A stretch of 64,000 bases of DNA. It comes from Pagrus major. Taxonomy: Eukaryota; Chordata; Actinopteri; Spariformes; Sparidae. Numbering within the stretch: position 1 is the first letter of the stretch; each line of letters begins with the position of its first letter. Under the pieces are notes generated by a model that ran no database searches, was not told the origin of the DNA, and worked only from the letters and a program-made list of their open reading frames with translations. This document shows, in pieces, positions 1-64,000 of the stretch. Position numbers and translations under genes: made by a program. The stretch lies in contig NC_133234.1 in NCBI RefSeq assembly GCF_040436345.1, positions 10,664,446-10,728,445 on the forward strand, read 5' to 3'.

Positions 1-1016
1 TATATCACACTGTCTCACATTGCACTTCTAAGTTACTCTTGCATCTATCAAATTGCATCATTTTGCACCAATGTTTAACAATCATACCCGGGGACATTCA
101 TCAAAGTATAAGAGGTCCACCCTGATGGAAAACTAGTTGGCTGCCAACAGCCGTTAAGCACTATATAATTACCTTTACGCAAAATGACATCACACACCTC
201 TGACTGACAGCAAGTTTGGGCCTGATTTGTGAGGGATCATCACTCCAAAAAATGTAAATTACAACACATTTGTGACATCATCCTAAAAACAGAGGTTATC
301 TTGACTTCCTGTCAGGCACGACACCTCTAACACGCCCCGATGCCGGTGTGGTAAACCCCTCCGTGTGAAGCAGCTGCCCCTATGAGTCGAGACATTTCCA
401 TCCCAATGTTTAATGTGTGTGTGCGTTTGAGTGTTTGTGTGTGTTTTGGCAGCCGTGCCCCTCTAATATGCCCTAATAACCATGATGTCATCCACCTGTT
501 TTATGGCTCGGGGGCAGCGATGACTGATGGGACAATTTTGGATAATCATCTTATCTGATCTGGAGCTCATGAGCTGAAACCCGAAAGAAATTACAGACTG
601 TAAATGTGAAAAGTCGTCTATTCCAAAATACTCTGGGGGTTTATCCACTTTGGGAAAAATTGTGTTTCTTCAAGTCTGTTTCTATGAAATAATGTTTATC
701 AAGTCTGGGAAAGTGTTTGTTTTCATTAAATACTCAGATTTAGTTTAATTTACTCCTTCAATCATTTTGTGGTAGGGGATTTCTATCTAAGCTGTTTGTG
801 TTTAATGGAAGGTTCACCTGTACAGCCCAGAAAGGGAAGGTGAAGGTCCCTGAATGCATCACAATGTTGAAAATGCTCAGAAAAGACCCTTTAGGAGGTG
901 CAGCTGCCCTCTGAATAGCCTTTCCTTTTATTGTGTAGCTAGCTCTTTCATGTCTACGCAAAAAAAAAAAAATTCTCTCACTGAATCAAACATTAACCCG
1001 TCTTTAAATGTCTCAG
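1..1016. other. Left-edge non-coding DNA (possible intron)
   Basis: No coding exon can be supported here. The short frames present lack splice context and recognisable motifs. If the exon at 1017-1175 is real, this is the last intron of that gene. Confidence 0.4.
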
Positions 1017-1175
1017 GGCCGCCAGGTTAATGCAGCGCTGGAGCGACCCAACAGTGTACTGTCTGACCTTAGTGGAGATTCACCATTAACCCCAAGTTCT
1101 GTGGAAAAGAAGAGCTCACACTTCTTTGAGAAAAAGATTTCTTCTCTGTGGATGTCAATAGAAAACACAGTGTGA
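1017..1175 (+). CDS. Possible terminal exon (52 codons) of an unidentified upstream gene
   Basis: A reading frame of 52 codons opens directly after a plausible acceptor (ctcag, AG at 1015-1016) and closes at TGA 1173-1175. The peptide begins GRQVNAALERPNSVLSDLSG, is rich in Ser, Pro and Lys in the middle, and ends SLWMSIENTV. An AATAAA lies at 1485-1490, which would give a 3'UTR of about 310 bases. The other two frames are shorter. I do not recognise the family. No further exon of this gene lies in the window, so any earlier exons must be left of position 1. A chance open frame after an AG is possible; the polyadenylation signal is weak support. Confidence 0.35.
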   Translation, partial: GRQVNAALERPNSVLSDLSGDSPLTPSSVEKKSSHFFEKKISSLWMSIENTV

Positions 1176-1505
1176 AACCCAAACTCTTAATAGAGATGAG
1201 AAGGTAAACCACGCTCATTTATTTGTCACGTAGTCGAGCATGAAATGCCAAGAGGAAGCATTTTATGAACCGCATCTCTGTTCAGTTCTGTTTGGTAGTT
1301 AGCATATTTGTGGTCGAGACACCTTGTTAGTGCCAAAACACTCCCTTTGAATTCTGGAAATGGACTTGTAAAGCAGTGACGGGAAGGCTGCTATCATTTA
1401 TCAATGTCAACCTGAGAGGAAAAAAAAAAAAAACACGTGTCACACACGTGTGTATTGTCTTTTTCCTGAGAATATTATAATACAAATAAAATATAGTCAG
1501 TTGTC

Positions 1506-4470
1506 TGTTGATAAAAAGAATGAAAAAAAGACAACGGGGGTAAAAGAAAAGAAAATCATTAAAGAGAATGGTTAGTCAAGAATCAAAGGTCAAGCATTCT
1601 GGGAATCATTGAAGATCACAAACTGAAGTAGAGATACAATGATGAAGTTAAAAATGAAAAGCACAGCAACATAATGGCATGGATGAATCTACTTGAACAT
1701 TCAGAGTCGAGAGGAAAAGTAGAGACTGAAGGAAAACAACAAAAAATAATGAAAACACCTTAGTAACCTTAGTAATGCACATTTTTTACAGTAAGCTGTG
1801 TTGAGTGGATCTTGCACATGACTGCCATACAGGTAGTTGAACATCGTGTCCCATGTGTGGGTAGAGGTCCTTATTTTACTTTTAGACCCAGTGAATTCAT
1901 TGTTTTCAGGTATTTAACAGAAAATATTTCAGCTGCAGTTTGGTTAGGTTAAGGTAACAAAACTATCCAGTTAGATGAAAGGAAATTAAGATTTGGATTA
2001 AAATAATAACTTGCTTTTGTTTTGTTGTTGTTTTTGTTGTTTTATTGATAAGGACACCCTTGAAGTGATAGCTGGGTACCTCATACAACCCCACATCAAA
2101 AGGCCCCAACAATCACCTTGAGGTGACCGTAGGAGAATGGGGGACAGAGTTGGTGTGAGAATCCTGAGGAAAGCTGTTGTGGGAAGCAGAACTGAACCTA
2201 AAATAAATGACAGGTTTAACTACAGTCAGTACATCAAAAAAGTGAATTGCGGCTGGAATGCACCAAACTTCACAGACTGATGGAATAACAGTGCGAGATG
2301 ATTTAAGGGTTGTGTTTAATTACAGAATTCACCTCAGTTATCTGATGTGGCAATCACACTCTCGTCTCCCTGTACGCACTTTATGCTTATCTCACACAGC
2401 CACCGGGCTACTGTAGAGTTTGACAGGCAGAGCATAACACAGCCGCTGCCAAGGTTGTGGGTTTGATTACTAGCGGGACCACCTATGCTAAAAATTCATG
2501 CACTCACAGCGCAGCGAGGCAGGCTGGGTAAAAAACATCCACCAAATGGACTACGCTGTGTTAGAAGAATAAACTGCCGAGCGTTCGCCTGCCAAGACAA
2601 CAGAAAAGAGGAAATTTACTCAGCCGTGACAGCCTCAATGCAAGGTCGGGCTCCTCCACCACACTGAGGGCTGAAATTCATTTGAATACCTTTGGCAGCG
2701 TGCAGAAGTCGAGCTGGATGGATGTGGAGTGGCGCTCCAGAATATTCAAATTGTTGATGCTGAGAGTTCAACGGCATCGTACGAATGTTATGATGACCTC
2801 TCGTAATTGCACACTACAAGAAGTGATGTTTTGAAAGAAAATACGCTTCAAACTTTACTTGTCTGTGGTGAGAGCAATAAAACGGAGGACTGTGTGTCTA
2901 TTTGTGTGTGTTTTAGCGCGTGTGTGTGTGAGTACTGTATGTGAGACATCAATACATCAATGCATGTGGTAACTTAAGGTGAAGAGAGACGTGAGAGATG
3001 TGTGGTGTCCAAGAGGAGTATGGCAGACAGTGTGTTGATTGGCACACGTTTTCCTGGGATTGTGCGTGTGTGTGTGTGTGTGTACTTCCTTTGTAATGAT
3101 AGCCCTCAGTCTCTCTCCAGGCGGCCAGGCTACTCCTCTAAACCTCAGGGTGTTTGCCAGCCCCCGGAGCCCAGAGAATATGGCCTGCAGCTGGGCCACA
3201 GAGAGAGTCTGAGCCCCTGTCCGCCACTGACACAACCAATATCATAATTAATGCGAGACAACAAACACAGTCTGTGTTCATATATAAAAGGAAGCTTCTA
3301 CACGTGCAGCAGTGGGAACATGCAGGTAGTACACCACATGCATGTATCACACTTTGTTGAAATCAGAGTTTTCATTAACGGCCAAAACTGGGGAACCTGC
3401 TCCATCTGTGGAGGGGTGGATGTGACGTAGAAGGATGAGAGCTCCATCTAGAGGTCAATCTGGAGAACATCAGTTCGTCTGCTCAAAGTTCAAGACTGCC
3501 TCACATACCTCTGACAAGGCCCAACAGTCCAATTTAATCAGGTCTCGACCAGCTCGAAACATGAAACACGAAAACATGATCTGTTTTGAGTGTTAAATCT
3601 TATATTTCCCTCTGAGTTGCAGTGAAATACCTACATGTAGAAAATAAATCATGAGAGACAAAACAAAAATCTATCAAACTATAATTTATTTCTGTTATTT
3701 GTTTGTTGCTCCATATGAATACACTGACAGTAGAGGACAAATGCAAATGGTCCTTTTTTCATACTAAACTCTTGACTCAGGTGTGAGTTTTTCAAAGTAA
3801 AATGCAAATACACAAGAGGTCTGACAGCAGGGGCGCATCCAGAAATCTTTTTTATGGGACGGGGCAGAGGGGGCCACTGAAAATGGGGTGGCTGCAAAAA
3901 TGCAAGGGGGGGAGTGGGACACTGACAGATGGTCAAAACCGCCTGGCTGGCTGTTAATTTCATCTTATTTACATTCTTATGCACCTTGGGGGCGCAATTT
4001 ACACTGTCACTGATTATTTTGCATTCTTCTACAGGTAAAACATATCGGTTCAAGTAAACCGGCTTACAATAGGTGACTAACAGAAATAAAAACATAGCTG
4101 ATTCATTCAGTAGATTGACAGTGTTTTTTTTGCTATTGCATAATTGTGAAATAAGCATACAAAAGTGCAGCCTGACAAGAAATCTGGATTCTTCAGTGCA
4201 TATATCATACGTGTGTGGTTACAATTGTCTTCGGGAAGTAATAGAAAGTAAATGACGCAATATAATGTCAAATAAAACAGATAAAAAACCTGCTAAATGA
4301 TTTTTTAAAACTGTTTTGTTGCTAAAATCACATGCGTCTACTCATACTTTTCTTAAGACGATATAATACTAATAATAAATCAAAGTTAATATGTATTTAA
4401 CGATGAGGTATTCGAGGAATGTAACTTTTTTTGGAATATTTGCAGTGTGAGGTCCCGTCACCGTGTCACG
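1506..4470. other. Intergenic, no gene seen
   Basis: AT-rich spacer without recognisable protein motifs. It holds a short TG run near 3064-3081. Around 3827-3910 there is a G-rich stretch beginning CAGGGGCGCATCC, which resembles the left end of hAT-type fish elements; I found no matching right end. The 3679-4158 minus-strand frame is not protein-like. Confidence 0.5.
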
Positions 4471-4474
4471 GGCC

Positions 4475-4543
4475 GGTCAAAGATTCTTCAGCGGACAGGT
4501 CGTCCCTCTCAGGCCTTTCTCCTGTCCACGTCACCCGCTGACC
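4475..4543 (-). promoter_or_regulatory. SECIS element in the msrb1 3'UTR
   Basis: Read on the minus strand, TGAC (4533-4530) and TGAA (4490-4487) form the non-Watson-Crick quartet. Between them a 9-bp helix pairs GTGGACAGG with CCTGTCCGC, one pair being T-G. The apical loop carries AAA (minus-strand bases at 4518-4516), 11-13 bases after the quartet as in known SECIS elements, with a possible mini-stem beyond. A basal helix pairs GGTCA with TGACC. It lies about 70 bases past the msrb1 stop and is what recodes the TGA as selenocysteine. Confidence 0.9.
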
Positions 4544-4612
4544 AAACCTGTTCACTGATCCTGGACTGAGCAGCAGATTCAGCAGCTGGAGTGAAAACTC
4601 AGACCTCGCTCT

Positions 4613-6368
4613 TTATTGCTTGTCGTTGCCTGCGACGGAGACAAAAGACAAACACACTTACTGCCACTCTGCAAGCATGTGACGTCAGAAGAATGTGGAT
4701 TCACAATCAAAGCAAAACTTGAACTCTGACACTTTGTTGCTACAACCCTGGAGCAATGGAGGTGAGTGGTGTTTCATTGGTGCTTGGGGCACAAAGGATT
4801 GTAGAGAAATCACAAAACTAACATCTCTTTCTAGAAACAATGTCCTGCTTAGCTGAAAGAATTTGACGCGCTTGTTGGAGCCATTTTTCATTATTTTCTA
4901 CTTCTGGATGAAAACACGTCCCGATTAAAACTGTTCTCTGTATCCCTGGGCATGTTTTAGGGATGGGATAGTGAGATTACTGTCATGATTTGGGAAAACT
5001 AACACATCTCACCTGGCTATGCCTCACTCATGTCTGTGGTCATCTTACCTTTGCTGGGGACAAACTTGAGCGAGTGGCTGAATATTCAAAAACGCGAGAC
5101 TCCCTCTTGTGGGCCGTCATTTACAAACTCGTGGCCCAGACCGTTCCCACACTTGCCACACAGAACCTATACGCATGAAACACAATCACATCAATGATGT
5201 CCTGTGATGGTACAGATGTTTAATCTGTGAATGACACAGCAGCAGTAAAACAGAGAGGGCTCAGAAAACCCACTGATGGCAGATATGAGATCTTAAGTTG
5301 TACCTTGAAGGCTGTTAGAGTCTCCATCATCTTGGTGACGCTGTCCTCTCGGACGGTGTCGGTGAAAGCCGGCCAAGGAGATGAGTGGGGGAACTTGGAC
5401 CGGCTGGAGAACAGCGGATGGCTGCACTGGGAGCACACATACATACCTGCAGGGGACAGTTACTGTTAACAGTCTTTGCATTGTTTCACTTTAACCTGAA
5501 AAAGATGCCTGAAGATAAAGTAATACTACAGGGCAGTGGTTACCAGCATGGGTATCAGGACACACAGATAGATGCCAAGGTAAGTCTGAGGGGTCCAGCA
5601 AAGGTGTGTTTATTTATTTTTTCTTTTAGCTTTTTTTTTTTGCATTTCTTTCATTGAAATACCTGAGAGGGAGAAAAAACTTCATCTGAACAGCTAAAAA
5701 CTAAAGCTAAAACTTGTGTCAAATTGCTTAAAAGGTGCAATATGTGAGAATTTTGGTTTAAAACATTCAAAAATGAACTCAAATTGTCAGCAGAAAGTGA
5801 AGAAATAACCTTGTTGGACATTATGACGTCTGTATATAGGTGTCGCAGAAGTTAGCATGCTAACCAGCTAGCCTCGCCTGGAGCTCGGTCAAAAGCTCCA
5901 GCGCTAGCGCTCCCAGTCCGGACCGCTAGCTACACAGCTAACTGAGCTAGCTACACGGCTAACTGAGCTAGCTAGCTAAGGGCAGCTACAGTTAGCAGCA
6001 GCTACTCTGGTGATATGCCGCCCCGTATTTGTTTTGAATCAGACAGGAGGCCAATTTTCACATACTGCACCTTTAATGTTCAGGGGTCACACTCCCAAGA
6101 AAAGCTTAGAAACACTGTAATAGGGCCATTTAACTCCCATTAACTATAGCTTTGAGGCTAGTACAACTTTATTACAAAATAAAAAAAACAAAGTGAAGGT
6201 GGACTGCTCGTCATGGATGGCCCAGAACCCCGACTGCTGTCACACCACCTGCCCTTCGTCGTCGTTATGGAGGTTACATCACAACACCGCTCCCAGATCA
6301 GCAGCCTGCTCACCCAGCTTGAAATGATCCTTGTAGATCTCGCTGCCGATGAACCGACAGAAAGACAT
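4613..6368 (-). CDS. msrb1: Methionine-R-sulfoxide reductase B1 (selenoprotein R), four exons
   Basis: Reduces methionine-R-sulfoxide in proteins, in cytosol and nucleus. Coding exons on the minus strand are 6368-6314, 5446-5304, 5166-5049 and 4629-4613; phases 1, 0 and 1 join cleanly into 110 codons plus TAA (human MSRB1 has 116). The start ATG opens [19 protein letters not shown], matching the family N-terminus and carrying the resolving Cys4. Zinc-binding CxxC pairs are C23/C26 (CSQC) and C69/C72 (CGKC). Exon 2 holds the family block [20 protein letters not shown]. The catalytic residue is selenocysteine 93, encoded by TGA at 5088-5086 inside SRF-U-IFS. A SECIS hairpin follows in the 3'UTR. 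The last exon adds only five residues (GNDKQ). A naive gene caller would stop at the TGA. Identification is secure; whether this is the a or b fish paralogue cannot be told. Confidence 0.95.
5728..6076. repeat. Family A MITE-like element, copy 1 (msrb1 intron 1)
   Basis: Ends are inverted: left AAAGGTGCAATATGTGAGAA, right CACATACTGCACCTTT. The interior is rich in GCTAGC/GCTAAC words and includes GTTAGCATGCTAACCAGC. It lies within msrb1 intron 1 (5447-6313). Related copies occur at 10954, 24777, 26001, 26206, 41172, 49053, 49773 and 58096. Confidence 0.7.
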
Positions 6369-6983
6369 GTCTGCACAGATCAGAGGCAGGTCAGATAAAT
6401 CCGTATCTGGGTTAGTTTTTCCTTCAGGTGGAGGTCGACAGCCGACCGGTGGACACCGTGTTGTTGTCTCGTGTGAAGCGATCCAGGCTGGAGGTTTAAT
6501 AACAGCAGCTCCGCCCACCGCTGTGATCAGCTCCGACACTAGAGGGCGGTGTGGGACAGCAGGAGGACAACTGGAGCCAAGATCAGTCAAACACTGAAGG
6601 GAAAGATCAGACTAAAACACACTGTTCCTCCTATTTCCAACTATGTCTTTGATTTTGGACCATAACATCTGTATTTACAGTAGAATATATCATCTGGGTT
6701 TGAGCTGTCATCAGGTGCCACCTCTTAAATCCATCCATTTACGGTTAATTGTTTTTCCCTGAGTTGTAGCAAATGTCCATATTTTCCAGTAAGCTCACCA
6801 TGACTGTTGTCTCTGTTACCCTAACATATGTTTTCCTCTTGTTCAACTTTTAATATAACATTCTGACAATGTCAATTTGTTCATGTTATTTCTGGTAAAA
6901 ACACAAATCCTCAGGTGACATTTCATGTAAAAATGTAAACTTCCCCCAAAAACTATGTGAATCTGGACTGGTCACATTCAGGG

Positions 6984-7180
6984 TCGAAGGATAAGTTTGC
7001 CCAAAAATGATCACGCAGTCAGTATCTACTCACCCTCATGCCGATGGAAAGTCGTGAAGTTTTGTGGCCCGGCGAAACAAGCTTTGCAGCGTTCTCCTAA
7101 ACAGCTGAAGTAGATGGGGACTTATGGCTCCATAAACCATGTCCGGCGTAATAAAGTCTCAATCAGCACAGAGATGGCAA
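6984..7180. repeat. Family B MITE-like element, left part
   Basis: Begins with a diverged AAGGATAAGTTTGCCCAAAA, followed by CAGTATCTACTCACCCTCATG. The same left end is seen at 32284, 34165 and 51112. No matching right end is evident, so this copy looks truncated. Confidence 0.55.
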
Positions 7181-7578
7181 GTTTATATGAAAACATTATT
7201 TACACCCCATCTTAAGCCTAAATGACTGTAGCTGCTGTAGCTAAAAGAGTTAGCATGCACCCCGTTTCGTGTTTTAAAACAGGTCCCCATCGAAGCTGCT
7301 AAGAGAACATAAGTGCATGTGATGTGATGAACTGATTTACTTATCATATGATACAGATCTTTTAAAAAGCACCATGCATTCAGTTCTGTTGTAAACTGTG
7401 TTTGATCATTTAGAAACAAATATACTTTCATCATCATGTAACATGTAATGTGTACTCTGTTCTTTAAGGTTACTGAAAGGGAGAAAGAAACTATGACTCA
7501 TATCACAGTTATTCCTAAAGTACATATTGTGAGGGGAAGGTAGAATCACACAGACACACACTGAACCAATAATATGAA

Positions 7579-7584
7579 TTTATT
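7579..7584 (-). terminator. Polyadenylation signal of neurl2
   Basis: AATAAA on the minus strand, about 190 bases past the neurl2 stop. A second minus-strand AATAAA lies nearer, around 7633-7638. Confidence 0.5.
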
Positions 7585-7772
7585 TCAGTAGCTGTCATCC
7601 CAGATGAATGCCGGTATTATCTGTGCCAGACTTTTATTAACGGCATAACCCCGTTTGCATGTTGTTTTATAAATAAAACAGAGTTCCATCATGAAAATTA
7701 ATATCCGTTTCTTGGTAGAAACCGGGAGAGAGCTCATATGATATTTATCTGTCCATTGCAGGTCTGTATCCT

Positions 7773-9635
7773 TCATTCGTACTTGCAGTAGTGCTTAAGT
7801 GCCTCTGGCAGCTCCAGCCAGTCAATGGCCATCCTGTGGACAATGTGCTTCTGGATGGCCTTCCTACACAACGTCTGCAAGGACGAGACTGAAGCAACAG
7901 AGACGGAGGCCAAAAAAGACAAAGAGGAAATGGATTAGCAGGATAAAAGTTGTCATGAGAAATTAGCAGTAAATAACTGGAAATGTATTTGAAGCATGAA
8001 TGAATTAGTGAATGGGTCCCTGGGCCAGTTAATATATCTCTTTGATGCAAAGTTAGTCAAATGACAACAAAGAGATTCAGAGTGATCACAGAGAGATGCA
8101 AACAACCACATAGAGACGCTAATGGAACGTAAAGTGATGTAGAACAACTACAAAGAGAATAAAAACAACTACAGAGACTCAAAACAACCACAAAGTGACT
8201 CAATATGACCACAAAGAGACACTAAACAACCACAAAGAGACACAAAACAACTGCAAGAGATGCAAAACAACCACAAAGAGACTCAAAACAACCACAAAGA
8301 GACTCAAAACAACCTTGGAGACTCAAAATGGCCGCAAAGACATGCAAAACAACCACAAAAAGACGCTTAACAACCACAGAGAGACACAAATCAATTGCAA
8401 AGAGATGCAAAACAACCACAAAAAGACACTAAACAACACAAAGAGACACAAAACAACCACAAAGAGACACAAAACAACTGCAAAGAGACACAAAACAACA
8501 CAACGAGACACAAAACAACCACAAAGAGACACAAAACAACTGCAAAGAGACACAAAACAACCACAAAGAGATGTAGAGCAACTACAAAGAGATGTGAAGT
8601 GACCACAATAAGACTCCAACAACCACAAAGAAGCACAAAACAACCATGCAGACACAAGGCAACCACAAAGAGATGCTAAACAACTACAAACAACATCTCT
8701 GAGTTGTTTTTGTGTCCGAGAGCTCTGGCTCACCCGCAAAATGTTGAAAGAGTCTCTGTCAGTATGCACACTGTAACATGTCTGTGCCCAGGGGCCCACT
8801 GTTTCATTATCAGTCCATGACTAAAAGTATCACTGCGACACTCACATCCATACTCCACCTGGACGATTTGGACACACTTAGTAGCAGCAAAGACGTCCAC
8901 CACAGCATAGAGAGGCTGGACGGCCGGGATCCCCTTTGCGGAAGCTCCCATGTCCTCACCATTGATGATGATGTGCATGTCAGCCAGGTCTCGCCCTTTC
9001 TGCACATACAGCACTCCTATCCGGCTGCGTCTGGCTGTGGGAGGCAGGGCGTTGGTCTTATACAAGTCATCCAAAATGTGGCTGTAGCGTCCGGGCCTGC
9101 TACGACCGACCAGCTTGTCTCTGGGGATCCGAACATTCTCAATGTACAAGTGAGAATCAGCGAAGAAAGTCTTTGGTTTACTGTTGTCGTTGCCTCCTCC
9201 TGCATCTCCGCCTCCACCTCCAGCTGCATCTTCAACGTCCCCTCGTCCGAGCCTGTGGCCCCCAGCCAGTCCTTCGTCTCCAGCCTCTGGAGCCTCTGCT
9301 ACAACATCCTCTATGACCTTGTTGTGGTTGCGAGTGATGGCAAACACCCAGCTGTCTCCTAAGTCCGTCAGGTCTGGGATGGAGTATTCAGGTACCACCT
9401 CTAAGCCCCTGGGGTCCCTGGCAGTCAGGCCAACCCGGAGGTGGCCACACCAGCCCAGCTCCTTATCCTCGATCTCTATGAGGAAAATCTCCCCCGGCTT
9501 CAGAGGTTGTTTGCTGAAGCACACTCCATTTGCAAAGCTCTCCACCCGGGTGGCCTTGGTTCCTGAGAGGTCCAGTCTGACGTTGGTACCATGGATGGGG
9601 TGGAACTCCATGAACTGGTCACAAAAGGGCTCCAT
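7773..9635 (-). CDS. neurl2: Neuralized-like protein 2 (Ozz), E3 ligase substrate adaptor, two exons
   Basis: NEURL2/Ozz is a muscle adaptor that recruits substrates such as beta-catenin to a Cullin-5/Elongin ligase. Exons are 9635-8846 and 7888-7773; donor GTGAGT and acceptor TTCAG join in phase 1 to give 301 codons (human 285). I chose the ATG at 9635-9633, which has A at -3 and G at +4; the frame extends two codons upstream only as GTG-AAA behind a TAA. The NHR domain covers about residues 11-263, with FHPIHGTNVRLDLSGTKATR, ELGWCGHLRVGLTA, DSWVFAITRNHNKV, IPRDKLVGRSRPGRYSH and DMHIIINGEDMG. An acidic, Gly-rich insert at about 109-155 splits it. The C-terminal SOCS box (about 265-301) has SLQTLCRKAIQKHIVHRMAI and ends KHYCKYE, as in mammals. 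No frameshift seen. Confidence 0.95.
8205..8690. repeat. Minisatellite in the neurl2 intron
   Basis: Tandem, diverged units built around ACAACCACAAAGAGACACAA, about 21 bases each and more than twenty copies, with variants such as CTGCAAAGAGA. It lies wholly in the single neurl2 intron (7889-8845). Because the unit is a multiple of three, it creates long but meaningless open frames on both strands. Confidence 0.9.
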
Positions 9636-9639
9636 TTTC

Positions 9640-10950
9640 ACTTATGTTCGCACCAATTCAAGCAGTCACTCTATTTCTGGAGAAAGAAATGACCATGATC
9701 AAGAAATACCCAGTTGGATAGCTCTCTAACAACACAACAAACAGACACAAACTCACCAGAACTCTACAGTCAGACAGTCTTGCAGCGGGTTTGCCAGCCA
9801 ACACATGGTCCGAGTGGAGACGCAACAACTTGCACAGACAAGATCCCTGCTCTGCCTATCTGTGGGCCACTCACAGAAGCTTCTGGTACAGGGCTATTTT
9901 TGAACCGCTGCATATGTCAACAGATGGCAAGGTATGTGTGTGTGTGTGTATGTGATGAGGGGGGTGGCCAACATGCACTTGCCTACAGTCATTCACACGC
10001 ACAAAGATTGGGGTGGGGAGCAACAAAGCCCCCCGGGCCCTGCCGCTCATTCAATTTGTCAAACCCATGTAGTGAAGTAATAGCTGCGTAATTATCATAC
10101 TACCATATGCCAGGGAGATATGTTAAACAGCAGGCCTTCCCACTCTAAATATAGTCGTGCCATGCAAATACAGTCTGGATTTGATTCTCATGTAAAGCAG
10201 CAATTGAAGTACTACAGCAAGATAAAGAGGTTTGTGGAAATTTATTGTGATAATGGAATTATAGATTAAGAGTATGAAGAGGAGTTATATTTAAAAAGGG
10301 AAAATCTCACAGCAGATGCTTTATATTCATTATATAAGGAGAATCCTGCACACTATGTCACTTGATATATATAAGTTCTGTCATATGTGTCTAAGGGATA
10401 CGACACACAGGGCATCTCTGGCCCCAGTTGTTGTGGTGTGTCCCGCACCGTCAGCACCAAAAGGTCCTTGTCGGCGGCTTTTTGCCTGATTGAGCATGTA
10501 GAATTAATCCGAGCCTCTTCGCCATTTGCAACTTTTTATCAGGCTTGATTAGAAGTGGCTATATTAGGGAGAGTCGTGTCAAAAAGTCCTCCCTGACCAT
10601 AACAATGGTTTGTATATCCTCAGTCCGGAGTCTTGTGACAAATACAAACTACTGCTGCCCGGTGGTATGGAGAGTTGTTCCCTCTCATGCAGTCTGCTGT
10701 TGGCTGCAGCCTTTGCGGTGCGTTCGAGTGCAGCTTTTTGGCCGAGACACTGGCAACAAGAGGCAACGCAACAGTCAGCTTTTACCACAGCTAGGTCTTT
10801 CCTGTTGGTTAGGTGTGTCTGAGCTATAATGTTAGTTTTGTTGACTCATATCAGTTAGAATTTGAAGTCATTTGTCATTTGTCTTTTTTGTCAATCCTAA
10901 GAAATGATTTCCGTGCAGGATGTGGGACAGAGATCACTGATCTGGATTGG
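9640..10950. other. Upstream region of neurl2, no further gene seen
   Basis: Probable 5'UTR and promoter of neurl2 on the minus strand. It contains a short TG run near 9934-9952 and a perfect MEF2-type site at 10145-10154. Open frames here lack recognisable domains. Confidence 0.45.
10145..10154. promoter_or_regulatory. MEF2-type site upstream of neurl2
   Basis: CTAAATATAG fits the MEF2 consensus YTA(A/T)4TAR exactly. It lies about 510 bases upstream of the neurl2 start. Mammalian NEURL2 is muscle-enriched, so a MEF2 site would make sense, but a ten-base match in AT-rich DNA can arise by chance. Confidence 0.3.
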
Positions 10951-10953
10951 AGC

Positions 10954-11272
10954 TTTAAAGGCGCAATGTGTAAAGATTTTAGTGGTATCAGTCAAAAATG
11001 CCTGTGAAGAAACAGAAGTTATGACATTATGACGTCTGTGTATTGTGTTGCAGAGATATCTACCTAGCATTAGAATACTAGCCAGCTAGCCCTGGCCATC
11101 CTGGTCCTGGCCCTGGTCACCAAGTTCCGAGTCTAAACTGCTAGCTGCGCAGCTAACTCAGCTAACCCGCTCATGGCAGCTACAGTTTGCAGCAGACAGC
11201 GGTAACTCTGCTGATATGTTGCCCCTTATTTGTTTTGCGGATGAAGACTATGAGACTATGCAACTTTTCTGA
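10954..11272. repeat. Family A MITE-like element, copy 2 (diverged)
   Basis: Left end TTTAAAGGCGCAATGTGTAA, with an interior of TACTAGCCAGCTAGCC and GCTAGCTGCGCAGCTAACTC shared with the other copies. The right end is degraded (ATGCAACTTTT). Confidence 0.55.
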
Positions 11273-11509
11273 AAAAGGAAATAAAATTCTTTAAAATTCA
11301 AACCAATTTTTGAGAAATAAAACACACTAACTCACATAAGTGAGTACTGACCAACTTATGGTGGCTATTGCTAGTTAGCTTTAACAAAATGAACATAAAT
11401 ACTGCGATTAAATGACATTACGTGGTCACTAGCATTAGCATACTATTATATGCTCTATTACTTGTCACCTTTCCGAATACTACTCTATGTTGTCAGTGAT
11501 CAGGTCTTC

Positions 11510-12180
11510 AAAACGCTAGAGATTTGTGTATCTTGTATTTTGTTCTGCTGTCTGTGGAAGTACCAATATGTTCCATATCCACAGTGCAGCACATGTTCCT
11601 CTGGTTGGCCCTGAGTTTCTACAATGAAGCACATGGTCATCCATCTCCCCAGGACAGAGCGAGTACCCAGCAGCCTCAGTAGCCTGTCTGTGTGCAGACC
11701 ACCAGAAGTCATGACACATATTCTATTTAATTTGTAGCGTGACTTCTGGTGGTCTGCACACAGACACCAGGCTGAACAGCAGACACCGGATGCGCCAAGC
11801 TGAAGTCAGTAAGTTCAACTCATGTCTGGTTCACAACCTTAAAACTGTCAGGTCTGAGGTCAGCGTGTATAATTCCCCTGGACCTCAGGTGGGAGAGGCC
11901 TGTAGTCATCTCTGCCATGGGGACACGTAGTTTCTGTCCTCCATGTAAGCATACAGGCTTTGATCCAGGAGTTCAAAGTTAAGCTAGATGTGATCCTCAT
12001 CAAAGAAAAATCCATTCCACTTCATGATATTGCAGGAATCTGGATCCAGACCTCTTCAGGGTGGCAATTTCCTCTCTGGGCTGTCGAGTGATTTCAGGAT
12101 GATTCTTATTGACCTTAATTGCCAGCCAAGTCCTCCACCTTGTCACACCTGCCAGGTGATACAGGGGAGATGCAGCGTGA
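11510..12180 (-). pseudogene. HIPK-like protein kinase pseudogene fragment
   Basis: Read on the minus strand in shifting frames, the order of kinase landmarks is preserved. It shows LAIKVNKNHPEI (beta-3 lysine region), then REEIATLKR, NIMKWNGFFFDEDHI, FELLDQSLYAYMEDRNY, MTTGLSHLRSRGIIHADLRP (catalytic-loop HADL in place of HRDL, typical of HIPK-type kinases), a degenerate DFG region TDFSLAHPVS, and finally FIVETQGQPEEHVLHCGYGT, which resembles the HIPK block after the activation segment. Several frameshifts and stops interrupt it, and no introns are visible between the landmarks. It is probably a dead copy of the HIPK-like kinases that are expanded in fishes. A 27-bp inverted repeat lies inside it. 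Confidence 0.72.
11685..11766. repeat. Perfect 27-bp inverted repeat with 28-base spacer
   Basis: Left arm 11685-11711 (starts TGTCTGTGTGCAGACCACC) and right arm 11740-11766 are exact reverse complements, separated by 28 AT-rich bases. It sits inside the kinase pseudogene and looks like a local inverted duplication of pseudogene sequence. Confidence 0.9.
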
Positions 12181-13337
12181 AATCACTTTGTCTTATAGGG
12201 CAATTACATGAAATAGTTAAAGGTGGCCTGTAAGAGGAGAATTTGTCATATTTTTGAATGTAGTCATTATTAATTTTAGTTCTACTTCTGAGCTGATGCA
12301 AGTGCTCACGCTCCTTCACAAGTCTCCGCCATCGTTGGCAGTTCTGTCGTCAACTCAGCGCAGTTACATCTCACCTCACACTCGCTCCCCTGCTGTTTAA
12401 GCAGCACCTCAAGGTGTTTTACTCCCGTATCCACAGTGATTAGATTGTGGACTGACGCTGCTGCTCTGCTACTATCCTATCACACTACGACCCTTGTGTA
12501 GACACCGTGGAATAAAGCACAAGTGTCAATAACACTTTGATTATGAAGTGAACTAAACATATAATACAAAAAAGAATGTCACCACTGCAATGCCTTCATT
12601 TACATTGTTTCTAAGCAGGGGTGTAGCGCAAAAATCTGGGGCCCATATGAGGCCTGAGTGGGCCCCTCCCCTTTGAATGAAAATACTGTCACACCTTTTC
12701 AAATACCGAGTCAACAAGTATCACATGCAGCTACATTCATTATTAATAATGACGTGTTTATGATGTATTTATTTAAGACTGTCTGTAGTTTCTGCACGTT
12801 ACTTGTTTTTTTCATTAATATACTGCAATAACTTGGTCCATGGTTTGAATTGGGTGCATGAGTTCAACCGCATGTCAAAGGTATAAATAACATCTTTTCA
12901 ACTAAACTTCGATTCTTGAGTTGAACCACTTTATATATTTTTTTCAGTTGTTTTTTTTTTTACGTTTTAAAGTCCCCATCTGCTTCAGTTATTTTTTTAT
13001 CAGAAAAATGTGTTGTTTGCTGTTTTCCTGTGAAGGTAAACAGATAATAACATAAGATAAAGAGAGAATGTTAGGGTGAAAGTGATTAAAATCTCCACAC
13101 TTTATACTTTGCAGTCTTGAGTGAGTATTGTCAGCTATGCCTCCATCCAGCCAGGCTGCCCAGGAGCATCTCCCCTAGTCAGTGATGGATGGGGGGTTAC
13201 TGTCTCTCACCCCAGCTGCAGTCTGCACCACCCTGCCCCGTTCTTCATATTGTCATATCTGGGGCTTCCACTGTGTTTTATGTAGGCCAAGATGGAGGGA
13301 GGAGGGCCATAGATGGGGGGGTCGATTCTTTCTTTTA
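12181..13337. other. Intergenic, no gene seen
   Basis: No supported coding sequence. Around 12617-12670 a CAGGGGTGTAGC word followed by GGGGCCC resembles a hAT-type element end, with no partner found. Confidence 0.4.
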
Positions 13338-13347
13338 CCCTCCTTTT

Positions 13348-13406
<59 letters not shown>

Positions 13407-13407
13407 C
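13338..13407. repeat. (CTTT)n microsatellite
   Basis: Uninterrupted TTTC/CTTT tract of about seventeen units. It explains the poly-Phe/Leu/Ser and poly-Lys/Glu/Arg open frames here. Confidence 0.98.
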
Positions 13408-13690
13408 TCCACTCTATTACAAGGTGATTACACAGTTTTTGCACGGATGCTCACCATAATAGAAAACAACACTATTTAATCCCCGGGCTGAACTTTAGCT
13501 CTCGCCATGTTTTGTACAATTAGGCAGCATTTACACTCTGGATGCAGAGTCGTGTGGATGAGTCTGTTGGGGCTGCAGGACTCTTAATCTGGATTACCAT
13601 GCAGCGCGGCCATGCTTTTTTTTATAATCAGTTTGGTGAGCTGTGATTCTCGGCAGCGCATGACACATCTGGATGGAGGCAGTCGGTTAT

Positions 13691-13695
<5 letters not shown>

Positions 13696-13724
<29 letters not shown>
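13696..13724. repeat. (TG)n microsatellite beside the tex2 first exon
   Basis: About fourteen TG units followed by GAGA-rich sequence, just before the probable tex2 5' exon. Confidence 0.95.
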
Positions 13725-13726
<2 letters not shown>

Positions 13727-13739
13727 CTGCGTGAGAGAG

Positions 13740-13878
13740 CGAGAGAGAGAGTCAGAGGGAGAGAGAGCGAGGGCGATGAGACTCCTCAGTCCGCGGTCTT
13801 TGCGCACACAAATGGAAAGGGAAGTATCGGAGGAGCGGCGGGTTTAGTCACATTTCCATGCACAGAAATATTTTCCCG
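13740..13878 (+). other. Probable non-coding first exon of tex2
   Basis: A GC-richer, CpG-containing stretch (TCAGTCCGCGGTCTTTGCG, GGAGCGGCGGG) ends in a strong donor, CCCG|GTGAGTAT, with GT at 13879-13880. It precedes the first coding exon of tex2 by about 4.9 kb on the same strand. The start shown is approximate. It carries no useful ATG frame. Assignment to tex2 is inferred from position and the strong donor. Confidence 0.45.
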
Positions 13879-14109
13879 GTGAGTATATCTTCCTAATCTG
13901 CATTTAAGTTACTCTTCTCTTTTGTGCAAAACATCACCAGCGCTGCAGATGTTTGTATTTGTATCCAAAAGTCAGAGATGGAGAAGGTCTGGTGCGCATG
14001 AAACACACTTTTTATTGGCAGCGCGCACTGACAGCGGTTTCTTCTCGGTCACTTTAACTTCTCCTTCCTGTCTTCACTTGTCTCGTGTGGATGAGTCGTG
14101 CGTAAAGAG

Positions 14110-14365
14110 AAAGATAAGAGGTGTTAGCACACAAATTAGGGGCCACATGCTGTATTTATGTGCATTCATACTTTGTAAAATGACTCTTTGAGGTGTATTT
14201 GGGCTCATTATCCTGCTGCAGAATGAATCTGTCTCCAAAAAGATGCAAACCAGAGGGTGTAGCATGTCTCTGAAGAATGGACTTCGTCAGGGTGGAGTCA
14301 ATTATGTGCAGGTGCCCACAGCCCCAGACTTGAATACTCCCACCACCATGTTTCCTGTCCATCTC
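14110..14365 (-). mobile_element. Tc1/mariner-like transposase fragment
   Basis: The minus-strand frame contains HGGGSIQVWGCG, then ILQRHATPSGLHLFGDRFIL, then QQDNEPKYTSK. This matches the order and spacing of Tc1-family transposases (GGGSVMVWGC ... FQQDNDPKHTS, carrying a catalytic Asp). The upstream and downstream transposase parts and terminal repeats are not visible, so it is an inactive remnant. Confidence 0.85.
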
Positions 14366-16132
14366 CTTACATACGCCCTCTGTTACTGCTATAAATCTCT
14401 ATCTTGGAATCATAAATGAATAAGACTTTCTTTCTAATCATCCACCGTGAAATCCTCAAGCTCTGATCTTGTTTCACCTCCTGAGAAGTAGTTAAGAAAG
14501 TGCTAGTCGCCCTCTGAGATCATTATGAGACAGCTGCTCTCTCTGACAGGACTTTTGCTGATTGGAGTTGTTTATTTAGCTAATTCTGTATCTGTGATGA
14601 ACTTGCTTTTCTTTCTCTCAGGGAACTAGACTTTATTTTTTGATCCGCTGATGGTGTGGTCGCGCTCTGGATACAACTGGTCCAGTTTCTGTAAAGAGGC
14701 ACTGCTCCCTTAGAAACCTAGAGTCTAACCATGATCTGACTCTGACACGTTCACTTACTTGCTGAATCAAAACTATCTTATTATTTCCAGGTTTACCACA
14801 CATTGGATTGTCAATGTACTCCACCACATTTTAGTTGCATGTTTTATTTGCCTCACAGTCCAAAACTCAGTGGTTTACTGTCATATATGCAGGGCCGGAT
14901 TAAAATGGAAAGATGACAGTAGACATATGTTCAGATTATTTTAGGGCCCCGCTGCACACACAATTTGATATTTGGTAAACAAACAAAATGACTTAACTGC
15001 CACGTGATTATTATTGTTATTGTTAATTTAGTTAGGGATATATTTGAACTTTTCTATTTCTATTTCAGGATTCATACACAATTGGTTAAACGTACAGTAT
15101 CTTTAGGGAAAGTCTATATAACATGTATATTTTCAATAAATAAGTGTATAAACATTTAAATAAAGTTTTAGATCAGATACTTCTTTAGATTTTAGATGTA
15201 TATATTTTAAAAATACAGAATGCCTATGCCTGGATCCTTCAGTAATAATAAAAGGATACAAATGTTTAAGAGTAAGACTGTACTGAAAAAAACGGCTTAA
15301 AGTCCATTATTGATCACATATTCAATAATTACTTTGTAATAACCTTAAAGGTGTTAATTTTGTATTCACGTCACAACACCGCTGTTGTTTGAATCATCTG
15401 CCCCTTCAAGTGGTTGCCAGTTTGCCCGCTAGCTAACATTGTGAACGCTAACACAGAAACCAACAATTTCAAGTCCTCTCCACAGTTTATTGTATCACTC
15501 AAGGCCAAAAGAAATACCTTTGCCTTTTGATTTGGTCCTTTCACTACGAGAAAAATATATTTTCTTTTCAAGCCTTCCTAGAAGCTCTGTAGACATATTA
15601 TTTTTGAAAAGTGATTTTTCTATACAAAAGTGTTCAATCAATATGACCTTGAAAAAGAAGGCTGAACAAGGAAATGTTGTTTTTTTTTTTACAGCCCACA
15701 TACCCTGTAACTAATATAATTGATGCGAAAAAACATTTAATTTCAGTTGAATATCTTCTGCAGGTGTTCCCATCGGTCAACAACTCATCAAACCACTCAG
15801 GGACGCCCTGTGTGCGGTACAGAAATATCTGCATGCGTTTTTTTTGCTCGTTTATTCGGAATTGTCCTTAATCGTCTGCATATGTCTTTTAGCATAAGAA
15901 TAAGCGCAGTGACAGTAAAAGGACTCTGAAGGATTGAGATGTCATAATAACTTCAATCAACACTGGGTCATGAAGATGAGCAAGCTTGGAAATACACCCC
16001 ACCAAATGTTGGTTTAGACCTTAATCCAGCTACGTGATTTGTCAGATTTCACAGTAAAACCCTGCATTAATGTTAATCTGAGATTGTTACTGTTTGTGTC
16101 TGATCAGAGGTTGACACACAAACACACACAAA

Positions 16133-16135
16133 CCC

Positions 16136-16212
<77 letters not shown>
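16133..16212. repeat. (CA)n microsatellite
   Basis: Nearly pure CA tract of about forty units. Confidence 0.98.
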
Positions 16213-16214
<2 letters not shown>

Positions 16215-18827
16215 CACAGACACGCTGTTAGGCTTATCTGACCATCACTCATTGAGAATGTAAAGGATTGATCGAACACATTGCAGTGAACTCAGAGCAG
16301 ATGTGTGCTGTGTTTCGTGCCACGGTCATCACATGATCCATCTGTATGTCACAAACAGCCTTATGGAACAGTTCACATCTCTCTTATCACCAAGCATCAC
16401 ACTTGTGAGGGACCTGACATGAATGTTAAGCCCCAGTGACCACCGGCCCATGGAGTCCCACAATCAAGCAGATATTGATTAAAAATATACAGTACCACAT
16501 TCATCCCACTCTTCCTTCTCTTCTTGGGTTTCTTTGTTGTCCTTGTTTAAACCAGAGCTTTACTCAGCTTCCTGGCCTCCGGGGTTGTCACAGCTGAATT
16601 CTTTCAACAACGCAGTTAAACCAAAACCCAAAGGACGGAGTTAGGAGAGTCAGCAGAGCCCACACAAACACTTTACAATAAATTGGGGTTTTTTTTCTTT
16701 TCTTTTGGGGATAAAAGCTTAAATATAACATTTTGAAAGGGACTAGTAAATGATGCATACCAGACACAGACTGATTTATAACTTAAAAACAGAAATAGGA
16801 ACATTTTTAAGCTATGCTAGCAGCGTGGCCCAATGTTGGTCAGTGGATCCCTTTGGTCCAGACAATTTCGATTCATTTTGCACACTCATTCATGGTCCCC
16901 GGTGGATTAATCCTACTGACTTTGTTGATCCTGACATTTTGTCCACTACTTCAGTTAATTTGGAAATATATCATAAACAAATGTCATTCCCATCATCTTC
17001 ACTTTATGTTAAGTGCTAATTAGAGTTTTCCTTTCGCAAGCTAGCATGCTAATAAGATGGCGAACATGGTAAAACATTATATTGCCTAAATATCAGCATG
17101 TTAGCACCGCCGTTGCGAAAATTTGAAGTTTTCAGATGTGAGCATTTAGATAGCTCAAAGCACTTCTGAGTAGTACCTCAAAGAGCTGCTAGAATGATAC
17201 TGTTTTAGCCCCAGGCCTACTTTCACTCCACAGTGGATTTTACCACTTAAGGCAAAAAAAAAAAATACCTTCACTTGTTGATTTGGTTCTTTCATTATGA
17301 GAAAAAGATTTATTTCTTATTCAGTTGCAAAACAACCTGACTTGTAGCTGCACTGATTTGATATTAAAACATTTGGATTAGCAGCATCTGGAGCTTATAT
17401 ACAGCAGTTTCATAACTAGCAAGACAATATGGCAACATTTTCCAGTCCTGTAATTAGCTTGGACAAAACATTGTTAGCTTAACAGTAGTTTAGCGTTCCT
17501 GTTGTGCGTGTGTGTTTGTGTTTTCTGGCACCTCGCAGGTTCTGGCCCCTCTTCCCACCCCGTTAAAAAGCCAAGAGGAAGGTCTAATGCCGCATGGCTG
17601 CATGTGTGTCTGCGAGGGTTTATCTCCCCACCGTCCATTTTGGGTGAGAGCAGATTAGACAGAATCCACCAGCTGCTGTGGAATTGGTTGAAATTGTGCC
17701 ACACAGCGCTGTAATACAGTTACGTAAATCTGACCAGTCAGAGGTAGGGTTTAACTCGCATAAAGAGCAGGGCACTTGACCCAGAGAGGCAGCGAATGAA
17801 AAGGGTCCCCACCGGGCCTTTGTGCTGCTTTTCCAGCTTGTGTCCAGCGATGCAGAACTGCTCTCTTCTCCCACAAAATGACAGCTGATAATACACATCG
17901 CCTCTCTGTTCTGTGTTGGGTTTTGTTGGTATCATTTTGACATGTCAGAGAGTGGTGGCTGCATAATGTGTTATGTGGGAAACGTGCAACTCTATTGACA
18001 CACAAAAGCCAGTTCGGGGGGAATGACAGAGAGCATCTTTGAACTCTCCTCACTATTCATCTCAGGGTTACATAAGTAAGTCTTTAAACAGCTCGGAAGA
18101 CGTGAGAGGGAGGGTTGAGACTCTGGGTTTTTAAGGCTGACAGTTAGCTCTTTAGGGAATGAGCCTGGAAGACACTAGTCGTCACCTCAGGGAGATGATG
18201 GGCTGAATATTACCTCAGAGAGTGAATGTGGTGATGCTTATTTAGTGTTTTATTTGGGCATTACAATTTTGCTAAAGCCATAAATATAATGTCTGTGTTT
18301 TGTACAGAAAGGCTGCCTCCTTCACTCACATGATAATCTTGTTCATGTGCAGACGAACTGCCTCCACATAGATTGAATGAATTCTATTTAAACTTCCAAT
18401 CAGCCCCAAAAGACATTAGAGCCAGAACTGCCCTAGTTTGTGCAACATTTGGGGGAGACAGACTGTCTTGTCTATTTTTGCTTGCCTCTGAAACTCACTC
18501 AATATGTGGAGCGACAGCTTTGGGAGAGGTACTTACTTGGATCGGATTCGGGCTCACTAGTCTTCATAGTGTTGATTTCCCACAACTCTTCTGAGCTGAA
18601 CTACGTGACATTCACACGTTAATGCGTAGTTGCCGCTGGTAAGCAGTTTCTGTGAAAGTGACGCACGGGCGACGAAAAGACGCCTTTTCCTCTCTCTCCA
18701 CGGCTCATTCCCTGACTGCTTTTATTTGCTCTGCCTCCGAAGCTTAATAATGTAGCTGACCATGTTCTTTATTTGTTCTCTTTCACTGACTCGTAGGTGC
18801 CTTGGCTGTGCGATGTAAAGTCAAAAA

Positions 18828-21800
18828 ATGGCAGAGAGTGGAACAAATGGGGAGAGAAGAGGTGAGGATAAAGGAAGAGGAGGTGGCAGACCTCGACAGG
18901 AGCCCCAGAGCCCGAATCTTGGCATTTCACCAGTCAACACCCCCTCCCTTGGGACTAAGAGGCATCTCCCTCGAGGGATTGTGATCCAGCTGACTGGGAC
19001 AGAGGGAGACTGGGACAGTCTGGATGACAGTGAGCTTATCTTCTCCCTCGACCATGATGAAGACTACCCTTCCATATCTCTCTCCAAGGACAGGCAGCTC
19101 TCTGTTGAGGATGACAGAGGCTTGCAGTCCCAAGCTTTCCACGTCCCTCTTTCTCCCTCGTCTCCTGGCTCTCTCAGCAACTGCTCTGCCATTGGCCCCA
19201 GCTTCCTCTCCCCAGGTCCTTCTTCACCCACCCACCGACCCCTCGCAAGCCTGGTCAAGTCTCTCTCCACAGAGCTGGAGCCTAAAGAAGGATCCACCCT
19301 GAGACCTAAGCCCTTTCTCAGCCTCGTGAAGTCGATCTCCACAGAGATCTCCCGCTCAGAGCCCGAGGTGTCGCAGTCCAAATCGGACTCCCGCCTCAAC
19401 CTCCACCTGTGGAAACAGCTTACCCAATCAAAAACTCGCAGCAATGGGGACTCTCGCACTGCGCCCCCTTCTCCTAGCTCTCTCTCCCCGAGTGCAGAGG
19501 GTCTGAAAGGGGGCTTCTTCAAAATGGAGTTAGAGGACACCAAGAGGAAGCTCTCGGAGGCCGTGCACGAGCCTCTGAGCAGCATGTTCAGTAAGATCAT
19601 GAGAGAGGAGAGTGTGGGCAGCCCCAAACACCAGGGGAAGACCCAGGGGGCTCATCAGGCCAGCCCCAGAGGTTTGGGTCGTGAAAGTAGCACGGACACG
19701 GTTCTTTCTGAGTCTCCTGTGAGGAACACTAGAAAAACGGATGCTGATGTTTTGCCTGTGTTTGACTGGCCTTCTGTTAGACATCCTGGGAGAGGTTACC
19801 GCAGCCACTGCCCAGTGCATCGCAACAGACAACACCACAGAGATGAGGAGCTGGAAATATGTACAGACGGTGACACGATGCAAGTATTAGCCACTGAGAC
19901 TTACCGACCGGCCAGGAGATCACCTGCTGGTCCTCAGGTCCTTGCACCACCCTCGGTTAGGACTTCTCCCCTTCCTCAGCCCCCTCATCCTCTCCCACGC
20001 ATGAGTTTGTTCTGCGTGGCAGTCTTGTCATACGGCTACTTCATCTTGCCTCTCAGTCCATACTTCTCTGGCCTGGCTTTGGGATTAGCATTGGGATTCT
20101 TGTTAGGATTGCTGCTCATCAGGATGGGTTCCTCCAGATCTCGCTGCTCAGATACTGCATACAGACCACCGCAGACTCTGTTGGGGGAGGGGATTCTGAC
20201 AGGAGGCACAGTCAGCAGTGAGCCTGAAACCCTCAAGGTAAATGGATGAGTCATGAAGGAAGAAAATGTCACACTCTTGTTCTCACCTTATTTTCAGCCA
20301 CCTCAGTCTCACTCCAACACCAACACATTTCTCAACATGTTTTCAATCTATACCATCTGAGAAAGCACTGATAGGTGTGATGAAGTCTTGAATTTAATTT
20401 CTTTGTTCCACCCAACCCTTTTGCCCTTTTCTCCTGAAGGATTAGTTGTCATTTTGGGAAAAATACTTCAGTTTCTGGTGGACAGTGAGATGAAAAGATC
20501 AATACTACTCCAATGTATGTCCAGTAAATATAAGGATCAGCTTAGCACAAAGAATGGCGCCAGGGAGTAGTAGCTCGCCTGGCTGCCTCCAAATTTTTTC
20601 AGAATTTCAAATTTCTCCATGTCAGGCTTATACCAACAGTCCACAGTAAGTCACACTAGAGCCAGGCAAGACGTTTTCCCATTTTCCGGTTTTTATGCTA
20701 CGCTAAGCTAACTAGTTGCAGCTTCATACTGAATGGACAGAGATAAGAGTGGTACTGATCTTCTCAACTAACTCTCTCCAAGTTAGATTAGTCCCGATTC
20801 CATCCAAATCTAATGCAAATGTTTAACTAATTTTTCGGAAAATCAGCAAAAGGAAGTTGATTGATTGAGTTTCCATCCATTTTTGTAATGCGGTGATGTG
20901 CATTGAGATAAACAGGTGGTGGCGTTAAGTCTCCTGTCCAGATCCTTTAGACCACTGCAGAAGAAGAGGGTGCAACAAGCTGACTTTATTAACAGAATGA
21001 CAGTCCTCAAACAATTAAAAACTATGTGGAAATTTGTGATGGAAAAATGGCATTTATGTTTGTATATGTATTTTGGGGTCACACTCTCCTTATCTGTCTT
21101 ATTGGTTATACCTGATGTTTTTGTCTCCCTAGTGGCTAAGAGGCCTCAGCAGATGTTTAAGTGACATGCTTAGTAATACAGTCATTTAAAAGAATGGCCA
21201 GTTTGGTATTGTTGCCATAGCAACTTCAATATGAATACACCTTAGCAATCATTTTTTCTCCTATTCAGTAATGCCCTTGAAACCAAGAGGTACAAGATAA
21301 CTGTTGCAGAAATTGCCTTTGAAGTGAAAAAAGGTTCAAAACAAACTGATATTTAATATCTTTCTGACCGCGCCATAATAGCATAACTGCAGACTACTCA
21401 TCGAAATACCTACTTAGTGAGAGTGACTGATTTCTGAGTGAACTTTTAAAGGTTGCTTAAGGGCTACAGGAAATACAGCATCAAGAGTTCCTCTAATTAG
21501 TTTTCAGCCGCGCAAATAGACCAGTTAGAGTGGTGTCAAGCCGGCGTGTCACCTAAGTGTCTCTGCTGACTGTTTCCTTCAAAGATTAAAGCTCCTGAAA
21601 GTGGTGTGCAGTAGCATAAGGTACCCAGAATGCAATTAAAACTTTTCGATAATAAAAACTGCCGGAGCCGCAGTGGTAATTACTGTTCTCCTCTTGGTTG
21701 AGTTTGACACAGGGCAACCGGGCAGGACAACTACCAGCCAGACTCTGTCAGTTCCAAAGGCAATTAGTGTTGGATACAGACAGGAGGACGCTGTAATCTG

Positions 21801-24800
21801 TCATGTCGGGAGGCAGGAGAATGGGGCTGATGGTGATGGTTGGAAATGGGGGTTTTATACTGTCTCGGTGTTGCGAGATAATTCCCCTGTTTGGTCATTA
21901 GCAGTTTGGTTTCAGTCTGAGGACTGTTACAGTGTAAAAGTCAACCAAAGGGTTTGTGAGGTGTTTGTAAGGTTGCAGGGTAATCAGAGGACAGATCAGT
22001 TCTGATGTTTGATCTGAGGGAGGGCCAGAGGCTTAAACCACAAAATGTAAGCATGTATAATACATTGTATGTATCATGAACACTTCAGCATGCATTTCAG
22101 ACGAGCAAAGCGTTATCCTGAGCTCAACCCAGTGGGCAGAATAATGTACATTTCTGCAAATTCAGATATGTTGAAACTACTTTTCTATATGTTGTACCTT
22201 TCAGATTCTTTGGGTTCAGTTTTCAGTGTTATGTTGTGACTTGGTTAGGGTTAGGAGAAGATCATGTTTTGGTTCTGTCGACGAATAAGATGGATGGAAA
22301 TTGTCCCGAAGCCTTGTTAAAAATATATTTAATCGTTAAAACACTGTCTCAAACAGTGGCCTCGGACTTGGCAGCCACCTTGTAAATAACTATACAATAT
22401 ATATATACATTTGTTAGCGTGATGTGACACATATTATGGAAATGTTGACATGATACGTATGACACGAACAAAGTGGAAGGTATCTGTGCTTTGCAGACAT
22501 GTAAAATCTCATTCTTTTGTTATATTCCCTGCATATTTTCTTGTACTAACATTTGTGTGGATGACGGCATAATGATGGCAGACTCACATTCTGTACTGCT
22601 TTTGTTCCACGACTAAATTGCACATGTTAGTAAATATTTATGTTGAAATCCACTGAGAGACTTTACCCAGTTTACCCAGTCTGTCAGTGTGCTGTTATGC
22701 TGTAGCCCTCATGTCTAGGCTGATTACAAACATCAACAACAACATTCTCAAGACTGAAATAATTCCCGATCACTTGTTTCTTCTTCTCACTTGGAAGTGT
22801 GCATAGCGTTGATTGAAATTGACCCTTACTTTCTACCTTTTTCAGGGCTGGATGAATGAGATGCATGATTACGACCCAGAAACCTACCATCCAGCTCTGA
22901 CTCACTCCGTGTTTGCCACCCTGGAGGGCTCCTGTCTCCGTCTGGACTCCCCGCGCACCAACATTAGCCGCAGGGCCACGTACGACGAGAGAGTCGTCGA
23001 GGCCACCTTCGTCAAGTCACGCTGCTTTCAGCTTGCAAAGAGCAAAGTATGATGACTGCCTGAGTAACTGTGTTAATGGGATCTGTGTTGTGTATCTGAG
23101 GCTGTTGTGTTTTTTTAAGCGGATTACACGGAGGAAAGTGAAAAACTCATACATTTTGGCATTGTTGATGTTCTGATACTGTTTGTAGCCACTTCAGAGC
23201 TGCAAGATAAAATCAGAGCAAATCTAGTTCAAGACCAAGAAAGTAAGAACACACTCCGTGCACAAGTTAAAGGTACGCTATGTAGGATTTGAGGGGATTT
23301 AGAAGGATCTACCGGCAGAAATGGAATACAATATTCATAATTACGTTTTCATTTCAACAACCTGAAGGTAAGAACTGTCGTTTTTTCGCTACCCAACAAT
23401 GAGCCTTTTTGATCTTCTACAGAGTCCTCCAACAGGAGCCCAGAACAAATGTTTTGTGGCCACTACAGAGGAGGGTGAAGCGAGGGGTATTTCGTTGGTC
23501 TGCAGTGTTACCATTAGATGCCACTAAATCCATCACACCTAGACCTTTGAAGAGTTTCTTATGGATTAGCACGACTTGGTGCTTACAGCTAATTGCTAAC
23601 ATCGACATGCTAACATGTTCACAATGACAATGGTAACATGATTGATGTTATGCATTGATGTGTTTACAAATTTAGTTTAGCTTGCGAGCATGGTAACATT
23701 TTCTGTTTAGAACTAAACACAAAGTACAAACAAAGCAGGGAACTGGAACAAAAGCATTCAGTATCTAGTTAATGAATGCATGAGCCTTCAGGATTATATG
23801 ATATTGTATTTAGGATTTTGTACAATGCCTGAAATAGCTGGTACTGCCTGGGAGAAAACAAACAGAGGTGGAATGAAATGTCAATAGGAAAGAAACAGTT
23901 AAATCAGCTTCTAATATTGGTTAAACCAACATTAATTAATCATTCATAAATGGGACATTTGACTGCACTGCAGCTGTCTTTTGCTTTGACATAACAAAAC
24001 TCTGCCATTGTTCCCGAAAGGTATTCCTGCTGCCGTCTGTGTTGGCTCGGAAGAGGATGTGGAACCCGAAGTATCCCATCTGCATCCACCTGACAGGGGG
24101 AGCAAACTCCCAGGCGGATGAGGGAGGAAAGTCGGAGGATAGTCGCGGAGAGGACCCGGGAGCCGAACCAGCAAGTCCAAAACAAAGTTCCTCTATAGAT
24201 GCCCAAGACCTTCCCACCACTATTTACCTCTTCGGCCGCACAGGACGAGAGAAAGAAGAGTGGTTTCGTCACTTCCTGTTTGCCTCCATGGATACAGAGA
24301 GGGAAAAAGAGAGGCCTGGCAGATGTGTGTCCAGATCGGGTACGAGACACGTTAATAATGCATTAGAGAAGAGAAGGCTTCCAGATAAGGCATCTATACA
24401 AATGCTATATGTGTGTGGATTATGGATTACATGCTCCAATTCTTTGCATTTCAAAGCCGATCCCTTTTGAGGGAACACACAGATCTCACAGCTGACAGGG
24501 CAGAGGCATCAGAACAACATCTAACACAGGCAACAGCTTTGTTTTGGAGAATCGAAGAGAAGAGATGCAACCGCAAACATATTACACATATTTACTTTTC
24601 TTATGCAAATCTTTTTACTTAATCTGTCATCTGTCACATTTCCTTTTTCTATTGCTACACTCATGGGAAGTGCTGGTGATTAATAAGAGGACAGATTTTG
24701 GTTATTTGAAGGACATCTTGAACATCTTGGGGAATATGCTAATGCTATTTGCTTTGGCGTTAGATAAGAAAGATTAATTAAAGGAACAATGTGTAAGAAT

Positions 24801-26880
24801 TGGCCACTGGTCAAATCCAAAACAAACAGGGAGCAGTATATCACCACAGTAACCACCAATTGCTAACTGTCGCTGCCATTAGCTAGTTAGCTTGTACTGT
24901 AAGCTTGGGGCACCGGGGGAGTGTTGGGGTTCGGACCAGGACGGGCCAGGCTAGCTGGTTAGCATGCTGACATCACTAGATATCTCTTCAACATAATACT
25001 TAGATAATGTCAAAACTTCACAAACACACCAATTTTTTTATGTTTCCAACTAAAAACATACATATTATACCTTTAAATTTAAAATCGTGCTAGTTACTTT
25101 GTCCATATTGGATTAATTTAACCAACAGGCATTCACTCTGCAACACACTGATAATAGAAACGCCTCTGCCATGATTATCTTCACCGACCAGGTAAATGTC
25201 TCTGTATCCTCTCAGGTGACCCAGCGCCCGCACAGAGCGTTGGCGCCTCAGGTAACGTACCAATCAGCAGAGGCCCCAGCAGAGTGGGCAGCAGTGAGGA
25301 CGACCCCCCCTGCACGCCACCCTCCTGCATCTCTTCAGCTCATATCAGTAAGACCTCCAGTAGCACCAGGGGCCTTTCTGTGTTGGACTACCCACACTAC
25401 ATGGCTCGTCTCCTGGCCACAGAGGAGCTGACCCCTCTCTCCAGTCCTGGAGCCAGCAGCACAGAGACGAGCCCCACCATCAAAGGAAATGTGAGTCATG
25501 TTCGCAGATAAAATTAATGGAGAGAGGCAGTAGGACCAGTGCAATGTAAGAGCAATTGCAATGAACATTATGAAATGGCATTACTCATGAAAGTGGGTCA
25601 GTACATTTTGAATATGAAAATACACTACTCTAATCGGAATAAAACATAATGTAGTCAATGGTAAAACTAGCAGAGAACTTCTCAGCTTTTGCAAACATTC
25701 TACTCTTCTCCCCTTGTTTTTTCCTCTGAATTCAATGAACCTGCACTTTTCTTGTCCTTGCTCAGCTCTTACTCAGGTGTCTTTTTTTTTTTTTACAGTG
25801 CACCTGTGATCTAGCCGAGCAGCCTGGGACGAGCCAGACTGCATGGGCTAACGCTCTAATTGGACGAATCTTCTGGGACTTCCTGCGAGAGAAGCACTGG
25901 GCCGACGTGGTTTCCCACAAGATTCAGAAGAAGCTGAGCAAAATCAGAGTGAGAGCCTTTATTGAAAGTTACTGTGTCAATTATAAGTCACAGAAAAGGT
26001 TAAAGGTGCAATATGTAAGACATCTTCAAGTCATACGCCAAACGCATAGGGGACATCATATCACTGCTAAGTAACTGCTGTTAGGTAGTTAGCTGGGTTA
26101 GCCGTGCTGCTAGTGGTCCGGACTGGAAGCTCGGATTGGTATTACGACAAAGGCCTGGGCTAGCTGGTTAGCATGCTAACTTGAAATTCTTACACGGTGC
26201 ACCTTTTAAAGGGCAATATGAAAGAATTTTAGTTGAAAACAAAAAAAATAAATAATCAACAGAATGTGAATAAATAACAGTTTTGACATTATGATGTCTG
26301 TGTATGGTGTCACAGAGATATCTACTGAAGTTAGCATGCTAACCAGCTAGCCCTGTCCTGGTTCAAAGTGGTGTAAACAGTAACAGTAACACTCTCCTGG
26401 TCCCCAAGCTCCCAGTCTGAACTGCTAACTGCACGGCTAACTGAGCTAACTAGCTAAGGACAGCTACAGTTTTGAGTATGAATTTGACAACTGGCCAGTT
26501 CCTACATATTGTACCTTTAACTACAAGTGTGATCCATTTCATACCATTTTAAACTACGATATTCTTTCCAGTTGCCTTACTTTATGAATGAGCTGACTCT
26601 GACTGAGTTGGATATGGGCTGTTCCATGCCGCAAATCACCACTACCTCCAGACCAGAGGTCAACCACAGAGGTGAGCACAGACTGGAGATCGAACACTGG
26701 AAAATAATACACTCTCACACAAACACACACAGTAACAGGGATGAGAGATGAGTGAGAAGATGCCAGCGTGATTACAGCTGAGCACTGCAGAGCATCAGAT
26801 CAGACGCTGTTATCCTGTTGTAATCTCACAGAGCAGGAGAGCCATTAGGCCACGGCCTTCAACATTCAGAGCATATTGGC

Positions 26881-26917
<37 letters not shown>

Positions 26918-29900
26918 AAAATCAGGCAGTCTGGCACACAACACTCCTGATGACGAGGGGAATGTAAGTGTGTCAACGTGTGGGATTTTTTTTTTTTCTG
27001 TTTCTCCGCCTAGTTTACTGTTACACAACTGTCGACAAACGATCCTGTTTTCATCTGGTTTTTGCCACTCGGCCCACATGTGTCAGCTCCAGAGGGGGAT
27101 TTATAATCCACTGTAATTTATTATAAATTTAATTTCAAGGCTCGATAATCACAGTGAAAGCTGTTTAATCTGCCCACTAAGCGGTGTGTGTCCAGATTAG
27201 GCTGTGTGCATGAGCTTTGTCTTAATTTTGGAGGTCTGGCCGTTGACCTCATTGCGTCGCCCCCTGCAGGCCTGTGGGTGGAGCTGCAGCTGGCCTACAC
27301 TGGTGCCCTGCAGATGACCCTGCAAACCAAGTTCAACCTGTCCAAGCTGGGTAAAGAGGGCGGTCAGGATACGGACTGTGCGACGGACACTGGTAGCCCA
27401 CGGTCAGTGCTACACACAAAGCCATCACTGACACCGTGCTGCACACACACGACATTCATTACAACCGTCGACTTTTAGAGGATTTTCTGTTTGGTTTTAA
27501 TTTAAGTTTTTTTTTGTTTAATCTCCTGTTCTGTATAAAATAATGTGTCATTGTTATATGTGGTAGTAGAAGCATTTCTTCCCCAAATCTACATGGTGCC
27601 CGACAAATCAAGATATTTGATAAGTTGAAGCAAAAATCGCATTTCAATAATGCAATGAAGCAGTTTATGACTTCGGGATATAAAAGGGGTATTCAGTATT
27701 TCTGATTAAGGTTTTTAATGGTGAAAATTGAAGTCGCACAGGCAGATGTATCCCAACTTTAAGTTCTTAGTCAGGCTTAAAAAACAGTGGCGCCTACAAT
27801 CACCATTATGTAACTCTACATCGGCTTTAATTAGACTTTCCCTGCCTGATGGCATCATCAGGGGTATTTTCTCAGACTTTAGAAAAGCTCCATCCAAAAC
27901 CAGGGCAGACATCAAACAGCTGTTGACCAAGCTGAGACGTACTCCTCTTGATCCTCGTGATGAGTGAACCACTGTAAAATCTGTGCGTTGCCCCTTAAAA
28001 TTTTTTTTTTTAAAATCAATACCTCAGTATTTCTATCATCTTAAGGTGTTTTCCATCATATCAACAGGCCTATTAGCAGGAGTGATTGCCCCAATAACAG
28101 TAAACCCTGTATTTTCACCCTAATAATTTCTACCACACACACACACCTACACATCTCCCTTTCTATCCCCTGATCCCTCTAGTCTCTGATCCACAGAGCA
28201 CAGCTTCACATTACATTGATTAGCATAGACCTGCCTGTCATAGGCCCACAGTGGTGGGGATTAGCGCCCGGGCAAAGCTTAACATTAGCTGTCAGTGGTG
28301 CCAGTGGTGCATGTGAAGCTTTTATACAGAGAAAGAAAACTTGTGTTTTTTCATCTTTTCTAGCCACTTTCACTTTTACAGTATTGCAACTGTGTGTAAG
28401 TCCATAAAGGTATCAACAAGGGTTTAATTCTGCGTAGTTGCAGATAGAATATGTAGGAATTCTGCAATTAAAAGACCTTTGTTCTGTATTTTGTTGAGTT
28501 GTGTACATACATAATCAAAATCGCTTCCAACAATGTTCAAACCCAGAGAAATCTACAAGTTTATTCAGCTTACCTGTGCATTTCATTTGGTCACCTGGTG
28601 CTACTTCAGAGATATGGAAGTTAGCAAACAAGGCTAAACTTAATGTGAATATAACTTTAAAACATGACCTCGTCTGTAAACATTTGTGCCTGAGTAAGTA
28701 AGTAAGTAAGTAAGCTTTATTTGTACAGCGCCCTTCACAGACCAGGGTCACAAAGCGCTTTACAGTTTCAACAAAAACAATACACAGTTAAAAGTACATA
28801 CAAAATTTAAGTTTAAAAGGCCAAGACAACTCAGTGACAATCATAGCAGCCCCAAGACAATTAAGCAAAAACCTTAACAAATAAATAGGTCTTAAGTTGC
28901 CTTTTGAAGGAGTCAACAGACTCAATGTGTGCTGTCACACACATTGAGGAGAGGGATCTGGCACAGACACCTTGCGCGTTCTCCATGGCCGAGAATGGCA
29001 GAGCCCAGGCGTGCTGCAGCGCGTCTTCGTTTGACCTGGACTCCGGAACGCGAGCCTCTTTTCCTCGATTTCCTGCGGACTTTGCCCGGCACCCGACAAA
29101 GCAGCAAGTACTCAGTTGAGTCGGGGTCGATGATAAAGGGAGGAGGGAACGCCTGCTTGTACCTGCCCCGTGTATCAAACAGGCCCTCCATCCACTCTTT
29201 GATACGAAACAGAGAGTCCCGATCATAGATCCGTAAAGCTGAGACACATCCATTTGAAATACGGGCTGATATGATCACATAAGTTGTAAAGACGACCATT
29301 AAAAAACTATACAGCAGGGGACGAGCCGTGGCACTGCCAGTCACAGGCGCCATCTTGACGTCCAATATCTGATGAGTCACATCAGATACATTTTCATCAG
29401 CATAGTGGTTGCATGGTTGCATAAGTGTATATTTCAGCCAAAACAGTCAGATTACTTCACTGTACATTAGCCGTAAACTAGCGAGCAATGCCACACATGG
29501 ACACAACACAACTCTCAATGAAGTCAGCACTTACCAGAGACTCTGGTTTTCTTTCTTCTTTCACCCTCTTCTCTCTTGAATGTCATTAGTGTAGTTTCAT
29601 TTCCCCTTCAGCTCCAGGAGGCAGTCAACACACAACGGAGGTCAGCTCCGCAGATTGCTGCTGCAGTCATGTTGATAAACAGGAGTGAAGATAGATCCAC
29701 GTTTTAATCCCAAAAGTTTCAAAGTAATCTCTGAGCTCTCCTCCCGTTGGTAATTGGCTACAGATCAGGGCAGAAACCGATGAGATTTCAGGTGTTTATT
29801 CCTCCAGGAGGTCTGGCTCTGCACCCGACTCTCTCCTCCAGAGTTTGCCGGCTCTGAGCAGCTGCAACGGCTAAAAATAATGAAAATTCTTCCATTCATT

Positions 29901-31661
29901 GCTTAATTTTGCTATCTATCTGCCCATTCCTGCAGGCCCATCTTCAGTGTGTTGGCCGACAGTGATGAGGAGTCCTCCAGTGCTGGTTCATCTGATGAGG
30001 AAGAGCTGCTTCTGTCTGAGCCTCAGGGTCCAGTGGGGGAGAAGGGATCCACACCGGCTACTGATGGGTAAATGCTGAAATAGAAAACAAAGAAGTATTT
30101 TCATTCAGCTCCAAAAGAGGATGTTGAAAGAAGGTTATATTAATTAAAGAATATTATAAATGAATGTGTATCAACTGCTACTTTTGTGTGATAATTATGC
30201 CAAAAGACGTTTCCATAAACAATGCCTTACAAAGCGAGAAAATGTAACCTTTTGTAAGACCATGAGGTGTCACTTCTTCACAACAAAGGAGGGTTCCTGT
30301 GTTGTGAATGTTCATTTCTCCAAAACGAACTGCGCTGACATCACACTCCAGATGGCTGCCGCTTCATTAACATTTCAGACTCTCGTCCCTCGTCAGAGTT
30401 TGACTTTAGCATCTGAATGTTGAATCTACCCACAAACTCCTCTCTTCTCCTCTAATCCGCTCTCACAGGACAGGGGGTGGGAAGACTGGAAGGAAGATTT
30501 TGAGATTTGTGGACAAAATCGCCAAATCCAAGTATTTCCAGAAGGCGACAGAGAACGAGTTCATTAGGAAGAAGTTTGAGGAGATGTCCAACACGCCGCT
30601 GCTGCTCACTGTGGAGGTTCAAGAGCTGTCAGGGTCTCTGGTCGTCAACATCCCGCCGCCCCCCACAGACAGGATATGGTAAGTACTCAGGCTGCAGAGC
30701 GACATAGCAACTCAAACCCTTTTCATTGCAGGGTGCGGCCTTCAGTACTGATTTATATGATCCCAGGATTATGTAATCAGATTACAAAAATAAGTAACTA
30801 TAATCATTGCGATTACATTTGAATTTTTTAAAATTGTAATTGATATACATATAGATATAAATATCTCTATGTGTATTTACTATATGTTGTTTTATGTATG
30901 GGTACACAATAACAGAGATGTGTCTGCAGACTTATCAGTAACTCTCTTCTCGATACATTGAGAGGAGCCTCGTTATTACATTCAATACGTACATGTTTAA
31001 AATCAATGTCACGCTGATGTACTAATAGCTGTATGTCATAAAAACCCTGCAACCTCTGAATCAATGCTCAGTTCACTATGTTTAGCAGCAGCAGCAGGTT
31101 GTGTTTGTGACTTTCTGCGACGTGACTCTTGTTTCGCACCTCATCTCAAGACATTTATTTATTCCACTGATCCATTTAAGTTGAGTGGTAAACCTGAAGT
31201 GTGGTGAAAAACAGAAACAATCTCAATATAGATGTGTAAGATGTGATGACGTGGTGATCTCCTCCTCTCCTGTAGGTACAGCTTCTGCGTGCCTCCTAAG
31301 TTGGACCTGCGTGTCCGTCCCAAACTCGGGGAGAGGGAGGTGACTTTTTGTCACGTGACCGAGTGGATTGAAAAGAAGCTGCAGGATGAGTTCCAGGTAC
31401 AAACAATAAAACAAAATACTATATACAATGTTGTCATCTTCGCAGCTTTCCTCCCTTCTCTCACTATCATGTTTCTTCCCTCTCCAGAAAGTTTTTGTGC
31501 TGCCAAACATGGACGACATCTACTTACCCCTGATGCACTCGGTGGTGGACAGCCCTCAAGCCTCGCAGCCTCTGTCCACTCAGTCCCAACGGTCTCAAAG
31601 CTCCTCCACGGAGTCCATCGAGAGGATCCCACCCGAGGTCTCCGGGGCAGACTCGGACTAG
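18828..31661 (+). CDS. tex2: Testis-expressed protein 2 (SMP-domain ER lipid-transfer protein), eleven coding exons
   Basis: TEX2 is an ER membrane protein at contact sites, tied to ceramide/phospholipid transfer. Coding exons are 18828-20237, 22846-23046, 24021-24339, 25216-25490, 25799-25948, 26572-26671, 27270-27402, 29936-30067, 30469-30678, 31276-31396 and 31488-31661. All borders are GT/AG and phases join into 1074 codons (human about 1127). The large first exon is low-complexity and Ser/Pro-rich, with repeated SLVKSLSTE / SLVKSISTE motifs and LNLHLWKQLTQ shared with human TEX2. Two membrane segments lie at about residues 393-413 and 414-431. A PH-like region follows (about 480-625; GWMNEMHDYDPETYHPALTH, LFGRTGREKEEWFRHF). 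The SMP domain begins near 749 (AWANALIGRIFWDFLREKHW) and ends near 1040 (KVFVLPNMDDIYLPLMHS). The start ATG follows an acceptor at 18795-18796. It could be the fish paralogue tex2l. Confidence 0.96.
23268..23520. repeat. Dispersed fish MITE fragment (tex2 intron 2)
   Basis: Begins AAAGGTACGCTATGTAGGAT, continues GATCTACCGGCAGAAATGGA, then ATAATATTCATAATTACG-type sequence and GCTACCCAACAATGAGCC. I recall this arrangement as a very common dispersed element in teleost genomes. The right border is approximate. Confidence 0.5.
24777..25076. repeat. Family A MITE-like element, copy 3 (tex2 intron 3)
   Basis: Left AAAGGAACAATGTGTAAGAA, right ACATATTATACCTTT, interior GCTAGCTGGTTAGCATGCTG. Lies in the intron between 24340 and 25215. 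Confidence 0.7.
26001..26208. repeat. Family A MITE-like element, copy 4 (tex2 intron 5)
   Basis: Left TAAAGGTGCAATATGTAAGA, right TCTTACACGGTGCACCTTTT, interior CTAGCTGGTTAGCATGCTAA. It directly abuts the next copy. Confidence 0.75.
26206..26520. repeat. Family A MITE-like element, copy 5 (tex2 intron 5)
   Basis: Left TTTTAAAGGGCAATATGAAA, right CTACATATTGTACCTTTAA, interior AGTTAGCATGCTAACCAGC. It is back to back with copy 4, and the two make up most of the intron 25949-26571. Confidence 0.75.
26883..26914. repeat. (TG)n microsatellite (tex2 intron 6)
   Basis: About sixteen TG units. Confidence 0.95.
28688..29350 (-). mobile_element. Internally deleted L2-like LINE remnant (tex2 intron 7)
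   Basis: On the minus strand, 29350-28975 encodes RYKQAFPPPFIIDPDSTEYL then RKSRKRGSRSGVQVKRRRAA, like the Arg-rich lead of L2/CR1-type LINE proteins. It passes directly into SVDSFKRQLKTYLFV (about 28930-28870), like their C-terminus. A 3' tail follows, complementary to GCTTTATTTGTACAGCGCCC, and ends in a (TAAG)n run at 28691-28712. The endonuclease and reverse transcriptase are missing, so it is a non-autonomous deletion derivative. Exact borders are uncertain. Confidence 0.65.
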
Positions 31662-31991
31662 TGCCTCGCTGCTGATGATCGAAGGAGAGTTGACCCTGCA
31701 GAACAGATATTCACAGAGAGAGGGAAGATGGGAAGACAGGATGTACAGTTACTATTTGCCTCTATAGACTTCAGTAGCTCTTAGGCAGACTTACTAACCC
31801 GTACTGTCTGAGCTGGGAGTCTCTAAAAGTGTGATGTTTAGCGCTGTACATGTGATGAAGAGTCTTTGTAACATCTTAAAGAGCTTAATGACGTGGTGTA
31901 GTCTGAGTGAGTTGTAACAGATTACTGTACAAACAACTACAAGTGATACCTTCTGCAAATGTTTACATGTGAATGATTCCTATGAGATTAT

Positions 31992-32024
31992 ATATATATA
32001 AATATATATACAGTATATATATTT
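31992..32024 (+). repeat. AT palindrome in the tex2 3'UTR
   Basis: TATATATATA, AAATATATATA and AGTATATATATTT blocks allow a self-complementary AU hairpin in the mRNA about 330 bases after the stop. Confidence 0.7.
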
Positions 32025-32074
32025 ATTTGCTGCTTTCATGTTTACAGCTCAATGTCATGTGATGGACATTATTC

Positions 32075-32080
32075 AATAAA
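32075..32080 (+). terminator. Polyadenylation signal of tex2
   Basis: AATAAA about 415 bases after the tex2 stop; the 3'UTR would span 31662 to about 32095. Confidence 0.75.
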
Positions 32081-32283
32081 AGCTGGATAAAACAGCTGCC
32101 AGTTTGATTTTTTAAACTTAATTGAGACACAAAAAACACTGTATATTTTTAAATACAGAATGTAATGCAGTAATTTATAATCTGTATTAGTTTGGATCAG
32201 AATTGTTTCACTCTCTAGCATCAGTATTGGCATCGGCCCCCAAAGTTGGTTGTGCTCTAATTTCAATATCTCAGAAAAATCAA

Positions 32284-32560
32284 TTAAAGGATAAGTTCAC
32301 CCAAAAGTGAAAATCCAGTCATTAACTACCTCAGCCTCAAGCCAATTCAAAGTCATGTGAAGTTTCATAGTCCACAAGACGTTTATGGAGCTTCACAGCA
32401 AAACAGCGTCGCAGCGTTCTCCTAAACAACTGAAGTAGATGGGGACTGATTTTAAAACGTGAAAAAAAACAACTCAAGTAAAACAAAAACAAAACAAAAA
32501 AATGCTCCGAACTTCTTCTCCAGCTCAACTAGGTCTCTTGACGCCCTGAGATCCCAAATT
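32284..32560. repeat. Family B MITE-like element (left part)
   Basis: Starts TTAAAGGATAAGTTCACCCA, then AAAGTGAAAATCCAGTCATT, with the shared interior AGCGTTCTCCTAAACAACTG and GTAGATGGGGACTG. Confidence 0.65.
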
Positions 32561-34160
32561 GACTTGAAAAACACAAAGTTATTCAAACCCTTGATGTGTG
32601 GCTGAGTTTGTGCATCCAACGCTTTTAGCTTAGCGGCTACAGTGAAGATTTTGGCTTTAAAAAGGGTCTAAATAATGTCTTGTCAAATCAATTTGGGATC
32701 TCAGGTCTTGCGGAGACTTAGCCAGACGAGCTGTATTTCAGTTGGGTTTTTACATTACAAAACAAGTCGTACAACAAGTTATTAAAGGCAATTTCCGGTA
32801 TTTTTAACCCTAGGCCCTACATTTACATGTTTTGAGGTGTTAATGATTTATATTTACCAAAAGGTTTGGAATCGCTCGCGCAGATCGCCTCAGCTGGCGT
32901 CACAACAAGGCTGCAATGGCTGCAACACGACTATTTGGGGCAACTCCAACTGTCAAAGTTACGTCCAAGGAAAGTGATTGTTTTTGCCACTCACAGGCTG
33001 ACGTTGTGACTACATCACAGAGACGATTACTACAGAGAGAGACATTTTTGTTGAATAATAAGAGAAACACAAGGAGAAGTAAGTGCCCCCTACAGGCTGG
33101 GGTGAGCGTATATGCCCCTACTTTTCCTGCAAAAGTACTCTGATGCATATTAAGTCATTTTTCTGGTTTGTTTAGGATAAATAGATGAACAACATGGCTC
33201 CCGGTCACTTAACCTAAATAACATGAATATAATTTTCAGTTATGAACTGACAAGTTCGGAGTAGATTTCAAATGACTGTCATCCATCATCTGTTGGCCTC
33301 ATTTAACAGGAGAGACACGATGATTTGTAAGTTGAGGGAAAATGTGCCTCTTTGTGCTCGGAAAACTCTTTCATGGTCCAATGCTTCTGAAAACATGACT
33401 CATTTAACTCAGGATTTTTTTTCCAAATGCAGATCTCTGAATTTAAAATGCAAGAACGGAGGATACTTTCAGCAAGCGCTCGAGCTCGCCTTGAAACTGA
33501 GAACGAACTGTGTGAGAGAGTTTTTGATAAGATTTGTTTGGTCAGGATTAGTTTCAGCATGGAGAAAAGCGATGAAAATGCGAGATAATGGCGACACATG
33601 CTCGTTGGTTGACGAACAAACTGGTAAATCGATGACACAAAGGACTCAATGGACGGCAGAGATTCAAATGAACGGTTCGACAAAACAACAACAGAACGTG
33701 GTGGAAAAACAGGCGGCCTGAACAAAAATCTAAACCAGAGAAGACGTCCTGATGCATAAAATGAAATCACATGGGAAAGAAGTGTGATAATGTGTGGGAG
33801 GGTATGTGTCTGTGTGCGTGTGTGTGTGTGTTGTGCGCGCACATGTCACTCTGTGCGATACTGTTGAGTTATTTGCAGTATGGTTCATTAGACAGGCCCC
33901 AGGACTGTGTTTGAAACTGTTATGAGATGCAAATTCATCGCTGCAGTGAATGCAATTATTTCACAGCGGAAACAGTCGACATTATGAAGACGTTTATAAT
34001 ATGAACAACTTATTCACTGCATTTGTTTTGCTAGTGAGAAAAGCCGACTTCAAGGTCTACATCTCGGCAGTGCTTGGATGTGGAACTGGAGATAAAAACC
34101 TAGATGGATCCAGCTTTTATGTTCAAGATTCAAGATAAGGAAATGTTCCTCCGTCCTCAC
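32561..34160. other. Intergenic, no supported gene
   Basis: There is an open frame of 149 codons at 33272-33721 (+) and an overlapping one of 179 codons on the minus strand. Neither has recognisable motifs, a splice context, or an obvious promoter or polyadenylation signal. A short TG run lies near 33812-33831. Confidence 0.45.
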
Positions 34161-34164
34161 AAGT

Positions 34165-34746
34165 GGTTAAAGCATACGTTCAGCCAAAAATGAAAATTCA
34201 GTCAGTATCTCCTCACCCTCATGTCATTGGAAAGTGGGGTTAAATTTTGTAGTCTGCAAAACATTTCTGGAGTTTCACTGCAAAACAGTGCTGCAGCATA
34301 CTCCTGAATAACTGAAGTGGACAGGGACGTGTTTGCAAATGTAAAAAAACAACTGAAAAACTGAAAATATATATATAAAAAATTGCTTCCATTGTAATCA
34401 AAGATTCGAGATCCCAAATCGATTTAAAAAGAGATCGGTTGAGGTTGTGCACCTGCTTCGGACGAGGTGCACGCCAACACTTTTAGCTTAGCAGCTACAT
34501 TTAAGTTCACTAAGTAACGTCTTTTCATATCAACTCAGTGCTTGTGGAGACTTGGATTATGTTGGATGAGCTGCGTGGAGCCAGTTTTGTTTATTTTACC
34601 TTTTAAAACAAGTCCCCATCTGCTTCAGTTGTTTCGCAGAATGCTGCGCCGCTGTTTTCTTGCAACACTCCGGAAAATGTTTTGTCTACTCGGAAACCTC
34701 CCCCTGACTTTCCATCTGCGTGGGAGTGATTTCATTTTTGGTTGAA
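34165..34746. repeat. Family B MITE-like element with both ends
   Basis: Left end ACGTTCAGCCAAAAATGAAA, then AATTCAGTCAGTATCTCCTC; right end GATTTCATTTTTGGTTGAAC. The interior has two divergent inverted copies of the TCCCCATCTGCTTCAGTTG segment, near 34310-34345 and 34610-34640. Confidence 0.65.
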
Positions 34747-37700
34747 CTGACTGACAGTCAACACTCTGGAAGTATAGTGGGATGTATCATATGGCAGGGT
34801 CTTATAAATATACTGTATGATGCTTGAAAATGCATTTGAAGTGGTTTTCAACCTTTTTTTCTTGATTGGCCAATTTGGCTTTGATTCAGCATAATGCTAT
34901 TTGAATAAAAAAATAGGTTGTATAGTGGGATATAAAGTCATATAAGTAGGGACGCAGGGACTACAGGCAAGCAATAGAGGGCAGCACCTGTTCAGCATTT
35001 AGTATCATACTGAGGCACACCTTCTACCTGCCATCAGTATGTCTTTCTTCCTATCTTGCGCTCATCCTTAAAAGATATGTTCAGGTATTTCTTTTCAAAT
35101 CTTAATCCAGTTCCTGCAGTAAGTCCTTGCTGTAATTGTTCCTCTCCTTAGCACATTTCCAAGGGAGTTGATGGGGGAACAGCAGTGCTCCGAATCGTAC
35201 CCAATATTCACGTTTTTAAAATCAGTGTTTTTCCTTCTTGTTTTAATCGGAAAAAATATTTGCTAATCTAATCTGCAAAGTAGCTAAAATTATAAAATAA
35301 ATGTAATAGAGTAAAAAGTACAATATTTGCTTCCAAAAAGTAGGGAAGTGGAAGTAAGTAAAAATTCAGATACTCATTACATTACATTTGTCACACACTG
35401 GCTCAGGGTTGTGACAAGGAGGGAGCACACGCAAGAGATTTTATGTGAAACAGCAGTTAGACTGCTGAGGTGTCATATTAGCTTGACTTGAACATATGAA
35501 GGAGAACTTACCACATTCTTGCCTGTATAAAAATAAAACTCCCTCTCCTTGCCTTACATACAATGGTTAAATATAATGTACTTAATATGTTATATTTGGG
35601 CTTTTGTTAGTCAAACACATGCTTATTGCTGGGCTGTAGCTTACCAGTTTGCAAGAGCCAGTTTCTGACTACGTGACAGACTGCATGTACAATATGAACA
35701 GAATGTGTTTGTACCACATGTAGTTAAACAGGTAAGGTTTGTTGTGTGTTGAACATGTCCCAGAACAAGGACAACCTCAATAATTCTCCACATATCATGT
35801 CATTCATGACCTTAGATGAATCCATGAATAGGAAGCATTTAAAATGTGGGTGGGATAACGAGTTCCAGTCAAGCAAATTTGTAAAAGAGTAACTGTCAAA
35901 AAATATGGGTTATTTCATCCAGATCACATATTTGAAGATATCAAAGAGTAATTAACCCTAACTGTAAAGATTTAAGCAAAATGCAGACAGTGTTGTTTCC
36001 TTATTTGGCTTTATTTATTTATTTTAGACCATTAGTGTTTTCTTAAATAAAAAGAGATTCTGTCTGTCTTTACACCAAGTAAAGTCATTCCATTGTTTGG
36101 TTTAAAAAGTTGTCCAGTGTGACAGTAAATGCTTCTGTAAACATTTCTGCAAGTCTTGAATTTTGAATTCAATTTTATTCACCTTGAAATATGAAGTTCT
36201 GATTTGGTTTTGACTTTGTGAGTGGGACATCGGAGTAGAACACAGCCATCGTTTATGTCTTTAGAAACAACCGTGCTTTTCCTGCAATACAAGCCAAGAT
36301 CCAATTAATAAGAGAATTGATGTTTGAGTCTCATCTCCAACTTGTCAATTTAATGAGTTGGGAATTCTTACAAATGGGACCTTTAAGTTGTAAGAAATTT
36401 TAAGTGTTTTTTTTGTTTGTTTTTTCAGAATAATTTCACTGTCTTGATTTTTAAACTTTTGACTTTGAGTTAATGATAAAATCACATTGAACTTGTATAA
36501 TGTGTAGTGTTATGTATACAGTGTTATGTCATGCAAAGTGAGTGATCATGGGAACAAGTTTCCTTACACTCTAATGAAAGTTTTCTCATGCTATAATTAG
36601 CCGCACCATTGCCGGTTACCCAGAGGAACCTTTTCCCTATATGAATGTGACTCCTTCAAGGAAGCACGTCGAGCACGTTCCGAGTTAATAATCTCTAATC
36701 TGCAAATAAATGGCTGACTGTGTGTGTGTTGCAGAGCTCTTAATGTTCCCAGCTCTTTTATATCTTTACACAAGGAAGGAATTGCACACAGTCTTTCCCA
36801 TCAAAATGTTTTATTGTCATATTGTCCCACATAAAAAAGATAGAATCTGTTTAAATAGCAAGAATTTTTCTGATCCTGTCCCACTTCATAGTGACTGACA
36901 CACCTCAGTCACTTCTCCTGCTACTTCCTGAACATCCCTGGTTACTGTAAATATAACACACGCAAACACAGAGAGTGGTTATGTCATAAAACTGGTCTGA
37001 TGATTGAAGAAAACGTTTGAACCCGAAGGCTTCTTTTCCCATCAGCAGCACGTTTCTGACTAATTATTCACCTCAGCCTTCCTTGTCTCTGTCTGTAAAC
37101 ACAATAAATCCTTTCTTGACAGCTTCTCCTAAGTAAGCTGTAGATTTGGTGAATCATAAAAATAAACAGGATTTATATCCTTTTACTGCAAGTCAGGCAA
37201 ATGATGATACAAGCATTTTTGTTATATATATTTATATCAACAAAATATAACAATGTAGCTGCATAACTATGTTTGAAGTATAGTTGTAATGCCAAACTAA
37301 AACTGAACTACAACACTGTGGTTATATTTTTGCACAGTTCAGTTTCAGTTTGTTTTGTAGCAGTTTGGAATAATAGGCACTATGTCAGTGACAGATTTTT
37401 GATTAGCAGACACGGTTCTTTGTTTTGACTTCACTTGCTCGCATTTCAACTGAGGCCTTTTTTTGTTTGAATTTCGAAATCTCAGAAATGCCTCTGATGG
37501 TGCTGTGTTTCCTGTCCAAATATTTAGTGAACCCTCCCTCTCAGGAATGTGTTTTCAAAACGGCAAACCTTGAGGATCTTGCATTATCAAGATGTAGCGC
37601 ATGAAGAATTATAACTGACCTGTTGGTGGCACTTGATAAAAAGTCAGAGAGTCCAAGTCAGTAGGATTCCTCCTCTGGGGATCATGATTGTCGTTTTATT

Positions 37701-38552
37701 GTCTCAGTTACACAATAAAGTCTCACTTACTGCCTTTTAATCATGGCTGAAAAAAGGAGATTTTTAATCAAAGTCCACAAGGATATGCTGCCTAAAACCC
37801 CCCAAAATATCTTTGATGGTAACTCACAATGACGCAACAATGTAATGAATGCGCAAAATACCCCTATTCTCGCCCATCAGCGCTGATTGGTGTGAATGTT
37901 CTGTGAGAGTAGCACACAAGGTCCGGCACAAACACAAAACTACAGCCTCCCAGCTAGAAAGTGCAAAGAGGGCTTAAAGATGTGCCTAATGCGTTCTTTT
38001 CCTGATGATTAAACTGAGAGCAGCGAATGCAGGGTTCTCTTAAGTTCACTGGTCTTGCAATGTGTCCATCATGACTAAGTTTTTCAGGGTAGGAAGGGAG
38101 TGAGGAATAAGGCTGGGGCAGCAGAGTGGTAAAGTGAGTGGGCTAAACATTGACCTCTCTCCGTGGGAATTTCCCCGCTTCACTGAATCATCAAAGACAT
38201 CCAAATGTAAGAATATTTCAGTGGCAGCACGGAAATGTAGACTTCACAGTCAATAATAATTGAAATATGAAGTAATTTCAACCATTCTCTAATTGATTAA
38301 AATCGTACAAATGGATTATTTAGGGACTGTATGAAAACAATTAGGATGGGGGGGGGGGTTGTATAACTCTGATATAACTAACGCTATAGCAGCATCTACG
38401 CTAACCTCTTCCCAAGCTGCTTGTTGTTTTCAAATGAAGAAAGACATTTTTGTTTCTCTCACCATTGATCGATTGAACCACTGTGGCTCTGCTTCAAGCG
38501 CATAGCTTGAAGCCTGGCGAGATGGATCTTACAAATCCATCAGTCTCAAATA
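34747..38552. other. Intergenic, no gene seen
   Basis: AT-rich DNA with many stops in all frames. I see no supported exon, RNA gene or full mobile element here. A poly-G run lies at 38348-38358. Confidence 0.5.
38545..38552. repeat. Left target-site duplication of the hAT-type element
   Basis: CTCAAATA, identical to 40155-40162. Confidence 0.8.
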
Positions 38553-40154
38553 CATGGGCGTAGGTTTCTATATAGATGGTCGTGACATGTCACAACCAAT
38601 GTTCGAGGATTGCAAAATAGTCACTACCAATATTTGTCTGCTGCTGAGCCAGTAGTAACGTTAGTGAGTGGTAGTAGTGAGCATCTTCCAAACTGTGTCC
38701 GCTACTTGAAATGGATAAGAGGAAGAAACAGCTGAGAAACAGCGATTAAAAAGTTGAAGTCTCTGGAGGTGGAGGCTGCTAAATGTGCGAAGTTGACGGA
38801 GCTTTTTGGTGCCGGGACCAGTGACACCGACCCGCCAGCAGCCACAGGTGCTGCTGCGCCGGGAGACGAGGGAGGAGGACGTGAGATGATGAGCGAGTGG
38901 AGGCAGACAGGGTCAGTAACGTCAGCCTGGGGCTGGCTCGGCTGAATGTTTGAGACACGTCCAAAACAAAGTTGTGATGCGACCTCACTAACTGCATACT
39001 GATGAACGTAGCTGCCGCTAATGCTAACGCAGCTGCCGCTAATGCTAACGTAGCTCCTCAGGGACTGAAGTCGTTATTTTCTAACTTTGACAATCTAACA
39101 TGTGGCAGCACATCAGCCCAGAGTTAAAGGGCTGTGACTGTTGGTAGTTGTGGTTGATTTTGTTCAAATACGCCGAATTGTGATATTATGGGTTATTATT
39201 GTTCAGATGATTTAGCTAAGCTAGCTAACAGATGCTAACGTCAGCGGTCTCTTGTTGCCATAGCAACAGTAAACATTCACGTGGCCTGATGAGCTGTAAA
39301 CAGAGATACAAAACACAAGTAAACCTATAGCAAATAATAAATTTAATTTGCAATATTTACCATTGAATTTATTGTAATCTTTCAATTCATTTATTGTTTA
39401 CTGAGGTGATAACTATCTAATAGGTATAATTTGTGTGTAAATGTGTTACTTTTACTGTAGTTTTCAAATGGCTGTGTATAGTGTTAGTGTATAGTCTTGA
39501 GCATTTTCAGGTCACAAAGATCTGGCTGTTTTGCATTGGGAAACACTAGTAAAGTGTCCTAATGAAAACACGACAAAGCCATTTGACTACCTTGTTCATA
39601 AATGATGGTGTCAGGACTTTTTTTTATGACACACACACTTTCATTGATAGGAATACTTGGTTTTGAGGAATGACCTCTATTTTGAGCATGTGACATGCTT
39701 TTGCAGGTTATCAACAAGGTTTTTCAGTTTGTACTAATTGTTTTGAGAAATGCACCAACTGTTGTGCAAATGTAAGTAATGATGTGAGAAAAACTCCACC
39801 CCGTCTCTGGTTTTGGGTTCTTCCCGTTAGTCTCGTCCCACCCCTGGTCATAACATAACTTCTGTTGTGATTTGACACTATAATGAACAAAGATTGATTG
39901 GTTGATTGCTATAGCTGTCAGTTTTAGTCCTTGAGTTCATAGCTATGTGCTTTATTTGTTAACTGCTATCAAGGAATATGACTCTCCTTTGTAGTATGTG
40001 TGAGAAAGGACGCCACGAGATTTGTGGACTTCTTCGTGGTGTCCGCTGATAATATAGTGGGCTGGTCTGGACAGAAAATGCCAGAGCTGAATTTTTGTCC
40101 CAGTCCACCCCTGGTAATGTCACTACCAAAGCTGAGACCAAACCTACGCCCTTG
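38553..40154. mobile_element. Non-autonomous hAT-type DNA transposon, 1.6 kb
   Basis: Left end CATGGGCGTAGGTTT and right end AAACCTACGCCCTTG are inverted repeats with one mismatch, flanked by an 8-bp direct duplication as expected of hAT elements. Near the left end, MDKRKKQ followed after a frameshift by KKLKSLEVEAAKCAKLTELF (about 38710-38810) resembles the N-terminus of hAT/ZMYM-like transposase proteins. No zinc finger, catalytic core or C-terminal dimerisation region is visible, so it is a deletion derivative. Near 39010-39050 a 21-base unit (GCTGCCGCTAATGCTAACG) is repeated in tandem. Confidence 0.8.
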
Positions 40155-40162
40155 CTCAAATA
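40155..40162. repeat. Right target-site duplication of the hAT-type element
   Basis: CTCAAATA, identical to 38545-38552. Confidence 0.8.
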
Positions 40163-41775
40163 AGATTGAAACACTCCAACCCAGTTAATATAACATTAAT
40201 ATCTACAATAACATTCTCATATTCTAATGAAAAATGTGAATTAGATCAGATAATGCTGAGGCCTCTTTTGCACAACATCAAATGTCCAACTGTCCATCGT
40301 ATCGCACCATCTAGAATGACACATAGAAGCACTGGTGGCGACTGATGAGCCTATGGTAGATTAGACATAATAAAGTGCAGTCTAGGTTGCCCTTCCAGTG
40401 GACAAGATGTCACGAAGTGCTCTCTCTTCACTATAAACCTATCTCGACTTTCTTTGCTTCACCAGTTCAACAGCTCTTTAAAAAATAGCGTGATTATGAA
40501 CTTGAATTTTCTGGCACCAATAAAGCTTTGATCTCAGCAGTCACCCATGTTTGTGGTTTGCAATGTGCTGAAGGCTACGTGCGGTGTACAGTGCACGGTA
40601 CAAGGTGTCCTGCTTTAGTATTTATAATTACGTTTTCTTCAACATGATGTAACTAAAATGGTGAGAAGTAGATCAGACCTTGTTTCCCATGGAACTCTAT
40701 TGTTTGGTTGTTTCGGCCAGCGAGACTATTTATTGATTGAAATCTTTATTTTGAACATGTACATCCTTTTTTTTTTTCCATAAAGAAACAAACTAACAAA
40801 AGAGTAGTGTGTATGAAAACAGGCAATTCTAATGACATGTTCGAAAAGGAGTGGGAAGAAGTGTGAACTTATCTAATCTCACCCCCTCTCTATTAATCTT
40901 TAGCTCATAATTCAGCATAGGCTTCCTTATTTAATCATTATTTATGAATAAATAAATAAATAAATATGTAATATGCATATACATATATACAAATATACAA
41001 ACATACAAATATACATAATTTATAACCAAATATGTCCTGCAAAATATAATTTAATTTATCAACCATTATTTTATGTATTATATCTTATATAGATTCTATA
41101 GAATTATATATGTCATAATAATTTTAAGCGTGTATTCTCCAGCATCCACTTACCCCTCACCATAAAGGTGATTAAAGGTGCAATATGTCAGAATTGGCCA
41201 CCTGGCATATTCATTCTCAACAGGGCAGCATATCACAAGAGTTACTGCTAATTGCTGCTAACTGTAGTAAGTCTGGCACGTCTGTCCGTGCAAAGATATG
41301 TTTCTCAGCCGCCTTTTTGACAGGTGTTTGATTGATGGCAGCAGCTCTGACAGTGACTGTCACTGACACCAAACCACAGGACAGAGTTTTAGAAGGACAG
41401 CAAAAACATCCACTCTGTTTCCGCACGAACACATGCACCTCCGGGCAAACACATCAAAGACACCGTCAGTTTGTTCTCCTTTATCAGAAAAATTAAGTTT
41501 TTGTACGGAAGGTGAAATTGCATTTCTGAGGACTAACTGTAACTGTTTGAGTCTTGTTTACGCTGTCAAGTGAATTAGTTAGAAATGCACATCCTTGAAG
41601 AGAAAAATCCAACACTTCCTTTCAGATTATAGATGGCAAATGATTAACGAGCCCGCCAGATCTTTTGAACAACTACTTTTATTAGGGTATTATGTGCCTT
41701 GTCAATTTGATCTTGCATTGTATTGATTTTATTGGGGGTTGTGTTATTTGAAGTCATACACACTTGTGCTAAAAC
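40163..41775. other. Intergenic, no gene seen
   Basis: AT-rich. It includes a TATA/AAATA-rich stretch at about 40945-41100 and a truncated family A left end (TTAAAGGTGCAATATGTCAG) at 41172. Confidence 0.5.
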
Positions 41776-42635
41776 GTGACTGTTGTTTTAAAATGTTTAC
41801 TGCTTTCATTTGTGAAGCACCTTGCAACCTTTGGACCACACTGCCTTAATCGACCATCTGAAAAACTCTTCTCTGTTATGCTTAGAGATTCCTCCCCTGT
41901 TTTGTGGGGTCCCCCAGGGGTCTATTCTGGATCTCCTCTTATTTACTATACAGGCTACCCCTGGGACAAATCATATCGATTTCTTTTGTCGCTACACAGA
42001 TAACAGATAACTATGTTGCATGTATGTTCCTTTGCTGCCTATTACCCCTGATGTATCCTGTATTATGTCTTGCCGTGCTAAAAATTAAGAACTGGATGCG
42101 CAAGAATCTCAATCTGCAGTTGAATGACCCCAAATCAGAAATAATAACTTTTAAGAAGAGGCCCAACATAGGTGTTATTTTCAACCGAGATGAAGTCATT
42201 TTTTTCATCTGTAGATCAGGAGAAGGTCATTCATTATTTAATCTCATTCAAACTTGACTATAAGCAGGCAAAACATACAAACACTGCAGCTGATACACAA
42301 CACTGCTGCCAGGCAGGCATCCCAAGAGAAACAACCATATCACACAAGTCCTTGATTGGTTACTGGTCAGTTTTATGATTGAGTTTATGAGTTTACTGCT
42401 CGAGGCCTTGAATGGTCAGATCCCAAAATCTCCATTTGACACTAAAGATGACTGGGTCTTTGCTGGCCAGGTCCTTCCTCACACCTCCGTTTTATCTTGT
42501 GGCTTTTTCTTAACTGGTGGTATTTTTTGTAATTATTTAAATCATTTTATCCTCATTTGTATCCTATGTTTTAGTATACAATACTTTGTAACTTTGCTAT
42601 ATAAATAAAGGTATTATTATACAAACAATTATTAT
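41776..42635 (+). mobile_element. L2-like LINE reverse transcriptase remnant with 3' end
   Basis: Plus-strand frames give CGVPQGSILDLLLFTIQATP, the conserved reverse transcriptase block (W/R)GVPQGSILGPLLF, then a degenerate RYTDN where YADD is expected, then KIKNWMRKNLNLQLNDPKSE, like the family's ...WM..N.L.LN..K.E segment. Further on, EALNGQIPKSPFDTKDDW and a 3' tail TTTGCTATATAAATAAAGGT ending in ATTATTAT follow. Stops and frameshifts make it inactive. The 5' border is truncated near 41.77 kb. Confidence 0.8.
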
Positions 42636-42712
42636 CACTTTTATTTTATTACTTTTGGCCATAATGGGTGTGTAATTAACCAAAACGTGGCCAGAGGGAT
42701 CAAAAACATCAC

Positions 42713-42895
42713 CTGTAGCCAGTGTTGTGAAAGGTACCCAAGAGTCGTACCTGAGTCAAAGTCCCGGCCTGGGCCTCTTTACTGCATGTCACTCCCCCTC
42801 TCTCTCACCCTCTCCTGTCCAACTTGAGCTGTACTATCAATAAAGCTGAATAAAGGCCAAAAAAATACTTAAAAAAAAATATATATATATTACAT
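42713..42895 (+). mobile_element. SINE-like or LINE-tail fragment
   Basis: Contains CCTGGGCCTCTTTACTGCAT, GTCACTCCCCCTCTCTCTCA, then ATCAATAAAGCTGAATAAAG and an A-rich tail. I recall similar tails on common teleost short interspersed elements. No RNA polymerase III A/B boxes could be confirmed. Confidence 0.45.
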
Positions 42896-43483
42896 CAGTC
42901 TTAAAGTATCTGACATTACATATACTTAAGTCTCAAAAGTAATTTGAGTTTATAAATGTACTCAAGTATAAAAAGTGCAATTAAAAGTTAATTATACTTA
43001 CCATACGATATTTACATGTAGTATATATTGTATAATGTAAACTAAGGGGTGACTGATTATCTGCCTGGATGACTATTGGATCCAAAATTGAGCATTTTTC
43101 AGATTTTTCTCAGACCCATTTGAAATCAGTGTTCTTTTATCTGAGTGCAATAAAATGAATGAATTAAAAATGCACTACCGTGGCTCTGAGCAGAAAAGAG
43201 ACATACTCAAGTAGAGTATAAGTACCTTGAAATTGTACCTAAGAGCAGCGCTTGAGGAAATGTACATTCCATCAATGCCTGTAGCTGATGCTTCAGAGTG
43301 CATTTTCCTGTTGCCATAAGAATCTCTGGTATGATCCAAATTGCTTCAGACATTTGCAAAAACACCACATAGTGCTACTGCCTCTCTGTCTGGCAGCCAT
43401 ATTTTATGTAGAAAAACCCGCTCTTCTCTTCTACATTCATTAAAAAGTCACTGATGAGCAACATCTTGTTTCTTTTTTAAAAT

Positions 43484-43489
43484 TTTATT
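43484..43489 (-). terminator. Polyadenylation signal of noxo1
   Basis: Minus-strand AATAAA about 860 bases past the noxo1 stop. Closer minus-strand AATAAA words were not seen, so the 3'UTR probably spans about 43470-44348. Confidence 0.5.
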
Positions 43490-44348
43490 GACCTGTTTAC
43501 TTAAAATTACACATGAACACGTACACATGAACAAGTGAGCTCTTACAGGTTATAATATGGTACATACTGTACATAAAGGTGCAACAACATATTGAAACGG
43601 CAAGCGGAAAAAAGGAAACAGAATGTAAACATGGAAAGAGAAAATGCTGTGACGGGATATGGGTACATCTTCTAAATGCTTGTTTACCACTGCCATCAGA
43701 TTTGAATGCTACGATTTAGCTCTAAAAAATTACATCGGTAGAAACTATTTACACACAGTATCTGGTTAAGTGTAACACATTTAAGTACTGTTGCAAGTGA
43801 TATATCGAATAAATGGTACTTTTCGCTAATTTAGCGATAATATCATCTTTTTCGTCTCTCATCAACAGGTCAGAACAGCTGTGCATTGATTTGTATTACA
43901 AACCGTGACAAGGAGGAAATAAGAGATCAATAAAAAACAGTTCAGAGTAAATATTTAACCTCTTCGATTCCTAAAATCCACTTAAATTTCTCTTTAAAAC
44001 TAGAAAAGAAGCGTTTGGTTTTTTTTTTTTGTGAAAATGTCACCTAAACATCTTCTTCTACCTGCTCTGTTTAACGCTTCACTGAAGCTACATTATTCCT
44101 ACACTGAGTGAAATATTCATACCTAAGATGTCGTACTCCATTTGATCATATGGAAAATTTCGAGACATCATCCTCATTTACCTTTTTATACACAATGCTA
44201 CACAAAACGCATTTGACTGGCAGACCCATGGAAAGATCTGTGGGGTTGAAGAGGTTAAATATTTTACATAAATACATGATAAATCAAAAAGATTGCAATA
44301 AAGACAGTGTGCTCAAGAATATAACTTAAAGTGTAATGGTGTCATGCC

Positions 44349-47300
44349 CTAGCGGCTGTGGGTGGACTCTGGCTGAGCCTGAAGCCGGGTCTTGGTGGCC
44401 AGAGCTGCCTTCCGGGTCATGGTGGTGCAGCGGGTCAGGATTTCCTCAGTTTTGGGTCTGGGTGGCACCCTGGGAGCGATTGAGGCCGTCCCGCTGCCTT
44501 TCGACGTGACAGATCCAGAGCTCTCTGAACCTGCGCTGGAGCTGCGTTCTGGGAGGCTGTCAGCTTCCCCTTTCAGACTTGAGGTCGACTCGCTATCTGA
44601 GGAGAGGCTGGAGAAGCTTCCCTCGCTGCTCGTGTTGCTCATGCTGCGCGTGCGGCCATCTGACATCGAGGGATCACTCTCGATCTGTGTTTGGGACCGG
44701 GTCTCGGAGAGAACATCCAGGGATCGGGCCTTGTGGAGACGCCCAGGCACACCTGCAGAATCCATCCGTGGGCTGTTTTCTTCACTGGTGCTTGTTGAAG
44801 GAGAAGCCTGAAGTTCAGCGTTGGTTGCCAGGTTCAGAGTGGAACTATGCAGCTTTCTCTGCAGGCTGAAGAGGCCGGCACGTGGATTGTTGTATGGTCG
44901 CAGGTACATGGAGGGGATGTAACCTCCCTTGTTATTGAACCTGAAGAGAGGATTGCAAGGAAAAGGGAAGTTATTTCAACCTGTATATCATATTTTGACT
45001 TTTCTTTGAATCTGAAATTTTAATCAGAAGAGAAAGATCTTCATTGACTGATTGTTTATGTCTAATCAAACTAAATAAACAAACTCTTTTTGTTTTCATG
45101 ACTGAAGAAACAAACTGACCTTAAAGGACAACTCAATTCATACTGTCTTACTTTGTTTATATGTGGCGGACCCTGCCACTTTTCTAGCTTCAAACAGTGT
45201 TCTAGGACCTTATTTTTCTCTGAGAACAGCTTGTTTATTCAGTATTTTATTTTTTGTATTATTACCTCATTAATATTGCAAATATTAAAATTATGAGTTT
45301 GAATTTCTTCTCCTAAACTACATAGTTCCCCTTTAATGAGACTAACTTCCTACATTTGTTCAGTGTTTATATGTAAAGACACTGACGGGGCATTGATGAA
45401 CACCTCACAACACATTCCTTATTCCCTATTGTCTATTGTTTGCAGCGCAGACAGTGAGGATCGGGATACCTGATGAGCCACCAGCCGTTGTCAGACTTCC
45501 TCAGCACCTCGACCACAGAGCCAATGGGCACAGACACCTCGTCATCCTTCTTGGCTGAGTAACTCTTCACCGCACAGTACAGGGAACCTGAGGGTCACAG
45601 AAAGAAAACAAGCTCAAATGACGAAGCAGGCGCCGCTGCACAGATGCAATCTCTCTTAAAACACATATTTTCTCTTTGGTTGAAGGGGATAGATGCATGT
45701 TAACTTCCTACAGTTAAAGAGCGCTCCCCAGTGTTGGTTGTTTGTAATAACTGGGCTTCATAATATGCTAAGTATGTGCATCTGGCATGCAATGATTGGT
45801 ACAGTCGAAGCCAATTAATGTCGATGCTCACACTGATGCCAGGTTTATGTAGGATCAAGTACAGAGATGCAATCAAGCTCAAATGAGATCTTTCTGTGTG
45901 ACAAGTGTGCATGTGTAAATTTGCTAAATATCACACCTCCGAGCTGGAATCCAGCATCATGATCATCATCTTCCTCTCCCTCCCATAACTCCAGGTAGGG
46001 AGCAGGGAACCAAGCCAGACGCTTATCCTCGTTCTCCACCAGCCACCAACCTGCAGAGGGACAAAAAAAACAAACACTTTCAGCATCACAGAAAAGAGTG
46101 TGAAGAGGTTTGTAAATGTTGAGATCCAACGCTGCATGACAGCGACAGCACTGACCTGCAGGGTCTTTGATCAGGACGTCCAGCTTCTCGTCCACAGCCG
46201 CCTTAAACGGGCGATTCTTGGTATCCTTCGTCTCATAGTCTGCCACGCAGCGGTAAGTCTGGGTGACAAACGGGTGGGTGACACTGCCCGCCACATTGCC
46301 CCCTCCTCCGCCGGAGGCATCATCAGACAGCAGGATCATGATGCTGATGACAGAGATGTGATGTTGAGAACAGAACTTCCACAAATTAACATAATAATTT
46401 GAACCTAACGCTGACGTGACAACCCTACCTGTTCTTGGTGAAGTCTTGCTGCAGGTCGTGGTCTTTGGGCATGAAGAACTGCCTGACCTCCGAGCTCTGG
46501 GTCACAGTGACGTCGCACTTCAGCAGTTTGTCGCAGTAGCTCTCCAGGAACTTCATGCGCTGGACAGATCGCTTTGATCCTTTCTGCTGGTGGCTGCTCC
46601 TATTGGCCTCCCCTGAACAGAGGAAGGGAAACGGTTTCAAGATTAATTTGAGATGAGCAGAAGAATGTGTAAAGTCAAGCGTCATTTCCATGTCAGAGTT
46701 GCTTATAGGAGAGGATTTCAATAGACTTTGCAATCAATAAGATGTAACACACAGTTGAAATAATCTTACCACTGAATTTGGGGATCATTCGCTCGCTTTT
46801 GCGGAGAATGTTCTGATGAGGGAATCTCTTCTTCAGCTGCCTCTGTTGGGAAAAAAAGAATATACATTTAATATTAAAGAAGCACTATGCACTTTTGAAG
46901 AAGATATTCAAACACAGACATTTTATATTTACTGTATTAATGAGGTAATAACACAAACTCAATAAACAAGCTGTTCTCTAGAAAGGTGGCAGGGTCCGCC
47001 ACATATAAACAAAGTAAAACAGAATTAAACTGTGTTGTCCTTTAAGTTTGTTTATTCAGTCATAAAAAACGAAGACAGTTTTTTTTTTTTTTTTGTTTAG
47101 GAAGATCTTTTCTCTTTTGGTTATAATTTCTACTACACAGTGCACCTTAAAAGTGACCACAGCCTCAACAGCACACTGAGTTTGTTACTTACGTGAAATT
47201 TCTTGAACTCCTGGAAGGATCTGTAGACAATCACCTCAGCCTCGTCAGACCATAAAACAGACATCATGAACACCTGTGCAGAGAGAGAGACAAAATAAAG

Positions 47301-47465
47301 GAAACAGTCATAAATACAGCGAAATAATTTAATAAACTAAAATGATAATCACAAAAAAATCAAATAAAGATCTCTGAGTTGGTGGCTCACCTTGAGTTTC
47401 GGTGCGTCCCTGTGCACGGATCCGATCATGCGGACACTGATGACAAAGCGCTGCTCAGCTGCCAT
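44349..47465 (-). CDS. noxo1: NADPH oxidase organizer 1, eight coding exons
   Basis: NOXO1 is the membrane-recruiting organizer that, with NOXA1, activates NOX1/NOX3-type superoxide-producing oxidases. Minus-strand exons are 47465-47391, 47273-47193, 46842-46770, 46612-46429, 46343-46156, 46050-45937, 45587-45470 and 44940-44349. Phases join to 474 codons plus TAG. The PX domain covers about residues 4-125, with the phosphoinositide-binding R43 in YRSFQEF. SH3-1 spans about 168-222 (YRCVADYETKD ... GWWLVENEDKRLAWFPAPYL) and SH3-2 about 242-294 (YCAVKSYSAKKDDEVSVPIG ... NNGWW-like NGWWLIRFNNKGGYIPSMYL). A Ser-rich stretch leads to the proline motif VPPRPKTEEILTRCTTMTRK near 436-455, the NOXO1-type C-terminal site for p22phox/NOXA1 interplay. 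The polybasic autoinhibitory segment of p47phox (NCF1) is absent, which favours NOXO1 over NCF1. Human NOXO1 has about 376 residues, so this form is longer, mainly in the tail. Confidence 0.93.
45119..45337. repeat. Family C MITE-like element (noxo1 intron 7)
   Basis: Reverse orientation. It contains TTAAAGGACAACTCAATTCA, TATATGTGGCGGACCCTGCC, ACAGCTTGTTTATTCAGTAT and ends AACTACATAGTTCCCCTTTA. Copies also lie at 46876, 47838, 52529 and 59300. Confidence 0.75.
46876..47151. repeat. Family C MITE-like element (noxo1 intron 2)
   Basis: Forward orientation with both ends (TTAAAGAAGCACTATGCACT ... ACTACACAGTGCACCTTAA). The interior has CAAGCTGTTCTCTAGAAAGG and GGCAGGGTCCGCCACATATA. It fills most of the 349-base intron 46843-47192. 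Confidence 0.75.
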
Positions 47466-47570
47466 GGTGCTCCTCTGTGTGTCTCTACTTGCTGGAGGAC
47501 TATCTACTGTCTCGACCCTTCGGTGTCCGGCTCGACTCCCTCTGCTGCTCTGCCTGATCGTGGACCCAAG

Positions 47571-47577
47571 TTAATAT
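47571..47577 (-). promoter_or_regulatory. Possible TATA-type box of noxo1
   Basis: Minus strand TATATTAA, about 105 bases upstream of the noxo1 ATG. It would place transcription start near 47540-47545 and give a short 5'UTR of about 75-80 bases. AT-rich chance matches are common. Confidence 0.35.
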
Positions 47578-47837
47578 ACGCTTCACAAGGGGGCGGTGAC
47601 AGGACGGGAAAATCCACCTGAGGGCGGCTGGAGGAGAGGATGCACACATGCAGGGCGTGTCCGGCGGCAGCAGCAGCAGCAGAGCTGACGCAGGTGTGTC
47701 CGGGTCCGCTGTAAAAACTGATAACATCACACAAGACAAACAGCAGAATGCAGAAGAACTGGCAAAAAGAAAAACAGAGTAGTCTCAAGAACACCAAAAG
47801 TAAGTTATAAAGTCCCCTTAATATCATAACTCTGCTA

Positions 47838-47965
47838 TTAAAGGGGCATTATGTAGTTTTGGGGAAGCATTTTAATATTCACAATATAAATGAGGTCATA
47901 CTACAAACTCAAAAATATTTATCATTTCCATAAACAAGCTGTTCTCACGCATCCTCAACTCCCAT
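47838..47965. repeat. Family C MITE-like fragment upstream of noxo1
   Basis: TTAAAGGGGCATTATGTAGT, TTTTGGGGAAGCATTTTAAT, then AAACAAGCTGTTCTCACGC. The right half is missing. Confidence 0.7.
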
Positions 47966-48239
47966 AATATTTTTTTTTTATTTTTTTATGCACGTGCAAT
48001 CACTTGACACTTGTCATCTGGCAGCAATATCCCTTATCAGGAGCTGGTGTGGAGAGCTGTGTGTGTACGTGTGTGTCTGCTGAGGCTGACTAAGTAGGCG
48101 TGTGTTTGGGGGGAAGCAGGTGTTTCTTCAAAGTAAGGATTGCATGAGAGGGCCGGAGTCGGAGGGGGTTATCCCGACCACTCATCAGGTGGACGTGGGC
48201 GTGGAGTCCTTGTCTGAAGTGGTGCCAGCATTTTATCAT

Positions 48240-48283
<44 letters not shown>

Positions 48284-49052
48284 ACGGCTGTGTGGTGTAA
48301 AAGGTCGGGACTGTCCAGCTTCGTGTACCACCCGAGAAGATGTCAACACCTGAGCGTATAGCAGCACGAGGTTTCCCAAAGTGAGCACGAGGACCATGAC
48401 TCTGAATTCTTTTGGGCATCTGTTGTGTGCTGTGCTTGGGCCCAAAACAGTCGCCCCTGGACTCTATAACCAAATGACTAGCTCACGTACTGTCTCACAA
48501 AGTATATGGTGGTTGCACATGAAAAAAGGAGTAACTGGGGTGATTAAATTTGCAGGAGAACAGGTATGGGCTCTATGGCATGATGTCTGTGAATATACCT
48601 GATGGTTAGACGATGATTGACGGTTAGATGATGATTGTCAGTGTTTACCACCCTAACATTTGTCTGTACTGATGCTCCATTATCAACTTCACTGTGTGCA
48701 TTTTGTGTACCCGCCGTACCAAATGGTTGGGTGGCGTCAGGGCTTGCACCAGTAGATCAGGAAACAACTAGTAAGAATTTGATATACTGCCAGTTAAAAC
48801 AATACCACACACAAGGTGAGGTAGCAAAGAGCAACCACAAAGGCAGCATGCCAGCTCACAAAAGTGTATTTTATGATCTTATCGCAGGTTCACGGATGTA
48901 AAATTGAAATTAATCTTGAAGCGGTTACTCATGACACATTTGAGGTAGCCTGGTCTCAAACCTCTGAAACTCTGCCCATGTTTCATTTTGATCCTAAGTT
49001 TCAAATAATGCACAGATAATACATATTAATTATAACATATAAACAAACAATA
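47966..49052. other. Intergenic, no gene seen
   Basis: Contains a CA microsatellite at 48240-48283. The open frames in this stretch are shadows of that repeat or lack motifs. Confidence 0.45.
48240..48283. repeat. (CA)n microsatellite
   Basis: About eighteen CA units, interrupted once by AAA. Confidence 0.95.
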
Positions 49053-49653
49053 TTAAAGGTGCAATATATAAGAATTGGCCACCTTGAATTCATACTCCAA
49101 GTAAATGGGGCAGCACATCAACTGAGCAACTGCTAACTGCTGCTAACTGTATTGCATATACATATATATGGATTCTCAATGCATCGCTATCCCAATGTAT
49201 GGCCTCAATGATCTATATTACTGCACATGGCTAAGTTTTCATCATTTAAATTCCCCTTTTATTCAGAAAGTCCTTCCAATAATCAGACTATGGAAGTCTA
49301 CAAAATAAGAGCTGCATCTTTTCAATACATAGACATTGCGAAACAAAGCATTCATCCATATGCGGTGCCTTACACGTTTGTTGTAATCTACAATGATATT
49401 GGTTTCACAGATAAGGAATTAATTGACTCTGCTGCACACACTTCTCTCAGAGTTGGGTGGCAAAGTTGACAGCGCCTCCTCAGATATTGGCTGATTAGCT
49501 TGCTGTAACATGATTAATAATTGCCCGGGGCTAGCATGCTAACTTCAGTGGATATCTTTTTGAGGCAATACAGAAACGCCTTTGACATACCTTCAAAACT
49601 GTTGATAATTTTTTGAATGACTTCAAACTAAATTCTTATATATTGCACCTTTA
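49053..49653. repeat. Family A MITE-like element with an internal insertion
   Basis: Left TTAAAGGTGCAATATATAAG, right TCTTATATATTGCACCTTTA. The usual interior is split by about 330 bases (roughly 49155-49480) that contain an 80-codon open frame without recognisable motifs. GGGGCTAGCATGCTAACTTC resumes after the insertion. Confidence 0.65.
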
Positions 49654-49772
49654 CAATGTGGAATCAGACTAAGTTATGTGAGAATATGCTAGATATTGTG
49701 CAAATACAGGAGCATCTCAAGTCTATTTTCTAGATATCTGTAAATGTGCATACTTACCACTGTCTTCATAAT

Positions 49773-49915
49773 TAAAGGTGTAATATACAAGAATTCTGGT
49801 TAAAATGCTAACCAGCTAGCCCTCCTGCACCCCCACTAGCGGTGTAAACACCAACAGTTCCCTGATGTACAAAGCTCCCAGTCTGGACTGCTAGCTGCAC
49901 AGCTAACTGAGCTAT
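49773..49915. repeat. Family A MITE-like element, truncated
   Basis: ATTAAAGGTGTAATATACAA at the left, GCTAACCAGCTAGCCCTCCT and CTAGCTGCACAGCTAACTGA inside, no right end. Confidence 0.65.
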
Positions 49916-50019
49916 CACCTTTGATGTCAATAAAGATCAATATTAAAGTTAAAAAGGTTATTTATTAGTCGTTTTACAACACCAGGGTTGTCCCTTCATG
50001 CTACATAAGAGCTGATCAC

Positions 50020-50092
50020 AGCTGATCACACTCTCCAAAGTGCAGATACTACACTTTGGAGAGTGTGATCAGCTGATCACACTCTCCAAAGT
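50020..50092. repeat. Perfect 23-bp hairpin with a third direct copy
   Basis: Arms 50020-50042 (AGCTGATCACACTCTCCAAA plus GTG) and 50052-50074 are exact reverse complements around a 9-base loop. A direct copy of the left arm (GCTGATCACACTCTCCAAAG) follows at 50072-50091. A partial copy (GCTGATCACA) also precedes at 50011. Confidence 0.95.
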
Positions 50093-50099
50093 CACTCAC

Positions 50100-51110
50100 C
50101 ACAGCAAACTAAGACTTGAATGATTTCTTCAACAGTACGGCAGCAGATACTTCTGTATCTTTTGCCAGGGCTCATGCTAAAAAAAACCTAATAATTTTAT
50201 ATATTTATTTATGTGGACATAATTTTAACATTTACACATTAAATATTTTGACCTTTGGGGTAATAGTCTATTTATATGATCATTATTACATGGTAATTTA
50301 TTATCTTTATAAAATGTGTAGGTGTAGTTTTTGAGAATAAGGAAAAGGTTGTGATTCATCATGAAGAAAGGAAAAGACACGTAAAGAATTTAACCTGTTC
50401 CAAATTTACATAACCAGGTCGTCCCAGCGTTGCGTCCTCAGAACAATGAACAATAGTTGGTTAGGTTGATGTTGAAAGAGATGTTATTTCCACATGTATG
50501 TCACAGGAAGCAAAGCATCCATGGCGCTGGCATTTGTTGCATTATTTGGCACTGATTGGAAACATCTCATTGATCAAGCCCCCCCCAAAAAAGCCATAAC
50601 CATATTACTGCAACAAAACTGTCCCACGACGAGAAAAGAAACAAAAACATTCGTACTAAATGACAGACTCTGTCTCCTGTGATTTGTAGTGTGTGCATTC
50701 CAGAGGACTGGTGAAGATCGTTTGAAGGCTCACAGATACAAAGATTTCCTTGAGTTGTACGAGGATCAGTTCATATTTCACTGGGCTATAAGTTTAATGA
50801 ATCTGTCTGTCAAAGATATCTTCCTTCCTCCCCAAAAAAGAAAGAACAACAAAAACACATTTTCACCAGGTTTTTTTTTTTTTTCCCACACAGCACCACA
50901 CAGCACCATAGTGTTTGATTTGGACCTGGCTCAACAATAACTTCTTTGTTTGGCTCATCTTGAAACTGACAATGGAGGCGTCAGAGAAAGTTTGCAGGTG
51001 CACGGCTCGTAGCTTTCATTTTCCTTTATCTGTGCTGGACATTTACAGGAATATGAGCGTCGCCGTCTTGCAAACTGTGGTGATGAAATGAAAAGTAAAA
51101 CGTACAAATA
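50100..51110. other. Intergenic, no gene seen
   Basis: AT-rich DNA. Short open frames near 50116-50334 and 50689-50940 have no recognisable domain. Confidence 0.45.
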
Positions 51111-51111
51111 T

Positions 51112-51447
51112 TAAGGGTTATAAGTTCACCACCGAGTGAAAATTCAGTCATTATCTACGTTTTGCCGTCCACAAAAGATTTCTGAAGCTTCACAGCGACA
51201 AAAACATTGTACGATTCTCCAAAACAACTGAAGTAGACGGGAAATTCAAAAAACAACAGGAAAAAAACCCAAAAAACTGTGAAACTCTGTGGAAGTCCAG
51301 AGATCCCAAATTGATTTGAAAAGACGTTACTAACACCCTCGACTCGTGCCGAGCTATGGCACCCACTACAGTGAAGATTTTTCCATCACAATGGGGGTGA
51401 CTAGATAATGACTGAATTTTCATTTTTGGGTGAACTTATCCTTTAAC
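51112..51447. repeat. Family B MITE-like element with both ends
   Basis: Left GGTTATAAGTTCACCACCGA, then AAATTCAGTCATTATCTACG; right TAGATAATGACTGAATTTTC and TTTTTGGGTGAACTTATCCT. This is the clearest copy of the family, with inverted ends of about 40 bases. Confidence 0.8.
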
Positions 51448-52235
51448 CTGACAGGCTCCCTTACATATTCATGAGTGTTTATAGACTCATATCTTACAGA
51501 CTTGATCTCCTATAAGTGACTCTTATCACAAACAAGGATAAGGGAGCAGTTTGTTTCTTGTAACGAGTCAGGAAGTCATTTGGTTTTATGTGTTTATTGA
51601 TATATTCTGTCAGTAGTATGTGTAAGTGTTTTACCGTATTAGATTAGGAAAAGGGGAAAAAACCCAGAAACCACACAGATGAGGACGTGCCATGAAGCAC
51701 GGTTTAGGGCTTGTAGCTGACAAACACTGACGAATTATTTAGGATGTAAAAGCACTGCGTAAGAAGAAGATTGTAATTGGATCTCCGGAAATACAATGAT
51801 GGTCTCGCACATTTCAATAGTAGTATGCTTCGGAAAAAATTAGATTCTGGCTTTCGTATCATGAGCCCACCCGTGATAAACATGGATATATCTATGTATA
51901 TCTCTAAATACCAAAACATAATTTGTGGCACAGACTGGCCTCTAGCCAAGAGTTTACCGATTAGATTGTGTGTTATCCAGATTTGGGACTGCTGCCATGA
52001 TAACAGTGTGAATGAGCCATAAAACACCCATGACTTAAAAGCTCTTTTTCAATAAAAGCTGCAGATGTGAACTCGACACTAAACACATTGTTAATGTGAC
52101 AAAAGCCGTCACTTGATGCCATTTTGGTAAAGTCACTCTTTTTAATAGTGAGACGTCTTTAGCCACTTCCTTCTGGTTGTCGTGAAGGTTGTCCACTCTG
52201 CAGGGAAGAAGGTGGGGTCAGTGGATAAGGGTGTG

Positions 52236-52263
52236 CAGCTACTGAGAATTTTCTCAGTAGCTG
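52236..52263. repeat. 28-base palindrome
   Basis: CAGCTACTGAGAA and TTCTCAGTAGCTG arms, each 13 bases, are separated by only two bases. Confidence 0.95.
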
Positions 52264-52528
52264 TTATCACAAGCAGACGGAAGCTGTGCCAAAGCAAACA
52301 AACCAGTGACCGTAATTCTGTGGTCAGTGCCGGTAAATCTTGTTTGTGGGATACAACAGCACGTGCACGACAACGGTACAGGCAAAATGTATCTACTTTT
52401 GTCGCACCTGCTACACCCTCTCTCGGGAATGTGAGTCACAGAAATATAACGGGCAGTGCTGTAATTACTCATGTGATTCACAGTTTCTGCAGATGCTTCA
52501 TCAATATTTTGCTTATGTTTTATTGTTA

Positions 52529-52763
52529 TGTAAGGGGCACCATGTAGTTTTAGAGGAGAAATTCAAACTCGGAATTTTAATATTTACAATATTAATGAGG
52601 TAATAATACAAACTCAGAAATATTTATCTTTTCCATAACTCGAATAAACAAGCTGTTCTCAGAGGAAAATCAGGTCCCCAGAACACTGTTTGAAGCTAGA
52701 AAGGTGGCAGGGTCCGCCACATATAAACAAAGTAAAACAGTATGAACTTGTGTTGTCCTTTAA
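52529..52763. repeat. Family C MITE-like element
   Basis: TAAGGGGCACCATGTAGTTT at the left, GAGGAAAATCAGGTCCCCAG and TAGAAAGGTGGCAGGGTCCG inside, CTTGTGTTGTCCTTTAA at the right. Confidence 0.75.
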
Positions 52764-55009
52764 CTATTTGTTTTATCTTTGACACATTTTATATCATGAC
52801 CATGTTCCAGATTCTTCCTCAGATGTCTGGACAGATACTCTTTGGCCAGGCCATTGTTTTGTGTTGGCTGACCTCTCACACACATTCTTTCTTTTGTGTG
52901 TGACAATGAGAACCTTTCCAGTAATAAGCTCCTCTGTAATGACTCTATATAATCATCCATCACTGGCAACGCCTTAAGTCGGGCTGGCACACCATAAAGT
53001 CAAGCAGAAGTAGCTCCAACCTGACAGACGTCCTACTTCTGCAGGTGTTTTTGTGTAACTGTTTTTCTTCTACTTTTTAGAAATGTAGTTTGTTTTGGTA
53101 ACTTTGATGCTCTTCTATGTTATAGATTTAAAAAAAGAAATTAAAAAAAGGAGCTGATGTTTATGGCCACCGCTTTCAAAAGATAGGCTTCTTATAACCT
53201 CGTGACGTTTTGTAAGCCAGCTGTGCAGAAAGATGACACTGATATCTGAAAATGAGTCACTTTATTGGAAGAACTGACACGCGTGTACTTCCTTAAACTT
53301 AGTAGGGATTAACCTGCTCTTGTGCAACTGTAAGCCCAATTATTTGGTTTCAGAGAATGAACTGGGTCATAGTTGGGCAGTTACTTGAAATTATGTAACC
53401 TGTCTGAAATGCAAAAGATCAAAGTGAATCATTTTACCTTAATACGGCGTATATATTCTGACAAGTTACGCGAGCATGCATGTGAGGCCGCTTAGCTTCA
53501 TGCTAATATTAGCATGGAAACATTCTGACAGTAGAGTGCTGCAGGGATGGTGTAGCCTATTTTTGTAGGCTAACCCGGACGTTAGCATTGCCCTGGGAGA
53601 TTTTTTCAACTGGATTTTTGGAAAATTTGAGGAAAATAAGCTCTGTGCCAACAAAAGTTTGTTCAGCAAGATAATCCTCACAGATGAACACTACTTTTGT
53701 GATTTTTTTAAAAAGCTAAATGCGAGAACCAGAGGTAAAAAGCTAACGTTAGGCTATAAACAAACTACATTGCGGTCCCATTGCTTCAACGTCACCACCA
53801 CTAAGCATCTGACTACACTATATTGAACAAACTTTACTATAAATTGATCTACAAGTTAGAAAAGTTTGCAGCTAAAGTCCACCTGTAAAGATGGACTAGT
53901 GAGTAGATGAGTCTCCGTGCTCGGTGTACAGCAACAACATCCACTGTCTCATTTAGCCACTTAGCAACCGCCTTTCTTAAGACGTGGAAACGCTTTATAA
54001 TGCAAACATGGGGTATAAACTGGAGTATTTTATGTTGTAGATCAAAACATGAAAATCTCATGAACAGGTGGTAACCACAGACCTAATTTCAGGCATTTAA
54101 CCAAAAGCCCATTCAAAAACCCATTGACCTTTATACTAGGGGACCAGAAGGGTTTTAGGACTAATTCCCGGTGCACTCATTGAAAAAGCTAACATGCTGA
54201 TGTTAACCCGGTATGATGTTCTTGTGCCTTGACTTTTTGGGGAATCCACTCACTTTTTTGGGGACATGATGTTCACAGTTTGGCATGTTAGCAGGCTAAG
54301 CACCACTGAGTATTGCTGAGGCTGATGGGCCATTAGTTTGGCAAGGATTTAGTCATAAATCAAAGTATTGGATGGATTTAAATTTTGACCTGATGATGAA
54401 TTTCTTGAGACATTCAGTCAAATTACAAATGTCAACCTCATGTCAACTGTAGAGGAAATGTAAGGGGATTGCCAAAGTCATTAGGATTCATTGTCTGGAC
54501 ACCATGACTGTCTGTGCAAACTGTAGCTATCAGCCCAATATCTGTTGAGATATTTCAGTCCAAACCAAAATGGTGGATGACTGACACTGCCATCCATTGT
54601 GGCCTGCTGCTAGCGTGGCTTGCTTGGCATGAATTTCTTGGACTGACACACAAAATAGTTGGCTAGTCTTATGTGACTTTTGTGCCACAGCATGTCAGAA
54701 ATACTTTCCTAATGACAACTTTCTCTTTCTCATCATCTTATTGTATTATCAATGCCATTTCTGGCAAGGAAACAGCGCGTTACTGCCAAGAATAACACTG
54801 AGATATACTGGTTTATTAGCTGGCATTAACCGTGGTGAGCTACATAAAAGGACATTTTTTTATGATTCCGAGGAAGCAAGGCTCATCCTTGAAACCGTAA
54901 CCAATAAGAAGCCAACAAACACACAGAGTCAATTGTGGTTTTGTAGAAAGTATGTTAAACTAATGATCAGTTCCAGTTCCTTCATTCAAGATCATCCTCT
55001 TTAAGCTTT
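52764..55009. other. Intergenic, no gene seen
   Basis: No supported exon. There are scattered TTAGCATGC / GCTAACATGC words like those inside family A, but no clear element ends. Confidence 0.45.
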
Positions 55010-55477
55010 TAGCTGACACCCATAAGCTCCTGAAAATGGGCCGAAACCACATCTTTTGTTTTATGTATTAGCACTGGCTGATGACACTAATACCAAAATA
55101 TTTGCATTGTACTATTAGGCTGTTGCTCAACTTTAGCTTAAATCTGCAACCCTGCACACATTATTCCTGCTTTTCAAGCTTGAGCCTTGAAAAAATAAGG
55201 CCACGTAGAGCTAAACCTGGTCAGTTTAGTCTGAGATATCCTGGTCACTGTACTGTGCTGATAAAGCGATACCATCGCTCAATGGTAACAACATAGCCTC
55301 CTTCTGCTGCCACCCTCAGGTCAGACTGCATCGCTGCCCCCCTGGTCGTAAGGATGTGAAAATATAGAAAATGTCTTGTTGTTTGGCTGTCTCACCTCTC
55401 CACATTCCTGCACATATGTGAGTTATGTAACTGGCACACATATCAGTTGGATAAGTGTCACAACATATTTGGCCTAC

Positions 55478-55577
<100 letters not shown>

Positions 55578-56691
55578 AGGCTGATGCTCACACAAAGTAC
55601 ACTTTCAAGCTGGTAAACCATGTGTAACCGATATATACACATGGACTACAGTGCCTTAAGACAATCTTTTGCCGTGTTAAAGGGCCAAAAGCCTCCTTTT
55701 TTTTCTACATTTTTAAAATAATATTTTCTTTTTCTTTCTTTCTTTCTTTCTTTCAATTCCTCCATATTATATCTTTAAGGAAACGTGGGATCCTAGTAAT
55801 ATCTTGCATCTTAATGTAATACAATAGGTGCTTCCTTTTGTCCGTGGCCCTACCCAGGTTTAAATTTTGGCCCTCAAAGGAAAAATGCTTTATAGGTTGA
55901 GAAAATTCTCCTACAACACTTCACAAACAAGTTCAAGCTCCCTAAGTGGAGTTGCTGGAAATTACATCATCACAAAGCTGAAACCGGGGCTGTTTATCTG
56001 AGCTCATGGAAAGTGGACTTACAGGAGACACTCCAAACATATGATGATTATAACGCATAGCACAGTTACAAGCGCTGCAGTAATAAGCAGTTGCCACTTT
56101 ATAAGAACCGGCATGTAGTGTCCTCCTGTTTCATAACACATAATTTGACGTCATAATTAGAGTGACTCAATTTGAGTGCAATGGCAGAATAAGCTCCTGA
56201 GAATGGGCCTAAGTCACATCTTTTGTTTTGTGCATTAGTACTTGCTGATCACACTGATACCAAAATATTTGTATTGTACTATTAGGCTGTTGCCATGTCA
56301 ACTTTAAGCTTATATCTGCAGCCTTGTCCACATCCCAGGTGTACGTGCTTTTCAACGTTGAGCCTTGAGAATTAAGTCAAGTCAATCAATGTAGAGCTAA
56401 ACTTAATAAGTCCATTGAACAAACCTTCTCTCAATGGTAACAACATGAACATCCTCTGCTGCCACCCTAAGGTCAGACTGCATCACTGCCCCACTGGTCA
56501 TAATGATGCAAGAAAAGCAAGCTTGTTTCTCAGCCACTCAAAAATTCCATCTAGTTTATTTAAAGCCTTGTTAGATTGTCCCACTTCTCCCGTCACTGGA
56601 AACTCCACATACCTGCTCGTTCGTTCAGTTTCATAACTGTAAGTGATCAACCAGGCCTGTGTAATCATGTTGCAACATACTGGGCCTGCAG

Positions 56692-56696
<5 letters not shown>

Positions 56697-56747
<51 letters not shown>

Positions 56748-56748
56748 T
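56697..56748. repeat. (CA)n microsatellite, unit 2
   Basis: About twenty-five CA units with one CG interruption. Confidence 0.97.
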
Positions 56749-56813
56749 GGAATACAGTGCTTTAAGACAATAAGGTTGACTTTTTTTTAGCAATTATTTA
56801 AAATTCCTTGTTA

Positions 56814-56833
56814 TTTCTTTCTTTCTTTCTTTT

Positions 56834-56901
<68 letters not shown>

Positions 56902-56902
56902 A
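56814..56902. repeat. (CTTT)n microsatellite, unit 2
   Basis: About twenty-one CTTT units with one TTTTT interruption; the matching tract of unit 1 (55728-55755) has only about seven. Confidence 0.97.
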
Positions 56903-58095
56903 TTCCTTCCTTCCTAGTTTCGCCCTCCTTTCCTACCTCTATCTTTTTATTATCTTTGTATTTCCTCCCTCCTTCCTTCTTTCTTTACTTCATCTCTCTC
57001 CTTTCTAGTTTCTCTATCCGTTTCTATCTTTGCTTCTTTGTTTCTTTCCGAACAGTTGTAAAAATCAGTGGTGGTATTCTGTTCACAGTTAAAGATTTAT
57101 ACAAGGTTAAAAAAACAAAACAAAACACTACATTGATGAAAAACGTATTCCATAAATGTTAAATATTCCCATGATAATTCGTAACTATGATATCAAAAGT
57201 GGAAATCTTGAGATAAAGTCGATATTATGAGATCAAAAAATCAATTACGGGATATGAAGTCATAATAATGACTCCTTTTTTTAAAATAAAGGCTAGGTTT
57301 TCATCAATTTGTTTTCTTAAAATGGTGGAAATGGGTTTCATATGTTTGCTTTTGGCCCGTGGCCCGCCATTAAGTTTCAGTGTTGACCCTCCAAGGACAA
57401 AAGTTTGGGCACCTCTGGTCTAATAGCGTTTGTCACTCGTTCCTTTTCAGATTACAACCCTACAGTCCAGCAGTAGCCTACAGTAATTCAAAATTGCCAA
57501 TTAACAGGAACTTGCATGAAGTGTAATGCAAGTTTTTATGTACAGTCGTTAATAGTGCCGCAGGTTTTGGCTAATACACCCATTGTTCTGTCACAGATCA
57601 CTGACACCTTTAAGCTTTTGTCTGACACTTGTCAGTCTTGATTGACTGCAACGGTAGAATTAGCTCTTGGTATCATTTTATGAAAGCAAAGTTAAGAGAG
57701 CGTGAGCCAAAACAAATTTTTTGCTTTGTGTATTAATCCTGGCTGATGACTCTGACTTTGCCTTGTTTTGTTAGGCTATTCCCTTGTGTACATGCTTTCT
57801 ACCACAGACTCGCCCAGCCTTAAAAGGCTAACCCAGTTCCCATCAGACTCATATGTCAGCTGTATCCTGTGTTAAGTGTTAGCAAATGTTAGCATGCTGA
57901 CACGCTAAACTAAGATCATGAACATGTTAAACTTTATACCTGTTTAGCATTGTCATCGTGAGAATGTTAGCATGATCACATTAGCATTTAGCTAAATGCA
58001 TTACTAAACATGTGACACTAGTCAATTCGTCCCAGTCTCAAGTAAACCCCGAGTCAATTTTTCTCGGGCACGTCAAGTCACAGGTTGTGTCGAGT

Positions 58096-58471
58096 TGTAA
58101 GAATTAGCCACCTTGAATTTGTGATCTACTCAAATAGGGGCAGCACATCACAAGAGTATCTGCTAACTGCCGCTAACTGTATTCAGTTTAACATCCATGA
58201 TTGTAGCTACCGTTAGCTTGTTAGCTCAGTTAGCCGTGCAGCTAGCTGGACAACCAGGGGAGTGTTGACGTTTTCACCACTTGCACAGGAGCATTGGAGT
58301 GGTGGGAGAAAGAGGTTTTCAGGCCTAGGGCTAGCTGGTTAGCATGCTAACTTCAGTAGGCACCCCTTCTACACAATACATAGCTGTCTCTGACATAACC
58401 TCAAAACTGTCATTTCTTCACATTCTGTTTTCTTTTCATTGTATCGAACTAAAATTCTCACATATTGAAAA
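58096..58471. repeat. Family A MITE-like element, copy 9
   Basis: TTGTAAGAATTAGCCACCTT at the left, AGCTAGCTGGACAACCAGGG and GGGCTAGCTGGTTAGCATGC inside, ACTAAAATTCTCACATATTG at the right. Confidence 0.65.
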
Positions 58472-59299
58472 TGTAGTCTTACCTGCAGTATCCTGTCTTA
58501 ATAAAGAGAAAAGTTTTAGCATCTGTTAAAGAATTGATTTGTTTATTGAGATTCAGGGAAATAAATGTAATCAAACAAAAACACAAAAAAACTTTATAAA
58601 AAGCTTTTTTAATTTCCTCTCAGTCAAACAAATAGTCCCTCCACATCACTTTTTAAACTCAACTGAAAACATAAAACACAGACAAGTCACTTGATTCATG
58701 GTCGAAGTCGAGTCCCAAGTCATTTATTTCCTGTCCAGTCAAGCTGCAACTAATCGGAACAGTGACTTGAGTCGACTGTAGTCCAAGTCGCAATGACTGG
58801 AGTCCACATCTCTGTTAGTAACTAAGAGCCTCACGAGGCTCACAAAACACTGTGGCAGACTCATTTTTGATTTTAGGTTATTTTATCTTCAACAGCTTTG
58901 CTCGGTGAGCACACATGACCATATTGCTACACCCACTGTGTTCCTGCCATATGCCTTATTTGCACAAACTTAATTGTTTTAAAAAGACACAAGATTAAAT
59001 AATCGTGACAACTCTAGTTATTTCTTGTCAATCGAAGGTACACAGTAGCATTTCCTCTGTTTGCAACAGCTGTCGTTCTGTGGACTCTTGATGGTTAAAA
59101 CAACGAAAGACTGTATGAAGTGTTTTAACACAGCAGAGGGCAGTGCAGAGTAAAAGCTGACGATTCAAATGTTCAGCCAGGAGCAGCATTATGGTTCTTA
59201 TTGCAAGCCAAAACAATATCAAGGTTATTGTTTGAGGAAATACATGTTCTAACTGTATTCAATTCACTTTGTATTTAAAAAAAGTAAATACATTGATAA

Positions 59300-59608
59300 T
59301 TAAAGGCACATTATGTAGTTTTGGGGAAGAAATTTAATTCAGAAGAGAAAGATCTTCATTGACTGACTAAACTGACCTTAAAGGACAACACAATTTCATA
59401 CTGTTTTACTTTGTTTATATGTGGCGGACCCTGCCACCTTTCTAGCTTCAAACAGTGTTCTGGGGACCTTATTTTCCTCTGAGAACAGCTTGTTTATTCA
59501 GTTATAGAAAAAACAAAATCTGTGTTTGTATTATTGCCTCATTAATATTGTAAATATTCAAATTCTGAGTTTGAATTTCTTCTCCAAAACTACACAGTGC
59601 CCCTTTAA
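59300..59608. repeat. Family C MITE-like element with both ends
   Basis: Left TTAAAGGCACATTATGTAGT then TTTGGGGAAGAAATTTAATT; right TTTGAATTTCTTCTCCAAAA then CTACACAGTGCCCCTTTAAT. The inverted ends of about 40 bases make this the reference copy of the family. It may lie inside the gid4 3'UTR. Confidence 0.8.
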
Positions 59609-61111
59609 TGTGAGCTGTGGTATAAACATATTCAAAACACAAAGTGGTATATTGGTCAAACAAGCGAGACACACAGTGAAAGGTGTTTTTTGATATGATT
59701 TTGTTTAAAATCCATTATCCATTCTTTACAGTCACACCATCAATCAAATCCAGGCTTATTCTCAAATAAACACACTTCTGATCTGTTATAATACAACTCT
59801 GATAAGCTTTACAAACATGGCACCATCACATGGAAAGGGAACATGATTAGGGAGTGTCTTCATAGGCAATTTAACAAAAATATTTCTTTAATGCAGATAT
59901 TCTTTTTTTTTTTCTCATATACTATAGGGATAGAATAAAATTCTGTCTCTGAAAACTGAAGGTTTTTATGTTCTGGAGAGTGCTATGTTGAAAGTGTTGC
60001 ATAGTCGAGGGGACATAAATGTAGGGATAGTGAGGGGATCTTAATTTAAAATGACACAAGAGGGAGTAAAAAGCTCTTTGTTTAATGCAGGGTAAAAATA
60101 CTCTCTTTTTGAATACTTTTATGTGATTGTTTTGGCTCTAACCCCTCCACACAGTCAAACCCTTAAAAACAAGTCAAATAGCTTGACCCGCCACCTTGAT
60201 GCTTGTGTGTTTTAGGGCACGTGAGTGTAAAATCCTGACTGCAAGCATTAGTAACATAAAGTCCATCTTTGTGCAAATGTAACTCAATAGAACACAGCAA
60301 TCACATGTGTTAATCTCCCAAGCAGTTGTATGGACAGAGGGGAAAAGCTCGTTTTTGTGTGTCACTCGGATTGCAGCCTTTAAAAGTGCCACTCAGCGTC
60401 CATCATTTAGAGCAAAATGACAAAATGTCCTCTTGGCGGGCGAACACAGAACCAGCTTAGCTTTAAAAAAAATAAAAATACTGTCATTCTAGCTTATGGG
60501 CTGATTAAAGCTCCAATCAATCATGAACCCAAACCCTTCTCTCGCTTTTCTTCCACACAGACTTCTTTAGAGATTGTGTTTGTATGAGCGGACGCCTCAG
60601 AGGAATCCTTGTCCAACACGCAGTCAAATGTGTTTATGTTGCTCACGTCGCGTCGGCTGGATGAAAGCTGGAAACGTTTTCTAGTTGCAAGACGAGGAGG
60701 GAGATTCCCAGCTCAGCTTATAAAGTGTCTCGAGATGCAGCGCCAAGCGTTTTTTTTTTTAAAAACCAGACATTAAAACAAAAAGAAAGGGGTACACTAT
60801 ATGAGTCACGCCCAGTCTCTGCTGCTGGTTCTAACTTTACAAGCTCCAGTCTGGGAGCAGAGCCGCACTTCCACTCTTTCCTTCTTCTCATCTCGTCCAA
60901 ACATACATTCATTTGTCCTCTATCGTGTCCACTGCTCAATCAGCTGTCTGTCCACTTGTTGGGAACAAGTTAAGAGTTTGCACTTCTCCAAAAAGCCCAA
61001 ATTCTCATCCCTAGTTGTTCTCCTCCTCCTTTCTCAGTAGCATCTGCAGACCTTGGCTTTGCTTTAAGTCTATGTCCATCAACAAAAAAAGATCCACGAT
61101 GCTGGCCGATG
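59609..61111 (-). other. Probable gid4 3'UTR, no other gene seen
   Basis: This lies directly downstream of the gid4 stop on the minus strand. No other coding sequence is supported. The true transcript end is unknown; minus-strand AATAAA words occur further on, for example near 58541. Confidence 0.35.
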
Positions 61112-64000
61112 TCACCGGAACTCATAGATGGCTGCACTGTGCTCGGGAACGTGGGTGAGGTTTAGAGACTGGTACCTGCAGGGCAGAGACACAGTATGTC
61201 AGAATATGTATATACTGTGTGTTAGAAGTAACACACACTCATAAACTCAACACATGCAATCACGAGCTTATGAAATACTAACCAGAACAAGCGTGTACGG
61301 TATATTATGTATAGGCATGTTTGCTTATCAACAAGGCTTTTATGCTGCATGACGTCACTGTTGTGTGAAAATCATGCATCTCCAAAAACATTAACCATTA
61401 ACTTTTCATTTCATAAACCTGATAGCAAGATGATTTTAAGTTTTTTTTAAATTATATTATATAATTTATTTTTATGCATTAGCCATTTAACATTTATTTG
61501 TTATTTATTTGCTTTACATTCAACAATTACCTCCTCATAAATTAGTTGCATTCATTTTAAGTGCCGGGGTCCGCCATTGACGCACTAGATTCAAACCTGC
61601 GTTCACACATGACACATGCATATGATCCGGCATATTTAACCTCATTGTTTCACTGTTTACTGTTTGCTCTCGTCAGGTTTTCCGCCTGTGTGTTGCAAGA
61701 CGTGCGGCCTGCCAGACTCAAGTTGACTCCCCGCCACGCGTAAGAATCATGGAATTTAAAGAAATATTTATTTACAATGTTTTTTTAAAACTAACAAGTG
61801 TTATACAAGAATCAAACTCCTTTCAGGGATAACTCAGTGTGTAGGTTGTGTGCGTCACATTAGCCAGTGTGCAGTCGAGAGAGAGGAAGAGAGTGTGTGT
61901 GTGTGTGTGTGTGTGTAACAGTAAGTATAAAGTTAGAGGTAACATTATAGCGGTGAACATAGCAGTGCAGTGTGTGTACAGTTTAGGCTTTTTGTTGGTT
62001 AATAATTGCTGCTGCTGCTAAACCTTAAAAGCATTTAAAGCACGGGATTGATTTTATTGTGAAGAAGCCACAGGAAACTCTGTATGTATTCGTAGAGATC
62101 CACACTGCGACCATTAAGATGCATTTTGCAACTAAATTTTATAACTAGGAGCATGATGGAGCACTTTTGCATATTTGCAAGTCGCACTATTGTGTCTCTT
62201 TAAGTCATCACCGTTTATCATGTGAAACACCAGTAGGAGTGTTTACGCAGGTGAAGTTCTGCTGTGGCCGCCACAGTAATAAAAGAACATAACACGATCA
62301 ATCCTCTGATCCACTTCCTCAATATAAATGTGGTCATTGCTGCTGAGCAACACGTTTGTTTCTCTACCCAGGAAACTCTTAAAGTAGAAAGATTTTCCTA
62401 TCATCAGGTATATGGTTAAGACTGAAAAAATATGAATGTGTTGCGTTTAATTTCGATCCAAGTGGCGCTTCCAAATTTTGTGCTGGTGCGCCTAAAATTT
62501 TCAGAAGGGAGCACCAGTGCTACCAGTGTAAAAGGTTGGTCTGAAGCCCTGATTGGTCAGAAAGGTCAGCACTGACGGCAATCATTCATCAAAAATTTCA
62601 CTGTTGATCTTATCTTTTCTTTTAAAAACAGATCAGTTTTAACAAGTGGAGAACAAGAGGAAGCAGCCACAGTGAGTTTTTAAAAAAAAGAGCTGCAGGT
62701 GACAGCTGCAACTTACAACACATCAGGTAAGATAACCAACTGTTGTGCCACGTGCATGAAATCAGATCACAGTTGCTCATAGCATGAAGGAAAGAGGCAG
62801 ATTATTGACATATTTATTAAAACTATGTCAATCTGTTTGGCTGCAAAATAAACATACTGTACACCATCTGCTCTCCTGTTGTAATTTCTGAAGCGGACGA
62901 GTGTGTGCTGTAGTATAGCAAACTAGCTGTTAAAACACAGAACTGAAATCTTAAAAAAGTTCAGTAAACCTAAAAGAGTCCAGTTTGTCAAAAAGCAACC
63001 CTGAAATGAAAGCTTTTACTAGAATAAAAAACATGGATGTTGACATCTGAAAGCCAATAGTTAATTATACAGTGCAAACCACAGCTGATGCTTTGTTCAT
63101 GTGTGGTTTGCAGGGTTCACACCAGAGGTGGTAAAAGGCTGCAAAGAGCACAGAGCTGATAAACCTACAAACATGCCACTTAATGTATTAGTCCTGAACA
63201 ACATTCATGTTGCTGTTAATATACGGTTATCTGTCCTAACAATAGTGCTTAATGATGGCATTGTAGTCAGTATGACATAAGCACTAGCTGTTAATCATTT
63301 TCCACTCAGGAAAAATTGCCTCAGTAGAGAAATACTGCAATCAGAGAGAAAAACATAACTGCTTCCAAATATTTGGTTAGAGAATGGGATAAAAAAAACA
63401 AACTGAATGGAATGAAATCAGAGGGCATTTGTAACAATAGCAAAAGCATTATGTGCAAAGGGAGTTGAAAGAAATGCCAAAGAATGTCAAATTAAAATGA
63501 AAACACTAAAGATAGAGAGTACAAGCAGGCCTCGGTTTGCTTATAACCAGGCAGTACACCCGTATAAATCAATTGCAACAAACTGCGTGTTAGATTGCTG
63601 TGCTTCGTCCGTATAAGGTTACACACAGACAGAGCTGGAGCTGTTCGGAAAAGCCACATTCATCAATTCATCATATGAGCAGCTCCCTCTGAGAAATTAA
63701 GAATTGAGGGCACCTTGACAGACGCTGCAGAAAGCTGGAGATTTTGCCTGTTATTGACTTTCCCCACCCGCAACTTCCAGCTGGTGCGGGATTTGATTCA
63801 GCAACCTCACGAGTCTGCTGAATCGTAAAATGACTCAACTTCCCCTCACAGTGACTTGTGTTGTGCTGCGTTACCATTCAGAGCTCCTGTGGTAGTAGTA
63901 GCCCTCGATGGTTGCTGTGGATTTCTGGAAGCAGATGTAGTAGAATCCAGCAAAGGACGCGCCGCTGATGTCTTTGATTGTGTGGTCGGGGACGAGAAAC
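61112..64000 (-). CDS. gid4: GID4 homologue, CTLH E3 ligase substrate receptor (last two exons, partial)
   Basis: GID4 is the beta-barrel receptor that brings Pro/N-degron substrates to the CTLH (GID) ubiquitin ligase. Two minus-strand exons are visible: 64000-63875 (incomplete, running off the right edge) and 61175-61112 ending in TGA. The first reads [20 protein letters not shown] then [20 protein letters not shown] and ends EW. The second continues [20 protein letters not shown] and stop. This matches the vertebrate GID4 C-terminus almost exactly, and the split Trp codon (phase 2) joins correctly. The intron is 61176-63874. The N-terminal exons are outside the window. Confidence 0.95.
61176..63874 (-). 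other. gid4 last intron
   Basis: About 2.7 kb without supported exons. It includes a TG run at 61882-61916 and, near 62455-62545, a piece (GTGCGCCTAAAATTTTCAGA, GAGCACCAGTGCTACC) that looks repetitive but was not assigned to a family. Confidence 0.6.
61882..61916. repeat. (TG)n microsatellite (gid4 intron)
   Basis: About sixteen TG units preceded by a GAGA tract. Confidence 0.93.

Follow-up and report, generated by a model that had tools for sequence, protein, structure and literature searches.

Gene structure and identity of the MSRB1 homologue

The window, meaning the whole stretch of 64,000 nucleotides that was analysed, holds on its minus strand a four-exon MSRB1 gene (6368-4613) in which every intron is bounded by GT-AG. 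The joined exons form 333 nt in frame and encode a product of 110 residues that starts with MSFCRFIG and ends at a TAA stop, and the single in-frame stop codon before this TAA is a TGA at 5088-5086. The features of the msrb1 gene are as follows:

6314..6368, minus strand: exon 1 (coding part), MSFC...KLG, donor gtgagc; mouse MsrB1 aligned from its residue 1
5304..5446, minus strand: exon 2, first zinc CxxC (C23, C26), splice sites ctgcag and gtacaa; genome MSRB1 match L009
5049..5166, minus strand: exon 3, second CxxC (C69, C72) and the predicted Sec codon, splice sites gtatag and gtaaga; genome MSRB1 match L010
5086..5088, minus strand: in-frame TGA, residue 93, probably read as selenocysteine; the same codon is TGA in both sister genes
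4613..4629, minus strand: exon 4 (coding part), TAA at its end, acceptor gtcgcag
3685..3690, minus strand: candidate poly(A) signal, the first AATAAA beyond the SECIS-like element

Exon 3 measures 118 nt and its skipping would shift the frame; the corresponding genome match contained one TGA, plus one TAG lying beyond the exon, while exon 4 had no match of its own in the genome MSRB1 search. Another AATAAA, at 4617, overlaps the msrb1 stop codon.

Analysis of the msrb1 product identified a SelR domain (1.5e-21), and its best alignment was to mouse MsrB1 (3.6e-46); the best MSRB3 reached 2.2e-15 and the MSRB2 chain 3.7e-13. The translation has two CxxC motifs and an N-terminal Cys4, which we take to be the resolving cysteine. 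The alignment to mouse MsrB1 (PDB 2kv1) extended over residues 1-106 and showed both CxxC pairs, Cys4 and SRF-x-IFS in common, whereas the msrb1 product lacks two residues ahead of the second CxxC and the mouse structure has Cys at the Sec site. A zinc role is described for the CxxC pairs of MsrB1 (PMC10298544, excerpt).

Among the neighbours of msrb1, Pfam searches identified a Neuralized-type and a p47phox-type gene, and four of the six open reading frames submitted were without a match. Inspection by eye also showed a long and imprecise repeat of TTTTGTGTCTCTTTGTGGTTG type at 8060-8720, apparently within an intron of the adjoining Neuralized-type gene.

The in-frame TGA codon

An earlier note on this DNA had placed a recoded TGA at 5088-5086 within S-R-F-U-I-F-S, at the residue where MSRB1 carries selenocysteine, with 18 codons running from the TGA through the last sense codon. 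The position proved exact and the codon count agreed, and in the alignment to mouse MsrB1 the TGA falls on the active-site residue. The residue aligned with it is Cys in 2kv1 and Ser in 3mao, the next chain, both of which we assume to be stand-ins for Sec.

The twelve bases TGA ATA TTC AGC were identical in all three MSRB1 copies of this genome (window 5077-5088, minus strand; L017:3600-3611; L017:5591-5602), although elsewhere the window copy and its sisters are largely saturated at synonymous sites, and it is possible that these bases act as a context element for recoding.

A SECIS-like hairpin downstream of msrb1

The last exon of msrb1 contains a SECIS-like hairpin whose core lies 78 nt past the stop codon and 132 nt past the UGA. 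Its parts are:

4475..4543, minus strand: SECIS-like element, whole, with lower stem 4543-4538/4480-4475
4530..4534, minus strand: 5' SECIS core GTGAC, quartet half TGAC at 4533-4530
4521..4529, minus strand: 9-bp helix, 5' arm, present in folds of 173, 91 and 57 nt
4516..4518, minus strand: apical AAA, 5' strand of the internal loop, within AGAAAG
4513-4511/4506-4504, minus strand: mini-stem above the AAA, as in the form 2 layout
4491..4499, minus strand: 9-bp helix, 3' arm, present in folds of 173, 91 and 57 nt
4487..4490, minus strand: 3' SECIS core TGAA, by sequence and grammar match

The helix formed by 4529-4521 with 4499-4491 has nine pairs, one of them G-U, and all of the parts that had been described for this hairpin (both TGAN quartet halves, the 9-bp helix and the apical AAA) were found where they had been placed. 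We take the layout to be the one named form 2. The hairpin shares with eukaryotic SECIS elements of that form the quartet, the 9-bp helix, the run of apical A and the mini-stem, and differs from them in its GTGA core and in having no Rfam match. The 3' UTR of msrb1 possesses the GA/GA quartet, the stem above it and the unpaired apical AA, which are SECIS features as described in PMC3316567 (excerpt). The same excerpt gives for mammals a reported minimum UGA-to-SECIS spacing of 207 nt and an experimental minimum of 51-111 nt; the msrb1 spacing is below the former and above the latter.

The predicted folds varied with the length submitted. The 57-nt fold had the textbook SECIS shape with the quartet left open, the 91-nt fold included the lower stem (4543-4538/4480-4475) but paired the quartet base T4533, and the 173-nt fold, the longest tested, kept the 9-bp helix while GGGTGA of the 5' core paired with upstream bases. 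The fold energy of the hairpin was not unusual at any of these lengths (z -0.23 for 173 nt, -0.96 for 91 nt and -1.51 for 57 nt), and for 12 further elements of the genome, SECIS or SECIS-like, z ran from -0.94 to -2.85. Fold z-scores alone were set aside as a SECIS test, being not discriminating.

Sequence grammar and covariance-model searches

A strict SECIS grammar was defined as an [AG]TGA, a suitably spaced AA, a [TG]GA and a helix of 8 or more pairs in which up to two G-U and one mismatch were allowed. The single match in the 128,000 strand-bases of the window (both strands) was the msrb1 hairpin, on the strand and at the place expected for a SECIS element of this gene. Thirty dinucleotide shuffles gave an expectation per window of 0.37 matches with helices of at least 8 bp and 0.10 with at least 9 bp, which scales to approximately 0.003 or 0.0007 for the 923 nt of one strand from the stop codon to the next AATAAA. 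Thirteen other loci of the genome, totalling 86,798 strand-bases, gave no match; some of them overlap, and true SECIS elements had not been removed from them. It is important to note that the grammar passed five of 13 other elements tied by position to selenoprotein genes (6/14 with that of the window), and a second SECIS element could therefore be missed.

The earlier note had looked to a covariance model for the SECIS fold, and this expectation, where the case for msrb1 is weakest, held only in part: Rfam was silent and our own models R1 and R2 were silent window-wide, while R1 with its filters off ranked the exact site first. With Rfam, no SECIS was reported in the window at the gathering score and none at E ≤10 in 901 bases, and the model likewise had no match at E ≤3 in locus L017, which contains both sister MSRB1 genes. 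Because of this second result, an Rfam match was not treated as defining a SECIS element. Across the whole genome (786 Mb in 25 contigs), RF00031 at E ≤10 gave at least eight places, at least four of them over the cut-off; of 18,245 candidates from the first pass, 150 were scored.

Model R1 was built from alignment A1, which holds 13 elements of this genome and no MSRB1, and in which element L019 is misaligned at its 3' end. Model R2 was built from alignment A6 (14 rows), with L019, L021, L025, L026 and L052 left out. MAFFT alignments A2, A3 and A5 were dropped as model input, as gaps were misplaced in deiodinase and Rdx-family elements.

In a search of 79 kb at E ≤10, R1 did not report the msrb1 site and gave two other window places at 13.1 and 11.8 bits; with filters off over 401 nt, the exact msrb1 site was the first of five matches (8.4 bits, E 0.048). 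The hairpin of sister A scored 14.0 bits (E 0.37), first of four in the 79-kb search, and that of sister B, which the covariance models do not pick out, 5.0 bits, second of four in its stretch. Among ten other loci, R1 scored five held-out elements (GPX at 24.2, 21.8 and 20.5 bits, deiodinase at 12.8 and 12.0 bits) and had no match in the other five. R2 gave 23 places window-wide at E ≤10, with the msrb1 site not among them. This says little, because R2 also missed the left-out deiodinase elements at L025 2251 and L026 2430, although it gave those in L021 and L019. We judge the silence of the covariance models on the msrb1 site to reflect an insensitive test of low power and not a refutation.

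Sister MSRB1 genes and apparent selection downstream of the TGA

The genome search gave eight MSRB1 matches, three in the window and five on contig 23, where the matches represent a tandem MSRB1 pair (sister A, L017:2529-4002; sister B, L017:5098-6054), so that the genome has at least three MSRB1 genes. Both sisters, read by hand, have four exons and a TGA at the same codon as the window copy. The window copy is identical to sister A at 75/110 residues and to sister B at 70/110, in comparison to 82/110 between the sisters, and by these identities it is the more diverged of the three MSRB1 genes here. The hairpins of both sisters fold in a SECIS-like manner, with cores that begin 119 and 108 nt past the TGA in comparison to 132 nt in the window copy. 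That of sister B passes the strict grammar; that of sister A was found by eye in the same place and fails both the strict and a relaxed grammar.

Comparison with sister A showed that 11 of 17 amino acids after the TGA are kept (pS 0.85, pN 0.28), and when the 20 differences were placed at random 20,000 times, no placement kept as many. Before the TGA, the values were pS 0.85 and pN 0.18. Against sister B, 9 of 17 amino acids after the TGA are kept (pS 0.73, pN 0.33, P 0.003), with pS 0.85 and pN 0.22 before it. The comparison of the two sisters with each other after the TGA was uninformative (seven differences, pS 0.10, pN 0.15, P 0.64). Against sister A, pS is thus saturated before as well as after the TGA and pN is not. 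Together, the comparisons with the two sisters suggest that selection acts on the protein encoded by the msrb1 frame past the TGA, which in turn supports read-through.

Further selenoprotein components and GTGA cores

The genome contains a tRNA-Sec gene, scoring 77.6 bits against a cut-off of 47; the same family also exceeded the cut-off in 5 of 14 control genomes and, with 47.2 bits, at one further place in this genome. The core of the msrb1 SECIS-like element is GTGA and not ATGA, which is the core in the tandem sister pair. For metazoan SECIS elements, AUGA is treated as the vertebrate-like pattern in an excerpt of PMC3473315, where GUGA is ascribed to sponges and some algae and GTGA is thereby the less usual core compared with ATGA. 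Despite the vertebrate pattern implied there, GTGA cores were observed in 6 of the 13 gene-linked elements besides that of the window. Two of these follow GPX genes (L006, L007) and two follow the genes of a tandem deiodinase pair (L025, L026); the remaining two, downstream of single-exon deiodinase genes (L022, L023), are weaker matches at 12.0 and 12.8 bits. The tandem deiodinase pair (G000:C11:13493961-13498993, L025-L031) has a SECIS element over the Rfam cut-off behind each gene; Pfam and exon layout suggest that this pair is DIO1 and that the single-exon genes are DIO3. No printed fish MSRB1 SECIS for comparison was found in a partial literature search covering GUGA/GTGA cores and fish MSRB1 SECIS elements.

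Discussion

We hold with high confidence that the window contains a functional teleost MSRB1 (selenoprotein R) gene whose TGA is decoded as Sec. The proposal that msrb1 is a true selenoprotein gene was upheld on the identity of the gene, the Sec position and the anatomy of the SECIS element, with post-TGA selection supporting read-through, and recoding of the UGA as selenocysteine is very probable.

A decaying or truncated MSRB1 copy, with the TGA acting as a stop and the hairpin arising by chance, might be argued from the failure of Rfam and our own covariance models to flag the hairpin window-wide, from its modest fold z-scores and from the two further MSRB1 copies that could make the window copy redundant. 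We regard decay as very improbable, as msrb1 has no second in-frame stop and intact splice sites, its protein-level conservation extends before and after the TGA although synonymous sites are largely saturated, and the TGA stands exactly at the Sec codon in all three copies. That the TGA encodes Sec but another 3' UTR element is the working SECIS, the hairpin at 4543-4475 being a look-alike with a GTGA in place of an ATGA core and low covariance scores, is scarcely credible, given that no other site in the window passes the strict grammar (one that admits 5/13 other gene-linked elements) and that the place of the hairpin matches those in the two sister genes.

Under the favoured reading of msrb1 as a selenoprotein gene, ribosomes would reach UGA 93 of the mRNA, where the SECIS element of the 3' UTR would recruit the selenocysteine machinery, which would insert Sec from tRNA-Sec in place of termination. 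Reduction of methionine-R-sulfoxide by Sec93 would follow, with a selenenylsulfide forming between Sec93 and the presumed resolving Cys4 and being reduced in turn by thioredoxin. We infer Sec insertion and methionine-R-sulfoxide reductase activity of the msrb1 product. For the MsrB1 enzyme, reduction of methionine-R-sulfoxide via a selenenylsulfide and thioredoxin is described in an excerpt of PMC10298544.

An excerpt of PMC3316567 counts MsrB1 among 21 selenoproteins shared by every vertebrate examined there and traces MsrB1b to the genome duplication of fish. The window gene shares with the teleost MsrB1a and MsrB1b of that excerpt its family, the Sec position and a duplicated state in bony fish. 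Five MsrB1 copies (MsrB1a-e) are given for Larimichthys crocea and two for other fish in an excerpt of PMC4383535; the genome studied here resembles L. crocea in having more than two copies and differs in having at least three in comparison to five. The three MSRB1 copies, unlike in SECIS core and sequence, might conceivably differ in Sec-insertion efficiency or selenium response, although we think this rather unlikely.

In summary, all three MSRB1 hairpins of this vertebrate genome go unreported by the Rfam SECIS model at the thresholds used (E ≤10 for the window copy, ≤3 for the sisters). The gene, the recoded codon and the hairpin had been placed to the base from raw sequence, a call that our analysis bears out, and for the biology of the family msrb1 would represent one more ordinary member of a known group of selenoproteins.
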